NCBI RefSeq assembly: GCF_022701195.1 | Contig: NZ_CP078089.1 | Span: 2,666,001-2,730,000, forward strand | Direction of reading: 5' to 3' | Source: Allobaculum mucilyticum | GTDB taxonomy: Bacteria; Bacillota_I; Bacilli_A; Erysipelotrichales; Erysipelotrichaceae | DNA length: 64,000 bases | Position numbers and translations under genes: made by a program | Shown: positions 1 through 64,000 of the stretch, piece by piece | How the letters are laid out: each line of letters starts with the position of its first letter | Position numbering within the stretch: position 1 is the first letter of the stretch | Notes under the pieces: generated by a model | The model's database searches: none | What the model saw: only the letters and a program-made list of their open reading frames with translations | Told to the model about the DNA's origin: nothing

Positions 1-1
1 G

Positions 2-3000
2 GCTGCTCATACACTGGGCTCAGCAATCCCCGAAGGCATCGATTCAACGAACTTTACCGTAACGGTCAAAGCCAGTACGCCAGATGGAAACGGCAACTGG
101 GGCTACAGCGGTCTGTATCTCTTTAAAGATCAGGACAACTACGTTTCTGTAGAGAAGAAGAGCCGTGCAGATTCCAGCAACCAGTCTGAGCGTATGGCAA
201 TGGTTCGCGAAGTCAGCCAGCATGCTGCAGAAACCTGGAATGGCGGAACTGAAGGCGCTGGAGAAAACATGAACACCGCTGCAGATGTCTGGTATCGCCT
301 GGTTAAATCCGGCAATGCAGTTGAAGGCTATTACTCCAAAGACGGAGAAACCTTCAACAAGATCGGCAATGTCGACGGCGCATTCCTTGGTACCGAATTC
401 CAGATTGCGATTGCAGCCGGATCGAATGCCGTTTCTCCTGTACCAAATGCAACATTCTCTGAACTGACCTTTACCAGCGGCGATACACAGAAAACCGTTG
501 CCCTTACCCAGGAAGCTTCACTTTCTGCACTGACTTCTGCGGCCTGCGCGCTCAACGGCAGCACACTTTCTGTTACAGCAGAAGGCAAAGCAGATGGTGC
601 TGAACTTGCAGTAATCTGGGAAAAAGCAGACAGCGCAGACGGCGAATGGACACCTGCAGATTCTCTGAACGGAATATCTCCGGCTGTTGGCAAATCGCTG
701 GCTGGCAAATCCATCCGTTCAAAGGTCTACCAGAAAAAAGGGAACCTTCTTTCTGAACCGGTTACAACCAATGTGATTCAGATCGAAGCGGATAATACAG
801 TTACGATCGATAACGCTGCCTCTTCTGTAAAAGCCGGCGAATCTGCGGACTTTACAGCAAGCGGCACAGATAAAAACGCGAAGATCGCCTGGAGTGTATC
901 CGATGCCTTTACCGGACAGGCTACTGCAGCTGCAACGATCGACAGCACAACCGGCAAGCTGACCGGCGTTTCCGGAGGACTGGTTCTCGTTACTGCAACT
1001 GCAGGCAATGCCAGCGCAAGTACGCTTGTTCGCATTGAAGAAACCAGCTATGGCCTGGCAGACGGTGTGACCGTTGCCCATAAAGCAGCTGGTGACAGTG
1101 CAGGATCCGGCATCATGATCAGCAACGGAAGTCTGGGTCTGGCCCACTGGCATCAGGGACTGTATCAGGATCAGACACCGGCTCATACCGTTGTCTTTGA
1201 TATGCCTGAAGGAGTTAATGCAACTGACTTTACTGCCACAGTCAAAGCTGTTGCACCTGACGGCTCCGGCAACTGGGGAGCAAGCGGACTGTATCTGTTC
1301 AGAGATGCCGATAACTATGTATCTGTCGAGAGGAAGAGCCGCGCAAATGCGAGCAACTCCGACGAAAAAATGGCTCTTGTCCGTGAAGAAAGCCAGAGAG
1401 CGAATGAGTACTGGGAAAGCGGTCAGCCAAGCCATGCACATACAGATACGATCTGGTATCGCCTGACTCGAAAAGACAACAAGATTACTGCGTTCTACAG
1501 TACAGACGGTTCTGAGTTCAAAGAAATCAACTCAACGCCAGATAATATGAATGCTTCATACCTTGGCGAAGAGATGACGCTTGCTCTGGCGACATGCACC
1601 AGCAATAACGGTACCGGTCACCCGATAACGACGTTCAGCGATCTTTCTGTCACCAGCAATGGCCAGACATATAACATCGATCTGACAAAAGAACTCACAC
1701 TTGCTGCACCGACCAATGCAGCCCTGGTTAAGGATGAAGCGACACAGACTCTGACAGCATCTGCACAGAGTGCTACTGCCGATGCAGTTGTGTCTTACGT
1801 CTGGCAGAGCGCTGAGAGCGAAGATGGCCCATGGACTGTTGAAACTGGCATGCACGGAGATTCGGCTCAGTACGATCAGAAGCTGAATGGAAAATTCGTT
1901 CGCGTTCTTGCATATTCAACAAAGAATGGTGCAGTCAGCGCCGCAGCTGAATCCAACGCAATTGAAATTACAGGAGCTTCTGAGATCGAAAACCCGGCTG
2001 CTGTAAAAGACAGCAGTGAAACGCGCCTGGCAAAAGCGCAGTACAAGATCGCAGGTGCTGATACGTTTACAGATCTTGATCTGAATCAGCGGTACTGGTT
2101 CTATGCGGCTACAGAAGAGCAGGATACAGTTTCCTATGACTTTGCAGCGATGGATCCGGATGCCACAGTCACAGTGAACCGCAACAACAAGCCAGTGGCT
2201 GCTAAAGCAGATGATGTGAAGCTGTATGCAGGCTTCAACCTCTTTGAAGTCTTTGTGACAGCCAAAGATGGAACGATCCGTGAATACCGTCTGCAGATTT
2301 TCCGCAGCGGAAATGGAGATACGAGCCTGAAGACACTGAAAGTCAATGGCACAGCCGTCGATATTCCGGAAAACGGAAAAGTTCGCGTTGATATGACTGC
2401 CCAGGCAACGAATGCAGTCATCGAAGCTGAGGCAACCTCTAGCCGCAGCACGATCGAGTACTACATGGACGGCAAGAAACTCGACAATCCGGCGATCGCA
2501 CTCAAAGACGGTCCGAATAAAGTCATCGTAGTCTGCCACAGCGAAGCTCTGCAGATGCCTTCTTATACAGAAGTCAACGTCTACAAACCGGCAAGTGCAG
2601 ACTGCTCTCTGAGCAAAGTCGACTTTGGATCTAATGTCGAGCTGAGTGAAGACTTTGAAGATGCAGTAGAAAGCTATACTGGATCTCATTACGGTCTGCT
2701 GATTCCATTTGCATTCACTGCCTCCAACCCGGAATCCACGATTGAAGTATCCAAAGGCGATACTCTGATTAAGAGCGGAACCGGAAGCGTCACCTGGAAT
2801 ACAAACGGCAGCAGCGATGCTTCCACGACTCTTAAGGTCAAAGTGACCAGTCCGGACAAATCTGCCACAAAGACTTACACCTTTGAACTGACTCCGGCTG
2901 ACGGCGTCTATGCATCCGATCTGCCATGGACCAAGGCAGAATCAGGCTGGGAAAACCATCCGCCAAAACGCGATGCCAGTGTTGAAGGCAACACTCTTAC

Positions 3001-4351
3001 ACTCTTTGACGGCACCCAGAATGTGACCTTTGCTAAAGGTATCGGAACGCATTCTGCAGCCAGCGGCGATGTTGATATTGACATTGACCTGAGCGGCAAA
3101 CAGCAGTTTGACCACTTCTACTCCAAAGTCGGTCTGGATAAAGAAGCGACTTCGGCCAGCCCGAAAGTCAAATTCACTGTTCTGGCAGATGGTGTTGAAC
3201 TGGCTTCTGTTGACAACCAGACCCGTGAAATGAAGTACGGCGAAATTGACGTCGATATTCCGGCTGGCACACAGACTCTTACTCTGCGTGTAACCAACAA
3301 GGCGTCAGACAACTCCAACTCGCATGCAGACTGGGCGGAAGCCAAACTTTCGAAGAAAGCCGAAACGCCGCTCCATCTGACTGCAGAAATTGACCCATCC
3401 GGAGCAGGAACCGGCACTCTTTCAGTTCCAGACGGTGATCTGGCAGAAGGTCAGTGGGTTACCGTAAAAGCTGAAGCAGCAGAAGACTCCCGTTTCGTTC
3501 ACTGGGTCAAAGCGGATGGCACTGAACTGAGTACCGATGCGGAATATACCTATCAGATTTCGGCAGAGACAGCTTCGATCAAAGCCCTGTTCGAACGGAC
3601 AGACGGCAAACTTGGAGCACCAACCGGTCTGAAAGCCGAAGCATTCCGCCAGGGCGGTGTACTTGGAGCAGAGATCAGCTGGAACGCGGTCGATCAGGCA
3701 AACGGCTATACGATTACGCTCACAGATCCAAAGGAAAACGAATACCCGATGCCTGGAACGGAGACCTCTTTCAGAACCAGTCTGGCTCAGAAGGGAACCT
3801 GGACAGTATCTGTTGTCGCAAAAGGCAGCGAAGATGACGGATCGCTTGACAGTACTCCGGCTCAGATCGAGATCAAAGTCATCGGCGTCGCCTTTGATAC
3901 ACAGATCGACGGAGAAGACAGAACGGAGACCCTCTACATTTCCGGATCTTCCATCGATGAACCGACTGCTCCGACTCGTGATGGCTTCACGTTCGGCGGC
4001 TGGTACAAAGAAGCTGGATGCACAAATGCATTTAACTTCGCATCTGAGAAACCGGCAGCTGACACAGTTCTGTATGCCAAGTGGACCAAAGATGAAGAGC
4101 CGGAACCAGAACTGAACTGGTATCTGCTCGATCAGGCGATCGAAAAAGGCAATCAGATCAACGGCAAGCTTGCTTCTTATAAAGATGCTGGCAAGAAGGC
4201 CTTTACCGATACGCTGGCTTCCGCAAAAGCGCTGAAGACAGCCAAGACAGTTTCTCAGGATCAGATTGATGCGATGGCAAAAGATCTGGCATTCAAAGAA
4301 CTGGCTCTGCGTCTTGAACCTAATAAAGATCTGCTGAACATTCTGAAGTAA
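2..4351 (+). CDS. Large extracellular multidomain carbohydrate-binding protein (5' truncated)
   Basis: The reading frame is open from base 2, so the start and any signal peptide or catalytic domain lie upstream; about 1449 residues are visible. Visible order: a concanavalin-like module followed by an Ig-like segment (about 1-260), a BIG2-like domain (262-345), a second copy of the same module pair (350-660), cadherin-like beta-sandwich segments (690-960), an NPCBM-type carbohydrate-binding domain with the KGIGTH signature (967-1120), a divergent InlB repeat (1123-1200), an FN3-like domain (1203-1296), an InlB/Flg_new repeat with GGWYKE (1297-1367) and a FIVAR-like helical tail. The C-terminus has no LPXTG motif or membrane anchor, so the protein is probably secreted or held by binding modules. 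NPCBM and FIVAR domains are typical of mucin- and host-glycan-degrading glycosidases. The enzyme class cannot be read here because the catalytic part is missing. Confidence 0.85.
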   Translation, partial: AAHTLGSAIPEGIDSTNFTVTVKASTPDGNGNWGYSGLYLFKDQDNYVSVEKKSRADSSNQSERMAMVREVSQHAAETWNGGTEGAGENMNTAADVWYRLVKSGNAVEGYYSKDGETFNKIGNVDGAFLGTEFQIAIAAGSNAVSPVPNATFSELTFTSGDTQKTVALTQEASLSALTSAACALNGSTLSVTAEGKADGAELAVIWEKADSADGEWTPADSLNGISPAVGKSLAGKSIRSKVYQKKGNLLSEPVTTNVIQIEADNTVTIDNAASSVKAGESADFTASGTDKNAKIAWSVSDAFTGQATAAATIDSTTGKLTGVSGGLVLVTATAGNASASTLVRIEETSYGLADGVTVAHKAAGDSAGSGIMISNGSLGLAHWHQGLYQDQTPAHTVVFDMPEGVNATDFTATVKAVAPDGSGNWGASGLYLFRDADNYVSVERKSRANASNSDEKMALVREESQRANEYWESGQPSHAHTDTIWYRLTRKDNKITAFYSTDGSEFKEINSTPDNMNASYLGEEMTLALATCTSNNGTGHPITTFSDLSVTSNGQTYNIDLTKELTLAAPTNAALVKDEATQTLTASAQSATADAVVSYVWQSAESEDGPWTVETGMHGDSAQYDQKLNGKFVRVLAYSTKNGAVSAAAESNAIEITGASEIENPAAVKDSSETRLAKAQYKIAGADTFTDLDLNQRYWFYAATEEQDTVSYDFAAMDPDATVTVNRNNKPVAAKADDVKLYAGFNLFEVFVTAKDGTIREYRLQIFRSGNGDTSLKTLKVNGTAVDIPENGKVRVDMTAQATNAVIEAEATSSRSTIEYYMDGKKLDNPAIALKDGPNKVIVVCHSEALQMPSYTEVNVYKPASADCSLSKVDFGSNVELSEDFEDAVESYTGSHYGLLIPFAFTASNPESTIEVSKGDTLIKSGTGSVTWNTNGSSDASTTLKVKVTSPDKSATKTYTFELTPADGVYASDLPWTKAESGWENHPPKRDASVEGNTLTLFDGTQNVTFAKGIGTHSAASGDVDIDIDLSGKQQFDHFYSKVGLDKEATSASPKVKFTVLADGVELASVDNQTREMKYGEIDVDIPAGTQTLTLRVTNKASDNSNSHADWAEAKLSKKAETPLHLTAEIDPSGAGTGTLSVPDGDLAEGQWVTVKAEAAEDSRFVHWVKADGTELSTDAEYTYQISAETASIKALFERTDGKLGAPTGLKAEAFRQGGVLGAEISWNAVDQANGYTITLTDPKENEYPMPGTETSFRTSLAQKGTWTVSVVAKGSEDDGSLDSTPAQIEIKVIGVAFDTQIDGEDRTETLYISGSSIDEPTAPTRDGFTFGGWYKEAGCTNAFNFASEKPAADTVLYAKWTKDEEPEPELNWYLLDQAIEKGNQINGKLASYKDAGKKAFTDTLASAKALKTAKTVSQDQIDAMAKDLAFKELALRLEPNKDLLNILK

Positions 4352-4470
4352 GCTTCTGCAGAATTAAGAAGCTTCTTCAAAAAGCAGTTCATCATCTTTA
4401 CTTTCCTGATCCGGATGAATGGTCCCTACCGGAAAACCATTCAGATGAATTCCGGATGAACAGAAATACA

Positions 4471-4521
4471 GCGGCTGTCTGTCCGTACAGAACAATCTGT
4501 ACAGGCAGGCAGCTGCTTTTC
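4471..4521 (+). terminator. Long imperfect terminator hairpin
   Basis: A 21-bp stem (4471-4491 with 4496-4516) with three G-U pairs and one mismatch closes on the loop ACAA and is followed by TTTTC. It lies 120 bases after the stop of the large surface protein. The rest of the 435-base gap before the next gene shows no coding signal; the next gene's ribosome-binding site is at its end. Confidence 0.65.
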
Positions 4522-4786
4522 TTTGGAGTGATCGATATGAGATGAACTGGAAGCAGGCAGAGCAGAAGGAGTGAAGAGATCTTCAAAGGATGTCAGCAGA
4601 AAGGAACAGAAACTGTACAAAATGGAAAATGAATCCGCACTTTGCAGAAAATAATCCATAATGAAAAAAAGTCACCTGATTTTCCAGCTGCACGAGAAGT
4701 GATGAAATACACAGGCGAATGCAGTTCAGATCAGCAGCAGGAAGCATAAAAGGCGAAACATCATACGAGGAGAAAAGAGAGAAGAA

Positions 4787-7531
4787 ATGATGAAACAGAG
4801 AAAATGGCTGGCTGCACTGACAATTCTGTCTCTGGCTGTTTCCGGCTGTGCCTCCGTCTCCTCATCAGATTCAGGAGCGAAAACGGCACAGGCAGTTGTG
4901 CGGGTAATGGATACAGATGAGACGAAAGAACTGCAGGCAGAGGTAATGGATCTGGCTAAAGCAGGAGATCTGAAAGGTGCAGCGACGATGCTGCTGGACG
5001 AAACAGGAAAAGGTCATGATGCCTGGGCTGCAAGATCGCTTGACGCACTGCTTGGTCTGTCTTCTAAGTCGATTACGCTTGAATGGCTGCCGGAAAGCTC
5101 GATGGATATCGATGAAGGCGACAAAGAATGGCAGATTGCCGACACAGATCCAGAAGACCATCTGGCTCTGCTTTGCAGCGATGACGCACTGACGCTTGTC
5201 GATTATGAGCAGCAGAAGATTCTGTGGACGACTGATGACGACAGTGCTGGTCTTGATGGAGAAATTCTTGCGGCTGTTCTTTCCGGCAAAAACGGAGCAG
5301 ATGTACTGACAGATTCTGAGCTTCTGCATACAGAAGATGGAAAAACATTCAAATCCGCCGCAGATCTGAAGGGCAAAACACCGGAAATCATCCCGGTACA
5401 GAAAGAAGCAGACCATATCCTGGCATTCCTGCTTGATGAGAATGAAATTGCGATCTGGAATAGCGAAGATCAGAAGCTGCAGACCTGTCCCGTCCCGGCA
5501 GATACGGAAGCCAAAATGCTTGTTGTGAACGAACATGGAAAACAGGTCGCTCTGCTTGGAGAGAAGGATGGAAAACAGAGAGCCTGGATTGAAAAAGACG
5601 GAGCATTCTCTGTCGTAAATGATTCACTCGATGCCCGGGCAGCTGCATGGCTCGATAATGGCGATCTTGCGGTTCTCGCCTTTGATGAGATGAAGCCAGA
5701 ACCTGCCCAGGAGGACAGCCAGACCTCAGAAGACGTCGAGGATATGGATATCCATATCCTGATGGGTGAAGAGACGGCCGATGAAGCAAGCGATGCCCTG
5801 GCTTCTGTTCATATTTATAAAGATGGCAAAGAGCAGGCAAAATCGGAATCGCTGTTCTATTCCTCGGATGGCAAACCCTTCCTTTGTGAAGGTGCAAGAA
5901 ATGGTACAGAGGTTCTCTTTGCCGGATCCGGAAATGTATTGCAGATTCTGGATCGAAATGACCTGCATGTTGAAGAGCAGGAACCGTTCGGACGGGAAAT
6001 CGAAGAAATACACAGCATATCGCAGAGCGGGGAGTTCTGGTTTGATGATCCGGAAACTGGTCCGATCCTGCTCAGTACGGACATGATCATTGCAGAAAAA
6101 ATCATCCCTGCTCCATATGACGCAGGACAGAACGTTTTCCTGGATGATTCGCATGTGCTCAATCTCTGGAACAGCGATACCGGCGTAAAACTGTCTGTTC
6201 TTGCTTCGCAGATGAAGACAGCTGGTCAGTCAGACTGGATCTGCTCTAAGACCGCCTTCTCTTCCGAAGAAAATCCGGAGTACCTGGCTTCACTGTATGT
6301 CCGGTATGAAGGTGAAGGCAGAACTCCGGTATACCGGCTGTGCGTGACAGACTGCAGCACACTGGAGACAGTCTTTGATGAAGATCTTTCCGGACAGTCC
6401 TCCTCATCGCTCAAAGACTTCTACGATGATCTGAGCAGCTCAGCGCCTTCTGCGGGCATCCAGCCGGAGTACGTATTTGTGAAGGATGGCCAGAAGGCAG
6501 AGATCATTTACAGTACGCCAGAGAGCCGTCTGGTACGCGTGAATCTGAATGATGGCAGCAGGCAGGAAATTGAACTGCCTGCTGCCCGTTCCGTTCAGGC
6601 AATCCATCTTTCAGATTCAGGAGAATATGCTGCGATTCAGGAATATGAGAAGGACTGGATTGGACAGCTGAACTGGGAGAAGAAAGAACTGGAAACAGCC
6701 GCAGAACTGCCTTCTGATCTTATGCCGACAGTGTTCTCAATCAGCCCGGATGACAGCACTCTGGCGGTTGACGGATACGATGATGTCTCTTTGATCAATC
6801 TCAAAACCGGAGAGATTTCACAGGTTTCGTTGCCGGAATCCGATCTGGGATTCTATGTTAATGAGCTGGAATGGAACGAAGACGGATCACGGCTGATGGC
6901 TGCTGACTACCTTAATGGAGAAATTCTGATGATTGATCCGGCGAAGAAATCCATTGTGCAGGATCTTTCGCTGAGTGATCTTGATCCTTCTCTGGATGAA
7001 AGTGCCAGCTGCAATGAGATCAGTCTGGCAGCCGATGGCCAGATCGTTGCAGCGATTTACTACCCGGAAGAAGACGTAAACGTCCGCCTGCTTCTGATTG
7101 ATGGAAACAAGGGTGAACTGCTGTCTTCACTCGATTATTCTGCAGACCAGTTCAAGGTCAATGATCCTGGCATCCACAGCATTGATCTGCTCTTCTCGCC
7201 GGACAAAGACCGCTTCCTGCTGGTAAGTCCGGTGTACGCGAGCTCGGGTTCAGTCCGCTATATTCCGACAAGCGCGGTCGGCTCGATTCGGAACGGCACG
7301 ATTTCGATTGACCGTTTAGTGCCGTCCATCATCAAAAATGTCGACTGGTCAGCGAATGAACTGTATGGCTTCCGCAAGGATTTGATCGTTTCTGCACCGC
7401 TGTTAAGTACAGAAGAGATCATTGAACAGGCCAGAGCATGGCTGGATGCTAATCCAGAAGAAACGTCCGGGCAGTCAGCTGAAACACAGTCAGAAGCAGA
7501 GAATACAGATACAGAAACAGAAAAAGACTGA
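4787..7531 (+). CDS. Lipoprotein with beta-propeller-like body
   Basis: 914 residues. The N-terminus is a lipoprotein signal (basic MMKQRK, hydrophobic core, lipobox LAVSGC with the modified Cys near residue 21), so it is predicted to sit on the outer face of the membrane. The body has repeated WD40/propeller-like blades such as LEWNEDGSRLMAADYLNGEI and FSISPDDSTLAVDGYDDVSL. The tail is acidic and Gln/Glu/Thr-rich. The start ATG-ATG follows GAGGAG. It is followed after 150 bases by a TIR-transmembrane protein that also ends in a propeller-like region, so the two may work together at the membrane. No catalytic motif was recognised; a sensor or scaffold role is inference. Confidence 0.75.
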   Translation: MMKQRKWLAALTILSLAVSGCASVSSSDSGAKTAQAVVRVMDTDETKELQAEVMDLAKAGDLKGAATMLLDETGKGHDAWAARSLDALLGLSSKSITLEWLPESSMDIDEGDKEWQIADTDPEDHLALLCSDDALTLVDYEQQKILWTTDDDSAGLDGEILAAVLSGKNGADVLTDSELLHTEDGKTFKSAADLKGKTPEIIPVQKEADHILAFLLDENEIAIWNSEDQKLQTCPVPADTEAKMLVVNEHGKQVALLGEKDGKQRAWIEKDGAFSVVNDSLDARAAAWLDNGDLAVLAFDEMKPEPAQEDSQTSEDVEDMDIHILMGEETADEASDALASVHIYKDGKEQAKSESLFYSSDGKPFLCEGARNGTEVLFAGSGNVLQILDRNDLHVEEQEPFGREIEEIHSISQSGEFWFDDPETGPILLSTDMIIAEKIIPAPYDAGQNVFLDDSHVLNLWNSDTGVKLSVLASQMKTAGQSDWICSKTAFSSEENPEYLASLYVRYEGEGRTPVYRLCVTDCSTLETVFDEDLSGQSSSSLKDFYDDLSSSAPSAGIQPEYVFVKDGQKAEIIYSTPESRLVRVNLNDGSRQEIELPAARSVQAIHLSDSGEYAAIQEYEKDWIGQLNWEKKELETAAELPSDLMPTVFSISPDDSTLAVDGYDDVSLINLKTGEISQVSLPESDLGFYVNELEWNEDGSRLMAADYLNGEILMIDPAKKSIVQDLSLSDLDPSLDESASCNEISLAADGQIVAAIYYPEEDVNVRLLLIDGNKGELLSSLDYSADQFKVNDPGIHSIDLLFSPDKDRFLLVSPVYASSGSVRYIPTSAVGSIRNGTISIDRLVPSIIKNVDWSANELYGFRKDLIVSAPLLSTEEIIEQARAWLDANPEETSGQSAETQSEAENTDTETEKD

Positions 7532-7545
7532 AGCCTCTTAAACTG

Positions 7546-7579
7546 AAGTGCGCGGTTTAAACAATCGCGCCTTCTTTTT
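7546..7579 (+). terminator. Terminator after the propeller lipoprotein
   Basis: Stem GCGCG/CGCGC, extended past a bulge by AAG/CTT, followed by CTTTTTC. It may be partial, allowing read-through to the TIR gene 100 bases downstream. Confidence 0.55.
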
Positions 7580-7681
7580 CGCCGATTCCATCTCCTGTTT
7601 TTTAGGAAACGGAGAAAACGGACCGGTAGAACAGTCAAAAAAATAAAGATTAGAAGCACCTTCAGAAGAAAGGAGGAGCGT

Positions 7682-10600
7682 ATGAATACATCTGACAAGA
7701 ACAGACCGCCCGAGAACCAGAGCGGTCCATCGGATTATGAAAACAGACGAAAGCCATCCTATACCGCATTTATCAGCTACAGACACTGTCCGCTCGATAT
7801 GTATGCGGCAAAAATCGTTCAGCAGCAGCTCGAGCATTACACTATTCCGAAAAAACTGCGAATCTCTGATGAGCGGAAACACATCGATCATATTTTCCGC
7901 GATGAAGATGAACTATCGACTTCATCCGCACTCAGTGATTCGCTTATTCAGGCGCTGACAAAATCGGAGTATCTTCTTCTGATCTGCACACCCAGAACAA
8001 AGGAATCCAAATGGGTCGATCAGGAAATTGAAGAGTTTACCCGCATGCATGGGCGAGATCACATTATCGCGGTACTTGCTGAAGGCGAACCGGATGAGTC
8101 ATTCCCGGAAGCACTGACTATGGCTGAGGACCCGGATCATCCAGGTGAAAGAATCTATATTGAACCATTGGCTGCAGACATTCGCGGCGAGACCCGCGCC
8201 AAAATGAAAAAGAAGCTCAAAAAGGAGAGAATGCGGATTCTGTCCACGCTGATGGATGTTCCTTACGATGCACTCGTTCAGAGAGATCGAGAGTATCGAA
8301 ACCGGAAGTTCCTGCAGATTGGAACCGCAATCTTCGTCTGCCTGTGCTTCTTTACAACCTATATCCTGTATCAGAACATTCAGATCACGGATCTGTATCA
8401 GAAATCGGAGCGCACAAATGCGATCAAGAGTGCTCAGCTGGCTATGCAGGATATTCAGACAGGCGATGTTGATGCAGCACTGAACAATATTGTCGAAACC
8501 TCGTATGCCAAAGAACATCCGCTTCTGTCGGAACAGGAGTATGCGCTCTCTTCACTGCTTAACCTGTATACGTCTGGCATTTCGGCTTCCTACAGCCCAT
8601 ATCGAAAGCTGCCGGTAAACCAGAAGCAGATGAGATCTGTTTCGTATTCGCCTTCCGGTCATCTGGCAGCGTATGTGGACCGTTCCGACTCTGCGCAGTG
8701 CCGCGGTTACATTGCCAGCATGGAACAGGGAAAAGTCCTTTTTTCCTTTACGGCATGGGATCTTAATGATGAGTTCTATTACGGAAACGGTGCCCAGCAG
8801 GTCAATCAGGTGTTTCTCATCGACGATGAAACGGCGCTTGTTCTGGTTGATACAGTTCTTCTGAAAGTCGATATCCCCAGCCAGAGCGTAAGCGATACGC
8901 TTGTTCTGTTTTCAAGAAGTGAGAAGAAGAAAATCCTCTCAAGTGCGTATGCGGATGGTGCCTTCTGGGCTCTAGGTCCGGACTTCCTGCTCTCAGTAAA
9001 TGCGCAGGAAATGAAAATTCAGCGTACTGATCCGGTCAGCCTTTCAGAATATACGATTGTTCAGAGCGTAAAAGCAGAGAAGGATCGTTTTGCGGCTGTA
9101 ATCGAAGCGGATTCGATCAACCGTCAGAATACTGGAGAGCAGACTTCTGCAGCGATGTCACTGGAGAATCTGGAAATAGAAGAAGAGACTGGTTCTGCTG
9201 ATTCTGCTAATGCTTCGCCTATCATTCTGCTGGTTGCAGAAAGGCAGAGTAACCCGGTCGAGGTTTCTGTACAGGGGGAAGTGCCGGATCTGGAATGGTG
9301 TGACGAGGGACTTCTGATTCTCGAACGCCGTGAAGATGAAGATCTGGCAGCCAGAGTGCAATCCGATGCGCAGGCTTATGAGCAGGCAACATCTTTGAGA
9401 ATCTATGCCGATGAGACGCTAGGCGAACCATTTGCATCAAGTGCTCAGCTGTACAGCTTTGGAGACAACGCACTGACCATTCTGCCAACAGACCATGGTG
9501 AGATCGCAGCTATGCCCTGCTACAACCAGGTCATTCTTGCAAATCCAAAGACAAAAACCATAGTCGATTCGCCCCGCTTTAAAGGACCAGTCACGCAGGT
9601 TCTCGATATTGACAGTACGGAATCGTATGGCGTGCTGATCAACGGACAGGAATACGGCGTGGCATCGTATGAAGAGTATGCCGGCATGCCGGATCGTGTA
9701 ATGATTTCCTATCTGCTGCAGACAGATCTTGACCTGACGCATCTTACGTTCTGCCAGGAGAGTCAGGATCTTGTTGCCGAATACGTCGAAGACGAAGCAG
9801 CACAGGGCTTTATCACATTTAAAAACAGACTCAGTGCACCAGAAGAGATTTATCCGTTTGCGGAAGTCTCTTCGATCAGCGAAAGCACGATGCAGGATGG
9901 ATCATCAATCCTGCTCTGTACGGGTTCTGCAGATAAGATCCTCTCTTCGCTGACCGACACGCAGATCTGTGATCAGGCAATGGTGTTTGATGCGGATACG
10001 TTCGAGCTGATTGCGGTGCTGTCCATGAATAAAGTCCAGCAGGCCAATCCGGCGTTCTGTACTTCGGAATCTGTAGAAAGTACAGAAGAAGGAGACTGGC
10101 TGATCTGGTCGGATGGAGCAGATCTGATCCGCACACCGCTGACCAGCCCAGATGAAGAATCGAGCATGCATGAACCTCTTGATCTGAACGCATTTGAGTT
10201 CTTTGTCCCTTCACCGGATGGTAAGAAAGTTCTGCTGATTCAGGATACACAAGCCGAAATTATGCAGGATTCCCCTGATGACGGATTTGTTCTTACGCAG
10301 GATTTCGACCTTTCTGAACCTGTCCGTAATGCGCAATGGAGCAAGGATGGCCGGTATGTCACTCTGAACAGTCTGGAGAGCCTGGCAATCTGGGATACTC
10401 AGGAAGCAAATTTTGTCGAAATTGACGGGACAGAGACGATTTCTAAAGCCGGCTATGGCAAGCCAGGATTCCGGATGGGCAGTGAGCACAGCTGGATCGG
10501 ATTCTATCAGGACGGAAAAGGTTCGAATGATGAAACTGTTCTGAAGATCATTGATCTTGACCAGAGAAAAACGATCGCAGAAATTACAGCTGATGACCTG

Positions 10601-11122
10601 GGCGTAACAACCCTGTCCAGAAGTCTGCCGTCCCCTGACGGATTTGACTTTACCGATCATGATGCAAAGCTGATCATCCGTACGCTTGGTCTGAGCGACC
10701 CTTCTGAAGCTGAAAAATATGCGCTCTGTCTTTATGATCTCGAATCCGGCAAAATCACGGATCGTTACATTCTTGAGTCCGATCAGGATGCAAGCATGTT
10801 TCCAACCAGAATCCAGTCGAATGCGGATGGTTCTATCATAGTGATTAGCAGTCCTGTATCGAATTACACACTTGATATCAACGATGGTGTCCGGGAAGAG
10901 AAAAGCCTTCTGTTTACCATCCGGAATGGATCGATTGAGCGAATTGCCTCTGGTGCTAAAGCCATGCAGCTTATACCGCAGGCCAATGCTCTAGCCTTTA
11001 ACCGCCACGGGTATCTGTCATTGCAGAAAGTCAGAAGCGCTGATGAGATGATTAAAGATGCCAGAATACTGTTTCCGGATGACGCACCCGCTGAAGCTTT
11101 GGAAGAATCCAGCCAACAATAG
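7682..11122 (+). CDS. TIR domain - transmembrane - beta-propeller protein
   Basis: 1146 residues; the start follows a perfect AGGAGG. A TIR domain (about 25-145) opens with YTAFISYRH. It holds FRDEDELSTSSALSDS and ends with SKWVDQEIEEF, in which E115 matches the conserved Glu that is catalytic in NAD-cleaving TIR proteins. A conserved linker (EPLAADIRGETR to about 208) leads into one membrane helix (about 211-231). The remaining 900 residues show propeller-like repeats (for example WSKDGRYVTLNSLESLAIWD). The predicted layout is a cytoplasmic TIR with an outside propeller. Similar TIR-membrane-WD40 proteins are known to me from gut Firmicutes but without an assigned function. The preceding gene is a propeller lipoprotein. 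NADase activity is plausible from the Glu but not shown. Confidence 0.85.
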   Translation: MNTSDKNRPPENQSGPSDYENRRKPSYTAFISYRHCPLDMYAAKIVQQQLEHYTIPKKLRISDERKHIDHIFRDEDELSTSSALSDSLIQALTKSEYLLLICTPRTKESKWVDQEIEEFTRMHGRDHIIAVLAEGEPDESFPEALTMAEDPDHPGERIYIEPLAADIRGETRAKMKKKLKKERMRILSTLMDVPYDALVQRDREYRNRKFLQIGTAIFVCLCFFTTYILYQNIQITDLYQKSERTNAIKSAQLAMQDIQTGDVDAALNNIVETSYAKEHPLLSEQEYALSSLLNLYTSGISASYSPYRKLPVNQKQMRSVSYSPSGHLAAYVDRSDSAQCRGYIASMEQGKVLFSFTAWDLNDEFYYGNGAQQVNQVFLIDDETALVLVDTVLLKVDIPSQSVSDTLVLFSRSEKKKILSSAYADGAFWALGPDFLLSVNAQEMKIQRTDPVSLSEYTIVQSVKAEKDRFAAVIEADSINRQNTGEQTSAAMSLENLEIEEETGSADSANASPIILLVAERQSNPVEVSVQGEVPDLEWCDEGLLILERREDEDLAARVQSDAQAYEQATSLRIYADETLGEPFASSAQLYSFGDNALTILPTDHGEIAAMPCYNQVILANPKTKTIVDSPRFKGPVTQVLDIDSTESYGVLINGQEYGVASYEEYAGMPDRVMISYLLQTDLDLTHLTFCQESQDLVAEYVEDEAAQGFITFKNRLSAPEEIYPFAEVSSISESTMQDGSSILLCTGSADKILSSLTDTQICDQAMVFDADTFELIAVLSMNKVQQANPAFCTSESVESTEEGDWLIWSDGADLIRTPLTSPDEESSMHEPLDLNAFEFFVPSPDGKKVLLIQDTQAEIMQDSPDDGFVLTQDFDLSEPVRNAQWSKDGRYVTLNSLESLAIWDTQEANFVEIDGTETISKAGYGKPGFRMGSEHSWIGFYQDGKGSNDETVLKIIDLDQRKTIAEITADDLGVTTLSRSLPSPDGFDFTDHDAKLIIRTLGLSDPSEAEKYALCLYDLESGKITDRYILESDQDASMFPTRIQSNADGSIIVISSPVSNYTLDINDGVREEKSLLFTIRNGSIERIASGAKAMQLIPQANALAFNRHGYLSLQKVRSADEMIKDARILFPDDAPAEALEESSQQ

Positions 11123-11170
11123 GATCTGCAGTAAAGACTGAAAGAAATAGAAATACTAAGAAACTGAAAG

Positions 11171-11202
11171 AACCCGCCGTTCACGCAGAATGGCGGGTTT
11201 TC
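11171..11202 (+). terminator. Terminator of the TIR gene
   Basis: An 8-bp stem AACCCGCC/GGCGGGTT (11171-11178 with 11192-11199) is followed by TTTTC. The adjacent ISL3 element duplicated 8 bp that overlap the 3' arm and T tract. Confidence 0.85.
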
Positions 11203-11204
11203 AG
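11197..11204 (+). repeat. Left copy of 8-bp target duplication GTTTTCAG
   Basis: It is identical to 13698-13705 and immediately outside the ISL3 end at 11205. Eight-base duplications are characteristic of ISL3-family transposition. Confidence 0.85.
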
Positions 11205-11303
11205 GGCACTCTAAATTTTGTTGAGGTTTTGATACCTACGAGCTTTTCAAAAGCTTGAGGTTTCAAAACCTCAGTTTTGTTTAAAGGGGAACCTGGACTG
11301 TCA

Positions 11304-12755
11304 TTACGTTCCCTTGTCTTCTTTCTCGAACGGCTCCAATCTAAAGGCAGGCCGATTCAATACGTACAGGACGCGATTTCTGAACCGCTTCCAGTTCGTG
11401 TATCCATTCGCGTTGTTCTTGATCTGTTTCACGAGTTTGTTTCGATTTTCGATCATAGAAGAAGTTAGCCGGTGATCCTTCCTTCGAGCTTTTCCGTTCT
11501 TCTTGTCAACGACGTACTCCGTCTTGACGATCTCGAAAGAATTAACGATCTCCCTGAACCAGTTGACTACAGTCTGTCCGAATGCGTTAAGTTCCTTAAC
11601 CTGGGACCGGTTAAGATCTGCGAGAATGACCTGCAGCCGATCGGCGGCATCCACCTTTGTTCCATTTCTAAAGAACTCGCTCAGGGTATTTCGCATTTCA
11701 TAGGCTTCCGTAAGATCATCGCTGATACTCAGCAGAAGCTCACGGAGCTCATACTCGTTTAACCACGTCTTGAAGTGGGCATTGTAGGTGCGTTCACCGT
11801 TCGGATCAAATACGTCTACCCAAATATCTTTCTTCTTCTTCGAATATGGATCTGGATTTTTAATCCTCTTTTTTGCATTGGGCTTAATTCCGAGAAGGTG
11901 ATTCTGGTGTTTCAGAAGGTAATATTCATCGGACCCTTTCAGGGTGCCTTTCATCGTCCGGATGCGGACCTCAGTCAGTCGCCTGTTGAATTCCTGCATC
12001 ACATGGAACCTGTCACAGGCATAGATCGCGTCTGGAAAGAACTTTTTACAGACAACCCTGTAAGTCTCGTACATATCCGCTGCAATAAACCGAACTTTTT
12101 GTCTCTCTTCCAGCGGGAAACTGCTGAAGAAGTCGATAAGATCCTGCTTTTTCCGGCTGGGAAGCAGATCAACAGCGGTCTGCGTGTCGTAGTCCAGAAG
12201 CATGCATACATAGACTGAGGTTCCCGACTTAAAGGAATAAGTCTCGTCAAGCTGCAGCACGCGGGGAAGCGTTGTCGCTTTGGGAATCTGGACATGATCG
12301 TCGAAGATGTGCTGAACAGTCGTAGGCGAGAGATTATAGCGCTTGGCAGCTGATGTAAATGTTACGGCTGGGTCTCTCATTTCCTCGAGGACGCATACGA
12401 CAGTAGAGACCGAGATCCTCTGCTTCTTGAAAACGAAGGGATTAAATTCATACCAGGTACGATTACATACCGGACATTTATAGCGGCGGGCATGATAGTT
12501 AATCTGACAGCGGCAGTTATGAAGAATTGAATGAGTTATTGTTTTGTCCACGTAGTTACAGACATTCGGATGCTCATGTCCGCATCTTGGACAGGGTGGA
12601 TAATCCGGTTTTAAAGTGACGTTGATAATGACTAAATCACCCAGATTGGTAGACGAAAGACTCTCGACGGCGTTCTGATCTAGTCCATAGAGCTCAAGAA
12701 CGGAATTTTCGAGAGAAGTTATCGCTACATTACGGGTTTCTGCCTTCTTGCGCAT
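11304..12755 (-). CDS. ISL3-family DDE transposase
   Basis: 483 residues, intact. The N-terminal zinc-finger region has CPRCGHEH (about 55-62) and CPVCNRTW (about 95-102), followed by a helix-turn-helix-like stretch. The catalytic core includes LQLDETYSFK with the first Asp, FIAADMYETYR, and ACDRFHVMQEFNRR, which is typical of ISL3 transposases. The C-terminus contains SSMIENRNKLVKQIKNNANGY. The start follows AAGGAGG seven bases upstream. It is transcribed with the DUF6431-like gene 51 bases upstream. Confidence 0.92.
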   Translation of the reverse strand: MRKKAETRNVAITSLENSVLELYGLDQNAVESLSSTNLGDLVIINVTLKPDYPPCPRCGHEHPNVCNYVDKTITHSILHNCRCQINYHARRYKCPVCNRTWYEFNPFVFKKQRISVSTVVCVLEEMRDPAVTFTSAAKRYNLSPTTVQHIFDDHVQIPKATTLPRVLQLDETYSFKSGTSVYVCMLLDYDTQTAVDLLPSRKKQDLIDFFSSFPLEERQKVRFIAADMYETYRVVCKKFFPDAIYACDRFHVMQEFNRRLTEVRIRTMKGTLKGSDEYYLLKHQNHLLGIKPNAKKRIKNPDPYSKKKKDIWVDVFDPNGERTYNAHFKTWLNEYELRELLLSISDDLTEAYEMRNTLSEFFRNGTKVDAADRLQVILADLNRSQVKELNAFGQTVVNWFREIVNSFEIVKTEYVVDKKNGKARRKDHRLTSSMIENRNKLVKQIKNNANGYTNWKRFRNRVLYVLNRPAFRLEPFEKEDKGT

Positions 12756-12806
12756 AGTCCTTCCTCCTTAGTGATGGCAGATTCTCATAGGAGGAGAAAT
12801 GACGCG

Positions 12807-13358
12807 TCACGTTATAGGTTGAAAAATCGAAAAATGCAGAAATCCAGGAGAAATCATCAGGTAAGGACCGATTTTTACTGCGGAACATGTGAATAGATCG
12901 TTGAAAGTGCGCAGTCGTTTAAGAACGGCAGAAAAGCGCTTCTTCATCTGGTTTAGAAAGCGGTAGGCCGTCGATGCATCAACCAGTCCGTTGGACTGCT
13001 TGGAAACTGGCTTTCCACTGTTGTGAAGCTGAATGATTTCAGCAGCGGTGTCGCTGCAGATCTGGAAGCTGGGAATGACGAAAAGCGGCAGAACACGATG
13101 GGTTCTGCCGCAATGTGGGCAATGGACTCGGTGGATAGTGAGGCTTACTACGGTTTGTGCCGATTGGATCTTAACACTTCGGTTGCATGTGTCATGGCGG
13201 TACAGTCGATGTCCGCAATCAGGGCAGACAGGATGACCAGCCATAAAATGATCGTAGTCCTGGTTGTATTCAGACTGAAGGTGATGTTGGATAGCAGTCG
13301 GATCCGAATCTGTATTCTTAAGGAGATCGTTGTTAAGGGGCTGTCCGATTGTTATCAT
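12807..13358 (-). CDS. DUF6431-like accessory protein of the ISL3 element
   Basis: 183 residues. A zinc-finger-like block has CPDCGHRLYRHD (about 45-56) and CPHCGRTHRVLP (about 80-91), followed by hydrophobic and basic helices. I recognise the CxxC pattern with RHD and THRVLP as that of the DUF6431 family, which is often found next to ISL3-type transposases. It lies first in the two-gene unit, with AAAGG before its ATG. DNA binding is inferred from the zinc-finger-like motifs; its role in transposition is unknown. Confidence 0.75.
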   Translation of the reverse strand: MITIGQPLNNDLLKNTDSDPTAIQHHLQSEYNQDYDHFMAGHPVCPDCGHRLYRHDTCNRSVKIQSAQTVVSLTIHRVHCPHCGRTHRVLPLFVIPSFQICSDTAAEIIQLHNSGKPVSKQSNGLVDASTAYRFLNQMKKRFSAVLKRLRTFNDLFTCSAVKIGPYLMISPGFLHFSIFQPIT

Positions 13359-13377
13359 ATAGATGCCTTTCTGGGCA

Positions 13378-13427
13378 GGACGAAACCTTTTGAGTGGCCA
13401 ACTTCGAATGGGGTTTCGTCCTTTTTT
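13378..13427 (+). terminator. Insulating hairpin upstream of the IS genes
   Basis: A 10-bp stem GGACGAAACC/GGTTTCGTCC is followed by TTTTTT on the plus strand, opposite to the IS genes. It is conserved in the second copy at 46.47 kb. It would stop plus-strand transcripts running antisense out of the IS genes; it lies between the IS genes and the right end. Confidence 0.55.
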
Positions 13428-13518
13428 TACGCTTTGTTACTCCTAACTGTATTTCGTGCGGAAAGCTCTTTCAATACCCATAAGTCTCAGAGAGGCGAAA
13501 ACCTCAAGAAAATGGATA

Positions 13519-13600
13519 GGGGGAGGAGGTGTCAGTTTCCAGGGGGCATGGTCCGAGCTATGTCTAATGCCCCCCTTCAGCTGACACCTCCTCCCCCCCC
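13519..13600. repeat. G-rich palindrome inside the ISL3 element
   Basis: Arms 13519-13549 and 13567-13600 share GGGGGAGGAGGTGTCAG and, after six unlike bases, GGGGGCAT. The loop is 17 bases. The breakpoints of the rearranged copies at 46341 and 55855 fall in these arms. Confidence 0.75.
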
Positions 13601-13697
13601 AGCCTCACGAAGCTTTAAAGGTCGCCTTAGTCTCTTGAGGTTCGCACCTCAGAAGACTTTATAGACTAGTGTACACCTCAAGAAATTTTAGATTGTC

Positions 13698-13705
13698 GTT
13701 TTCAG
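13698..13705 (+). repeat. Right copy of target duplication GTTTTCAG
   Basis: Matches 11197-11204 exactly, directly after the right IS end (GATTGTC). Confidence 0.85.
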
Positions 13706-13860
13706 TCTGATCAGATTGGAAGAATCTGATTGGATAAAAGGTTCAGTCTCAGAACAGATATACGAAGAACTTCAGTATACGGCAGAATTGAGTCTGCTCA
13801 GTATGAGTTGCGGCTTCTTGCCAAATGAGTCTGTTATAAATCAGAGGTTCCGGCTATAAT

Positions 13861-13889
13861 AAAAAAACCGTCATCCGAAGATGACGGTG
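13861..13889 (-). terminator. Terminator of tRNA-Arg
   Basis: Stem ACCGTCATC / GATGACGGT with loop CGAA; on the minus strand it is followed by seven T. It lies 11 bases after the tRNA 3' end. The 155 bases between it and the IS show nothing further. Confidence 0.85.
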
Positions 13890-13899
13890 ATCATTCAAG

Positions 13900-13976
13900 T
13901 GGCGTCCTGGAGATGATTCGAACACCCGACCGTGCGCTTAGAAGGCGCATGCTCTATCCAACTGAGCTACCAGGAC
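13900..13976 (-). tRNA. tRNA-Arg (anticodon TCT)
   Basis: 77 bases with the 3' CCA encoded. The acceptor stem is GTCCTGG/CCAGGAC. D loop AGTTGGAT and TTCGAAT T loop are present. The anticodon stem TGCGC/GCGCA encloses CTTCTAA, giving TCT, which reads AGA/AGG arginine codons. It is flanked by its own promoter and terminator. Confidence 0.96.
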
Positions 13977-13985
13977 AGCGAAAAT

Positions 13986-14014
13986 ATCCTAACACGATCA
14001 CAAGACAGGATCAA
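13986..14014 (-). promoter_or_regulatory. Promoter of tRNA-Arg
   Basis: On the minus strand: TTGATC (14009-14014), a 17-base spacer, then TAGGAT (13986-13991), ending nine bases before the tRNA 5' end. Confidence 0.6.
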
Positions 14015-14124
14015 GCCAAATGGGTTGAAAATTGCTGAAAAAACAAATGATCCTGTTTCTGAATAAACAGACCGGCTTTCCAGTCCAGTCAGGCTGAAAG
14101 CACGGACAGAGAATGAGGCAAGCA

Positions 14125-15243
14125 ATGGAAGAGAAAAGAACAATGGAAACACCCGCATCACCTGAACCAGCAGAAGGGAACAGAAGAGCTGCCGGACATT
14201 TTGGCGCAGCTCCAGACCGGAACCGGCCAAATGATACAAAGGAGACCGTAAAAGACCTTGCAGTCCAGGCTGCGCCGGAAGAGATGGAAGAGACAAAAAA
14301 GTCTGCAGAACCTGAAGAGACGATCGAGCTTCCAGTGACTGAGGAAGTAAACGAGATTTCTGAAGAAGAGGATGAGTCTTTTTACAGCAATCCGCAGCTG
14401 ACCGATGAAGTCAGCCCGGATCGGCTGCTTTCCCGGGTTACGACCCTCTATACCCATCAGAACCAGAAATGGTATGAGGTTATTTACGATCTTGACGAAG
14501 GCGTCAACTCGCCGCTCAACCATCACCGCTACAGCAGTGCAAGCGGACTGATCAAGCTGTATCCAGCAGTCCGGGAAGGACGGCAGTTTGCAGGCTGGTA
14601 TCTCGATGGAAGACGGGTTAACTATATTGATCCGGCATGGGAGAAGAATATCCGGCTGACCGCCCGCTTCCAGAAAAACATCACAGTCTCCTTTGATACC
14701 GGAAGAGGATCCCGGATTGAACCGCGCCTGGTTGATGATACAGGACGGCTGCCGCTGATCCGTGCACCGCACCGGATGGGCTATACCTTTACCGGCTGGT
14801 TCCTTGATCCGGAATGCAAGCTTCCCTGGAAGATGAAAGAATCCATCGTAGAAGACACAACTCTGTACGCAGGATGGCGCCCGGAACACTATGAAGTACG
14901 CCTGAATCCAAATGGCGGCGTGATCGATGGAGAAAGACGCATCAGCTTTACGATCGATTCGCCTTCCTTTATCCTGCCGTTCCCAAGACGAAGAGGATAC
15001 CGGTTCCTGGGCTGGGCCGATCAGCGCGGCAATCTGGTGCTGATCCGTCGAAGCGGTTCGTTTGGCAACATGGAATTCACAGCGCAATGGGATAAATCCG
15101 ATGAAGAAGAATATCGGATTCCCGGACGCTTTTTCACCGTTCTCCATCTGGACCCGGAACAGGCACAGAACATGGATGAAACCGAACTTCTCAATCTGCT
15201 TGAAAAGGCTGAACCGTCTGACGAAGACGGACAGAATGAATAA
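14125..15243 (+). CDS. InlB-repeat protein without a signal peptide
   Basis: 372 residues from the ATG at 14125, preferred because TGAGG lies six bases upstream; an in-frame ATG at 14113 has no such site. The first 100 residues are Glu/Pro-rich and low in complexity, with no hydrophobic segment. Residues about 115-330 form three InlB/Listeria-Bacteroides-type repeats, each with the Gly-Trp core (FAGWYLDGR, FTGWFLDPE, FLGWADQRG). The tail is acidic. These repeats usually occur in secreted adhesins, but no signal peptide, membrane helix or wall anchor is visible here. It is a single-gene unit with its own terminator. Function unknown. Confidence 0.7.
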   Translation: MEEKRTMETPASPEPAEGNRRAAGHFGAAPDRNRPNDTKETVKDLAVQAAPEEMEETKKSAEPEETIELPVTEEVNEISEEEDESFYSNPQLTDEVSPDRLLSRVTTLYTHQNQKWYEVIYDLDEGVNSPLNHHRYSSASGLIKLYPAVREGRQFAGWYLDGRRVNYIDPAWEKNIRLTARFQKNITVSFDTGRGSRIEPRLVDDTGRLPLIRAPHRMGYTFTGWFLDPECKLPWKMKESIVEDTTLYAGWRPEHYEVRLNPNGGVIDGERRISFTIDSPSFILPFPRRRGYRFLGWADQRGNLVLIRRSGSFGNMEFTAQWDKSDEEEYRIPGRFFTVLHLDPEQAQNMDETELLNLLEKAEPSDEDGQNE

Positions 15244-15264
15244 ATCAGGCAATTTATGACTGTC

Positions 15265-15323
15265 AAAAAAGTCTCCATAACAGGATCTTCACGTCAGGGT
15301 GAAGTCTTTTATGGAGGCTTTTT
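15265..15323. terminator. Bidirectional terminator with nested hairpin
   Basis: A 15-bp stem with one G-U pair pairs 15266-15280 with 15309-15323, and an inner CTTCAC/GTGAAG hairpin sits inside. A and T tracts flank both sides. Confidence 0.75.
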
Positions 15324-15658
15324 ATGTCTGAGCAGTGCAAATGTCTGACGACGGACGAAGGGATATTTCTGGAATCACGGGATTGCACATACTCGTCAGA
15401 GATTTCCGTCTTCAGTAACTGTCATCTTCTTAAAGCAGGCGATTCGCTGCACGTTATGTAAAGCAAAAGCATAAACAAATGGTCCATAGACCATTTCAGA
15501 TCATTTCTTTCCACAGGTGTGGAATTATCTTTTTCACTTCATATTCAGTCAAAAGGACCGGTTTCTGATCAGAGATTACAGGAGAGTTTCCAATAAAGAA
15601 GAACTTGGAGTAGAGTTTGTTTAGATAAAAATTATCAGCATAATTTTTGCGCATTAGA

Positions 15659-15706
15659 GACTGCCTGAAATGATGAAGACACCCCGCTCAGAAGGCAGTT
15701 CTTTTT
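15659..15706 (+). terminator. Orphan terminator-like hairpin
   Basis: ACTGCCT/AGGCAGT stem (15660-15666 with 15693-15699), followed by TCTTTTTCC. No gene lies within 330 bases upstream. Confidence 0.4.
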
Positions 15707-15735
15707 CCGGCACATTGAAAAGATGTGAAGGAAAG

Positions 15736-15804
15736 CCTTATCAATATAATTATATTGTAATAAATATATATATAGATATAAATATATATATATATATATA
15801 AATA
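15736..15804. repeat. AT-rich simple-sequence run
   Basis: Almost pure A/T with a long TA-dinucleotide tract (15784-15800). It stands out from the surrounding sequence and could be a phase-variable or DNA-unwinding region upstream of an AGGAGG. Confidence 0.6.
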
Positions 15805-16439
15805 ACATAGAAAGGAGGTACCCATCCGGATTGGCGGCAGGATTAACCCAGAACGTCAGAAGCCTGAAATGTCACAGGCCGGACAGGCGCGGAAAACTGA
15901 ACTTGAATCCAGGTCTTTCACCAGTGAAATGGAATCAGGAACCCGGGATGCAACTCACAAAAAAAGTCAGAGGGTTCGTCAAGTTTCCTGGTGCTCTGAT
16001 CGATGATCTGTCTGAAGATGATTCAGTTTCTCATGCTATGTCTGTTCCCGACTGATTAGACCTGCCATGCGGTACAAATTCCTGGGATGATAAAAAAACA
16101 GAAGACCAGGTTGAAACCCTTTCTTACAGAAGGTGATCAGGTAAGTATTTGCCAGTCCAGCAATGGGAGATTCAATAGAGTCAGTCATCTGCAGGAAAAA
16201 TCTTCTGATTTTCAGGGCTGCTGCAGAAGTCGAATCTGAAAAGGCCGGTTCTTTTAGCCAGGATGGACCTTATTTGTGCATAAGAGTGAGCTGCTGTCTG
16301 TTCTCAGACTCTGCAATATAAGATCCGATCATGATTTGTTCTGAAGACAGTTTCAGAGCCCCGGACTTTTCGCAAATTGAACCTCTCTAAAAAGCAGTAT
16401 GGAAATAAACCGATAAGGCAGCTAGCCGTCGGCTCTCTT

Positions 16440-16468
16440 TTGACATTTGAAAAATCAAATTTAGCTAT
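16440..16468 (+). promoter_or_regulatory. Possible promoter of the Ltp-repeat gene
   Basis: A perfect TTGACA at 16440-16445 is followed by a short inverted repeat (TTTGA/TCAAA). The -10 box is poor; the best 17- to 20-base choices are AGCTAT or TATGTT. The TAGGAG ribosome site follows at 16471. Confidence 0.35.
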
Positions 16469-16486
16469 GTTAGGAGAAAAAAGAAA

Positions 16487-17251
16487 ATGAAAAGCAAAAT
16501 GCCAAAAATTCCTACAGAGAAGAAACCAATTTATAAAAGAAAATGGTTCATCGTCCTTGCTGTCATCGTAGTGCTGGTTATTCTGGGGAACGTTTTCGGG
16601 TCTGGTGATGAGAAAGAGAAAACTGCAAAATCCAATGAACCAGTGGCGAGCGAAAAAGTAGCATCCAGCAAAAGCAAAGCCTCAAGTGAGAGCAAAGTTT
16701 CAACCGAAAGCAAGGCGTCGAGTGAAAACAAAGAATCTAAGGCTTCTGAACCTGCCGAAGAATCCGTGACTGCACACATGGCGAAGGAAGATAATGTACC
16801 AGCTGAATATAAAAGTGCTTTGAGAGCAGCTGAGCGATACAGCGATCGCATGCACATGTCTAAAGCTGGAATATATGATCAGCTGACCAGTGAGTATGGA
16901 GAAAATTTCCCTGCAGAGGCTGCGCAATACGCAATCGATAATCTTCAGGCAGACTACAATTACAACGCTTTAAAGAGCGCCGAATCGTATAACAAGACTC
17001 TTCACATGAGTAAAGCTGCACTGTACGATCAGCTTGTCAGTGAATACGGCTCACAGTTTACAGCAGAAGAAGCACAGTACGCTGTTGATAATCTTGAAGC
17101 TGACTATAACGAAAATGCTTTAGCCAAGGCTAAAGCGTATCGAGACATGGATATGTCAAACAACGCGATTTACGATCAGCTGATCAGCGAATACGGAGAA
17201 CAGTTCACTCCTGAAGAAGCACAGTACGCAATTGATCATTTAGATGCATAA
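16487..17251 (+). CDS. Membrane-anchored protein with three Ltp repeats
   Basis: 254 residues. A short basic cytoplasmic start is followed by one membrane helix (about 20-38), a Ser/Lys/Glu-rich linker (50-92) and three tandem repeats (108-157, 158-207, 208-254). The repeat pattern is MHMSKxxxYDQLxSEYG then AQYAIDNLxADY. This is the repeat of host cell surface-exposed lipoproteins (Ltp, PF07553). The phage TP-J34 member blocks superinfecting phage DNA entry, while many chromosomal relatives have no known role. The protein has no Cys, so it is held by a helix rather than lipidated. It stands alone between a promoter-like site and a terminator. A phage-exclusion role is inference only. Confidence 0.85.
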   Translation: MKSKMPKIPTEKKPIYKRKWFIVLAVIVVLVILGNVFGSGDEKEKTAKSNEPVASEKVASSKSKASSESKVSTESKASSENKESKASEPAEESVTAHMAKEDNVPAEYKSALRAAERYSDRMHMSKAGIYDQLTSEYGENFPAEAAQYAIDNLQADYNYNALKSAESYNKTLHMSKAALYDQLVSEYGSQFTAEEAQYAVDNLEADYNENALAKAKAYRDMDMSNNAIYDQLISEYGEQFTPEEAQYAIDHLDA

Positions 17252-17252
17252 G

Positions 17253-17284
17253 AAAGAGGCCGGATACAATCCGGCTTTCTTTTT
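17253..17284 (+). terminator. Terminator of the Ltp-repeat gene
   Basis: GCCGGAT/ATCCGGC with loop ACA, extended by AAAG/CTTT, followed by CTTTTTG. Confidence 0.85.
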
Positions 17285-17386
17285 GCCTCTCATTAATCTT
17301 TGAAAGATCAGCAAGATCAGGCGGTGCAGTCATTCAGACCGGAATGATAGAGCCAGACATTTCGAATGAACAGTTGTGACCAAAGT

Positions 17387-17425
17387 AAAAAACAGGCTCG
17401 ACCCCTTCGCGGGGCTGAGCCTGTT
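17387..17425 (-). terminator. Terminator of the trigger factor-like gene
   Basis: AACAGGCTC/GAGCCTGTT outer stem with an inner CCCC/GGGG; on the minus strand it runs into TTTTT. Confidence 0.85.
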
Positions 17426-17475
17426 AGCTTTCATGTAAGTGTCTTTGACACTGAGAGTTTTTCAGATGACCTGAC

Positions 17476-18705
17476 TTACTTGGACTGAACGGTGTTTTTC
17501 TCTTTCAGGAAGTCGAGGGTCTTGCGCTGAGTGATCTGAGCGGCAACAGCTTCTGCCGGGATCAGCATCTGGAGCTGTTCAGGCGGGAAGTTATAGACAG
17601 TGGAGAGGAGTGCGTACTCTTTCTTCAGGTCTTCTTCGTCAGCTTTGATCTGTTCAGCGGTGGAGATTGCATCAAGAACGAGTGCGGAACGCAGTTCTTT
17701 TTCTGCTTCAGGGAGCAGACGAGCACGGAACTCTTCAGCGGTCTGTTTGGAGGCTTTCAGGAAGTCTTCAAAGCTCATGCCGTACTGTTTGAGCTGTGCT
17801 TCATACTGCTGCATGTGCTGATCAGCCTGAGATTCGATCATTGCGGCAGGGATATCCATTTTTGCGCCGTCAGCAATTCTGGACAGAATATCGAAGGCCA
17901 GTTTGTTTTCAGCTTCTTCGTTGCGGGTCTGTTCCAGTTCTTCACGGACTTTGGCTTTGAGTTCGTCAACAGTCTTGACGCCTTCAAGGTTCATCTTTTC
18001 TACGAACTCGTTGTCGAGTTTCGGAGCGACGAGAGCCTGTACGGATTTAACTTTGACTTCAAAGATAACAGGCTGTCCGGCCAGAGACGGTTCGAAATAA
18101 TCAGCAGGGAAAGCTACTTCTACATTGCGTTCGTCGCCGGCTTTTACACCGAGCAGCTGGTCTTCAAATCCAGGGATGAAGGTGTGGCTGCCAAGTACGA
18201 GAGGATAGTCGTTTGCGCTTCCGCCTTCGAATGCAACGCCGTCTTTTTTACCGACGAAGTCGATGACAACTTCATTGCCATCTTCTGCAACTGAGCCTTC
18301 TGGCAGCGGTTCAAACAGAGTGGTCTGGTTGACACGGCTGATAACAGAAGAGAGAACTTCTTCTTCCGATACAGTGATCGGCTCTTTTTTGAAGTTCAGG
18401 CCAGTGTAGGCAGGAAGAGTAACTTCCGGTACGAGGGTCAGGGTCAGCGTAACGTTTACGTTGCCGTCCGGCTGACGCTCAGACATGAATGCAGGCTGAG
18501 AAGCAAGTTTCAGCACGTGCTCTTTTGAAGCTTCGGTGAAGACTTTTCCGGCTTCCTGAGCCAGTACGAATTCTTCGATTTCAGCAGCGTCTTCAGACTG
18601 AGTTGCTGCTTTAGCGGCTTCGAGATCTTTTTCATACTCGTCTTTGTTGATTGTGAAATTGATTACAGCTTTATTCTTTTCAGGGAACTCGATTTTATAA
18701 TCCAT
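17476..18705 (-). CDS. Trigger factor-like chaperone/prolyl isomerase lacking the ribosome-binding signature
   Basis: 409 residues from the ATG at 18705; an ATG three codons earlier (18714) abuts the weak AGAAG site and is less likely. Residues about 143-228 (numbered from the upstream ATG) are a well-kept trigger-factor FKBP domain with VVIDFVGKKDG, FEGG, the FIPGFEDQL loop and FEVKVKSV. The C-terminal half is the helical chaperone domain (LDFLKEKNTV end). The N-terminal domain is short and divergent, and the GFRxGxxP ribosome-docking loop is not found. A second trigger factor, encoded on the other strand 1.3 kb away, shows the opposite pattern. This one may act on free proteins rather than nascent chains; that is inference. 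Confidence 0.85.
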   Translation of the reverse strand: MDYKIEFPEKNKAVINFTINKDEYEKDLEAAKAATQSEDAAEIEEFVLAQEAGKVFTEASKEHVLKLASQPAFMSERQPDGNVNVTLTLTLVPEVTLPAYTGLNFKKEPITVSEEEVLSSVISRVNQTTLFEPLPEGSVAEDGNEVVIDFVGKKDGVAFEGGSANDYPLVLGSHTFIPGFEDQLLGVKAGDERNVEVAFPADYFEPSLAGQPVIFEVKVKSVQALVAPKLDNEFVEKMNLEGVKTVDELKAKVREELEQTRNEEAENKLAFDILSRIADGAKMDIPAAMIESQADQHMQQYEAQLKQYGMSFEDFLKASKQTAEEFRARLLPEAEKELRSALVLDAISTAEQIKADEEDLKKEYALLSTVYNFPPEQLQMLIPAEAVAAQITQRKTLDFLKEKNTVQSK

Positions 18706-18714
18706 TAGAATCAT

Positions 18715-19490
18715 CTTCTTTCTGTGTCCATGATATCAAATTCACCCATGCGCACTGCTGAATTTGACTTGTCGCCGCCTGTGCGAAACCGGGATTTGTT
18801 CCAGAATAGTCAGAGATGATACAGAATCGGTAAAAATCTATCGATTTCAGTACAATCTCGATCAGATTTATTGGCTAATCCGAATCGGATTTGAAACGGA
18901 ACGTACAGAAAAAAGACTGGCTGATCCCCTCATTTCCAGGCGCCTGCTGCACAGAAAGCTGCCAGAGAAAGATCCTGAAAGGCCAGCGCTGATCTGAATA
19001 CGTGAATACCGTTTTACATCCTCTGCAAAAACACTGTCTTCCCATATTTGTCTGATCTGCCAAAAAAAGGTGCCGAAAAGAACAAATCGAGCATGAAAAG
19101 ATGATCGGATGGACAAGTGATTGAAGGCGAACTTTTGTGTCTTTACAATTGTATTCCCTGAAGAAGTTATCTGATTTGGTGGGTATTCCTGCACAAAACA
19201 GAAAATGCTTTTCAGAAATGTCCCTTTGTTTTTTCAACGGTCTGCTTTCTTTGCGGTTAAAGAGTGCTGTTCATCTCTGGACGTACAGAGGCGCGCAAGA
19301 GGTTCCCGATTGATAAATAAAGGTTTTTTCGAAAAATTTGATACAATGTTTTAGACTTTTGAAAACAGTCCGCCCGGCCCCTTCCGGTTGAGAAACTGAT
19401 GGTGGCTGAGTATAATTTCGAATACTGAAATGAACGGTTTCACAATAGTGGAGGCATTCATTCAGTCAGGAATGGAGTGATCCTTCTCTG
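18715..19490. other. Intergenic region between divergent genes
   Basis: 776 bases between the start of the minus-strand trigger factor-like gene and the plus-strand tig unit. It must hold both promoters; no strong box pair was found, only a weak TACAAT near 19342. Short frames (for example 18764-18997) lack ribosome sites and recognisable sequence. Confidence 0.4.
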
Positions 19491-20051
19491 TTGGAAAGAG
19501 AAACTACTGATACCGGCACGCAGAATTCTGCCGCTCTGCTCAAAGACGACGAGCGTCTCGCCATGACGCTTGCATCTCAGAGCGACAGGCTGAATGACTC
19601 GCTGCAGGAAGTTCAGCGTCTTCTGGATCGGCCAGATCTGGCGGATGAGTTCAAAGGCGAACTGATCCAGTCCATGATCCGTGCACAGATCAGTGCCTGG
19701 ATACATATGGAAAAAGACGGCATGCAGATCGAATTCGATCCCTCGCTGCTTACCGACCCCGCCAGAGATCCAGTTCTGCTTCAGGCAAAAGCTCTGCTTA
19801 AAGAGCGTCTGGAAAAGAACATGAATCTCAGCGCCCGGTTTGCAGAGCGTCTGATCGATGAAGAAGCGCTCGAAAGTCTGCCTTTTGATTTTTCTGCCGT
19901 TGATGCAGAGCAGCTTGCCAGTTCCATTGTTCGTCTTGTCCTGAAAGAGATGAAGGATGAGGACGGGTGGAAGGCGTATGCAGACGCCTATTGTTCACAG
20001 CCTTTTCAGCCATATCCGCTGCGTATAGAAATGAGAGGAAAACAGCAATGA
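19491..20051 (+). CDS. Uncharacterised protein translationally coupled to tig
   Basis: 186 residues from a TTG at 19491; the ribosome site (GGAG) is rather far upstream, so the true start may be internal (for example the ATG at 19563). It is highly charged and predicted to be all-helical, with EFKGELIQSMIRAQISAWIHMEKDG and a central AKALLKERLEKNMNL helix, but no known motif. Its stop overlaps the tig start as ATGA (20048-20051), so the two are probably made together. A role with the chaperone or the ribosome is suggested only by this coupling. Confidence 0.65.
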   Translation: MERETTDTGTQNSAALLKDDERLAMTLASQSDRLNDSLQEVQRLLDRPDLADEFKGELIQSMIRAQISAWIHMEKDGMQIEFDPSLLTDPARDPVLLQAKALLKERLEKNMNLSARFAERLIDEEALESLPFDFSAVDAEQLASSIVRLVLKEMKDEDGWKAYADAYCSQPFQPYPLRIEMRGKQQ

Positions 20052-21325
20052 AGATTAACAGCACAAAAAACGAAAACAACACCGTTACACTGACCGTCGT
20101 TATTGAACCGGCAGAATGGTCCAAAGAAGAAAAAAACGTTCTCAACAGCTTTAAACGCAATGCAAACTTCAAAGGTTTCCGTAAAGGCGCAGTTCCAGCA
20201 GCCATGATCCGCAAAGTATACGGACAGGAAGCTATCGACGAAGCAGCAGTTGAACTCTTTATCCGCAAAAACCTCGACCGCATCATCGATGAGCAGGGTC
20301 TTGAGCCAATCGATCAGATTGATGTTCAGAAATTCGAAAAAGGCGAAGACAGCGTAACTGTCGATTTTATCATCCCGGTTGCTCCGGAAGCTAAACTGGG
20401 CGAATGGAAAAACCTCGGCATCGAAAAAGAAGCTGTAGAAGTTACCGATGAAGAAGTTGAAAAAGAAATCGAAAACCTGCTTGACGCTCAGGCTACTCAG
20501 GATCTCGTTGAAGACGGAGAAGCTCAGGAAGGCGACAACGTAACCGTTGATTTCACCGCTCTTGTTGAAGGCGAAGAAACACCGGATGAAGTAAAAGAAC
20601 AGACTGTTACCATCGGCGGAGCAGGCCTGCCAGAAGGCTTCTCTGAAGCACTGACAGGTGCAAAAACCGGCGATGTAAAAGAAGTTGTAACAACTTACGG
20701 CGATGATGCTCATGAAGCTCTTGCAGGCAAGAAAGTTACCTTCAACATCACAGTCGGCGACATCTTCCGCAAAAACAAACCTGAACTGAACGATGAATTC
20801 GCAAAAACAGTAAAAGCTTACGGCGAAAACGAAACAGTTGACGCACTGAAAGAAAACATCCGCAAATCTCTTCTCGAACGCAAAGAAGAAAATGCAGAAG
20901 ACACATACATCGCAAAAGTCCTCGAAGCTGCAGCTGCTAACGCAGATGTAACCGTTCCGGCTTCCATGATTGCTAAGGAAGCAAACGTAATGCTGGATAC
21001 CTTCAAGAGACAGCTTGGCGCAAGCTATCAGGTGCTGCTCCAGCAGACCGGTCAGAACGATGACGGCATCCGCGAGATCTACAAACCTGAAGCTGAGAAA
21101 CGCCTGAAAAACTCTCTCATCCTCGAGGCTATCGCACGCGATGAAAACATTACCGTAACCGACGAAGAAGTCGAAAAATACATTGACGAGTTTGCAGCTG
21201 ACAACAACGTCTCTGCAGCTGATGTCCGCAAGAACCTGGACATGAACAGCTTCAGACGTACAGTCCTCAGCGAAAAAGCAATGGATGCACTGCTCGCCGC
21301 TCAGGAAACTGAAGCTGCTGAGTAA
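20048..21325 (+). CDS. tig: Trigger factor (ribosome-binding type)
   Basis: 425 residues from the ATG at 20048, overlapping the previous stop, with GAGAGGA upstream. The N-terminal domain carries the ribosome-docking signature GFRKGAVP at residues 43-50, as in the canonical protein. The middle FKBP-like domain (about 161-241) keeps DNVTVDFTALVEG but lacks the usual F-x-GG and MIPGFE segments, which are replaced by TPDEVKEQ and GLPEGFSEAL; isomerase activity may be weak. The C-terminal substrate cradle is present. It binds nascent chains at the ribosome exit. lon lies directly downstream after a terminator. Confidence 0.92.
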   Translation: MKINSTKNENNTVTLTVVIEPAEWSKEEKNVLNSFKRNANFKGFRKGAVPAAMIRKVYGQEAIDEAAVELFIRKNLDRIIDEQGLEPIDQIDVQKFEKGEDSVTVDFIIPVAPEAKLGEWKNLGIEKEAVEVTDEEVEKEIENLLDAQATQDLVEDGEAQEGDNVTVDFTALVEGEETPDEVKEQTVTIGGAGLPEGFSEALTGAKTGDVKEVVTTYGDDAHEALAGKKVTFNITVGDIFRKNKPELNDEFAKTVKAYGENETVDALKENIRKSLLERKEENAEDTYIAKVLEAAAANADVTVPASMIAKEANVMLDTFKRQLGASYQVLLQQTGQNDDGIREIYKPEAEKRLKNSLILEAIARDENITVTDEEVEKYIDEFAADNNVSAADVRKNLDMNSFRRTVLSEKAMDALLAAQETEAAE

Positions 21326-21343
21326 GCAGACCCGTCGAGAACA

Positions 21344-21371
21344 GAAAAAAAGACGCGCTTGCGTCTTTTTT
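21344..21371 (+). terminator. Terminator between tig and lon
   Basis: AAAAAAGACGC/GCGTCTTTTTT with a four-base loop. Confidence 0.88.
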
Positions 21372-21394
21372 GCCAATAAGACAGGAGGTTTTAC

Positions 21395-23878
21395 ATGAAT
21401 TCGAAAACGTATCCAATCATCTGCACACGGGGAGTCATCGTTTTTCCAGGTCAGGAAATCGTGATTGATGTCGGCCGTGAAAACAGCATTCGTGCCATCG
21501 ATAACGCTCAGGGCAATTACAATGGACGGATCTGCATGTTTTCCCAGAAAAACAGTGACGTCGAGAATCCGGGCATTGATGATGTCCACGAGGTCGGTAC
21601 GTTATGCTGGATCCGCCACGCACGCCGCTTTGACCGCTTTGTACGTGTGAAATTCCAGGGAATCGAACGTGTTCGTCTCGAATCCCTTGAGGAAGGAACA
21701 CTTTCTGAAATCTGCGAAGTTGAGATGCTTCCAAGCCAGAAACAAGATGAAACGGAAGAAACAGTTCTTATCCGTATGGTCCGTCAGGCATTTGAAGGCA
21801 TGCGGGCTGGCGAAAAGTTCATGTCAAAAGAGCTTCTGCTCGATCTTTCCAAAGGCATTACCCCGGACTTTCTGACTGATAAAGCCGTTCAGTCCTTCCC
21901 GCTTTCCAACGAGCGCAAGCAGAAATACCTGGAAACGCAGGGGATCAATGAGCGTCTGATGATGCTCCTTGAAGATATTGAACAGGAAAAACGTCTCTCT
22001 GAAGTCGAAAAGACAGTCAATGAGACAGTCAAGTTCCGGATCGATCAGAACCAGAAAGATTTCTATCTGCGCGAGAAAATCGCGGCGATGCAGGAACAGC
22101 TGTCCGATGGACAGGGCGTTGCTCATGAGGGCGACCAGATCCGCAAACGTCTCGAAGAAAATCCGTATCCGCAGAATATTAAAGAAAAAGTTCTTGAAGA
22201 ACTTGCCCGCTATGAAACCCTTCCGCCCGCAAGCGGAGAAACAGGCACGATCAAAACCTATATTGATCTGCTGATGAATCTGCCCTGGTGGCAGACGACT
22301 GAGGATAACGAAGACCTCGACAAGGTACGCGATATCCTTGAAGAAGACCACTACGGTCTGGAAAAAGTCAAAGAGCGTATTCTTGAGTATCTTGCCGTTA
22401 AGCAGAATACCAACTCGCTCAAAGCGCCGATTATCTGTCTTGCCGGTCCTCCTGGCGTAGGTAAAACGTCGCTGGCTAAATCCATTGCCCGTGCGCTTGG
22501 ACGTCACTTCGTCAAGATGTCTCTTGGAGGCGTGCGCGATGAAGCAGAAATCCGCGGTCACCGCCGTACCTATATCGGCGCACTGCCTGGCCGTGTCATT
22601 CAGTCGATGAAGAAGGCACAGGTCATCAACCCTGTCTTCCTGATTGACGAAATTGACAAGATGGCTTCCGACTACAAAGGCGATCCATCTTCCGCAATGC
22701 TTGAAGTACTCGACCCGGAACAGAACTCCGTGTTCTCCGACCACTACGTTGAAGAGCCATACGATTTGTCCAAAGTCCTCTTTGTAGCTACCGCAAACTA
22801 TCTGGAGAATATTCCGCCAGCTCTGAAAGACCGTCTGGAAATTATCGAGATTTCTTCCTACACCGATGTTGAAAAAATTCAGATTGCCAAAAGCCATCTG
22901 ATTCCAAAGCAGCTCAAGGAAAACGGTCTGACAGAAGATCAGTTCGTCCTCGACGATGACATGATCCTCTATCTGATTCGCTACTACACCCGTGAAGCAG
23001 GTGTCCGTCAGCTCGAACGCACCATTGCCTCTCTTGCCCGCAAGAGCGTACTGGCGATTCTGCGCAAAGAGATGGACAAAGTCGTCATTACCAAAGAGCT
23101 TGTTCACAAGTGGCTTGGCAATGAGAAAGTCGACTACGGCAAGAAGGAAACAGAAGATCAGGTCGGTACAGTTACCGGTCTGGCTTACACATCCTTTGGC
23201 GGCGATATCCTTCAGATTGAAGCCAACAAGTTTGCCGGAAAGGGCAATCTGATCCTGACCGGTCAGCTTGGCGATGTCATGAAAGAATCAGCATCCATCG
23301 CTCTGGACTACATCCGCTCCAATGCTAATCGCTACGGCATTCTCGACAGCGCGTTTGGCAAAGTGGATATCCATCTGCACGTACCAGAAGGCGCCGTACC
23401 AAAAGACGGCCCGTCTGCCGGCGTAACGATGACCACAGCGCTGACTTCGCTGATGACCGGCATTCCGGTTAAATCCAACCTGGCAATGACCGGTGAAGTT
23501 ACCCTGCGCGGTAAAGTTCTGCCGATCGGCGGTCTGAAAGAGAAATCTCTTGCAGCATACCGTTCCGGCATTACCAACATCCTGATCCCGAAAGGCAACG
23601 AAAAGGATCTCGATGATATCCCGCAGGAAGTCAGAGATGCAGTGACCTTCATTCCGGTATCCAATGCCGATGAAGTACTCGCCAATGCGCTCACTAAACC
23701 GCTCAAACCTCTGACAGCTGAAGAAATCGCAGCCGATCAGGAAGGCGAAAAGCCGAAAAAGAAAACAGCCAGAACCAGACGGACAAAAACAAAAACCGAC
23801 GATGAACCGTCCGTTCCCGTTCTGAATGCCAATACTCACACCGGTACAAAATCTGTACCAGCTGGAGATGCGCAGTGA
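21395..23878 (+). CDS. lon: ATP-dependent protease Lon
   Basis: 827 residues, close to the usual length. The N-terminal LON domain (about 5-200) is followed by a helical linker, the AAA+ module with Walker A GPPGVGKTS (about 350) and Walker B VFLIDEIDKM, and the C-terminal serine protease domain. Catalytic Ser674 sits in KDGPSAGVT and Lys717 in GGLKEK, 43 residues apart as in Escherichia coli Lon. The last 70 residues are a basic and acidic low-complexity tail. The start follows ACAGGAGG. Its stop overlaps the engB GTG, so the two are co-translated. It degrades misfolded and regulatory proteins in the cytoplasm. Confidence 0.97.
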   Translation: MNSKTYPIICTRGVIVFPGQEIVIDVGRENSIRAIDNAQGNYNGRICMFSQKNSDVENPGIDDVHEVGTLCWIRHARRFDRFVRVKFQGIERVRLESLEEGTLSEICEVEMLPSQKQDETEETVLIRMVRQAFEGMRAGEKFMSKELLLDLSKGITPDFLTDKAVQSFPLSNERKQKYLETQGINERLMMLLEDIEQEKRLSEVEKTVNETVKFRIDQNQKDFYLREKIAAMQEQLSDGQGVAHEGDQIRKRLEENPYPQNIKEKVLEELARYETLPPASGETGTIKTYIDLLMNLPWWQTTEDNEDLDKVRDILEEDHYGLEKVKERILEYLAVKQNTNSLKAPIICLAGPPGVGKTSLAKSIARALGRHFVKMSLGGVRDEAEIRGHRRTYIGALPGRVIQSMKKAQVINPVFLIDEIDKMASDYKGDPSSAMLEVLDPEQNSVFSDHYVEEPYDLSKVLFVATANYLENIPPALKDRLEIIEISSYTDVEKIQIAKSHLIPKQLKENGLTEDQFVLDDDMILYLIRYYTREAGVRQLERTIASLARKSVLAILRKEMDKVVITKELVHKWLGNEKVDYGKKETEDQVGTVTGLAYTSFGGDILQIEANKFAGKGNLILTGQLGDVMKESASIALDYIRSNANRYGILDSAFGKVDIHLHVPEGAVPKDGPSAGVTMTTALTSLMTGIPVKSNLAMTGEVTLRGKVLPIGGLKEKSLAAYRSGITNILIPKGNEKDLDDIPQEVRDAVTFIPVSNADEVLANALTKPLKPLTAEEIAADQEGEKPKKKTARTRRTKTKTDDEPSVPVLNANTHTGTKSVPAGDAQ

Positions 23879-24513
23879 AACCCCTCCAGAGCTCCTTTCT
23901 GACCTCTGCGTCCGGCAAGGAAGGCTGGCCGGATACCGACCTTCCCGAAGTCGTCGTTGTCGGCCGTTCCAATGTTGGAAAGAGCAGTTTCATTAACGCG
24001 CTGACCAACAAAAAGAAGCTTGCGTATGTCGGATCTACTCCCGGCAAGACGCAGCTTCTCAACTTCTTTGATATTGATAACCGGTGGATCCTCGTTGACG
24101 TCCCTGGCTACGGCTATGCAAAGCTTTCGCAGGCACAGATCCGCAAACTTGGCACCATGATGGATGAATACTTCAATGAGCGCCAGCAGATCGCATGTGT
24201 CGTATCTCTGGTGGATGCCCGTCATGCACCGAGCGAAGATGATAAGGACATGCTGGACTACTTCAAGCAGACTGGCCGTCGTGTCATCATCGGAGCAACC
24301 AAGATCGACAAAGTGCCCAAGACTAAACGCCTTGCAGCTCTTCGTACGATTTCAAAGGATCTGCAGATTCCTTTAAAGAACGTCTTTCCAATCTCTTCCG
24401 TCGAAAAGAGCGGCTTTGATGAAATCCTCGAAGCAGTCTACAAACTGCTGCCAGATGCCAGCGCAGAAGCCAGTGTAAAGTCAGAGAAGAAAGCAAAGCC
24501 AGCAGGCAAATAA
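23875..24513 (+). CDS. engB: Ribosome biogenesis GTPase EngB (YihA/YsxC)
   Basis: 212 residues from a GTG overlapping the lon stop (GTGA). All G motifs are visible: GRSNVGKSS (G1), GSTPGKT (G2), DVPGYGYAK (G3), TKIDK (G4) and ISSVEKSG (G5). It is needed for maturation of the large ribosomal subunit. The lon-engB order is common in Firmicutes. Confidence 0.96.
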   Translation: MKPLQSSFLTSASGKEGWPDTDLPEVVVVGRSNVGKSSFINALTNKKKLAYVGSTPGKTQLLNFFDIDNRWILVDVPGYGYAKLSQAQIRKLGTMMDEYFNERQQIACVVSLVDARHAPSEDDKDMLDYFKQTGRRVIIGATKIDKVPKTKRLAALRTISKDLQIPLKNVFPISSVEKSGFDEILEAVYKLLPDASAEASVKSEKKAKPAGK

Positions 24514-24558
24514 GGAAGAACGAAACAAAGCAGGAATGCCCTGACAGAACAGAAAATC

Positions 24559-24615
24559 AGCGGTCGCAGCACGAAGAGAACGCATATGCGTTTTCATGGC
24601 TGCGGCCGCTTTTTG
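24559..24615 (+). terminator. Terminator after lon-engB
   Basis: Twelve-bp stem AGCGGTCGCAGC/GCTGCGGCCGCT with one mismatch or wobble and an inner AACGCAT/ATGCGTT hairpin, then TTTTT. Confidence 0.85.
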
Positions 24616-24735
24616 CGTGCTTCTGTGTGACCCATCATTTTCTGATCGTCAGTCGCCGGAAGATGAAAAAAACTGCAGAACGAGCGGCTGCTCAGTTCTG
24701 CAGTGAATGGTGAAGTAAATCGTCAATGATGTAAA

Positions 24736-26004
24736 TCAGTGAAGCTTGTTTTTGATGGAACGCATCATTTTGTACATTTTGTATTTGGACTTGTTTACAG
24801 GCAGATGATAGACGCCTGGCAGTTCAATGACTTCGCCATTAAAGCCTTTTTTGAAGTCGTAGACGCCCGAATCAATTGCGTCATCTGAGAAGTCGCCGGA
24901 GATGCCGTAGAAATTATAGCGGTCAAGTCCGTTATTCAGGCAGTACTCCATCATCGTCCAGTGAAGAGCATACAGGCCGTTAAACGTCTTGTAGTCTTCG
25001 TTGTAGCCGCTCATCAGACAGAGAACTTCCTTGCCATAGGTAAAGAAGATACCGGCAGCCAGAAGCGGTTTTCTCTCTTTCTGGATCATCTCTTCGCCAT
25101 GAGCGATCCGCTTCTGCAGATTGCGCTGACGGTTTTCCAGTTCGCCCTTCTTATTGAGCATTTTCTTAGAAGCGTTCTGCTCCAGGTTATGTTCAACAGA
25201 TTCCAGATCAGCTTCCACTTCCGCAAGCTCTTTATTCATTCGATCCAGGTATTCCTGCAGATCGATGCTTGCAGCCAGGAAACGTACGCCGTCTTTATCA
25301 ACAAAGGAACGGTACAGCTGCTGATGATAGTCTGAGCTGCGCCATGTGAATCCTTTGCGCTTCGCGGTATCTTCAAGCAACTCATCAAGCAGGTGAAGAT
25401 CTTTTTCTTCCATCTGCCAGACTTCAACGCCGCTGGTGAATGCATCTTTGATATTTCGCTGTGCTTTGCGCAGGAAGGATTTCTGAAGAGAGGCTTCATT
25501 CAGGCCTGCAGTCGGAACAATATGAATCCACTGCGGTTCTCTGGAGTTATCGATGCCTACATTAAATCCTTCGTGTTCAAAACCGATGTTCAACATCGTC
25601 TGATGCAGTGCTGTTTCCGGTTTAGAGATCGGATTGCCTTCAAGATCACGCTTGCAGTAGGCAATATACGGATCAATTGTCCAGTACATGACTTTACGAT
25701 GGCTCAGATCATCATGGAATGCCCGGATGACTGCCTCAATACGTTCAGGAGGAGCAGTGAAGTCCATCAGCGGGCCGCGCGGGCTTCGAGCATGAAACAG
25801 TCCAAAATGGGCCGGTTCAAGAACCGTCATCGCTGCTGCGACCGGCTGGTCAGAAGAATTTTCATAGACGCCAAGATACAGAGTTGTTAAGCCTTTATTG
25901 CTCTGCAGGTCAGCCATCATATCAGTCTGCCAGAAGTTTCGATCCGGATGCCCGTTGGCAAACTGCATGAAATCATTCTGACTCATTTCTTTCGTTGTCA
26001 GCAT
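24736..26004 (-). CDS. FemABX-family peptidoglycan bridge aminoacyltransferase
   Basis: 422 residues; the start follows AAGGAG. The sequence has two GNAT-like halves: the first with FWQTDMMADLQ and FHARSPRGPLMDF, the second with LMSGYNEDYKTFNGLYALHWTMM and YNFYGISGDF, which are FemABX hallmarks. They are separated by a coiled-coil arm (about 250-310, many Leu, Glu and Lys). These enzymes use aminoacyl-tRNA to add the interpeptide bridge to lipid II on the inner membrane face. The amino acid added cannot be told from sequence. It is a lone gene on the minus strand. Confidence 0.9.
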   Translation of the reverse strand: MLTTKEMSQNDFMQFANGHPDRNFWQTDMMADLQSNKGLTTLYLGVYENSSDQPVAAAMTVLEPAHFGLFHARSPRGPLMDFTAPPERIEAVIRAFHDDLSHRKVMYWTIDPYIAYCKRDLEGNPISKPETALHQTMLNIGFEHEGFNVGIDNSREPQWIHIVPTAGLNEASLQKSFLRKAQRNIKDAFTSGVEVWQMEEKDLHLLDELLEDTAKRKGFTWRSSDYHQQLYRSFVDKDGVRFLAASIDLQEYLDRMNKELAEVEADLESVEHNLEQNASKKMLNKKGELENRQRNLQKRIAHGEEMIQKERKPLLAAGIFFTYGKEVLCLMSGYNEDYKTFNGLYALHWTMMEYCLNNGLDRYNFYGISGDFSDDAIDSGVYDFKKGFNGEVIELPGVYHLPVNKSKYKMYKMMRSIKNKLH

Positions 26005-26221
26005 AACTATCTCCTTACGTACAGTTCTTTATTATACCGAACCCAGATGTCTTTGGCACGGAAGCAGACTTACGTAAATGTGTGAAATCGCTATAAGAAA
26101 TGGCGAATTGAGGATTCCATGGTGCTGGTTATGTATATACGACAGTTGAAGAGGCTTTCCGCGGGCTTTTCTTCCCGCTTTTTTGGCTGAAAACGAGGAG
26201 AATGCAGTGTAAAAAACAGAT

Positions 26222-26269
26222 AAAACCGTCGCTGGGATCCTCAGAATCCAGAATATTCGCGACGGTTTT
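26222..26269 (-). terminator. Terminator of nadE
   Basis: AAAACCGTCGC/GCGACGGTTTT 11-bp stem, T-rich on both strands; it lies 60 bases past the nadE stop on the minus strand. Confidence 0.8.
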
Positions 26270-26328
26270 CTTAATAGATTACTGATGCGGTGTATCTGTT
26301 TTCGCTTGTGAACATATACAAAGAGGTA

Positions 26329-28290
26329 CTAAGCCTCTGTCTGTTTGTCGGCTTTCATCTCATCTTCAAGCTTGTCGAGTTCAGAGACCCACATGGTTCT
26401 TGAAGCATCGGAAGGCATGCGCCAGTCTCCGCGTGGAGAGAACGAGATGGAGCCAACTTTTACGCCATCGGGCATGCAGTTGCGCTTGAACTGCTGCGAG
26501 AAGAAGCGGCTGTAGAACAGGCGCAGACGGCTGAGAATTTCTTCTGTCGGCACATCCGGGAAGGCAATCCGGGCCAGATCGAAGATCTTTGCCGGTCGTT
26601 CATGATAGCGGAGCATATGGTAGAGGAAGAAATCGTGCAGATCATAGCTGCCAAGAACCTGTTCGGTCTTCTGGGCGATTTTTCCGTCTTTATCTGGCGG
26701 AAGGAGTTCAGGAGAAACAGGTGTCTCACAGATGGAGATCAGTACATCATGGAGAGCTTTGTCGCCGTTTTTCTCAGCTTCAAGGGCTTCGCTTTCAACG
26801 ATGTAACGAACGAGTGTTTTTGGAACGGAGACATTGACGGCGTACATTGACATATGGTCGCCGTTATATGTGCACCAGCCAAGGGCAAGCTCAGAGAGGT
26901 CGCCTGTACCGATCACAAGCCCGCCAGTCTGGTTCGCCAGGTCCATCAGAATGAGTGTTCTTGTTCTGGCCTGGGCATTTTCATAAGTAATGTCATGCTT
27001 TTCTGGATCCTGTCCGATATCTTCAAAATGCTGGAGAACCGATTTTGAAATCGGAATCGTCCGGCTGGTGACATGGAGAAGATCCATGAGTTTGTCGGCA
27101 TTGGTTTTGGTATGACTTGTGGTTCCAAAGCCCGGCATAGTAACGGCCAGAATGCCAGAGAGGTCAAGATTCAGCAGCTTGAAGGCACGGACGCAGACAA
27201 GCAGAGCAAGCGTGGAATCCAGTCCGCCGGAAATGCCGATGACAACAGACTTGCAGCCGATCTTTTCAAGACGGGTAGCCAGTCCTCGTGCCTGCAGCGT
27301 AAGGATCTGCTGACAGCGTTCAATGCGCTCCTGGCTCATTGACGGGACGAATGGATAGGCTTCAACGGGACGGCGGAGCATAATGGAATGAACGGGTTTG
27401 GAGTGGAACGGAATGCGGGTAATACCGTCTTCAAGCGTTTCAAAGGAAGTTTTGTATTTGAGACGGTCATTGCGCAGAGTTTCCAAGTCGATCTGTGCGC
27501 AGATGTATTTGCCAGGTTTCATCAGAGAAGTTGAAGCGAGCAGCTTGCCGTTTTCGGCGATCAGATCCTGGCCGCCAAAGACAAGGTCGCTTGAGCTTTC
27601 CGAAGGTCCGGCACTAGCATAAACGTACGCTGCATAGTTGCGGGCAGACTGATTCTGAACAAGCGATGTGCGGTATTCCTCTTTGGAAATGTTGTCATTG
27701 GAAGCAGAGAGGTTACAGAGTACGTTTGCTCCTGCACCGGCAAGATGGGAGCTGACTGGAATGGAGACCCAGAGGTCTTCACAGATTTCAACACCGATTA
27801 CAGCACCGGTTGTAAAGTCTTCAAAGACAATGCGGTCGCGGACCGGAACGGCCTTTTTCATAAAGTGAACAACGGCGTTATGCGGCAGATACAGCGAAGA
27901 GGTAAACCAGCGCGGCTCGTAGTATTCGTTGTAGGCAGGCAGATACGTTTTGGCATAGAAACCGAGAACTTCATGATCATGAATAAACGCCGCAGCATTG
28001 TACAGGTGGTTTTCAACCTGCAGCGGCAGACCGACAAGCAGGCTTAAATGATCGGGCAGATTTTTGCACAGCCATTCGAGAGCCTGGAGGGATTTTCGCT
28101 GCAGAAGCGTTTCATAAAACAGATCCTGACACGTATAGCCGGTCAGCGAGAGTTCAGGCGTAACGACTAAACGGACATTTTCGTCCAGCTCAAGGCAGAG
28201 CCGGAGGATTTCTGCGGCATTGGCCATTGGATCGCTGATCGATACGCTCGGTGTCATAGCGCTGACTTCATAGTAGCTGTAGGGATTCAT
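26329..28290 (-). CDS. nadE: Glutamine-dependent NAD+ synthetase
   Basis: 653 residues, the two-domain long form. The N-terminal nitrilase-type glutaminase domain has its triad at E46 (TPELSLTGY), K114 (YAKTYLP) and C170 (GVEICEDLW). The C-terminal synthetase domain has the ATP pyrophosphatase loop GISGGLDSTLAL and GTGDLSELALGW. It amidates nicotinic acid adenine dinucleotide to NAD+ with ammonia channelled from glutamine. It is a single-gene unit. AAGGAG lies about 12 bases before the ATG, slightly far. Confidence 0.96.
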   Translation of the reverse strand: MNPYSYYEVSAMTPSVSISDPMANAAEILRLCLELDENVRLVVTPELSLTGYTCQDLFYETLLQRKSLQALEWLCKNLPDHLSLLVGLPLQVENHLYNAAAFIHDHEVLGFYAKTYLPAYNEYYEPRWFTSSLYLPHNAVVHFMKKAVPVRDRIVFEDFTTGAVIGVEICEDLWVSIPVSSHLAGAGANVLCNLSASNDNISKEEYRTSLVQNQSARNYAAYVYASAGPSESSSDLVFGGQDLIAENGKLLASTSLMKPGKYICAQIDLETLRNDRLKYKTSFETLEDGITRIPFHSKPVHSIMLRRPVEAYPFVPSMSQERIERCQQILTLQARGLATRLEKIGCKSVVIGISGGLDSTLALLVCVRAFKLLNLDLSGILAVTMPGFGTTSHTKTNADKLMDLLHVTSRTIPISKSVLQHFEDIGQDPEKHDITYENAQARTRTLILMDLANQTGGLVIGTGDLSELALGWCTYNGDHMSMYAVNVSVPKTLVRYIVESEALEAEKNGDKALHDVLISICETPVSPELLPPDKDGKIAQKTEQVLGSYDLHDFFLYHMLRYHERPAKIFDLARIAFPDVPTEEILSRLRLFYSRFFSQQFKRNCMPDGVKVGSISFSPRGDWRMPSDASRTMWVSELDKLEDEMKADKQTEA

Positions 28291-28450
28291 AGACGGATCT
28301 TTCTCCTTATATTCAGTAATTCATTTTTTTCTTTTTTAAGCAGGGTGTTTTGCATGTAAGAGCAGAACGCTCTGCTGTTTATTGTAACGGAAAGTCAGGC
28401 AAGGGGAGAAAGGCTTGTCTGCATGGGGAATATTTCCTGTCCAAAAACAG

Positions 28451-28475
28451 AAAAAAGCCGGACAGAGAGTCCGGC
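28451..28475 (-). terminator. Terminator of the polysaccharide operon
   Basis: GCCGGAC/GTCCGGC stem followed on the minus strand by TTTTTT; it sits just past the stop of the last glycosyltransferase. Confidence 0.85.
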
Positions 28476-28488
28476 CTGAAAAGCAGGC

Positions 28489-29499
28489 TTAACGTTCGTC
28501 GCCTGAACCGTCTGAAAAGAGAACATAGAGCAGCAGACTGATCTTGTCTTTTGCGGTAAGCAGACCATTGGATGGATCGCGCATCAGAGCGATATAGGAA
28601 GACAGCTTCCGTTTCTCTACAGTATCCAGATACGCTTGATAAAAGGCTTTCTGGCGAGCGAGATCATCAGTCCAGTCTGCTGGGGAGGTGATCGACAGAG
28701 ATTCAAGGAAATTGCGTCGATCGGAAAACGGCGCAGTGCGGTAATAATGACTGAGTGTTCGCTGAAGCTTGATTTTCAGGTTATCCGGCGTTGCCTGGGG
28801 AAGACTGGTCGTATTGGCATCGTGGATCCGGTAATCAAACAGGGAAAGATCCAGATAATACAGACCATTCTGAATTGCTGCAAGAAGAGCGAGCTGCCAG
28901 TCATGCGGAAGGATGAAGTTTTCATCTTCGACATAGCGCTTTGCCAGCTCTTTTGACACCATCATCGCACATCCCTGAAAGCCGTTATGATGGGCAATTG
29001 TCTGAAGACTGATCTGATTCAGCGAGCCTTCTTTCAGGTTATCGACATGAAGCAGGTTCTGGTTGGACCAGCCGGGAATCGGCTCAACGCTGTAGACTTC
29101 ACCGTTTCCATGCATGAAGGAAAAAGAACTGGCCAGCAGCTGAATACCCGGCTGTATTTTGATCTGCTCCATCATCTTTTCAATTTTGTCGGGATGCCAG
29201 CGATCATCTTGATCACTCAGGAAAATATAGTCACCCTTAGCTTGCGAGAGCAGGGCATGAAAGTTTCTGATGTAGCCAAGATTGGCTCCGTCTTTGATCA
29301 GGCGGATATTGAGATCCGGGTGCCGGTTAATCCATGCCTGAATCACTTCAGGTGTCTGGTCAGTGGAACCGTCATCGCGGATGATCAGTTCATCAAAAGG
29401 AAGAGTCTGTGCTGCGATTGAGTCGAGCTGTTCTTCAATATAGGGTGCGCCGTTGTAAGCGGCGACGACAACGGAAAGAAACGGGCGGGATTCCGTCAT
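28489..29499 (-). CDS. Family 2 glycosyltransferase
   Basis: 336 residues. A GT-A fold begins at SVVVAAYNGAPYIEEQLDSI, with IIRDDGSTD and the metal-binding DQDD in FLSDQDDRW. QGCAMMVSKELA and LPHDWQLAL follow, as in rhamnosyl- and capsule-type transferases. It acts on the cytoplasmic face with a nucleotide sugar. It is last of four genes that include the ABC exporter, 12 bases after the ATPase gene, so it probably builds the exported glycan. The sugar is unknown. Confidence 0.88.
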   Translation of the reverse strand: MTESRPFLSVVVAAYNGAPYIEEQLDSIAAQTLPFDELIIRDDGSTDQTPEVIQAWINRHPDLNIRLIKDGANLGYIRNFHALLSQAKGDYIFLSDQDDRWHPDKIEKMMEQIKIQPGIQLLASSFSFMHGNGEVYSVEPIPGWSNQNLLHVDNLKEGSLNQISLQTIAHHNGFQGCAMMVSKELAKRYVEDENFILPHDWQLALLAAIQNGLYYLDLSLFDYRIHDANTTSLPQATPDNLKIKLQRTLSHYYRTAPFSDRRNFLESLSITSPADWTDDLARQKAFYQAYLDTVEKRKLSSYIALMRDPSNGLLTAKDKISLLLYVLFSDGSGDER

Positions 29500-29511
29500 G
29501 CAGACTGCCCT

Positions 29512-30675
29512 TTATCCTTTCTTGTCATCCTCGGCAGAAACCGGATTGTCATCGACTTTGATGCGGATGCTGCGGCGGTCGATCTGCCGTTTCGTCTTGC
29601 CATCTCGGACAATGGCCTCAAGATGATGGCTGCCGTTGACGAGTTCTTCTTTCGGAATCGTTGCAATATAGCCGACAGTCGCTTCGTCGATAAAGCCGGC
29701 GTAGTCTTCTTCATATGCTCGGAAGACATCGCTTCGAACGGAACGGTGAATATCTGTGACAGGCTTGTCGTCAAAAAGAACTTCGACGACTTCGTTTTCA
29801 GAGTTCGAAACAGCCCAGCCGTTGATCTTCAGATCTTCCTGATTGGAGACAGACTGGAAGGCAACAGGGGAGTCAATGAAGACAGCACCGCGTGGTACAG
29901 CTTCCTGGTCTTCTGCGGCTTTTTTGACTTCTTCTTTGTTATCGATTGCCGACTGTTCGAGATATTTGGAAATGACATAGGTCGGGTCGCCGTCCAGACG
30001 CAGCTTGCCTTTGTAAATCCAGACAGCACGGGAGCAGAGGATTTTAACCATGCCAAGCGAGTGGGAGACGATAACGATTGTTTTCTCGGAGTCGCGCAGT
30101 TCTTCAAGCTTGTCGAAGCATTTGTTCTGGAAGTGCTGATCACCAACGGCCAGGATTTCATCGATCAGAAGAATTTCCGCATCGACGTTGATGGCAACGG
30201 AGAAGGCCAGACGCATGTACATACCGGAAGAGTACGTACGGACCGGCTCATCGATGAACGGGCCAAGTTCGGAGAACTCGATGATGTCATCGATACGCTT
30301 GTCGATTTCTTCGCGATTCAGACCAAAGACAGCCGCGTTGAAGTAGATGTTTTCACGACCGGTAAAGTCCGGGTGGAAACCGGCACCAAGTTCGAGCAGG
30401 CTGGTCAGCTTGCCCTGCGTTTCGATCGTTCCTTTGTTCGGGTAAAGAATCTTGGTCATCAGTTTCAGTAGCGTCGACTTGCCGGAACCATTCGTTCCGA
30501 TCAGAGCGACCGTTTCACCTTTTTTGATGTCGAGGGAGATATCGTCGAGAACGGTATTTTCAATGACGTCGCCTCTTCTGCGGGTCAGCCGTTCTTTGAG
30601 TGTTTTCTGTTTATCTTTATACGTCCGGAATGTTTTGGACATATGCCGGATTTCAATTGCGTTTCTGGGATCCAC
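29512..30675 (-). CDS. Polysaccharide ABC exporter ATPase with C-terminal glycan-recognition domain (Wzt/TagH type)
   Basis: 387 residues from a GTG (AGGTGG upstream). The ATPase domain (about 1-235) has Walker A GTNGSGKST, signature TYSSGMYMRLAF, Walker B ILLIDEILAVGD and the switch His in IVSHSL. Q-loop text LLELGAGFHPDFTGREN is typical of O-antigen and teichoic acid exporters. The C-terminal domain (about 255-375) holds INGWAVSN and RSDVFRAY. It resembles the N-terminal region of the large glycosyltransferase of the same operon, which suggests both bind the same polymer. It pairs with the permease at 33949-34728. Confidence 0.92.
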   Translation of the reverse strand: MDPRNAIEIRHMSKTFRTYKDKQKTLKERLTRRRGDVIENTVLDDISLDIKKGETVALIGTNGSGKSTLLKLMTKILYPNKGTIETQGKLTSLLELGAGFHPDFTGRENIYFNAAVFGLNREEIDKRIDDIIEFSELGPFIDEPVRTYSSGMYMRLAFSVAINVDAEILLIDEILAVGDQHFQNKCFDKLEELRDSEKTIVIVSHSLGMVKILCSRAVWIYKGKLRLDGDPTYVISKYLEQSAIDNKEEVKKAAEDQEAVPRGAVFIDSPVAFQSVSNQEDLKINGWAVSNSENEVVEVLFDDKPVTDIHRSVRSDVFRAYEEDYAGFIDEATVGYIATIPKEELVNGSHHLEAIVRDGKTKRQIDRRSIRIKVDDNPVSAEDDKKG

Positions 30676-30802
30676 AGGTCCACCTCATCTTTCTAGTGTC
30701 TGTATATGGATATGGACAGTGACTGTCTGTCAGACAGAAATTTTTCTTTTTTGCTTCTGCTGGATCAGAGAAGCAGTCACTCAATTGTACAGAAAGATCA
30801 TG

Positions 30803-30855
30803 AAAAAAGCAGAAAGACCGGAAGCCGGAATCGCCGACTCCGTATGTTCCGGTCT
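30803..30855 (-). terminator. Possible internal terminator before the ABC ATPase gene
   Basis: AGACCGGAA/TTCCGGTCT stem (30815-30823 with 30847-30855), with a T run a few bases beyond on the minus strand. It lies about 95 bases after the large glycosyltransferase stop, in a 274-base gap, and may tune downstream expression. Confidence 0.5.
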
Positions 30856-30949
30856 GAATTCTATTTTAACGCTCACACAACTGAAGGCTGCATTTCTGCT
30901 ATAGAGCTGCAGCTCTGATCTTCAGTGTTTAAGTTCTAAGTTCTGTGTT

Positions 30950-33568
30950 CTATTCTTCTGTCTTCTGATCTTCTGCGCCCTTTGCGTTGGCGGCTTTTTT
31001 TTCCGCTTTTGCTTCAGGTCGTTTTGGACGAAGGGTACCGGCTGTGTAGTAGGCTTCGCCAAGGAAATCCGGGTTGATGTACGGGTTGACTTCATCGTCT
31101 TTTCTCAGCTGGTAGGTGATGCCGGTGATGTCATAGTTCGGGGAGTAGTAAGGATCTTCGCTGCGCAGTTCATCCGGCCACAGGGAATACATGTGACGGA
31201 CTTCGCTTTCAAAGCGGGCTTTCTTTTCCGGAGAATCTTCGTAGCCGCGCGTACGGGATTCATAGTGGTACATGCGTGCAAACGGGTCCTGAACAATCTG
31301 ATAGCCGGCTTTGCGGATCTTCAGGCAGAGGTCGATATCGTTGTAAGCAACGGCGAGGTCTTCATTGAATCCACCGACTTCTTCAAAGACATGACGGGGA
31401 ACCATCAGACACGCTGCAGTTGCAGCAGAGACGTTGCGCACCAGGCGCTCGAGGTAGTTTTCAAGACCTTCATAGCGGCCGATAAAGGCATGACCGGCAA
31501 TGCCGGAATGGCCGATAATAACGCCATCGTGCTGGATGGTGGTGTTTTCATAAAACAGCATCGCACCGACTGCACCGACATTTGGAAGCATGGCCTGACC
31601 GAGCATTTCATTGAGCAGGTCGTTGCTCTGCGGTTCGGTATCGTTGTTGAGGAACAGCAGGTATTCGCCTTTTGCATGCTTAACGCCGAAGTTGTTGATG
31701 GCGGAGTAGTTGAACGGATGATTCCAGCTGAGAACTTTTACATTGTCGAAGAGCGACTGAAGCGTCTTGTAGCCTTCGAATGTTTCCAGTTCTGTGGAAT
31801 TGTTATCAATAATGATGACTTCAAAGTTGCGATACTTCATGCCTGTGCAAAGACCTTCGACACAGAGTTCAAGGTCGTTGATGTGATCCTTGCTTGGGAT
31901 GATGACCGAGATCATCGGATTGCCTGGCGTTGCATAGCGAAGACGCTGCTGACCAGGAACGTTGGAACCGATGACTTTTGCATCAATGCCGTTGCGTTTA
32001 GCCCAGGCTTCAATCGCACGCTCGCCTGCACGATATGCCCACAGTTTGGAGTCTGCAGTCAGTGCAGTTGAACCGGCGCACATTCTCCAGTGATAGAGGA
32101 TGCGCGGAACATGACCGACGCGCTCAGGTTTTGTGACATCCATCAGGCGGAGAACAAGATCGTAGTCCTGCGCGCCGTCAAATTCGGAGTACAGCTTGCC
32201 GCCGGCTTTGTCATAGATGTCTCTTTTAATCGTCAGGAAGTGGCAGATGTAGTTGGTCGAACGAAGCAGTGCAGGGGAGAAGTCAGGCTTGAAGTTCGGT
32301 CCGACATAGCGTCCGCTTGCATCTTCGTATTTATCTTCGTCGGTGTAGACAAAGTCATAGTCATGATCTTCGAATTTCTTCATGACACGGTACAGGGTAT
32401 CGGGTTCAAGGAAGTCATCATGGTCATACAGGGCAATGTATTCACCGGTGGCAAGATCAGCAGCCGCATTCATGTTGCCGCTGATGCCATAGTTCTTATC
32501 AAGAGAGCACCATTTGATCTTAGGATCCGGATGGGCTTCAAGCCAGGTGCGTACAGAATCGTTGGTTGAACCGTCCGCAATGCACAGTTCCCAGTTGGTG
32601 TAGGTCTGCTCTCTTACAGAGTCGATCATCTTTTCAAGCAGATCGATCGGCGTGTTGAATGCTGCAACGATCAGAGAAACAAGAGGCTGCTTTTTCAGCG
32701 GATGGTTTCTCTGCCATTCAAGTTCCTCAGGTGTTGTACGGTGAGCGAGGAACCACTGGTTGTATTCATCATTGGCCGGGTCGTCTTTATGAGTGACTTT
32801 GCGGGCGATTTTGGAGAAGAGCGGGCGGACACCGTTGGCTCTTAAATAATCCAGGGAACGGGAAAGGGTATCGCTGTTGAGCGTAACAATCCGGCGCAGC
32901 ATGGATTTTGGAACTTTTGAGGAGATCTGTTTTGTATGGGTACCATCCGTTACGCGAAGGGTAACCGGACCTTTGACATTCGGGTAATCCAGAATGTTGA
33001 TGTTAAAGCCGGTGACGGTTTCACTCAGCGTAAAGTAAGCACGCTCAACATCCCATCTTGGCTGGTAGTAGATTTCAAGGTTCTCAATTTTCTTATTGTC
33101 GCCATCAAGCGCTTCAACCGTAATATCCTCATCGGTATCCCAGCCGATGACCCAGCCCATGATATTGAGGATATCTTTGGCTTCGTTTGGCTGCGAAATA
33201 TCGATGCGGGTTTCAAAGCCGCTGTCATTGGTGGCTTTTGCGGTTTCCTGTTTGTTCCAGGTTTTGGTCTCTTTATCGTTAAAGCTTAAAGAGACTTCCT
33301 TCAGTGTCATTGCAGGAACAACGGCACGCAGGATGAAACGGGGGGATTCGATTTCTTCAGGGATCTTGTCGATGTTTTCGAAACCGCTGTGGCGGTCATG
33401 GCGCAGGCGGAAGCGGACCGGCTCGCCGTTGACTTTGAGTTCAAGCTTTCCGCCAGCGGGGGTGGATGAATCAGCGGCTGTTCCGGAGATAACGATCACC
33501 GCGCTGCCGTCCGCCTTTGGATAGATGCCAAAGCGACGGACGGAAAAAGAATAAAAATCAGTGCTCAT
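30950..33568 (-). CDS. Large protein with two family 2 glycosyltransferase domains
   Basis: 872 residues. The N-terminal 290 residues are beta-rich and include IMGWVIGWDTDEDITVEAL and RWDVERAY. The first GT-A domain (about 293-520) starts at LVSLIVAAFNTP and has the metal site LYDHDDF. The second (about 555-800) starts at MISVIIPSKDH with LFLNNDTEP and ends with AYNDIDLCLKIRKAGY. The tail is Lys/Ala-rich. Such dual-domain enzymes make repeating glycan units of rhamnan- and O-antigen-like polymers. It lies between the permease and ATPase genes of the exporter. No Shine-Dalgarno stands out before the ATG. Confidence 0.9.
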   Translation of the reverse strand: MSTDFYSFSVRRFGIYPKADGSAVIVISGTAADSSTPAGGKLELKVNGEPVRFRLRHDRHSGFENIDKIPEEIESPRFILRAVVPAMTLKEVSLSFNDKETKTWNKQETAKATNDSGFETRIDISQPNEAKDILNIMGWVIGWDTDEDITVEALDGDNKKIENLEIYYQPRWDVERAYFTLSETVTGFNINILDYPNVKGPVTLRVTDGTHTKQISSKVPKSMLRRIVTLNSDTLSRSLDYLRANGVRPLFSKIARKVTHKDDPANDEYNQWFLAHRTTPEELEWQRNHPLKKQPLVSLIVAAFNTPIDLLEKMIDSVREQTYTNWELCIADGSTNDSVRTWLEAHPDPKIKWCSLDKNYGISGNMNAAADLATGEYIALYDHDDFLEPDTLYRVMKKFEDHDYDFVYTDEDKYEDASGRYVGPNFKPDFSPALLRSTNYICHFLTIKRDIYDKAGGKLYSEFDGAQDYDLVLRLMDVTKPERVGHVPRILYHWRMCAGSTALTADSKLWAYRAGERAIEAWAKRNGIDAKVIGSNVPGQQRLRYATPGNPMISVIIPSKDHINDLELCVEGLCTGMKYRNFEVIIIDNNSTELETFEGYKTLQSLFDNVKVLSWNHPFNYSAINNFGVKHAKGEYLLFLNNDTEPQSNDLLNEMLGQAMLPNVGAVGAMLFYENTTIQHDGVIIGHSGIAGHAFIGRYEGLENYLERLVRNVSAATAACLMVPRHVFEEVGGFNEDLAVAYNDIDLCLKIRKAGYQIVQDPFARMYHYESRTRGYEDSPEKKARFESEVRHMYSLWPDELRSEDPYYSPNYDITGITYQLRKDDEVNPYINPDFLGEAYYTAGTLRPKRPEAKAEKKAANAKGAEDQKTEE

Positions 33569-33948
33569 AAAGATTCCGTCTTTCTAACGCGCTTCGAACA
33601 TCGAGCGCGATGGGGGGGGGCAGGGAGATCCGGTTTACAGGAAAAAAGCCGCAGACAGAAGCGTGTCTGCCTCCGGCTGAGAACGCAGTCTTCCGGACGG
33701 CCCCTGAGATGTATTCTTCCTGCTTCAAATTCTTCTCGAACATCCAGGCTGTTCAGTCTGTCCGGGACACCCTTAAAAGCTGTCCGGAACAAAGAGAAAG
33801 TGAGAAGAGAAAAGAAAGAAGCGGGAAGAGTACAGAGAGAAGTTTATAGAGAAAGGCAGGCTGTACTCGATGCAGAGATCCTGCACAGGGAACAGAACCT
33901 GCCTTTGGTCTGCTGCTCCGGCAAAGCCGGAGGATAAAAAATTGCTGC
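33569..33948. other. Gap inside the polysaccharide operon
   Basis: 380 bases without a gene. It contains a run of nine G (33612-33620), an AGGCAGG/CCTGCCT hairpin (about 33854-33906) that could terminate the permease transcript, and a CTCCGGC/GCCGGAG hairpin near 33918. Short frames on either strand look like chance. Confidence 0.45.
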
Positions 33949-34728
33949 TTAGAGTTCTTCGGCGAAGCCCTTCTGCAGCTTGTCGAAAACCCAGGTGCCA
34001 AAAACAGTGATGACGACGCCGAGCGCGAAGACGATGCCCATCTGTGTAAAAGAAGGGAGAATACCGTCCATTGTGACCGCGCGGGTCATGTCGACAATCA
34101 TAGTCAGCGGATTGAGTCGAATCATTACCGCAAGGATGTTTTTGGAGGGGAAGAGACTGAGCGAATAAACGATCGGCGTGCCGTAGAACGCAAGGTTCAG
34201 CAGGAACTGCACGATGTTCGCGACATCCTGAACATAGACATTGATAGCCGCAAGAATAAGACCGCAGCCATAAATGAAGAGTGCTTCAACCAGACCAATC
34301 ACAGGCAGCCAGAGCACATTCCAGGTCAGCGGAATGTGAAAGACAACGCAGAAGATCAGCATGATGGGGATCGAAATGAAGTAGTTGACCAGTCCCGAAA
34401 GAATCTGCGAAAGAACGAGAATCTTCCTTGGAAAGTACACTTTCTTCACGACGCCTTCATTAGCCTTGATGCATCCGGTCGCACCGACGATCGATGTCTG
34501 GAAAAAGTTCCAGGGGAAAATACCAGTAATCAGGTAGACCAGGAAGTTTGGCATACCGCCAGCCATCAGGTACGGGAATACGATGTAGTAAACAAGGACC
34601 TGGAGCAGCGGTGTAAGGAAGGTCCAGAGGACACCGAGAAACGAGCCTTTGTAGCGGCCGCGGATGTCTTTCCGGACATTTGTTTTCAGGAGTTCGCGGT
34701 ATTCATAGAATTCGCGAATCGATTTCAT
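33949..34728 (-). CDS. Polysaccharide ABC exporter permease (Wzm/TagG type)
   Basis: 259 residues; the start has AAGGAGG eight bases upstream. The N-terminus has the family text RELLKTNVRKDIRGRYKGSFLGVLWTFLTP, and about six membrane helices follow. GTPIVYSLSLFP and NPLTMIVDMTRAV are typical of the ABC-2 exporter family. With the ATPase encoded at 29512-30675 it would move a lipid-linked polysaccharide across the membrane. It is the first gene of the four-gene operon. Confidence 0.93.
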   Translation of the reverse strand: MKSIREFYEYRELLKTNVRKDIRGRYKGSFLGVLWTFLTPLLQVLVYYIVFPYLMAGGMPNFLVYLITGIFPWNFFQTSIVGATGCIKANEGVVKKVYFPRKILVLSQILSGLVNYFISIPIMLIFCVVFHIPLTWNVLWLPVIGLVEALFIYGCGLILAAINVYVQDVANIVQFLLNLAFYGTPIVYSLSLFPSKNILAVMIRLNPLTMIVDMTRAVTMDGILPSFTQMGIVFALGVVITVFGTWVFDKLQKGFAEEL

Positions 34729-34903
34729 GAACTGCCCTCCTTAGAGCAAAGCTGGTTTTCTCTCAAAAACCTGCCTTTCCTATTATAGAAGATGGATTGT
34801 GTAAATCAATCAAACACTGTCCTGCGGCCCGAATGTCCCTAAGGTAAAGGCATGCAGGGCTTACGACAGCGCCAGGAAAGACAGTCGTCATACAAAGGAA
34901 AAC

Positions 34904-34929
34904 AAAAAAGCTGCCCGTAAGGACAGCTT
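34904..34929 (-). terminator. Terminator of the hydrogenase gene
   Basis: AAGCTGCCC/GGACAGCTT (one mismatch), loop GTAA, then TTTTTT on the minus strand. Confidence 0.8.
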
Positions 34930-34946
34930 CAATGAGTTCAGTTTGA

Positions 34947-36497
34947 TTAAGCAGGATCGCTTTCTGCCGGTACATCGTACATATGCGAAATTTCCTGAAC
35001 TTTTTCGGAATGAACCGATTCGTCCGCAAATTTCATTGCATCTTCGTTGGCGTACTTCTTGACCTGAGCAGAAGCTTTGGCGATTGGAGCGAGTGTTCCG
35101 GCGCCGGCAACGCATCCGCCAGGGCAGGCCATGCCTTCAAGCAGGTAGCCGTTCAAACGGCCGGCTTTAGCCATCATCAGCATGGTGCGGCAGTTCTTCA
35201 GACCTTCAGCAGCCTGAACTTTAACGGTTGTACCCGGATTGTTTTTCTCGATCAGGGTCTTAACTGCTTTGGCAACACCGCCGGATACAGCGAATTCACG
35301 GCCGGCAGCAGTACCGATATCGAAGGTTGTTTCATCCGCTTCGATCTGCGGCAGATCGATGCCTTTGGCAACGAACATGCCCATGACTTCTTCAAAAGTC
35401 AGAACGAAGTCAACATCGGAACGGATGGAGCGGCGGCTGGCTTCAAGCTTCTTGGCAGCGCATGGTCCGATGAAGCAGACTTTGGCATTCGGATGGTCTT
35501 TCTTGATCAGACGGGCTGTCAGAACCATCGGTGTCAGTGCCATGGAGATGTAATCCTTGAACTGCGGGAATTCCTTTTTAGCCATTACAGACCAGGCAGG
35601 GCAGCAGCTTGTAGCCATGAACGGCTGTTTTTCAGGTACTTTCTCGAGGAAGTCTTCTGCCTCTTCAATGGTGCAGAGGTCGGCACCGATGGCAACTTCA
35701 ACGACATCGGAGAACCCTGCTTCTTTAAGAGCCGCAATGACTTTCTCCGGAGTAACGCCGGCACCAAACTGGCCGACAAATGCAGGAGCAACAGCTGCGA
35801 TGACTTCATCGCCCTGTTTCATTGCATGAATGGTCTGGAAGATCTGACCTTTGTCAACGATTGCGCCAAACGGGCAAGATACAAGGCACTGACCGCAGGA
35901 TACGCATTTGTCGTAGTTGATCTGTGCTTTTCCGTCTTCGTCGGAGTGGATTGCGTTCATGCCGCAGGACGCTGCGCATGGACGTTCGATTTTGATGATT
36001 GCATGGTACGGACAGGCATCCATGCATTTTCCGCATTTTACGCAGAGATCCTGGTCAATTTCGGAATGACCGTCAACGATGGAAACGGCCTTCTTCGGGC
36101 AGACTTCTACGCACTGATGGGAAAGGCAGCCCTGGCATCCGTTGGTAACCATGACTTTCTTTTCAGGACAGGCGTGGCACGCGAAGGAAATGATGTTAAC
36201 CAGCGGCTGGTCATAAAATTTCTCTGCTACTACGCTTTCTTCGACACCGTCGCTGATTGCGCCGGCTGTGGTGATGTCGCGTACCGGCAGGCCCATGCCA
36301 AGACGGAGCCGCTCGCCGATGATTGCGCGCTCAAGGAAAACGGAGTCGCGATATTTCGCCTGTTTACCCTGGATAATTTCGTAGGGGATGGATTCCATCC
36401 GTTCTTTGTAATCGGTATTGTCGCTGTAAGCCATATCTGCGATGGACGCAAAGACTTTACGGCGGATATCTGTGACTGAGTTGTAAACGCCTCTCAT
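34947..36497 (-). CDS. Monomeric [FeFe] hydrogenase-family protein with ferredoxin domains
   Basis: 516 residues. The N-terminal half holds several Cys clusters for [4Fe-4S] centres (CQGCLSHQCVEVCPKK, CVKCGKCMDACP, CVSCGQCLVSCP). The H-cluster domain has TSCCPAW (proton-transfer Cys about 298, ligand Cys 299), FIGPCAAKKLEASR (Cys 346) and EGMACPGGCVAG (Cys 458 and 462), so all four cluster ligands are kept. The sequence around the three loops is like the poorly studied group B enzymes of anaerobic Firmicutes. The role is proton reduction or hydrogen sensing in the cytoplasm. The maturases HydE, HydF and HydG are not in this window. Confidence 0.92.
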   Translation of the reverse strand: MRGVYNSVTDIRRKVFASIADMAYSDNTDYKERMESIPYEIIQGKQAKYRDSVFLERAIIGERLRLGMGLPVRDITTAGAISDGVEESVVAEKFYDQPLVNIISFACHACPEKKVMVTNGCQGCLSHQCVEVCPKKAVSIVDGHSEIDQDLCVKCGKCMDACPYHAIIKIERPCAASCGMNAIHSDEDGKAQINYDKCVSCGQCLVSCPFGAIVDKGQIFQTIHAMKQGDEVIAAVAPAFVGQFGAGVTPEKVIAALKEAGFSDVVEVAIGADLCTIEEAEDFLEKVPEKQPFMATSCCPAWSVMAKKEFPQFKDYISMALTPMVLTARLIKKDHPNAKVCFIGPCAAKKLEASRRSIRSDVDFVLTFEEVMGMFVAKGIDLPQIEADETTFDIGTAAGREFAVSGGVAKAVKTLIEKNNPGTTVKVQAAEGLKNCRTMLMMAKAGRLNGYLLEGMACPGGCVAGAGTLAPIAKASAQVKKYANEDAMKFADESVHSEKVQEISHMYDVPAESDPA

Positions 36498-36783
36498 ATT
36501 CTCTTGCCTGTTCCTTTCTTCTGTGTTCGGTTCGAGTTCTTTCTCTGAACTGGCTGTACTATTGTGTATGACAGCCTAATTACATTATATGATTGTTCAA
36601 AATTTCACAACTGATTTTTTGATGAATCCGATTCTTTTTTCAAAGTAAGAGGTTTCATAAATTTTTCAGTCATTCCCTGCGAGGTGTCTGATGAAAAGTG
36701 ACAGTCCGTTTTATCTGAATGAACCCCATAAAACGAAACGTTTTTCAGACGGATTTTCCAAGGAAGAAGAAAAGAAAGGCAGT

Positions 36784-37731
36784 ATGAATATGAAAGAAAT
36801 CCATATTGATCACAATGATGCAGGACAGCGTCTCGATAAATTTCTTGCCAAGACATTCCCGAACCTTGGCAAGTCTGCCATGTACAAAGCGATCCGCAAT
36901 AAGAAAATCAAGGTCAACCGCAAACGGGCAGCTTTTGATCAGAAGCTTGTCTATGGCGATACGATTCTGCTTTTTCTTCCGCCGGATCTGCTGGAAACCA
37001 GAGAACGGCAGATTGTAAAACTTCCCGATCCGCAGGTCGTCTATGAAGACAACGAGCTGCTTGTACTGAACAAGCCGGCCGGTCTGCTTTCTGTAAAAGA
37101 TGCGCCGGGCGATCAGGATACGCTCAATGACCGCCTGCTCTGGTGGATGAGCAAAACCGGCCGCTATGATGCAAAAACTGAACTCTCCTTTACACCGGCG
37201 ATCTCCCACCGGCTGGATCGCAATACAGCCGGACTTGTACTGGCAGGCAAAAACGCAAAATCATCAAGAGAACTAGCTGAAGCCATACGGGAGCGGAAAA
37301 TCCATAAAAACTATCTGGCCATTACCCGAAAACGCCCAAAAGAAGGACGGATCGTTCTGTATCTGAAAAAAGAGCAGACGATGGCTAAAATCAGCGAGAC
37401 ACCGCAGGAGGGCTATCAGGAAGCCATCATGAATGTTCAGGTTCTGGAAGAAAAAGACGGACGGGTTCTCAGTACCGTTGATCTGGAAACCGGCCGGTTC
37501 CATCAGATCCGTGCATCGCTGGCTTACCTTGGTACGCCGCTCTGGCAGGACCGGAAATACGGAGATCCAGATGGTAACGGCCGCTACGCTCTGCAGGCCT
37601 GGCGGATTGAACTTGAACCGCTTGAAGACGAAAAGCCGACACTTGATGATCCATGCGCGCATCTCAATGAGAAAACCGGCAGCCTGATTATCGAACTGCC
37701 GGAAAGTCAGCGGCTTTCATTAAACAGATAA
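36784..37731 (+). CDS. RluA-family pseudouridine synthase
   Basis: 315 residues from the ATG at 36784, chosen because AAAGG lies five bases upstream and the S4 domain starts there; the frame is open further 5'. The S4 RNA-binding domain (about 12-70) has QRLDKFLAKTFPNLGKS. The catalytic domain has LVLNKPAGLLS and ISHRLDRNTAGL with catalytic Asp145, then TGRFHQIRASLAYLG. It isomerises uridine in rRNA or tRNA; the site cannot be told. Confidence 0.93.
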   Translation: MNMKEIHIDHNDAGQRLDKFLAKTFPNLGKSAMYKAIRNKKIKVNRKRAAFDQKLVYGDTILLFLPPDLLETRERQIVKLPDPQVVYEDNELLVLNKPAGLLSVKDAPGDQDTLNDRLLWWMSKTGRYDAKTELSFTPAISHRLDRNTAGLVLAGKNAKSSRELAEAIRERKIHKNYLAITRKRPKEGRIVLYLKKEQTMAKISETPQEGYQEAIMNVQVLEEKDGRVLSTVDLETGRFHQIRASLAYLGTPLWQDRKYGDPDGNGRYALQAWRIELEPLEDEKPTLDDPCAHLNEKTGSLIIELPESQRLSLNR

Positions 37732-37852
37732 AGCAATCGATCATGGAATCTGATCATGCAATATATATGGAAGAATCATGTCCCGGATCCGGAAAAATCA
37801 AGTCATCCGTCTAACGGCTAAGAAGCAAAAGCATGACAGAAGAAGACAAATC

Positions 37853-37895
37853 AGATGTGAACATTCCACGCGTTTTGGAAAGTCACATCTTTTTT
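37853..37895 (+). terminator. Terminator of the first RluA-type gene
   Basis: AGATGTGA/TCACATCT with an inner TTCCA/TGGAA, followed by TTTTTT. Confidence 0.75.
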
Positions 37896-37908
37896 CTACG
37901 CTGTCCTC

Positions 37909-38487
37909 ATGACAAAATTACTCATTTCACTTATGACGCTTTTCGCTTTGATGCTCTATGTCTTCAGACGAAATCCGATCTCTTCATTTGCACCGCTCTG
38001 TTTTTGGATGGTTCTGTTTGGCGCAGAACTTTCCAGGATGTCCGAAGCGTATGGAGCATATGCTCTGTTCTTTGGGATTGGAGCCGGTTTTGCCTGGCTG
38101 GAAGACTGGCATAGCCGGTATCTTCATCCGCTCTGGCTGATTGCAATGGCTGCTCTGGTTTTCTTTACGCCATCGCAGGCAGCTGAAGTTTCGCAAAGAC
38201 TTGCAGGAATGACCTTTGGATTAGTGGCCTTGCCGTTCTTTTTGAAAAAGAAGATGGGAAGTGCGGATGTGATCTGTCTGCTGGCCTTTGGCTGGATTCT
38301 GGGATTTGATCGGATGTGTATCTGTGTACTGATGGCCTGTGCAATGGGGATAATCTGCGCACTTGCGCTGCACCTGCCGGATCTGCCGTTTGTCAGCTTC
38401 CTGCTTGCCGGTTTCTGGATTGCGCTAGGACAGGGTTATGGGCTGCATGCAAGACTGATGCTGCTGATTGCAGGGAGTCAGTTTTAG
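37909..38487 (+). CDS. Membrane protein resembling an A24 prepilin peptidase
   Basis: 192 residues with about six membrane helices. GSADVICLLAFGWILG resembles the GxGD aspartate loop of type IV prepilin peptidases, but the second Gly is Ala. WLEDWHSRYLHP could supply the first Asp. The N-terminal methylase part is absent. No ribosome site precedes the ATG, which lies 13 bases after the terminator hairpin, so the start is uncertain. No pilin genes are nearby. Peptidase activity is doubtful without comparison. Confidence 0.55.
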   Translation: MTKLLISLMTLFALMLYVFRRNPISSFAPLCFWMVLFGAELSRMSEAYGAYALFFGIGAGFAWLEDWHSRYLHPLWLIAMAALVFFTPSQAAEVSQRLAGMTFGLVALPFFLKKKMGSADVICLLAFGWILGFDRMCICVLMACAMGIICALALHLPDLPFVSFLLAGFWIALGQGYGLHARLMLLIAGSQF

Positions 38488-38653
38488 AGTTGTGTTCAAT
38501 CGGGCAGTCATCACAAAATGCATAGTTCATCAAAACGGTATACTTTTGTTAAACTGTTCGGCAGGCCGCAATCCGCAGTGCCATCTTTTGAAATGCTGTC
38601 ATCTCATTTAGATGCACTGATCCGGACGCATGTGCCTGTACAGGAGGAAATGT

Positions 38654-40039
38654 ATGAACAGCTGGTTTGATGATCTTTCTGCAGTCCCCAATGGACTTGC
38701 ACTTGGCGGCGGCGGAGCCAAAGGCTGCTATGAAATTGGAGTATGGAAAGCGCTGCGCGAACAGGGAATTCGTTTTGAGCGTGTTTCCGGAACATCGATC
38801 GGCGCACTGGTCGGTGCGATGTATGTCCAGGATTCACTGGATTCCATGATTGAATTTGTCCAGACGATCCGTCCCGATGCGATCGCAGAAGATCTATTTG
38901 CGTTTCCGGAGAACCTTGGCAAATGGGTTTCGGAACGAAAAGAGATTTCCGGTTTTCTGAATAAATACATTTTCTCGAGAACCGGCATGGATATTTCACC
39001 GCTCAAAGATGTCATTGCCCGGTTGTTCAATTACCAGGTCTTTGAAGCTTCGCCGGTGAACTTTGCCTGCATGACATTCAATCTGACCAGACGCCGTCCG
39101 GAAGCGTATTTCAAAGATGAGATGAATGCAGAAAATGCGGCGCAGATCATTCTGGCTTCTGCTTCCTGCTATCCGGCTTTTCCGGTGATGAAAATGAACG
39201 GGAATGAATACATCGACGGCGGCTACTGGGATAATATTCCGGTTGATCTTGCCGAAAAAATGGGTGCAAAAAAGGTCCTGGCCATCAACGTAGAAGGACC
39301 GGGTCTCGTTCTTCCGGTGAACAAAGAGATCGATACCTTTACAATCCGCCCGATGATTCAGCTGGGAAGCTTCCTCGATTTTTCAAAGGACAGCTGCATG
39401 CGCGCACTCAATGCCGGTGAGCTGGAGATGGGCAAACTGCTCGGACGCTGGTGCGGTCATTTCTATACCTTTGACTTGAATGATGAAGGAAATCTTGAAT
39501 TCTGGAACGGCTATCTGGAATTCATGTTCTCCATCGCACGGGTTTCGATTGCGCCGAAAGATATCGAAACGTTTAACCAGTGGGCGTGCGGTTATACGCC
39601 AAGTACCCTTTCTAAAACGCTCTGCGGCGGTCAGACGCTTTTTGAGCTGGTTGAAGATCTGGCCTTTTTTGCCGGTCTTGATCCTGTAAAAGTCTGGAAT
39701 CTGCAGGATTTTCTGAACACGCTGATGGATGTTCTTGGCGATATTCACGCCCGTCCATTTACTGCCATTGATTCAGCCGATGTTGACCGTCGGATGATGC
39801 ATATTTCCATGATCCATGCTTCGCTGCTTCGAAATGGTCTGGAAACCGTGTTCCATCGGGGTGCATCTGGACTCTCACCGGCTGAATATGCCCTGGCTCT
39901 GGTCTGGCAGATGCTCGAATCCGCCCTCAGACCTGTAAAAGAAGAGAATGAAGACTCAACTGAGGCAGGAAAGAGCACAGAAAACGAAGCGAATGCAGAC
40001 CATCCTGCTCAGGCAGAGACAGACAAAACGAATCATTGA
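38654..40039 (+). CDS. Patatin-like phospholipase (first of a tandem pair)
   Basis: 461 residues from the ATG at 38654, six bases after AGGAGG. The patatin domain (about 13-215) has the oxyanion loop GGGGAKG, nucleophile Ser48 in GTSIG and Asp188 in DGG, the full dyad. The C-terminal half (about 230-430) is helical and unassigned; the last 30 residues are acidic. There is no signal peptide, so it is cytoplasmic. It would hydrolyse acyl esters of lipids. A paralogue follows 98 bases downstream. Confidence 0.9.
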   Translation: MNSWFDDLSAVPNGLALGGGGAKGCYEIGVWKALREQGIRFERVSGTSIGALVGAMYVQDSLDSMIEFVQTIRPDAIAEDLFAFPENLGKWVSERKEISGFLNKYIFSRTGMDISPLKDVIARLFNYQVFEASPVNFACMTFNLTRRRPEAYFKDEMNAENAAQIILASASCYPAFPVMKMNGNEYIDGGYWDNIPVDLAEKMGAKKVLAINVEGPGLVLPVNKEIDTFTIRPMIQLGSFLDFSKDSCMRALNAGELEMGKLLGRWCGHFYTFDLNDEGNLEFWNGYLEFMFSIARVSIAPKDIETFNQWACGYTPSTLSKTLCGGQTLFELVEDLAFFAGLDPVKVWNLQDFLNTLMDVLGDIHARPFTAIDSADVDRRMMHISMIHASLLRNGLETVFHRGASGLSPAEYALALVWQMLESALRPVKEENEDSTEAGKSTENEANADHPAQAETDKTNH

Positions 40040-40137
40040 GAAAAAAAGACTGTTCAGTTTGAAAATCTTAAACAGCCGTTTGGAAAGTTTTAGCATTCAG
40101 CAGATATGATCCTGTCTGATTCAGACGGAGGTAGATT

Positions 40138-41745
40138 ATGGAAACGCAGAATAGAGAAAACAGACTGCCCTTTGAAAAGAAACCGGGACAGAAGTTTGGT
40201 CTGGTCCTGGGCGGCGGAGGAAGCAAAGGGTGCTATCACGTCGGTGTCTGGCAGGCATTCAATGAAGCCGGCATTACTTTTGATGCGGTAACCGGTACAT
40301 CCATCGGTGCTCTGGTTGGCATTTTCTACCCGGGAAACCGGATTGAGACAGTGACGGATTTTGTCATGAACATGCAGCCCGGTGAAATTGCACAGGATCT
40401 GCCGGTTCTTCCGGTGACAATGAAAGAAACAGTCAAAGGGTCGAAAACGATTCTGAGTTTCATCATCCGCTATTTTGATTCACGCATGGACATTACGCCG
40501 CTGCGGGAACATTTCCGTTCGATGTTTGATTACGAAATTTTCGCCGCTTCGCCTGTGCGCTATGCCTGCATGACGTATTGCGAAACAAAGAAGGAACCGC
40601 GGGCCTTTTTCAAAAGTGAAATCACACCGGACAATGCAGAAGAAATCGTTATGGCTTCTTCAGCGTGCTATCCGGCTTTTCCAAAAGTCACCATCGGAGA
40701 AGAAGTCTTTATGGACGGCATGTATGCCGATAATGTGCCCATCGATCTGCTTTCTTCGATTCAGCCGGATACAGACTGGGTTGCGGTAGTCGATCTGCAT
40801 GATCCGGCAGAACCAAAACCGCCTGCACTGCGTGATGATATGTTCTACATTGAACCGCTCGTTAACCCGGGAAATGCGCTTGATTTCAGCAGAGCGCATG
40901 CGTCCAGACTGTATGCGCAGGGCTACCTTGAAACCAAGAAACGGCTTGGTCAGTATTCCGGCTACCTGTATACCTTCCAGCACAGCGATGATGCATATAT
41001 TCAGCTGATCGAAGACTACCTGATGCGACAGACCGCACAGATGCAGGTCATCTTTCCAAAAGTCGATCATCTTGACTCGCATGTGATCCGTCAGGCTCTT
41101 GGCTATCAGCCAGGCGATCTTCCGACTGCGCATGATCCATCTTATGAGTTTGGCCGCTATGTAGAAGGCCTGGCTTTGATCGCCGGTATTGACCCGATTG
41201 CTCTGCGCAGCTATCCGGATTTCCTGCGTGAACTGGTTTCCCGCCTGAAAGACAAAGGAACCGATACTGACAGTGATGAATATAAGGTCGTCGAGCTGCT
41301 CAAAAAGATGAAGCGCGAAGAGAGCATCAGTTTCATTCACCGGCAGTATGTCCGTCATCATGGAAAACTCCCGGAAAAAACCGAAGCGCTCAAGGAACAG
41401 TTCCCGGTAAGCTTCGTTCTTGGCTGGATCTGGTACTGCCTCGATGCTCTGATCGAAGAGCTCGACCGGATTCAGAAACCGCAGACCGACCAGGAAAACG
41501 GCGAGCAGGATAATACGGAGAACACCAGCGATCCGGCGCAGACAGATGGAGAAGAAGAAAAAGAAAAGCCGCTGATGGATGCTGGTACCGGTCTTGGCGG
41601 TCTGCTCAAAGCCGGAACTCTTGCTCATATGAAGCATTTTATCCCTGCATTCCATGCAGCCCATCATAAAGATCTTCCACCCCTGCCGGCTGATGGAACT
41701 GAACCGGTCAAGCCGGAGCAGCCAGTCGGGAAGAAACCGGCGTGA
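40138..41745 (+). CDS. Patatin-like phospholipase (second of a tandem pair)
   Basis: 535 residues; GGAGG precedes the ATG. The dyad is Ser55 in GTSIG and Asp193 in DGM (Gly to Met in the third position), with GGGGSKG as the oxyanion loop. It shares CYPAFP and the helical C-terminal region with the preceding gene, so they arose by duplication. It differs by a longer acidic low-complexity linker (about 440-475) and a His/Pro-rich end. It is cytoplasmic, with an unknown lipid substrate. Confidence 0.9.
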   Translation: METQNRENRLPFEKKPGQKFGLVLGGGGSKGCYHVGVWQAFNEAGITFDAVTGTSIGALVGIFYPGNRIETVTDFVMNMQPGEIAQDLPVLPVTMKETVKGSKTILSFIIRYFDSRMDITPLREHFRSMFDYEIFAASPVRYACMTYCETKKEPRAFFKSEITPDNAEEIVMASSACYPAFPKVTIGEEVFMDGMYADNVPIDLLSSIQPDTDWVAVVDLHDPAEPKPPALRDDMFYIEPLVNPGNALDFSRAHASRLYAQGYLETKKRLGQYSGYLYTFQHSDDAYIQLIEDYLMRQTAQMQVIFPKVDHLDSHVIRQALGYQPGDLPTAHDPSYEFGRYVEGLALIAGIDPIALRSYPDFLRELVSRLKDKGTDTDSDEYKVVELLKKMKREESISFIHRQYVRHHGKLPEKTEALKEQFPVSFVLGWIWYCLDALIEELDRIQKPQTDQENGEQDNTENTSDPAQTDGEEEKEKPLMDAGTGLGGLLKAGTLAHMKHFIPAFHAAHHKDLPPLPADGTEPVKPEQPVGKKPA

Positions 41746-41810
41746 AAGAAAGTGACGCCGGCAAACAATAATCCAGAACCGCGCTCTCCTGATCAAAGAA
41801 AAGCGACAGA

Positions 41811-41842
41811 AAAAACGCATTGCCGGGCAGCGATGCGTTTTT
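41811..41842. terminator. Convergent bidirectional terminator
   Basis: AAAAACGCAT/ATGCGTTTTT stem between the patatin pair (plus) and the second RluA-type gene (minus). Confidence 0.85.
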
Positions 41843-41867
41843 CACTTCTGTAGTTCTGTAATCTGAT

Positions 41868-42770
41868 TTATTCGGATTTTGCGAGTTCCGGATCAAACCA
41901 TTTGAAACGGGTATCCATGTCGAGTTCGACATCGATTTTCTGATGGGTGAACGGCTGCAGGAAGGACAGACGGTAAGCCTGAAGCATGAGTCCCTTCTTG
42001 TTGCGGACTAAGCCGTAGAGAGGATCGTTCATGATCGGGTAGCCTAGATTGGACAGGTGAACACGGATCTGATGTTTGCGGCCGGTGGAAATTTCCGCTT
42101 TGACCAGCGATTTGTCATCAAAGAGTTTCAGACGGCTGATATGGGTATGCGCCGGTTTTCCTTTTTTGAAGACGATCATCTTTTCGGCATTGTGACGGTC
42201 GCGGGCGATCGGGTTGTTGATGTCGATTTCGCGGTGATCCACACGTCCATCGACAACCGCCAGGTATTCTTTTTTGGCGGTTCCGTCTTCAAACTGCTGA
42301 TCAAGATACGCTTTGACCAGAGGGTGTTTGGAGAAGAGAACCAGACCGGACGCCTCGAAGTCGATGCGGTTTACAGGCTGAGCAGGGAAGCGGGCCGAGT
42401 TAGTGACGAGATAAGCGTTGACGCGGGAAGTCAGAGTATCGTCCTGATTTCCGTCGCCATGGACGAGAAGGAACGGTTTCTTGTTGGCAACCAGGCAGAA
42501 ATCGTCTTCATAGACTACAGGGACGGGCTTGAATTCAAGTGGGGTATCGTCGTTGAAATCATAGGTATCATCGACAGAAACGGTGATCTTATCAGAAGGC
42601 AGGATTTCTTCAGCCGGGTTGGTAATGAGCGTTCCGCCTTTAAGAATCTGTGTATGTTTTTTCTTTTCTTTGGAAATATCCAGGAACGCATTGAGTGCTT
42701 CAAGCGTGGAAGGCTCATCGGTTTTGACCTGAAGGTTTCCATTCTTTAAAAGAGTGACTTGGTATGACAT
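41868..42770 (-). CDS. RluA-family pseudouridine synthase (second)
   Basis: 300 residues. The N-terminal domain is S4-like but divergent (TLEALNAFLDISKEKKKH). The catalytic domain has LVANKKPFLLVHGD and VNRIDFEASGLVL with Asp137 (HRLD replaced by NRID), then TGRKHQIRVHLSNLGYPI. The changed catalytic context marks a different subfamily from the gene at 36784. Substrate RNA unknown. Confidence 0.9.
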   Translation of the reverse strand: MSYQVTLLKNGNLQVKTDEPSTLEALNAFLDISKEKKKHTQILKGGTLITNPAEEILPSDKITVSVDDTYDFNDDTPLEFKPVPVVYEDDFCLVANKKPFLLVHGDGNQDDTLTSRVNAYLVTNSARFPAQPVNRIDFEASGLVLFSKHPLVKAYLDQQFEDGTAKKEYLAVVDGRVDHREIDINNPIARDRHNAEKMIVFKKGKPAHTHISRLKLFDDKSLVKAEISTGRKHQIRVHLSNLGYPIMNDPLYGLVRNKKGLMLQAYRLSFLQPFTHQKIDVELDMDTRFKWFDPELAKSE

Positions 42771-43144
42771 GGTTCATTCCTTTCGTAGGGAGTATATTGC
42801 CTTGTTCTATTTTAGCCCCGAAGCGGCAAAGACCCTGCAATGATGAACTGTTCGATTGTAAGCAGCAGAGGAACTGGCTTTTGAGAGCAGAATTGGACAG
42901 CTGCAGAAATCATCCGGAAGGAAAAAGAAAAGAATCTGGAACGGTACAGAAATGCCGAATCTATTTACATGCATTTAGGAAGAATGGAAGAACCGGCAGA
43001 ACCTTCTGGTGAATGGACCGATTCAGATACAAAAATCGCTCCCAGACTGAACATTTTAAACGGATCAGCCCAAAAAAAGACGGGTTTTCAAATCTGATGA
43101 AAGCGGGTTTTCATGATAGACTGAATCACAGGAGGAATGATCCT
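42771..43144. other. Promoter-containing gap
   Basis: 374 bases between divergently transcribed genes. A CGGGTTTTCA direct repeat (about 43082 and 43105) lies just before the superoxide reductase ribosome site; no clear promoter boxes were found. Confidence 0.35.
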
Positions 43145-43531
43145 ATGAAACTTTATAAAGGTGCCAATGGCGAGCTGGTTGAACTCCTGCTCCCGGCTGA
43201 AAAAGACGTAAACATTACAATTGACGGACAGCCTGCTGTTCTTCTTGAAGCAGGCAGCACAGATGCTGCGGTTGAAAAACACGTACCGGAAGTTACTGTT
43301 GATGGCGATACCATCAGCGTACAGGTCGGCTCTGTAAAACATCCGATGCTTGAAAAGCACTGGATCACCAACATCTGGATGGAATATCCGGACGGAACAG
43401 TTGAAAAGACAACGCTGATCCCAGGTGAAGAACCAGTTGCCAAATTCTCTGCAAAAGGCCAGAAAGGCAAAGCTGCAGTCTATGAATACTGCAACCTGCA
43501 TGGCCTCTGGAAAAAAGACATCGAACTCTAA
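43145..43531 (+). CDS. Desulfoferrodoxin-type superoxide reductase
   Basis: 128 residues from the ATG at 43145, nine bases after AGGAGG; the frame is open further upstream. The centre II iron ligands are visible: H46 (EKHVPE), H66 and H72 (KHPMLEKHW), C116 and H119 (YCNLHGLW). The N-terminal rubredoxin-like CxxC centre I is absent, so it is a one-iron type. It reduces superoxide to peroxide in the cytoplasm of anaerobes. It is a single-gene unit. Confidence 0.93.
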   Translation: MKLYKGANGELVELLLPAEKDVNITIDGQPAVLLEAGSTDAAVEKHVPEVTVDGDTISVQVGSVKHPMLEKHWITNIWMEYPDGTVEKTTLIPGEEPVAKFSAKGQKGKAAVYEYCNLHGLWKKDIEL

Positions 43532-43628
43532 GCCGGCTGAATGCTGATCCGGGTCATCCAGAGTACTGAGTGTTCATTGTTGAAGATTATGAGTACGGAT
43601 GATCATGAACCTTCTTCAAACAGTCTGT

Positions 43629-43659
43629 AAGGCTGCCTGTATTTGCGGGCGGCCTTTTT
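43629..43659 (+). terminator. Terminator of the superoxide reductase gene
   Basis: AAGGCTGCC paired with GGCGGCCTT, then TTTTTC. Confidence 0.85.
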
Positions 43660-43736
43660 CAATGTTCTTTCAGTCAGCTCAGTTTGGCTGCTCTTCTCTT
43701 TCGGGGATAATTGAAGTAATGAAGGAGGATGTAACT

Positions 43737-44303
43737 ATGGAAGATAATAAAGTCATTCAGAATCCCGAAAATGCAAAAGAAGAAAGCCTTAGCGAACAGG
43801 AACAGTCGCTGATCGAAGATAAAACAAAAGAAGTAAAAGACGAAGCTGAACAGCTGAAAGCAGATGCGCTTGACAGTTTTGAAGAAGCTAAAGCCAAAGC
43901 AAAAGCAGAAGCTGCGCAGACTGCGCGCCGCCTGGATGCTGCCAAAGCAAGAGCAGCTGACCAGGAAGCAAAAGCCAGAGAAGACTGGAAACATGCAGCC
44001 GATGAAGCAGAAGAGCGTTTTGATGAGTATTCGCAGAAAGCCGGAAAAGACCTGGCTGACTATGCTTCTGATTTTGGGCATAAAGCCGCTATGCAGGCTG
44101 ATGAGTTCAGCAGCCGTTTTGACGGTTTCTCCGATGAAGCCATTGACCGTCTTGGAGACATCCGTGAAAAAGCCGTCGATCATGTCAGCGATTTTGCAAC
44201 GGAAATGCAGAATGATCCAAAGCAGGCTCTGATTGATGCCGGCAAGACAGCTCTGATGATTATCGGTGCAATTGCTCTGCTCAAAGGCATTTTCCGTCAT
44301 TAA
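43737..44303 (+). CDS. Alanine/lysine/glutamate-rich coiled-coil protein with C-terminal membrane helix
   Basis: 188 residues from the ATG at 43737 with AGGAGG eight bases upstream. Residues 15-160 are almost entirely charged amphipathic helix with repeating AKAKAEAAQTARRLDAAKA-like text, similar to LEA or apolipoprotein-like stress proteins. The end (about 168-185, ALMIIGAIALLKGIF) is a tail anchor. Probably membrane-tethered on the inside; function unknown. It has its own terminator. Confidence 0.8.
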   Translation: MEDNKVIQNPENAKEESLSEQEQSLIEDKTKEVKDEAEQLKADALDSFEEAKAKAKAEAAQTARRLDAAKARAADQEAKAREDWKHAADEAEERFDEYSQKAGKDLADYASDFGHKAAMQADEFSSRFDGFSDEAIDRLGDIREKAVDHVSDFATEMQNDPKQALIDAGKTALMIIGAIALLKGIFRH

Positions 44304-44399
44304 TCATCGAATCAGACAGATCTGACTTTCAGCAGCCTCACGGGTTTAATCACGGGGCCGCAGTACGAAAGACAGATACAGTACATTCAGAAATTTCAG

Positions 44400-44430
44400 G
44401 ACATCTTTCCGGAAGGAGAGGTGTCTTTTT
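44400..44430 (+). terminator. Terminator of the coiled-coil gene
   Basis: Eleven-bp stem GACATCTTTCC/GGAGAGGTGTC with two G-U pairs, loop GGAA, then TTTTT. The rest of the 328-base gap shows nothing else except the next gene's AAAGGA site. Confidence 0.8.
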
Positions 44431-44631
44431 ATATTGTGCAAGGAAAAACTGGCGGAAATGGTTCAATATTTATTCCATAATATTTCAGAGAGCCCCTGAG
44501 AAAACTGAATCATTATGAGTTTTGCGACAGACGATGTTATACTGATTCACAGTATCCGGCGCCCTCCTGCATTCAGGCAGGCTTGATGAAAAGACTTGCC
44601 GGGTTGGCGTCAGCGCCAGAAAGGATGAATT

Positions 44632-45372
44632 ATGATGAGTACAGACACCTCGGTCTGGAAAGAGACCCTCAGTCAGCTCCAGTCTGATGTTCAGGATAAC
44701 CAGGATCTGATTCAGCAGATCCGCACGCAGATTGCCCTTGAGACTGAACGCAATAAAAAAGAAGTGCAGAAACTGTCCGCACAGGCTGCCAAACAGCAGG
44801 AAGAACTTGAAGAACTGCTCAGACAAGTTGAAGGCGATGACCTCTTCTATCTGCCAAGCGATAAAGAAGCCAAGGATGCGTTTACTCAGGGACTCAAGGA
44901 GAGACTTGAAGCATCCAGACAGGTTGTCGTATTCGCACAGAACCTGCTTGAGACACCGACTGCCTCCAAAGAAGTTCTCGACAAGATCCGCTCTGGTTCG
45001 ACAAGAGAAGCAAAAGTCAGCGCATCTGATTTTGATGTTGCAGCTCTTTCCGGAAACTGGATTCACTATTTCCAGAAAGACATGTTCACATGCCAGAGCT
45101 TCTGGGATGACGGCGATTTCAAAGAATATGATTTCCGCGGAAACAAGCTTGTTGAAGACCGCGAAGGAAAATACGAAATCAAAGACGGACAGGTTGTTCT
45201 CCATTTCTCCAATGGCGAAGAAGCCCGCTACACCGTTACTGGCTTCTCGCCTGACTGCCTCGACTATCTGATCGTCGATACTCCAATCCGTTTCGACTAC
45301 ATTCCTGCTGAGCTGCTCAATTCCATGCTCGAAAACCAGGAACCTGCTTCTGCCGAAACAGCACAGTCTTAG
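44632..45372 (+). CDS. Coiled-coil plus lipocalin-like beta protein, unknown function
   Basis: 246 residues, starting ATG-ATG after AAAGGA. Residues 5-70 are a Gln/Glu/Lys-rich coiled coil, 75-130 a helical linker, and 140-225 a beta-rich domain (LSGNWIHYFQKDMF to FSPDCLDYLIV) that resembles small lipocalin-like folds. There is no signal peptide. Its terminator is split by the large insertion island downstream: the left arm is at 45409-45418 and the right arm at 55989-55998. Confidence 0.75.
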   Translation: MMSTDTSVWKETLSQLQSDVQDNQDLIQQIRTQIALETERNKKEVQKLSAQAAKQQEELEELLRQVEGDDLFYLPSDKEAKDAFTQGLKERLEASRQVVVFAQNLLETPTASKEVLDKIRSGSTREAKVSASDFDVAALSGNWIHYFQKDMFTCQSFWDDGDFKEYDFRGNKLVEDREGKYEIKDGQVVLHFSNGEEARYTVTGFSPDCLDYLIVDTPIRFDYIPAELLNSMLENQEPASAETAQS

Positions 45373-45408
45373 TTCACAGACGTCTGCTTTAAGCACAATG
45401 AATACTTC

Positions 45409-45418
45409 AGCCCGGCTT
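45409..45418 (+). terminator. Left arm of a terminator split by insertion
   Basis: AGCCCGGCTT pairs perfectly with AAGCCGGGCT at 55989-55998, which is followed by TTCTGTTTTTG. If the island and one target copy are removed the hairpin closes on a six-base loop. Confidence 0.85.
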
Positions 45419-45419
45419 A

Positions 45420-45427
45420 CTGAAAAG
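45420..45427 (+). repeat. Left copy of 8-bp target duplication CTGAAAAG
   Basis: Identical to 55984-55991 and directly outside the ISL3 left-type end at 45428. Confidence 0.85.
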
Positions 45428-46340
45428 GGCGCTCTAAATTTTGTTGAGGTTTTGATACCTACGAGCTTTTCAAAAGCTTGAGGTTTCAAAACCTCATTTT
45501 TGTTTAAAGGGGAACCTGACTGTCATTACGTTCCCTTGTCTTCTTCTCGAACGGCTCCAATCTAAAGGCTGGCCGATTCAATACGTACAGGACGCGATTT
45601 CTGAATCGCTTCCAGTTCGTGTATCCATTCGCGTTGTTCTTGATCTGTTTCACGAGTTTGTTTCGATTTTCGATCATAGAAGAAGTCAGCCGGTGATCCT
45701 TCCTTCGAGCTTTTCCGTTCTTCTTGTCAACGACGTACTCCGTCTTGACGATCTCGAAAGAATTAACGATCTCCCTGAACCAGTTGACTACAGTCTGTCC
45801 GAATGCGTTAAGTTCCTTAACCTGGGACCGGTTAAGATCTGCGAGAATGACCTGCAGCCGATCGGCGGCATTCGCCTTTGTTCCATTTCTAAAGAACTCG
45901 CTCAGGGTATTTCGCATTTCATAGGCTTTCGTAAGATCATCGCTGATACTCAGCAGAAGCTCACGGAGCTCATACTCGTTTAACCACGTCTTGAAGTGGG
46001 CATTGTAGGTGCGTTCACCGTTCGATCAAATACGTCTACCCAAATATCTTTCTTCTTCTTCGAATATGGATCTGGATTTTTAATCCTCTTTTTGCATTGG
46101 GCTTAATTCCGAGAAGGTGATTCTGGTGTTTCAGAAGGTAATATTCATCGGACCCTTTCAGGGTGCCTTTCATCGTCCGGATGCGGACCTCAGTCAGTCG
46201 CCTGTTGAATTCCTGCATCACATGGAACCTGTCACAGGCATAGATCGTGTCTGAAAGAACTTTTACAGACAACCCTGTAAGTCTCGTACATATCCGCTGC
46301 AATAAACCGAACTTTTTGTCTCTCTTCCAGCGGGAAACTG
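45428..46340 (-). mobile_element. Left fragment of ISL3 copy B
   Basis: It corresponds to copy A 11205 to about 12122 with few changes. It breaks off inside the transposase at GGGAAACTG and is joined there to the palindrome arm of copy C. Confidence 0.85.
45504..46340 (-). pseudogene. C-terminal fragment of ISL3 transposase (copy B)
   Basis: It retains the C-terminal part, including MRNTLSEFFRNGTKA and SSMIENRNKLVKQIK. It lacks the N-terminal zinc fingers and most of the catalytic core, and has several one-base deletions relative to copy A (for example near 46024 and 46095). Confidence 0.85.
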
Positions 46341-46527
46341 CGCCCCTGGAAGCTGACACCTCCTCCCCTATCCATTTTCTTGAGGTTTTCGCCTCTCTGA
46401 GACTTATGGGTATTGAAAGAGCTTTCCGCACGAAATACAGTTAGGAGTAACAAAGCGTAAAAAAGGACGAAACCCCATTCGAAGTTGGCCACTCAAAAGG
46501 TTTCGTCCTGCCCAGAAAGGCATCTAT

Positions 46528-47078
46528 ATGATAACAATCGGACAGCCCCTTAACAACGATCTCCTTAAGAATACAGATTCGATCCGACTGCTATCCAACA
46601 TCACCTTCAGTCTGAATACAACCAGGACTACGATCATTTTATGGCTGGTCATCCTGTTGCCCTGATTGCGGACATCGACTGTACCGCCATGACACATGCA
46701 ACCGAAGTGTTAAGACCCAATCGGCACAAACCGTAGTAAGCCTCACTATCCACCGAGTCCATTGCCCACATTGCGGCAGAACCCATCGTGTTCTGCCGCT
46801 TTTCGTCATTCCCAGCTTCCAGATCTGCAGCGACACCGCTGCTGAAATCATTTCAGCTTCACAACAGTGGAAAGCCAGTTTCCAAGCAGTCCAACGGACT
46901 GGTTGATGCATCGACGGCCTACCGCTTTCTAAACCAGATGAAGAAGCGCTTTTCTGCCGTTCTTAAACGACTGCGCACTTTCAACGATCTATTCACATGT
47001 TCTGCAGTAAAAATCGGTCCTTACCTGATGATTTCTCCTGGATTTCTGCATTTTTCGATTTTCCAACCTATAACGTGA
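46528..47078 (+). pseudogene. Frameshifted DUF6431-like gene (copy C)
   Basis: Same start (MITIGQPLNNDLLKN) and same end (HFSIFQPIT) as the intact gene at 12807-13358, but several single-base deletions break the frame (for example the loss of one G in GATTCGGATCC near 46576). Confidence 0.85.
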
Positions 47079-47129
47079 CGCGTCATTTCTCCTCTTATGA
47101 GAATCTGCCCTCACTAAGGAGGAAGGACT

Positions 47130-48576
47130 ATGCGCAAGAAGGCAGAAACCCGTAATGTACCGATAACTTCTCTCGAAAATTCCGTTCTTGAGCTCTATGG
47201 ACTAGATCAGAACGCCGTCGAGAGTCTTTCGTCTACCAATCTGGGTGATTTAGTCATTATCAACGTCACTTTAAAACCGGATTATCCACCCTGTCCAAGA
47301 TGCGGACATGAGCATCCGAATGTCTGTAACTACGTGGACGAAACAATAACTCATTCAATTCTTCATAACTGCCGCTGTCAGATTAACTATCATGCCCGCC
47401 GCTATAAATGTCCGGTATGTAATCGTACCTGGTATGAATTTAATCCCTTCGTTTTCAAGAAGCAGAGGATCTCGGTCTCTACTGTCGTATGCGTCCTCGA
47501 GGAAATGAGAGACCCAGCCGTAACATTTACATCAGTTGCCAAGCGCTATAATCTCTCTCGCCTGCGACTGTTCAGCACATCTTCGACGATCATGTCCAGA
47601 TCCCCAAAGCGACGACGCTTCCCGCGTGCTGCAGCTTGACGAGACTTATTCCTTTAAGTCGGGAACCTCAGTCTATGTATGCATGCTTCTGACTACGACA
47701 CGCAGACCGCTGTTGATCTGCTTCCCAGCCGGAAAAAGCAGGATCTTATCGACTTCTTCAGCAGTTTCCCGCTGGAAGAGAGACAAAAGTTCGGTTTATT
47801 GCAGCGGATATGTACGAGACTTACAGGGTTGTCTGTAAAATGTTCTTTCCAGACGCGATCTATGCCTGTGACAGGTTCCATGTGATGCAGGAATTCAACA
47901 GGCGACTGACCGAGGTCCGCATCCGACGATGAAAGGCACCCTGAAAGGGTCCGATGAATATTACCTTCGAAACACCAGAATCACCTTCTCGGAATTAAGC
48001 CCAATGCAAAAAAGAGGATTAAAAATCCAGATCCATATTCGAAGAAGAAAGATATTTGGGTAAACGTATTTGATCCGAACGGCGAACGCACCTGCAATGC
48101 CCACTTCAAGACGTGGTTAAACGAGTATGAGCTCCGTGAGCTTCTGCTGAGTATCAGCGATGATCTTACGGAAGCCTATGAAATGCGAAATACCCTGAGC
48201 GAGTTCTTTAGAAATGGAACAAAGGCGGATGCCGCCGATCGGCTGCAGGTCATTCTCGCAGATCTTAACCGGTCCCAGGTTAAGGAACTTAACGCATTCG
48301 GACAGACTGTAGTCAACTGGTTCAGGGAGATCGTTAATTCTTTCGAGATCGTCAAGACGGAGTACGTCGTTGACAAGAAGAACGGAAAAGCTCGAAGGAA
48401 GGATCACCGGCTGACTTCTTCTATGATCGAAAATCGAAACAAACTCGTGAAACAGATCAAGAACAACGCGAATGGATACACGAACTGGAAGCGATTCAGA
48501 AATCGCGTCCTGTACGTATTGAATCGGCCAGCCTTTTAGATTGGAGCCGTTCGAGAAAGAAGACAAGGGAACGTAA
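47130..48576 (+). pseudogene. Frameshifted ISL3 transposase (copy C)
   Basis: The first 150 codons match copy A almost exactly, including both zinc-finger pairs. One-base losses follow near 47565, 47690, 47785, 47930 and 47970. The C-terminal 118 codons (48183-48539) are again readable, but a stop replaces R-L-E near 48537. It cannot make a full protein as shown. Confidence 0.85.
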
Positions 48577-48770
48577 TGACAGTCCAGGTTCCCTTTAAAT
48601 AAAAATGAGGTTTTGAAACCTCAAGCTTTTGAAAAGCTCGTAGGTATCAAAACCTCAACAAAATTTAGAGCGCCCATTTTTCAAAGAATATCTGAAATAA
48701 ATGGAGGTTAATATACCGTAGAAATATTGAGTACTTACAAATAGAACTTTCCCAATCAGCTAAACTATAC

Positions 48771-49218
48771 GGTCGGATTTTTGCGTGGACGACCACGTTT
48801 CCTTTTGGGCTGGTCTACTGATCTGGTCGTGGAATCAGATCCAGTTTTTGAAGAATTTCTATCTGACCAGGATTCATCTTGATCAGTTCCCACTCATTAT
48901 CATTTTTTATTCTTTGCCTCTTTGCAGGATATGCATGATTTTCTTATAGCTCATGTCCTCAAGGAGGCCTTTTTCGTCGAACAGGTTCAAAAGTCTGAAC
49001 GTGATGACGGTCGACAGAAAATCAATGAATTCGCTGCCGATCACTGAGTAGTCATCATGGACTCTGGTTACATCAAAGCCGAGGGCGTTCTTGTAGTACC
49101 GCATAACGATCTCGATTTGCCAGCGATAACTATAGGTCTTCCAGGCATCTTCCGGAGACAGATCGAAATCTGATTCAAAGACCACTGTTCTAAATGTACG
49201 CTTTTTCTGAGGCAATTG
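48771..49218 (-). pseudogene. C-terminal part of the interrupted DDE transposase
   Basis: It contains YSYRWQIEIVMRYYKNALGFD, with the Glu-containing C-terminal motif of IS4-superfamily enzymes, then a frameshift near 48905. An AT-hook-like end (KRKRGRPRKNPTV) is readable in the next frame. Confidence 0.75.
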
Positions 49219-49239
49219 CGCTTCGGGTGGGTAAGTCCT

Positions 49240-49445
49240 TTATTACAGAATGCTGGTGGAAGATCCTTCCTTCCGTCGCCTCGCTCGCGGTTTGGGAGTT
49301 CACAGGTTCCGGATGGCCACAAGGGTTTAAGCGTCAGCGGCCCTTGTGGACAGACGGGTTCTGTGAAATCATCCAATCCGAGCGGGGCAGGAAGGAAGGA
49401 TCCCCTTCACTTCTAGAGCTGAGCGAGCGCCCAGCCGGCGAGGCG
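49240..49445. repeat. Cluster of nested inverted repeats
   Basis: About 200 bases with GATCCTTCCTTCC against GGAAGGAAGGATC, GTCGCCTCG against CGAGGCGAC, and a GGCCACAAGGG/CCCTTGTGG hairpin (about 49314-49351). It carries no gene and lies at the 3' edge of the nested ISL3-type transposase. Confidence 0.55.
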
Positions 49446-49448
49446 ACC

Positions 49449-50752
49449 TTATTCAAAATCTGTGTCAGCTGTATAAGCTGGTCTCAGATTTCTTCCCACG
49501 TTTGAACAGACAAGCATGATCATTCCGATCAGACTATCCACATCCTGAAAGCCATACGAACGACGAATGATCAGCTTAATCTTGTTGTTCAGAGCTTCGA
49601 TCCGCGCATTCGACAAGCCGTATTTCATCGTACTCAGAATTGACTGCGTGTGGCGCCGGATCTTCCTGCTCAGCTCGACAAACTCCGAATTCTGCAGCGG
49701 CTCGCCCAGGAAAGCCATTTTTTCAGTGCTTCTTCTACACCTTCATTCGAGCGGAAGATCGCACGAAGGGACTCCTTGATCTGATATCCGCGAAACAGTT
49801 TAGGAAAGACCTTCTGATGTGATTCAAACTCTCCCGCTGGTATTCCGTCAGATTTTCAGGATTCTTTCCAAGTGGATATTTCGATCTCTTCAGTGTCACT
49901 GATTCTTTTTCCTTGGTTCGGTTCCTTTCTTTGGACGTCCGACTTTCCGTTTAGGTAAAGACTTATCCTGCTCATAGGCTTCGCCAGATCCTTCTGCGCA
50001 TCCGATCGAGAGCATCAATCGCCCATGTAACCACATGATAGGGATCGATACAGAACTCTGCTTGAGGAGAATTCTCGTTTACCGTGTTTTTGATCCATCG
50101 AGCGCCGTCACCACTGACCATCCGGATCTGGGAGGCACAATCTTCACCGATTCGTTCATAGAACTTTTCGAAGGTGTTTTTACCAAAGCCATCGTGTGCC
50201 CAGACGACCTCGCCAGTCTGCTGGTTCACCACTGTTGTGATGTAGGTGTGACCCTTGCGATAGCTGGTTTCATCCACGCCGATCACTTCAAGGTTTTCGA
50301 ACTTCTTGTCCGGATCTATTTCTTTGACCTTCTGACTCTGGCAATGATGGTTCCAACAGTCCTCCAGTTGATCCGCATCAGCTGACAAACCAGCTTTTTG
50401 ACTGGTGAATGGCCTGAAAAGCAACCTGCTGCTCGAACTTTTGGTGAACTTAGAACCGTGAAATGCCCATGGAACGGCTTCTGTAACAACACCGTGTTCA
50501 GCGCATTTGATTCTTTTAACATCGGCCACGATGAACACTTTGTGGGTACCCATATCGAGGGCACGCCATCTGCGGGCTCTCGTTTTGGCGTCATATCCCG
50601 GCATGTGTTGTCCGCAGTGCGGGCAGATTCCGCTTTCCTTTTATGGAGCTTAACGTGGACAAGAACGCTGTCTTTCTGATTGTTCTCCTCAACTTTTACG
50701 ATGGATACCCTTTGAGCTTTTGAGTGTTTTTGATAAGCTGATTGTGGGTCAT
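49449..50752 (-). pseudogene. Second type of ISL3-family transposase, frameshifted
   Basis: The start MTHNQLIKNTQKLKG at 50752 and CPHCGQHM are typical of ISL3 N-termini. The core has WRALDMGTHKVFI and GVDETSYRKGHTYITTVV, and the C-terminus has LSNARIEALNNKIKLIIRRSYG. Frameshifts occur near 50715, 50640, 49975 and 49735. It differs clearly from copies A to C. It was inserted into the DDE transposase; the exact ends were not resolved, though GGTGGGTAA/TTACCCACC occur near 49228 and 50878. Confidence 0.8.
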
Positions 50753-50824
50753 GTGAAAAATTATCCTTTCTGTGTGGGAACTAAAAGGATAACACATGTC
50801 CTTTTACTTATCTAGACTATATCT

Positions 50825-50866
50825 AAAGCAGTTTCCATCAAACGATCAGAGGGAAACTGCTTTTTT
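50825..50866 (+). terminator. Terminator-like hairpin at the nested IS edge
   Basis: AAGCAGTTTCC/GGAAACTGCTT followed by TTTT; it would block plus-strand transcription into the surrounding IS. Confidence 0.6.
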
Positions 50867-50869
50867 AAC

Positions 50870-51987
50870 AACAACGGTTACCCACCGTTAGTGCAATAGA
50901 GCCCTTTTTCTTTTCGTATTCTTCGAAATCGTACTTATCTTTACGATGCTTATCCAGCCAGTCCGTCTCCTCCTGAGCCGCTCTTCTCGGATCACGGAAA
51001 CTGTAGAGCCATTTTTCCTTATTAGACAGCTTCTCTTTCTTAAACTGAATCGGTTCCATCTGCCCAAGAAAGCCGCAGCAGCCTTCGATCACGCCCTCGA
51101 AGTTATACATCTCATGATCGAAGGCAAGCTTGGCATCCGATGAAGCGGGTTGAAGTAATGAAGCTGCGGGCAGTCTTTAAGGACTTCTTCGATCGATTTG
51201 ACGGGAAACCCTTTATCACCAACCATAATTCCGCTTTGAATACCGTTCTGTTTCACAAAACTGTCATAGGATGTCAGATCGAGCATATTGCCGGGAAAGC
51301 ACTGCGAACAGATGGGCTCCATTTTTTTCCAGATCAAATGCATAAAGTACGGAAATATCCCGTCTTCCTTTCAGTCTGGCCTTTCTGGAAAACTCCGAGA
51401 GCGTGTTTTGTCTGGAGTCGTTCGACTTCAGTGTTCCATCGATCAGAAGATGATCATCAATCCCAACTTTGGCTGCCCGGTTTTTCATGAACTTCAGAAT
51501 TCGGCTGCATGTTTTACCAAGATCTTTTGAAATGTACTGATCGTATTCTTGCTCATCGCGGTTTCTGGCATCAGCTCCGTCAGAAACGACTCATCGTAAC
51601 TCTTTTGAGTTCGCAGTCTTTGATATGCGGATAGCAGACGCGAAGAATGGCCATGCACAGAATCTTATCGGCGTCCTGACGGTTATAGACCTGAAGCAGT
51701 TCTTCCATCAATTCAGCGGACTGCCTGTAACAGAGCTCAACATTGGCCCAGTCCTTAAGAACTGTCTTAGATGTATGAACCGCTGGAGAAGTCGGTTCTT
51801 CAAGAGGTACGAATTTGCCATTAATGATGTGGCCGATAGTAGGACCATCGACTGGATAACAATGGCCATTCTTGCGAACACAGCCGACTCGCTGTTTGAC
51901 AGCGTATCGATCTTTGTTTTTCCATAAGCGTAAACAATCGTATTTTTTGGGACGGGCGACGGCCCGGATATCAGCTGGGACGGACAT
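50870..51987 (-). pseudogene. N-terminal part of the interrupted DDE transposase
   Basis: It starts MSVPADIRAVARPKK after AAGGAG. DDHLLIDGTLKSND supplies the first Asp motif and MVGDKGFPVKSIEEVL the second. Frameshifts occur near 51580, 51490, 51300 and 51110. The frame is lost in the nested element after EKKKGS; the rest of the protein is at 48771-49218. Confidence 0.8.
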
Positions 51988-52246
51988 TTTCGGCTCCTTT
52001 TTTATATAGTGTATTTATATCATTATTATACCATTAATTGATCTATACAGGGAGGATTTTTATATTCAAAATGAAATTTCTCAAAATCGAATTGATTTAT
52101 AATTTTGCTTAATAAAGCTCGTTAATCGTAGTTATGGTCATTGAGCCAGGGGAAAATTAAAAGAGAGCCTCGGGAAAAGGCTCTCTGATGGGATGAAATT
52201 TCAAAACGAGCGATTTGTATAGTTAAGCTCATTGGGAAAGTTCTAT

Positions 52247-52470
52247 ACAAACAGAAAACGGAATCCTGATGAAGATCAGGCGTTTTCTGCTGCCGGAGAA
52301 CGAAACAAGACCGACCTGGTCCTGACATGGAAAGTCAGAGATCAGATCCGGTCTATTTATATGAGTGAGAGACGCAGACTGATCCATGGATCAGTCTAGA
52401 CCTGTGGCAGACACATGGGTAGATGGGGAGCGTTTGATGCTTACCTTTCAGCGATATGAGATTTTTGATA
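52247..52470. other. Hairpin-rich spacer
   Basis: No gene. CAGAAAACG/CGTTTTCTG with an inner CCTGAT/ATCAGG forms a long hairpin (52252-52289). A perfect 22-base palindrome centred on CCATGG lies at 52377-52398. Confidence 0.5.
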
Positions 52471-53058
52471 CTATTCACCTTGTGGAATTGTAGGATCAAA
52501 AGTTGTGATTCGATCAGCTGAAGTCGCATAGAATGCAATTCCTTCCGCTTTCCACCCCAGTTTTACCAAACTGTCATATTCCTTTTATCTGTGGTGAAAT
52601 GGTGACTTCCAGCTTTCGCATTCGGGTTATAGCAACGATATACAGGAATGTCTTTTTCGCTCTCGGAATAGAGTGCTGTTCCATCCAGTTTCCATCCAGC
52701 TTTCACCAGATAATCAACTTCTCTTCATCTATCGTATAATGATGATCTCCTGCATTTGGATTATACAGGCGACGAATAGGCAGTCTCTGATCTTCGCGAT
52801 TGTTCCAACTGATGCGCTCAGGAGTCCAACCCAGGCGAGCTAGTTCTTTACGCTCCGCACGATCCGTTGTAAACAGATGCTCACCGGTATTTGGATTATA
52901 CAAGCGGAAAACCGAGATAATATTGCTTACTGTGACGGTGAATGCTTCTACTGTATCTGTTGAAACAAAGGCATAACCAGGATATTTTTCTTTCAGAGCA
53001 TCCATTGTCTCTTTCGAATACTCCCATTCATATGCAACCGGTACAACACCTTCTTTTT
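52471..53058 (-). pseudogene. Truncated, frameshifted gene for a DUF5648-type repeat protein
   Basis: Three repeats of the pattern RLYNPNxGEHxxTTD...LxxLGW are seen (FRLYNPNTGEHLFTTD, RRLYNPNAGDHHYTID, YRCYNPNAKAGSHHFTTD), each followed by a GW-containing strand. This is the DUF5648 beta-trefoil-like repeat of secreted or phage-associated proteins. Two frameshifts (near 52715 and 52590) break it. The N-terminus is lost next to the IS4-type element at 53072, so its original export signal and partner domains are unknown. Confidence 0.65.
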
Positions 53059-53209
53059 AGCTATCCAGTTACAATGTCATTAAGTTAAGATTTCTCAGAC
53101 CACATCAGCGTTAAGCAGTGATGTGGTCTTTTTCTACTCTTCAAGTCAAATCTCGAATGATTCGAGTTTTTCACTTTTTCTAAAAATCTATTGACAAATT
53201 TCTGCCGCG

Positions 53210-53226
53210 CGGCTGCTTCGCAGCCG
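53210..53226. repeat. GC-rich hairpin before the transposase start
   Basis: CGGCTGC TTC GCAGCCG. A comparable GGCCGC GTA GCGGCC hairpin (56707-56721) holds the same place in the second IS4-type element. Probably shields the transposase from outside transcription. Confidence 0.6.
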
Positions 53227-53254
53227 ATGGGGAGAACTTAAAGGAGTTTTCCCT

Positions 53255-54561
53255 ATGACTGCTATCGCCAAAGAATGTTCTTTCTTCAGAAACACCTTCC
53301 TCAATATCATCAGCTCAGAAACGGCGAACCCTGCCAATTTTACTTCTCAGTCCGCCTTCACCCGTAAGCGGCAGATTGACCTGCATGAGCTTGTCCTTCT
53401 TCCGTTTCAGCTGACAGAGGAATCCTCGCTGCTTCCTTTCCTGGATCCTGTTTAAGGGCGGATCATCTGTTTCAGCCTCTGCTGTGTCTCAGGCCCGTTC
53501 CAAAATCAACTCTTCACTTTATAAAAACGTCTTCAATCGGTTTAACAAGGCAACTTCCAGCTCTGATGTTAAAACCTTCAAGGGTTATCGCCTCCTCGCT
53601 GTAGATGGAAGCGAGATTCAAGTTCTTCCTGAACAGGACAATGACATCACCTATGGCGCTTCTAAAAAGGCAAGAAGAGGCACTTTGTTCATTTGAATGC
53701 CGAATTCGACGCCCTCAACTCCGTCTTTACTGACGCGCTGCTTCAACCCGGCTCTGAGAAGAATGAAGATTCAGCTCTTCTTGAACTCGCTCAGCGTTCT
53801 TCATTTCAGAAAGCCATCTTCATCGCTGATCGGGGATACGAAGCTCTTATGTCTTTCTATCGCCTGCAGAAGGAACATGTCCCTTTGTCATACGTATCAA
53901 AGACGAGACATCATCTACAAGCATTCTCAAGTACTATAAGACTCCCGAGTCAGAAGAGTATGACATTCCTTTCAATGTGATTCTGACCAGTAAAAACAAC
54001 AGGCATGTCAAAGACCATTGGGATGTCTATAAGTACATCTCTTCGTACAGGAAGCAGCCTGAATTTGACGGTCAAACGACTGAACTCCCTTTAAATATCA
54101 GGGTTGTGAGGTTCAAAGCTGCCTGCGAAGGGAATGAATCATTCATTACCGTCTGCACCAATCTGTCGGAAGCTGAGTTTGGGACCGAGGACATCAAGCA
54201 GATCTACCGTCTGCGCTGGCAGGTTGAAGTCGGCTTCAGGGGACTGAAACGAAACACCGATCTTGAATGGACTCATTCAAGGAAGCTTGATCTGGTCCAG
54301 GCAGAGATCTATGCCAAAATGACTCTCTACAATCTTTGTTCCCGTTTGCGCAACAAGGTAGAAAGATCTCGTCAGCACCAGAAGCGCATCGCTCAGGCCA
54401 AAAAGCACAAGCAGAAGGCAGATTTCGGATTCATCATCAAAACGATTCAACAGTGGCTGTTCAAAAAAGCCAGAATCAGCTTGAGTACACTGGAAGATCT
54501 TCTTCTGGCCAGGATATCTCCGATCAGAGAAGGAAGAGCTGATACCAGAAAGAAGAAGTGA
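53255..54561 (+). pseudogene. IS4-family transposase, frameshifted
   Basis: Motifs LLAVDGSEI, FIADRGYEA and IYRLRWQVEVGFRGLKR give the DDE triad in order. Frameshifts near 53450, 53690 and 53900 split it into four pieces; otherwise the full length (about 430 codons) is present. Clearly related to the transposase at 56750. Confidence 0.85.
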
Positions 54562-54758
54562 CAGATTTGAAAACCGAAAAGTCATCAGGATGATTTTTTC
54601 AACAGGTAGAAAATCATCCTTTCGTCATGCCTGAGACGCAAAATATAAGAAATGACAACGCTCATGAACAGGGTATACGATTTTTATCCCTCCTAACTTA
54701 ATGACATTGACGGGACATGTAAACCAAACATTATATTGTTGCTATTAGGGCTCATTTC

Positions 54759-54784
54759 CAAGGAGGATCAGTGTCCAACCTCCT
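54759..54784 (+). promoter_or_regulatory. AAGGAGG/CCTCCTT hairpin upstream of the methyltransferase remnant
   Basis: A ribosome-binding-like AAGGAGG is paired with CCTCCTT twelve bases later, and a further hairpin (GCGGCTA/TAGCCGC, 54800-54836) follows. It may be the end of an upstream leader or terminator; the linked gene is lost. Confidence 0.3.
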
Positions 54785-54896
54785 TACCAACACGATGGGG
54801 CGGCTAAAGGTTCTGGGATTAAGAACTTATAGCCGCTACTTCCTTTATAATGGGTACTGAGCTACAAATCATATTCTGAAGGAGGAAATGCTGCTG

Positions 54897-55871
54897 ATGG
54901 AAGGAATCATTGAGTTTCGAAAATACCCTCTCGAAATAATCCTTGAAAAGCTGTTGATCGATAAGACAACAGGCAAGCGGATCATATGAGCTACGGATGG
55001 TTACAGTGAGTACGGAGACAAGTACTGTGATCGTTTTGAAATCACTCCTGGTGCCCTGGCTGGAATTAATCCTGTCCTCATTCAGCCAAGAGCATTTAAA
55101 GCACTCGAAACTCAGCAGCAGCGAACCAAATCCAAAGCAGAAGTCTTCACCCCGTCCTGGATTGTCAACAAAATGGTTAACCACCTCGATGAAGAATGGT
55201 TCGGAAGTCCTGACGTATTCAATATTGAAAAAGATCAAACCTGGGAGACAAAAACCGAAATGATCGATTTCAAAGGTAAGAAGTGGAAAGACTACGTTGA
55301 CCGATCAGTTCTTGAAATCACCTGTGGCGAAGCACCATTCATTGTATCCCGATACAACTCTTCAACCGGACAGATCATTCCTGTTGAAGAACGAATCGGG
55401 ATTCTTGATCGAAAGCTGCGGGTTGTTACGGAGAACACAGACAATGAAGAAGACTGGATCAAGTGGGCGAAGCGTGCCTATGAAAGTGTGTACGGCTATG
55501 AGTACCAGGGCGACAATTTACTCATTGGCCGCATCAACTTGCTCATGACCTTTGTTGACTACTACCAGAGCGTTTGGAACAAAGAAGCCGATAAAGATCT
55601 TCTTACTACCATCACAAACATCATCACATGGAATTTCTGGCAGATGGACGGCTTGAATGGAACTGTCCCATTGGGTGTTCCGCAGCCAGTCTTTGAGCAG
55701 ATGACCCTTTTCGATATTGAAGACAAACCAGAAGAAAAAGCTCCACTTTGTAAAGTCAGAAAGTGGAGAGCAAGAAAAACGATTCGATACAAAGAGATTG
55801 AAACGAAAGAAGGAATAGATATTGCCAAAAAAAAGTGGGACATCGTGCTGGGAAATGCCCCCTTCAGCTGA
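54897..55871 (+). pseudogene. Truncated N6-adenine DNA methyltransferase of a restriction-modification system
   Basis: The frame starts after GGAGG and reads MEGIIEFRKYPLEIILEKLL. It contains TKSKAEVFTPSWIVNKM, LEITCGEAPFIVSRY and GDNLLIGRINLLMTF, text I associate with the restriction-subunit-M family; FTP and LEITCGEAP are the cofactor-site region. An in-frame TGA at 54987-54989 replaces what is probably Trp. The protein is cut exactly at the catalytic motif (DIVLGNAPF instead of NPPF/Y) where the ISL3 palindrome arm begins at 55855. It is inactive. Confidence 0.75.
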
Positions 55872-55983
55872 CACCTCCTCCCCCCCAGCCTCACGAAGCT
55901 TTAAAGGTCGCCTTAGTCTTTTGAGGTTCACACCTTAGAAAACTTTATAGGCTAGTGTCCACCTCAAGAAATTTTAGATTATC
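55855..55983 (-). mobile_element. Right-end fragment of ISL3 copy B
   Basis: It matches copy A from its right palindrome arm (about 13567) to its right end at 13697, with a few changes. Flanked outside by CTGAAAAG, it pairs with the left end at 45428. Confidence 0.85.
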
Positions 55984-55991
55984 CTGAAAAG
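55984..55991 (+). repeat. Right copy of target duplication CTGAAAAG
   Basis: Matches 45420-45427 exactly; the last three bases also begin the right arm of the split terminator. Confidence 0.85.
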
Positions 55992-56130
55992 CCGGGCTTT
56001 CTGTTTTTGCGTTTTCTGTTTCTTTGAGTGAAAGAATGCAAAGATTGCGATATTTATTCTTTCGGGCATGCCGCCAGGCGACTCTTAGTTTCGCTCCTAC
56101 AATAGAGGGTGTTTATAGGAGGCATCTATC

Positions 56131-56388
56131 ATGGCCGACGAATTCAAAAATTTGAAGACAAAGTTCTCAGCGACGAAGTCCGTCACGACGAAAAGAAAAT
56201 TGAAGCAAAACGCGAAGAAATGAACGTTCATGCAATGGAAGAGGAAAATGACAAATCCAAGTTCATGAAAGACCTTCGCGAAAAGAAATTAAGCACGATG
56301 AGAAAGTCATCGAGCGCAAAGAGCAGGAAGCTGCAAAACACGAAGAAAAATCAAAGCCAACGAACAGGTGATCCATACCGGCAAGTAA
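56131..56388 (+). pseudogene. Small charged helical protein, frameshifted
   Basis: It starts MADEFKNL after AGGAGG. Joining frames gives EDKVLSDEVRHDEKKIEAK, FMKDLREKEIKHDEKVIE and a C-terminus IKANEQVIHTGK, about 85 residues of Lys/Glu-rich helix. One-base losses near 56150, 56287 and 56351 break it as shown. Either a dead gene or a gene with sequence errors. Family unknown. Confidence 0.6.
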
Positions 56389-56502
56389 GCTTTACGACAA
56401 TCTTTCTGACATGATCTGATCATGGACAGCGCTGCAGCCACACAGAAATCAGATCGATGTCCGTTCCTGAATGAATGAATCCAGGAAGTATATGAAGAAA
56501 AG

Positions 56503-56525
56503 AAAACCGCTTCGGCGGTTTTTTT
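56503..56525 (+). terminator. Terminator of the small charged protein gene
   Basis: AAAACCGC TTCG GCGGTTTT followed by TTT. The target duplication of the next IS starts three bases later. Confidence 0.9.
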
Positions 56526-56527
56526 GT

Positions 56528-56536
56528 GTTCTGGAA
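56528..56536 (+). repeat. Left copy of 9-bp target duplication GTTCTGGAA
   Basis: Identical to 58231-58239; directly outside the IS end. Confidence 0.85.
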
Positions 56537-58230
56537 CAATGTCATTAAGTTAATTTCGAACGAGGATCTCCAATCGCACTAAGAAGAGGTCCTCTTTTTT
56601 TCCAAGGCTTATAAAACCAGTTTTTGCTAATCGTAAAAACTGGTTTTTATTTTGCATAAATTGATTTTGTCGGTTCAAAAGGTTGTTTTTTTTCACCCCG
56701 CCGTGCGGCCGCGTAGCGGCCAGTCAGGTGATGAAAGGAAAAATCACCTATGTCTGACACCAGTAATCTATGCGATAAATTCAGAAGATCTTTTAACCGC
56801 GCAATAGCGGCTGAAATCTGTAAACCTGAAATTTTTTCTAATCCCCAAACGGATTTCTCCAGAAACAGAAATCTGAACCTGTTACCTGTTATCTCTATTT
56901 CCTATCGGGCAGATACCCGGCCAATCAGTGCTTCACTCCCACAGCTTCATCCGTCTCTGTCTTCAGCTTCTTTATCCGCTATCTCCCAGGCAAGACAGAA
57001 AATCAAATCGTCTCTATATATCGGCGTTTTCAACAGAATGAACCAGGGGTTCCGCTATCTTGATACCGAGCGTTTCAAAAGTTACAGGCTCCTGGCCGTG
57101 GACGGATCGGAACTGCGCGTCTCGCCTGACGGTAACGATTTATCGACTTATGGAGGGTCCAAGAAAGGCGGAAAGCGCCATTACTTCCATGCCAACATGC
57201 TTTACGATGTCTTGAATCACACCTGCGTCGATATGGTACTGCAGCCCGGCTCCGAGAAGAATGAAGACTCTGCTTTCCTTGATCTGGCAGAGCGGGTCGA
57301 AGATCCGAACGTTATCTACACTGTGACAGAGGATACGAATGCCTCATGACATTTCACCGGCTCGATCAATCCGGAAAACACTTCGTCATTCGAATCAAAG
57401 ATGAATCCTCCGCAACCAGTACTCTGAAGCACTATCCCACACCGGAAACCGAAGAGTATGACATTCCATTTGATGTAACTTTAACTTCCAGGAACAATAA
57501 GAAGGTTAAGGAGAACTGGGATACATACAAGTACATTTCGTCTTATCCAAAACACCCTGAGTTTTCAAACGGTGTAACGGAGCTGCCCCTCCATGGAAGA
57601 GCAGTCAGATTTAAGGTTAAATGCGGGAAAAAGAGTCCTTTATTACACTCTTTACCAACCTCTCTGCTGATTCCTTCAGCACGGATGATCTGAAGAAAAT
57701 CTACCGGCTGCGCTGGCAGATCGAAATCAGTTTCAGAGATCTCAAAAGAGAGCTGGGCCTGGAACATATTCACGGCAGAAAGAAAGAAGTGGTCATTGGA
57801 GAGGTGTACGCCAAGATGACCATTTACAACATGAATTCGAGAATCCGTAATCACGTCGAAAAAAGGAAGAAGACTCGCCTTCGGCTGGAACGGGCTGTGA
57901 AACGGAAGACGGAACGAAAAATCGACTTTACCTTTCTTATGGCTGCAACTCGATCGTTCTTCTGGAATGAAGGAACCTATACCGGAGCAGGGCTTATTAA
58001 ACTTCTGGAACGAAAGACAGAATCTGTTCGCCCTGATCGACCGCGAAGGTAAAAAGGAAAAAGCAAAGAAATAGGTAGAACAGCTTGATAAAGCACTAAT
58101 TAACGACAGGGTGATTTTTTTAAACACGAAAAATTACCCTTTTCGTCGTGCTTCCTCTTCTTAGAACAATCCTTCTACCCTCTGGTTCAGGAACTTCAGC
58201 GAGGTTTACGACTTTAACTTAATGACATTG
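56537..58230 (+). mobile_element. IS4-type insertion sequence 2, 1694 bp, with 9-bp duplication
   Basis: The terminal repeats CAATGTCATTAAGTTAA (56537) and its complement (ending 58230) are the same as in element 53072-54709. The internal sequence differs enough to be a distinct member of the same IS group. It is inserted just behind a terminator. Confidence 0.9.
56750..58052 (+). pseudogene. IS4-family transposase with two frameshifts
   Basis: It reads LLAVDGSELRVSPDGND, then after a shift near 57322 DRGYECLMTFHRLDQSGK, and after a shift near 57627 KKIYRLRWQIEISFRDLKREL. All three acidic catalytic positions are therefore present in the combined reading. The rest is full length, so this copy was recently active or carries sequence errors. 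Confidence 0.85.
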
Positions 58231-58239
58231 GTTCTGGAA
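58231..58239 (+). repeat. Right copy of target duplication GTTCTGGAA
   Basis: Matches 56528-56536. Confidence 0.85.
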
Positions 58240-58655
58240 GTGAAAACAGCAGCAGAAATACCCTGAGAATCTCGCCAGATCGAAAGACACCGCATGGAAG
58301 AAGTGGTGATGGGGCACCTGGAGAAACGACAGCAGCAGGGGAAGAGAATTCAGATTCTGAATCCATCTGTTCATGCACAGTGAACAAAAGAGGATTTGTT
58401 AAATGCCCGTGAACAGAGCAGGGAAAACAGCTGAGTTTTCTGATGCAGCTCTATTGTTCAAAGACGAATCCTGCTGAAATGGACGACAGAATTCACACAT
58501 TGAAAATACTTTCAACAGGAATGAAAATATTTCCCTGAAAAGCAGGAGTTTTCTGAAACAAAATTACAGAATTTTTGAAAAAGAGTAGAAGCAAATATCC
58601 GGACGTGAATGAATTGTGTAAAATGTGGTCATTATCGAAAAGGAGAAAAGATTAC
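58240..58655. other. Leader region of the ABC transporter operon
   Basis: 416 bases without a gene. No T-box or other riboswitch signature was recognised. A TTGAAA near 58576 and a GTAAAAT near 58618 are too far apart for a standard promoter. Confidence 0.35.
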
Positions 58656-59690
58656 ATGAAGATGCACAGATATTCAATCGCGGTGCTCAGTGCAGCGATG
58701 CTTCTTGCGGGCTGCTCCTCCGGTTCAAGTTCAACTTCAGGAACGGCTTCCTCCAAAGCTTCCAGCGAAGCTGCCTCCGGTTCTGAAACCAGCAGCGTAA
58801 AAGTTGGTATCCTCCAGTACACCGAACATCCGGCTCTCGACCAGGCTACGGAAGGTTTTGAAGATTACCTGAAAGAAAACGGCTATGGAGATGCGCAGAT
58901 CGAGTTCAACTCGGCACAGAACGAAGTAGCCAACTGTACCTCTATTGCTCAGAAATATGTTAACGACGAAGTCAGCCTGATTTACGCGGTTGCAACCCCT
59001 GCAGCCCAGGCAGCGGCCAACGAAACCAAAGACATTCCAATTATTGTCAGTGCAGTTACTGATCCGGCAGATTCCGGACTTGTTGAATCCAACGAAAAAC
59101 CAAATACAAACGTAACGGGCGCTTCGGACCTGAACCCGATTGAAGCCCAGTTTGATCTGCTTCAGGAAATCCTCCCTGATGCAAAAACTGTCGGTCTGCT
59201 TTACTGCAACGCAGAAAGCAACTCCGTATTCCAGATTAACCTTGCCAAAGAAGAATGCGATGCCCGCGGTCTTGAGTATGTTGAATCCTCCGTCACTGAT
59301 TCCAACCAGATCCAGCAGATCGTTGAATCTCTCAAAGGCAAAGTCGACGTCATCTATGTTCCAACAGACAACCTGATGGCTGAGGCAATGGCAACTGTTT
59401 CTCAGGTCGCTTCCGAATGCGGCATCCCAATCATCGCCGGTGAAGAAGGCATGGTTGTTAACGGAGCTCTCGCAACTTACGGTATCGACTACTACAAACT
59501 CGGACAGCTTGCCGGCGCACAGGCTGTATCGATCCTCAACGGCGAAGCTGATCCGAAAGACATGGCTGTTGAGTATCTGAAAACAGATGAATGCACTCTG
59601 TCCTACAACCCCAAAGCAGCGGAAAAACTGAACATTACTCTGCCTGATACAGTTGTTGATCGCGGAGTTGTTGTTGGAGAAGAGGAGTAA
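58656..59690 (+). CDS. ABC transporter substrate-binding lipoprotein (TrpX-type, PF04392)
   Basis: 344 residues from the ATG at 58656 with AAGGAG upstream; the frame is open further 5'. Lipobox LLAGC (Cys about 20) is followed by a Ser-rich linker. The binding fold has VGILQYTEHPALDQATEGF, PIIVSAVTDPADSGLV, GLLYCNAESNS and VIYVPTDNLMAEA, all typical of PF04392. Relatives bind tryptophan or other aromatic amino acids in Firmicutes; the ligand here is inferred from the family. The stop overlaps the permease start by one base (TAATG). Confidence 0.88.
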   Translation: MKMHRYSIAVLSAAMLLAGCSSGSSSTSGTASSKASSEAASGSETSSVKVGILQYTEHPALDQATEGFEDYLKENGYGDAQIEFNSAQNEVANCTSIAQKYVNDEVSLIYAVATPAAQAAANETKDIPIIVSAVTDPADSGLVESNEKPNTNVTGASDLNPIEAQFDLLQEILPDAKTVGLLYCNAESNSVFQINLAKEECDARGLEYVESSVTDSNQIQQIVESLKGKVDVIYVPTDNLMAEAMATVSQVASECGIPIIAGEEGMVVNGALATYGIDYYKLGQLAGAQAVSILNGEADPKDMAVEYLKTDECTLSYNPKAAEKLNITLPDTVVDRGVVVGEEE

Positions 59691-60637
59691 TGGCACTCCT
59701 CTTTTCTTTGGAAGGTGCCATTGGTCAGGGCGTCCTCTGGGGCATCATGGCTCTGGGTGTCTACATTACCTTCCGTCTGCTTGACTTTGCGGATCTGACG
59801 GTTGACGGATCGTTCGCCACTGGCGCAGCAGTCAGCTCAGTCATGATCCTGATGGGCGTCAATCCTGTTGTGAGCGTCTTTGCGGCGCTGCTTGCCGGAT
59901 TTGCCGCCGGAGCCGTTACCGGCTTCTTCAATACGGTCTGCAAAATCCCGCCAATCCTGGCTGGTATCCTTTCGCAGATCGGTCTGTATTCCATCAACCT
60001 GATGATTATGGGCAAGTCCAACATTCCTCTGCTCAACTCCGACACGATGTTCAAAACCATGGGAAACATCCTGCCGGATCTTGGATGGATTACATCGACT
60101 TACCTTGGCGTCATCATCATCGGCGTTCTGTTTGTCATCCTTGTGATCGCTCTTCTGTACTGGTTCTTCGGAACAGAACTTGGCGCTTCGATCCGTGCAA
60201 CGGGAAACAACCAGCACATGGTCCGCGCGAACGGCGTATCGACAAACATGACAACAATCGTTGCTCTGATGCTCTCGAACGGTCTGATCGCCATGTCCGG
60301 CGCGCTGGTCTGCCAGCAGCAGGGCTACGCCGATGTCAAAATGGGTATCGGTGCCATCGTTATGGCTCTTGCTTCCATCGTTATCGGTGAGACGATCTTC
60401 GGACGCAAAGGCGGATTCCTCCGCCGTCTGATTTCGATCGTCGTCGGTTCCATCCTGTATCGAATCATCGTTTCGATCGTTCTGCAGCTTGGACTCAACC
60501 CTGACTATCTGAAACTGTTTACCGCTCTGCTTGTTGCAGCAGCACTGACTGTACCAGTACTGCTTGAGCATTCTTCGCAGAAAAAGGCCTATAAGAAACT
60601 GACCGAAGCCGTACAGAGCGTAGAGGAGAAATTCTGA
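59690..60637 (+). CDS. ABC transporter permease (TrpY-type, branched-chain permease fold)
   Basis: 315 residues, about eight membrane helices. FRLLDFADLTVDGSFATGAAV and ANGVSTNMTTIVALMLSNGLIAMSGAL are signatures of the permease partnered with PF04392 binding proteins. It overlaps the genes on both sides by one base, so the three are tightly co-translated. Confidence 0.9.
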   Translation: MALLFSLEGAIGQGVLWGIMALGVYITFRLLDFADLTVDGSFATGAAVSSVMILMGVNPVVSVFAALLAGFAAGAVTGFFNTVCKIPPILAGILSQIGLYSINLMIMGKSNIPLLNSDTMFKTMGNILPDLGWITSTYLGVIIIGVLFVILVIALLYWFFGTELGASIRATGNNQHMVRANGVSTNMTTIVALMLSNGLIAMSGALVCQQQGYADVKMGIGAIVMALASIVIGETIFGRKGGFLRRLISIVVGSILYRIIVSIVLQLGLNPDYLKLFTALLVAAALTVPVLLEHSSQKKAYKKLTEAVQSVEEKF

Positions 60638-61431
60638 TGCTGAAAGTCAAACATGTCTCCAAAACGTTCAACAAGGGAACGGTCAATGAGAAAAAAGCCA
60701 TCGACGATCTGAATCTGACCATCGAAGACGGTCAGTTCGTAACGGTCATCGGCGGCAACGGTGCCGGTAAATCGACACTGCTCAACCTTGTAGCCGGCGT
60801 TTATCCGCCTGACTGCGGCATTATCGAACTCAACGCAAACGATCTGTCGCTTCTTCCTGAACATAAACGTGCAAAATACATCGGCCGTGTCTTCCAGGAC
60901 CCGCTGATGGGAACTGCAGCAGATATGGAAATTCAGGAAAACATGGCTTTTGCAGCCCGCCGCGGCAAAAAGAGAACGCTGCGCTGGGGAACCTCAAAAA
61001 AAGAGCAGGAGATGTATAAAAAACAGCTCGCTACTCTTGGACTTGGACTGGAAGACCGCCTGTCTTCCAAAGTCGGTCTGCTTTCCGGTGGTCAGCGTCA
61101 GGCAATCACACTGCTGATGGCTTCGCTGCAGAAACCGGATCTGCTGCTGCTTGATGAACATACAGCAGCGCTTGACCCGATTACAGCACGCAAAGTTCTG
61201 GATCTGACAGACCAGATCATCCGCGAAAACCGTCTGACAACGCTGATGATTACGCACAACATGAATGATGCGATCCGTCTTGGAAACCGTCTGATCATGA
61301 TGTACAACGGAAAGATCATCTACGATGTTTCCGGCATCGAAAAGCAGAGACTGACGGTCGAAGACCTGCATGAAAAGTTCCGCCAGGCCGCTGGAAGCGA
61401 ACTGAGCGACGACCGGACAGTTCTGATCTGA
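60637..61431 (+). CDS. ABC transporter ATPase (TrpZ-type)
   Basis: 264 residues. Walker A GGNGAGKST, Q-loop VFQDPLMGT, signature LLSGGQRQAITLLMA, Walker B LLLLDEHTAALDP and the switch His in MITHNM are all present. It energises the preceding permease; the start overlaps its stop (TGATG). Confidence 0.93.
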   Translation: MLKVKHVSKTFNKGTVNEKKAIDDLNLTIEDGQFVTVIGGNGAGKSTLLNLVAGVYPPDCGIIELNANDLSLLPEHKRAKYIGRVFQDPLMGTAADMEIQENMAFAARRGKKRTLRWGTSKKEQEMYKKQLATLGLGLEDRLSSKVGLLSGGQRQAITLLMASLQKPDLLLLDEHTAALDPITARKVLDLTDQIIRENRLTTLMITHNMNDAIRLGNRLIMMYNGKIIYDVSGIEKQRLTVEDLHEKFRQAAGSELSDDRTVLI

Positions 61432-61486
61432 ACGGTCCGATAACATGACCATCGCAAATCTGTCAAATTAAATAATTAATTCACAA

Positions 61487-61523
61487 AAAGAGACCGCCTG
61501 CAAATGTGCAAGCGGTTTCTTTT
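61487..61523 (+). terminator. Terminator of the ABC transporter operon
   Basis: GAGACCGC/GCGGTTTC with an inner TGCA/TGCA, loop AATG, then TTTTC. Confidence 0.85.
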
Positions 61524-61649
61524 CGCTTTCTGTTCGGTAAGCGTTTTCATTTGTAAATCATTTCGCGAAAAGTTTGGGACCTTCATGTGGAAAAGATGGC
61601 ATTACAGGTGTCATTGGCTACAGACATAGGTGCAGTGAATGGCTCTCGA

Positions 61650-61658
61650 TGATATAAT
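61650..61658 (+). promoter_or_regulatory. Extended -10 element upstream of glgC
   Basis: TGATATAAT, an extended -10 with a perfect TATAAT hexamer and a poor -35 region; the glgC ATG is 32 bases downstream. Confidence 0.6.
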
Positions 61659-61689
61659 TTCAGATGAAATTAGTTTCAGGAGGAAAGCT

Positions 61690-62829
61690 ATGGATAACTT
61701 CAACATGCTCGCCATGATCCTGGCAGGCGGGCGCGGGTCTCGGCTGTTTGAGCTGACCAACAAAACAGCCAAGCCGGCAGTCTACTTCGGCGGCAAGTAC
61801 CGTATTATTGACTTCCCCCTCAGTAACTGTGCAAACTCCAACATCAACGTAGTCGGCGTTCTGACTCAGTACGAGCCTGTACAGCTGAATGCGTATGCCG
61901 GAGCCGGCCAGCGCTGGGGTCTCGATACTCGCGGCAGCGGCGTTTACGTTCTGCCCCCAAGCGAAAAAGACGGAACAAAATTCGGTGTTTACCAGGGAAC
62001 CGCCGACGCCATCTACCAGAACATTGACTTCATCGATGAATTCAATCCTGGTTACGTACTGATTCTTTCAGGCGACCACATCTACAAAATGAACTACGAC
62101 AAGATGCTCGCTGATCACCGCCGTAACGACGCTGACCTTACGGTGGCTGTCCGCCCGGTACCATGGGACGAGGCACCGCGTTTCGGCATCATGAACTGCG
62201 ATATGAACAATCGCATTCTCGAGTTCGAAGAAAAACCGAAAGAGCCCAAATCCAATCTGGCATCTATGGGTATCTATATCTTTGACTGGGATCTGCTCCG
62301 CTCGATCCTGATCGAAGATGCTAAAAATCCTGAGTCCAGCCACGACTTCGGTAACGACATCATCCCGAGACTTCTCAATGAGAAAAAACGTCTGTTTGCC
62401 TATAACTTCAACGGTTACTGGAAAGACGTTGGAACCATTGACTCCCTCTGGGAAGCCAACATGGACCTGATCAACCACAACGATGAGCTCGACCTGGGCG
62501 ATCTGCAGTGGAAGATCTACACATCCGACATTCCATCCCTGCCGCAGTATGTATCCCCAACCGGCCGGGTTGAACACTGCTACATCAACCAGGGCGCAGT
62601 CATCCGCGGATTCGTTAAGAACAGCGTACTGTTCAACAACGTTAAGATTCAGGAAGGCGCTACGGTTGTTGATTCAGTTCTGATGCCGGGCGTAGTTGTC
62701 GAAGAAGGTGCTACTGTCAACCGGGCGATCGTTGCAGATAAAGTCATCATCGGCAAAAACGCTGTCGTCGGCTCAGCTGATTCTGAAAAGATTCTTCTTG
62801 TCTCCGAAGACGTGAAAGGAGAGAACTAG
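61690..62829 (+). CDS. glgC: Glucose-1-phosphate adenylyltransferase, catalytic subunit
   Basis: 379 residues from the ATG at 61690 after AGGAGG. The nucleotidyltransferase motif [20 protein letters not shown] is intact. [30 protein letters not shown] and [13 protein letters not shown] follow, and the C-terminal left-handed beta-helix is present. It makes ADP-glucose for glycogen. It is directly followed by glgD, its regulatory partner in Firmicutes. Confidence 0.96.
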
Positions 62830-62830
62830 A

Positions 62831-63979
62831 ATGGTTAACGCACTTGGTATCGTTTCCTTCACATCCCCGAATATCTACGTTCGCGGAATTGGCAAATATC
62901 GTCCTGCAGCTGCCTTCTCTTATGTAGGCCGCTACCGCCTTGTCGATATTCCAATTTCCAACATGACAAACTCCGGTTTGCAGAAAATTCAGGTTTACAC
63001 AAACGGCGATCCGAAAGTTCTGTTCGATCATATCGGAAGCGCCCGCCACTACAACATCAACAACAAGCACGGCCACGTATCGATTATTCCGGTACGCGCT
63101 GACCGTTACTCTCAGGACTATGTCTCCGATCTTGAGGCTTACTACACCAACCTTGACGAAATCAAAGACGATGTAAATGAATATGTCATCATTGCTCCGG
63201 TCAACTGGATCTACAAAGCCAACTTCGCAGACGTTCTCCAGCAGCATATTGATTCGAAAGCAGGCATCTCTGTTCTGATTCACCATGAAGACAATGTCCG
63301 CAACCAGTCTGAATACCTCAACGCTAACATCGTTTTCCGTAAAGAGAACGACAAAGACGCCCTTGAGCGCATTGAGACTTACATCGGACAGCCAGAAGCC
63401 GGCAACGGTTCGAAATTCGATATTTCTCTGGACACCTATATCATGTCCAAAGATAAATTCATCAAAATGGTTGAAGAAGGACATGAATATTCCAAACTGT
63501 ACTGGATGACTGACATGATCAATCACCTTATCTCTCAGGATAAGCTTTCGGTCAACCTGATCAACTACGATCATCCTGTATTCCCGATTCTTGACCTGGC
63601 TACCTACTACCGTTCCAACATGGCCATGCTCAACGAATTCAACATGACATTCTTCAATGACCCGAACTGGCCAATCTATACCCGTACCAACGATTCGCCT
63701 CCGACAATCTACCTTGGTGAAGGATCCGCTTCCGGCGCTTTAATCTCCAACGGATGCGAAATCTCCGGTATGGTTAAAGGCTCCATCCTTGGTCGTGGCG
63801 TTAAAGTCGGCAAAGGCGCTCTGGTTGATGCCTGCGTCGTTCTGCCTGGTGCAGTCATCGGCGACGGTGTTTACCTGACAAACGTTATCGTAGACAAAGA
63901 CGCTCAGATCATCCGCAAGAAAGAGCTGACTGGTTTTGACGATCTGCCAATCTACATTGACAGGAGAGGAATCATCTAA
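62831..63979 (+). CDS. glgD: ADP-glucose pyrophosphorylase regulatory subunit
   Basis: 382 residues with AAGGAG upstream. The overall GlgC fold is kept (YVGRYRLVDIPISNMTNSG, beta-helix end) but the GGxGxRL nucleotide loop is missing at the N-terminus (VNALGIVSFTSPNIYVRGIG), the mark of GlgD. It modulates GlgC in a mixed complex. The stop overlaps the next ATG (TAATG). Confidence 0.95.
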   Translation: MVNALGIVSFTSPNIYVRGIGKYRPAAAFSYVGRYRLVDIPISNMTNSGLQKIQVYTNGDPKVLFDHIGSARHYNINNKHGHVSIIPVRADRYSQDYVSDLEAYYTNLDEIKDDVNEYVIIAPVNWIYKANFADVLQQHIDSKAGISVLIHHEDNVRNQSEYLNANIVFRKENDKDALERIETYIGQPEAGNGSKFDISLDTYIMSKDKFIKMVEEGHEYSKLYWMTDMINHLISQDKLSVNLINYDHPVFPILDLATYYRSNMAMLNEFNMTFFNDPNWPIYTRTNDSPPTIYLGEGSASGALISNGCEISGMVKGSILGRGVKVGKGALVDACVVLPGAVIGDGVYLTNVIVDKDAQIIRKKELTGFDDLPIYIDRRGII

Positions 63980-64000
63980 TGGCATCGATCTTAATGTGCG
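63979..64000 (+). CDS. Start of the next gene in the glycogen operon, probably glycogen synthase
   Basis: An ATG overlaps the glgD stop and reads MASILMC before the window ends. By operon order and the short hydrophobic start this is probably glgA, but only seven codons are visible. Confidence 0.45.

Follow-up and report, generated by a model that had tools for sequence, protein, structure and literature searches.

The target preference of the ISL3 family has been called not known, with AT-rich regions suggested (accessible text of PMC5395568, 2017), and the family is present in at least 30 phyla (PMC9208149, accessible part). For IS1272 / TnSha1 of the IS1182 family, hairpins have been described as insertion sites, and many of these are transcription terminators (accessible part of PMC4923244). 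As far as their accessible description goes, those elements use a transposase of another family and insert bluntly, with partial deletion of the target and without duplication, whereas the ISL3 elements considered here make an 8-bp duplication. ISSau8 is presumably a member of the ISL3 family. In S. aureus subsp. anaerobius, all but one of 87 ISSau8-like copies are intergenic, and the copies carry terminators, one of them bidirectional in the 5' region (accessible text of PMC8171923). The carried terminators are alike to those reported below, but terminator targeting is not mentioned in the accessible text of that paper (PMC8171923). In E. faecium, vanHAX DNA bounded on one side by an ISL3 element split an rRNA-operon terminator about midway, in two selected revertants, at the same place and with an 8-bp duplication (accessible text of PMC11702846). 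That case resembles ours in the duplication, in the terminator being split about halfway and in having ISL3 at one end; it differs in concerning one site, where an IS-mediated rearrangement, its mechanism uncharacterised, is the authors' proposal, and the accessible text draws no rule for ISL3 (PMC11702846). Our literature search, which lay outside most subscription papers, ISfinder and TnPedia, identified IS1272 as a precedent, and none of the papers found states that ISL3 prefers terminators.

The window is the whole stretch of 64,000 nucleotides of Allobaculum mucilyticum DNA that was analysed. In it, the terminator of one gene is interrupted by an island with ISL3 ends:

44632..45372, plus strand, host gene with the interrupted terminator, 246 aa (from the ORF list; weak Pfam matches only; its two congener homologues directly adjoin the gene that here follows on the right of the island)
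45409..45418, plus strand, left arm of the interrupted terminator, AGCCCGGCTT
45420..45427, unstranded, left target duplication CTGAAAAG
55984..55991, unstranded, right target duplication CTGAAAAG
55989..55998, plus strand, right arm of the interrupted terminator, AAGCCGGGCT, then TTCTGTTTTTG

As the initial annotation had claimed, the arms are perfect 10-bp complements astride the island, CTGAAAAG abuts both outer ISL3 termini, and removal of the island restores a clean terminator with a T-rich tail. Indeed, the joined flanks (51 nt) fold at -20 kcal/mol, a value equalled by 0 of 200 shuffles (z -4.3), and the present junctions fold no better than their own shuffles (z 0.59 and 0.15). By comparison with an intact sibling at 11205-13697, the outer termini of the island are true ISL3 ends, the one at 45428 lying to the 3' side of the transposase and the one at 55983 to its 5' side, and simple arithmetic puts the chance of an exact 8-bp repeat at both at about 4^-8. 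Three nucleotides of the duplication belong to the right arm as well, so that the insertion takes in both the loop and the uppermost part of the stem. A search of the whole genome for both arms together with 3-12 nt between them gave 0 exact matches. These observations support the entry of one transposition unit with ISL3 outer ends into the terminator loop, where it left an 8-bp duplication.

The intact sibling lies in the same window and has the following parts:

11205..13697, minus strand, intact sibling ISL3 of 2493 bp, inserted within the T-tail of a different terminator
11197..11204, unstranded, target duplication GTTTTCAG flanking the sibling, repeated at 13698-13705 (site 2677205)
11304..12755, minus strand, ISL3 transposase, 483 aa (PF01610 1.7e-39; NF033550 212.6 bits, cut-off 180)
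12807..13358, minus strand, accessory ORF, DUF6431 zinc ribbon (PF20020 8.1e-14)

The transposase is thus of the ISL3 DDE type by both models, an 8-bp target duplication is present at 16 of the 29 ISL3 sites in this genome, and the imperfect terminal inverted repeats start with GG (ends GGCACTCTAAATTTTG.. and ..GATTGTC), as in the relatives. In these three respects the element is like the ISL3 family as described, and it differs in its apparent terminator preference. An inserter of the IS1182/IS1272 type is ruled out by the ISL3 transposase and the 8-bp duplications. The DUF6431 ORF is also carried by seven of the eight relative element types looked at. A search of genome contigs with the transposase found two relatives only, and a plasmid search gave no match at 1e-30; at 1e-5 it returned 2,180 records, all below 60% identity, with Enterococcus as the largest group (831).

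Between the outer termini, the island holds the following features:

45428..46341, minus strand, ISL3 piece A, comprising the 3' end of the transposase and an intact outer terminus, 98% identical to 11203-12124
45445..45496, plus strand, hairpin within the ISL3 end, then TTTTTGTTT, an inward-facing terminator-like site (78-nt fold from 45445, -33 kcal/mol)
46343..48675, plus strand, ISL3 copy B in opposite orientation, without its 5' 152 bp, 98% identical to 13545-11204
48741..52246, minus strand, interrupted IS1634-like element with 30-bp inverted ends (93%; inverted repeat I10)
49449..50604, minus strand, second, different ISL3-type transposase in pieces within the IS1634-like element (PF01610 matches at 49972-50604 and 49449-49718)
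52703..53005, minus strand, DUF5648 fragment (PF18885 1.4e-21)
53072..54709, plus strand, IS4-family element without target duplication, its family numbering at least 40 copies genome-wide
54710..55853, plus strand, DNA-methylase-like gene fragment, 95.6% identical to 321883-323009 (L221) elsewhere in the genome
55854..55983, minus strand, piece of the ISL3 5' end, its outer terminus intact, 93% identical to 13566-13697

The IS1634 model scores 37 bits against 48907-49215, under its cut-off of 100 bits. The methylase-like label is a tentative one, given for the motif NPPF in the partner copy; 55173-55871 matched nothing in Pfam and NCBIfam. The interior is scrambled, with two ISL3 pieces in opposite orientations, an IS1634-like element that is split, a copy of IS4 and a methylase fragment that joins the right ISL3 piece at a microhomology. 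It had been proposed that a single ISL3 insertion dates the first event and that everything else was gained inside it or came along with it. The outer ends do form one transposition unit, but the dating is weaker than claimed, and the interior is no simple nest: copy B lacks its 5' 152 bp, IS4 lacks a duplication and the methylase fragment is joined at a microhomology. Two histories fit, one ISL3 filled later or two ISL3 copies carrying cargo and then an inversion. For the second, two copies in the same orientation would have moved the cargo as a composite before an inner inversion broke both, which is possible, although we would not favour it, and compatible with a preference for terminators. 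Copy B (without reference positions 13546-13697) and the right piece (13566-13697) add up to one nearly complete ISL3, and their breaks fall in an inverted repeat within the ISL3 5' region. However, the rest of copy A (12125-13697), expected beside the right piece, is absent and the methylase-like fragment stands there instead. As regards a composite transposon, the outer duplication is present and both flanking ISL3 copies are incomplete.

An empty site had also been predicted in relatives. A protein search of five genomes of the genus, this one included, matched three, and in both congeners where the upstream gene was found (G001 and G002) the flanking genes stand side by side without the island; the gene was not found in the two other congeners searched (66% and 67% complete). 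A DNA search of 40 genomes for the empty site matched this genome and one congener. The exact terminator with a single CTGAAAAG was not seen because the congeners have diverged there, G001 having a different terminator and G002 none that scored.

The insertion habits of ISL3 were then examined across the genome, where 28 near-full matches of 67 to the transposase-3' end and 25 of 39 to the other end were used, shorter fragments and self-matches being left out. Across a 360-kb sample of this genome, 2.07% of positions fall within terminator footprints, and about 10% of intergenic 8-mers are touched by one; intergenic DNA for the controls was defined by a simple ORF-based rule. Eleven of the 16 duplication-bearing sites (the island site included) lie in terminator footprints, against 2.86 expected in intergenic DNA matched on A/T run and A+T content (P 4e-6). 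A coincidental terminator at this single site, to which the share of 8-mers touching a footprint would lend some room, is hardly credible, being already contradicted by these counts and by the similar behaviour of relatives. The 16 duplications share a T-rich core: when each is turned to its T-rich strand, positions 2-5 are T in 13-15 of the 16. Such a core would suit a pure preference for T-tracts (C-TTTT-Y) by which terminators are struck only through their tails. We hold this to be quite improbable, since controls matched on a leave-one-out motif predict 3.24 of 16 where 11 were observed (P 1.5e-5) and some insertions lie inside hairpins and not in tails (7 of 40 pooled ISL3 sites wholly inside, 1.4 expected, P 3e-4). 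Moreover, the fold energy of the empty sites differs from that of matched DNA (KS P 6e-4 and, motif-matched, 3e-4), and one terminator was struck twice, at 1735963 and 1738500. Outside scored terminators are 5 of the 16 duplication-bearing sites and 17 of all 29.

Related elements provided 24 sites in nine other genomes, with a duplication required by the search for 18 of them: the end finder recovered duplication-bearing ends from 18 of 62 locus ids, six more sites came from comparing copies, and the rest had no identifiable ends. In G071, whose ISL3 transposases are about 42% identical, 5 of 11 sites fall in footprints against 1.16 expected (P 0.003; energy P 0.004), a seventh copy of one type (L123/L215) having been dropped as no right end was found. 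The 13 sites of the eight further genomes, with a control pooled from four genomes and not each site's own, show an energy shift (P 2e-7), and their footprint count alone is not significant (4 of 13 against 1.78, P 0.085). Pooled, 20 of 40 ISL3 sites lie in terminators against 6.0 expected (P 1e-7). Under a relaxed hairpin detector, 26% of intergenic 8-mers in G000 were flagged, which cost power in that genome, and a quality cut was therefore applied. The relaxed detector gives a weaker enrichment in this genome (12 of 16 against 6.3, P 0.003) and in G071 (6 of 11 against 3.4, P 0.09), and for insertions inside hairpins no group reaches significance with it (P 0.11-0.26; 12 sites in the eight genomes, without L152). 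Judged from sequence, terminator insertion appears to be a habit of this ISL3 and not a one-off.

Terminator insertions thus outnumber those at matched sites, with survival bias and a partial enrichment of IS4 remaining to be weighed. For IS4 in the same genome, 29 copies were examined and 21 kept after removal of seven without a duplication and one with an altered left end. Eight of these lie near terminators against 2.58 expected (P 0.002), 7 of 21 by the other score and 9 of 21 against 5.54 by the relaxed detector (P 0.075). Since IS4 is also enriched, survival or a T-tract preference explains part of the signal. Survival bias as the whole explanation, whereby ISL3 enters many T-rich places and only copies in harmless DNA after genes persist, draws on this IS4 result, but we consider it unlikely: the ISL3 enrichment holds after intergenic and target-motif matching, and IS4 shows no energy shift against matched DNA (P 0.92) and no site inside a hairpin (0 of 21). 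The two families differ in energies (P 0.0013) and, at only P 0.035, in footprint.

Terminators are also carried by the elements themselves. Seven of nine ISL3 types examined have a strict inward terminator at most 180 nt from the transposase-3' end, against an expectation of about 0.04 for each strand of 180 nt, given the terminator density in 360 kb of this genome; the type of the island is counted through piece A, its intact copy being without a strict one. No strict outward terminator was found at that end in the nine types, the relaxed detector finds outward hairpins there in five of nine, and in L083 the other end bears a strict outward terminator.

Taken together, this ISL3 probably prefers intrinsic terminators, entered that of gene 44632, carries a terminator-like hairpin and was scrambled later. 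It would have inserted in the loop and upper stem, making the 8-bp duplication, and other insertions and recombination would have followed. The transposase, possibly with a DUF6431 partner, may favour a T-tract such as C-TTTT-Y plus nearby hairpin-forming DNA, an active targeting rather than survival, and might sense the hairpin through an extruded cruciform, bent DNA or paused RNA polymerase. The inward hairpin just within the ISL3 end could replace the broken terminator; with it, the 44632 transcript probably stops within about 100 nt, which would shield the element from host transcripts. Such a pull to terminators would explain the build-up of ISL3 without much harm, would fit the ISL3-associated rRNA-terminator insertion of enterococci and would offer a testable example of DNA shape or transcription endpoints being recognised by a DDE transposase, with the caution that such insertions can alter read-through between genes.

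A bolder and rather doubtful proposal is that a two-gene ISL3 subgroup (transposase and DUF6431) is dedicated to terminators, recognising hairpin and T-tract, splitting them and replacing them with its own inward-facing one, with DUF6431 as target-recognition or regulatory subunit; each insertion would then barely disturb the host. The case for DUF6431 as an essential targeting factor is weakened by the single-ORF elements of G293, which also have two sites inside terminator hairpins by the relaxed detector, one of them by the strict score as well.

The initial annotation had described two complementary arms and two copies of the 8-bp target duplication CTGAAAAG around the island (45428-55983), and both were recovered at the coordinates claimed. 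The ISL3 nature of the outer ends is genuine, as an intact sibling exists at 11205-13697, matching the inner pieces at 98% identity and the right end at 93%. When the flanks are joined, the terminator of the gene at 44632 is restored as had been proposed, with a 10-bp stem, a 6-nt loop and a T-rich tail. Its fold energy is -20 kcal/mol (z -4.3), a stability reached by 0 of 200 shuffles, and its terminator score is 20; the present left and right junctions fold no better than their own shuffles. The arms paired elsewhere had been named as a possible refutation; no second such place exists in the whole genome.

In two congeners, G001 and G002, the small gene (window ~56130) comes immediately after the homologue of gene 44632, and the substrate-binding gene (window 58575) is next in line in both. 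Given that these flanking genes adjoin directly, the island is absent in both. The gap after the 44632 homologue holds a different terminator in G001, and no terminator was scored in that gap in G002.

The distribution of ISL3 was examined across the genome (a single 3.14-Mb contig, estimated completeness 92.5%), where 28 near-full copies of the transposase-3' end of the window ISL3 were aligned. Twenty-nine sites were obtained, 16 of which keep the 8-bp duplication. A terminator footprint is found at 11 of these 16 sites and at 12 of all 29; the intact sibling, flanked by the duplication GTTTTCAG, occupies the T-tail of a different terminator. In 360 kb of the same genome used as control, 2.07% of positions lie in terminator footprints and 10.0% of intergenic 8-mers touch one. 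Against the 11 observed, 2.86 of 16 are expected when matched on A/T run and A+T content (P 4e-6) and 3.24 when matched on a leave-one-out motif (P 1.5e-5). Furthermore, the fold energy of the 78-nt empty sites, a test free of any terminator definition, differs from that of matched intergenic DNA in two comparisons (P 6e-4 and 3e-4).

Two side observations concern individual sites. The same ISL3 entered one terminator twice (genome 1735963 and 1738500; L005, L010), once in the hairpin and once in the T-tail, the two elements lying almost end to end. At genome 525298 and 1738500 (L028, L010) the first 16-18 bp of the transposase-3' end are duplicated, the extra copy separating the element from the target duplication.

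The unrelated element IS4, whose nearly identical copies number at least 40 in this genome, including the one at window 53072-54709, served as comparison; 29 copies were examined and 21 carry a duplication. IS4 is also enriched near terminators (8/21 vs 2.58 expected, P 0.002), and therefore a T-tract or survival effect common to both elements may account for some of the ISL3 signal. At 5 of the 21 duplication-bearing sites the terminator hairpin ends 20-22 nt before IS4, past the T-tract; none of the 21 is wholly inside a hairpin, and the sites display no fold-energy shift (P 0.92). The sites of ISL3 and IS4 are distinguished by their fold energy (P 0.0013), and marginally so by the footprint count (P 0.035). 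The hairpin component is thus observed, in this comparison, for ISL3 only.

The only named relatives found for the transposase come from an Erysipelotrichaceae bacterium and an uncultured Allobaculum, and the host is therefore probably a commensal of the Erysipelotrichaceae. In G071, a genome with ISL3 transposases of at least two types, 42-43% identical to that of the window, 5 of 11 sites are in terminators vs 1.16 expected (P 0.003; site fold energy, P 0.004). A third group comprises 13 sites from eight further genomes (transposases 34-43% identical to the window's); strong terminators are seen at 4 of them vs 1.78 expected (P 0.085), and all 13 rank in the top third of the matched DNA for fold stability (P 2e-7). 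Pooling the three groups, own genome included, places 20 of 40 sites in terminators (6.0 expected) and 7 wholly inside a hairpin (1.4 expected). A relaxed hairpin detector gives a weaker result than the footprint count in the own genome (12/16 vs 6.3 expected, P 0.003), weakens the signal in G071 (6/11 vs 3.4, P 0.09) and strengthens it in the eight further genomes (11/12 vs 4.15, P 5.5e-5); with this detector the inside-hairpin count is non-significant in each of the three groups.

The element also carries a probable terminator of its own. A large hairpin at 45445-45496, followed by TTTTTGTTT, is directed into the element just within the ISL3 end facing gene 44632. Within 180 nt of the transposase-3' end, a strict inward terminator is found in 7 of 9 element types and a strict outward one in none of the nine, for a chance level of ~0.04 strict terminators per 180 nt and strand (density from the 360 kb control). 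For the window's type the strict score is reached in the copy A piece; the intact copy has a different tail and falls short of it. With the relaxed detector, taking the two best per end, 8 of 9 types show an inward and 5 of 9 an outward terminator. The inward terminator could take the place of the destroyed host terminator and keep host transcription out of the element.

Besides the transposase, the window ISL3 encodes a DUF6431 zinc-ribbon protein in a second ORF. A second ORF is present in 7 of 8 relative element types and all seven match DUF6431, L135 slightly under the Pfam gathering score. Since single-ORF elements of another genome, G293, are also inside hairpins (2 sites with the relaxed detector, 1 with the strict score), DUF6431 is probably not required for the terminator preference.

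No statement of a terminator-preference rule for ISL3 was found in the literature searched. In the portions available of the papers cited here, ISL3 is described as present in at least 30 phyla (PMC9208149, whose terminator analysis is about motifs within IS) and its target preference as not known (PMC5395568). In two E. faecium revertants, an rRNA-operon terminator is split near its middle by ISL3-bearing DNA, and the 8-bp duplication is ACTAGAAA (PMC11702846). IS1272/TnSha1 inserts into hairpins, of which many are terminators, and leaves no duplication (PMC4923244), and ISSau8-like elements carry terminators within and are intergenic (PMC8171923).

The island interior, by sequence comparison, contains from left to right:

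Leftmost, 914 bp, minus strand: remnant of ISL3 copy A
After copy A, in the opposite direction to it: ISL3 copy B, lacking its 5' 152 bp
After copy B: IS1634-like element with 30-bp inverted ends, enclosing pieces of another ISL3-type transposase
Between the IS1634-like element and the IS4 copy: DUF5648 fragment
53072-54709: IS4 copy with intact ends and differing flanks (no duplication)
54710-55853: methylase-like fragment, 95.6% identical to L221 at 321883-323009
55854-55983, right end: last 130 bp of an ISL3

The match of the methylase-like fragment to L221 starts exactly at the IS4 end, and its junction with the ISL3 right piece is a microhomology. This junction and the IS4 copy without duplication point to recombination, in addition to nested insertion, in the building of the interior. 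Two histories would fit the island: a single ISL3 that was filled later, or two direct ISL3 copies and a later inversion. The second agrees with copy B and the right piece summing to nearly one full ISL3, but the part of copy A that it calls for is absent.

To the right of the island, the reading frame of the small gene (window 56131-56420) is broken at an A-run, and so is that of its G001 homologue, which also has fewer A at this run than the in-frame G002 homologue. Such A-run frameshifts in single-contig assemblies are possible sequencing errors, and some of the broken ORFs may be of this kind; the ISL3 duplications and hairpins are independent of them.

An imperfect inverted repeat, GGGGAGGAGGTGTCAG / CTGACACCTCCTCCCC, is present in the ISL3 5' region (window 13519-13600), and the breaks of both copy B and the island's right piece fall in it.
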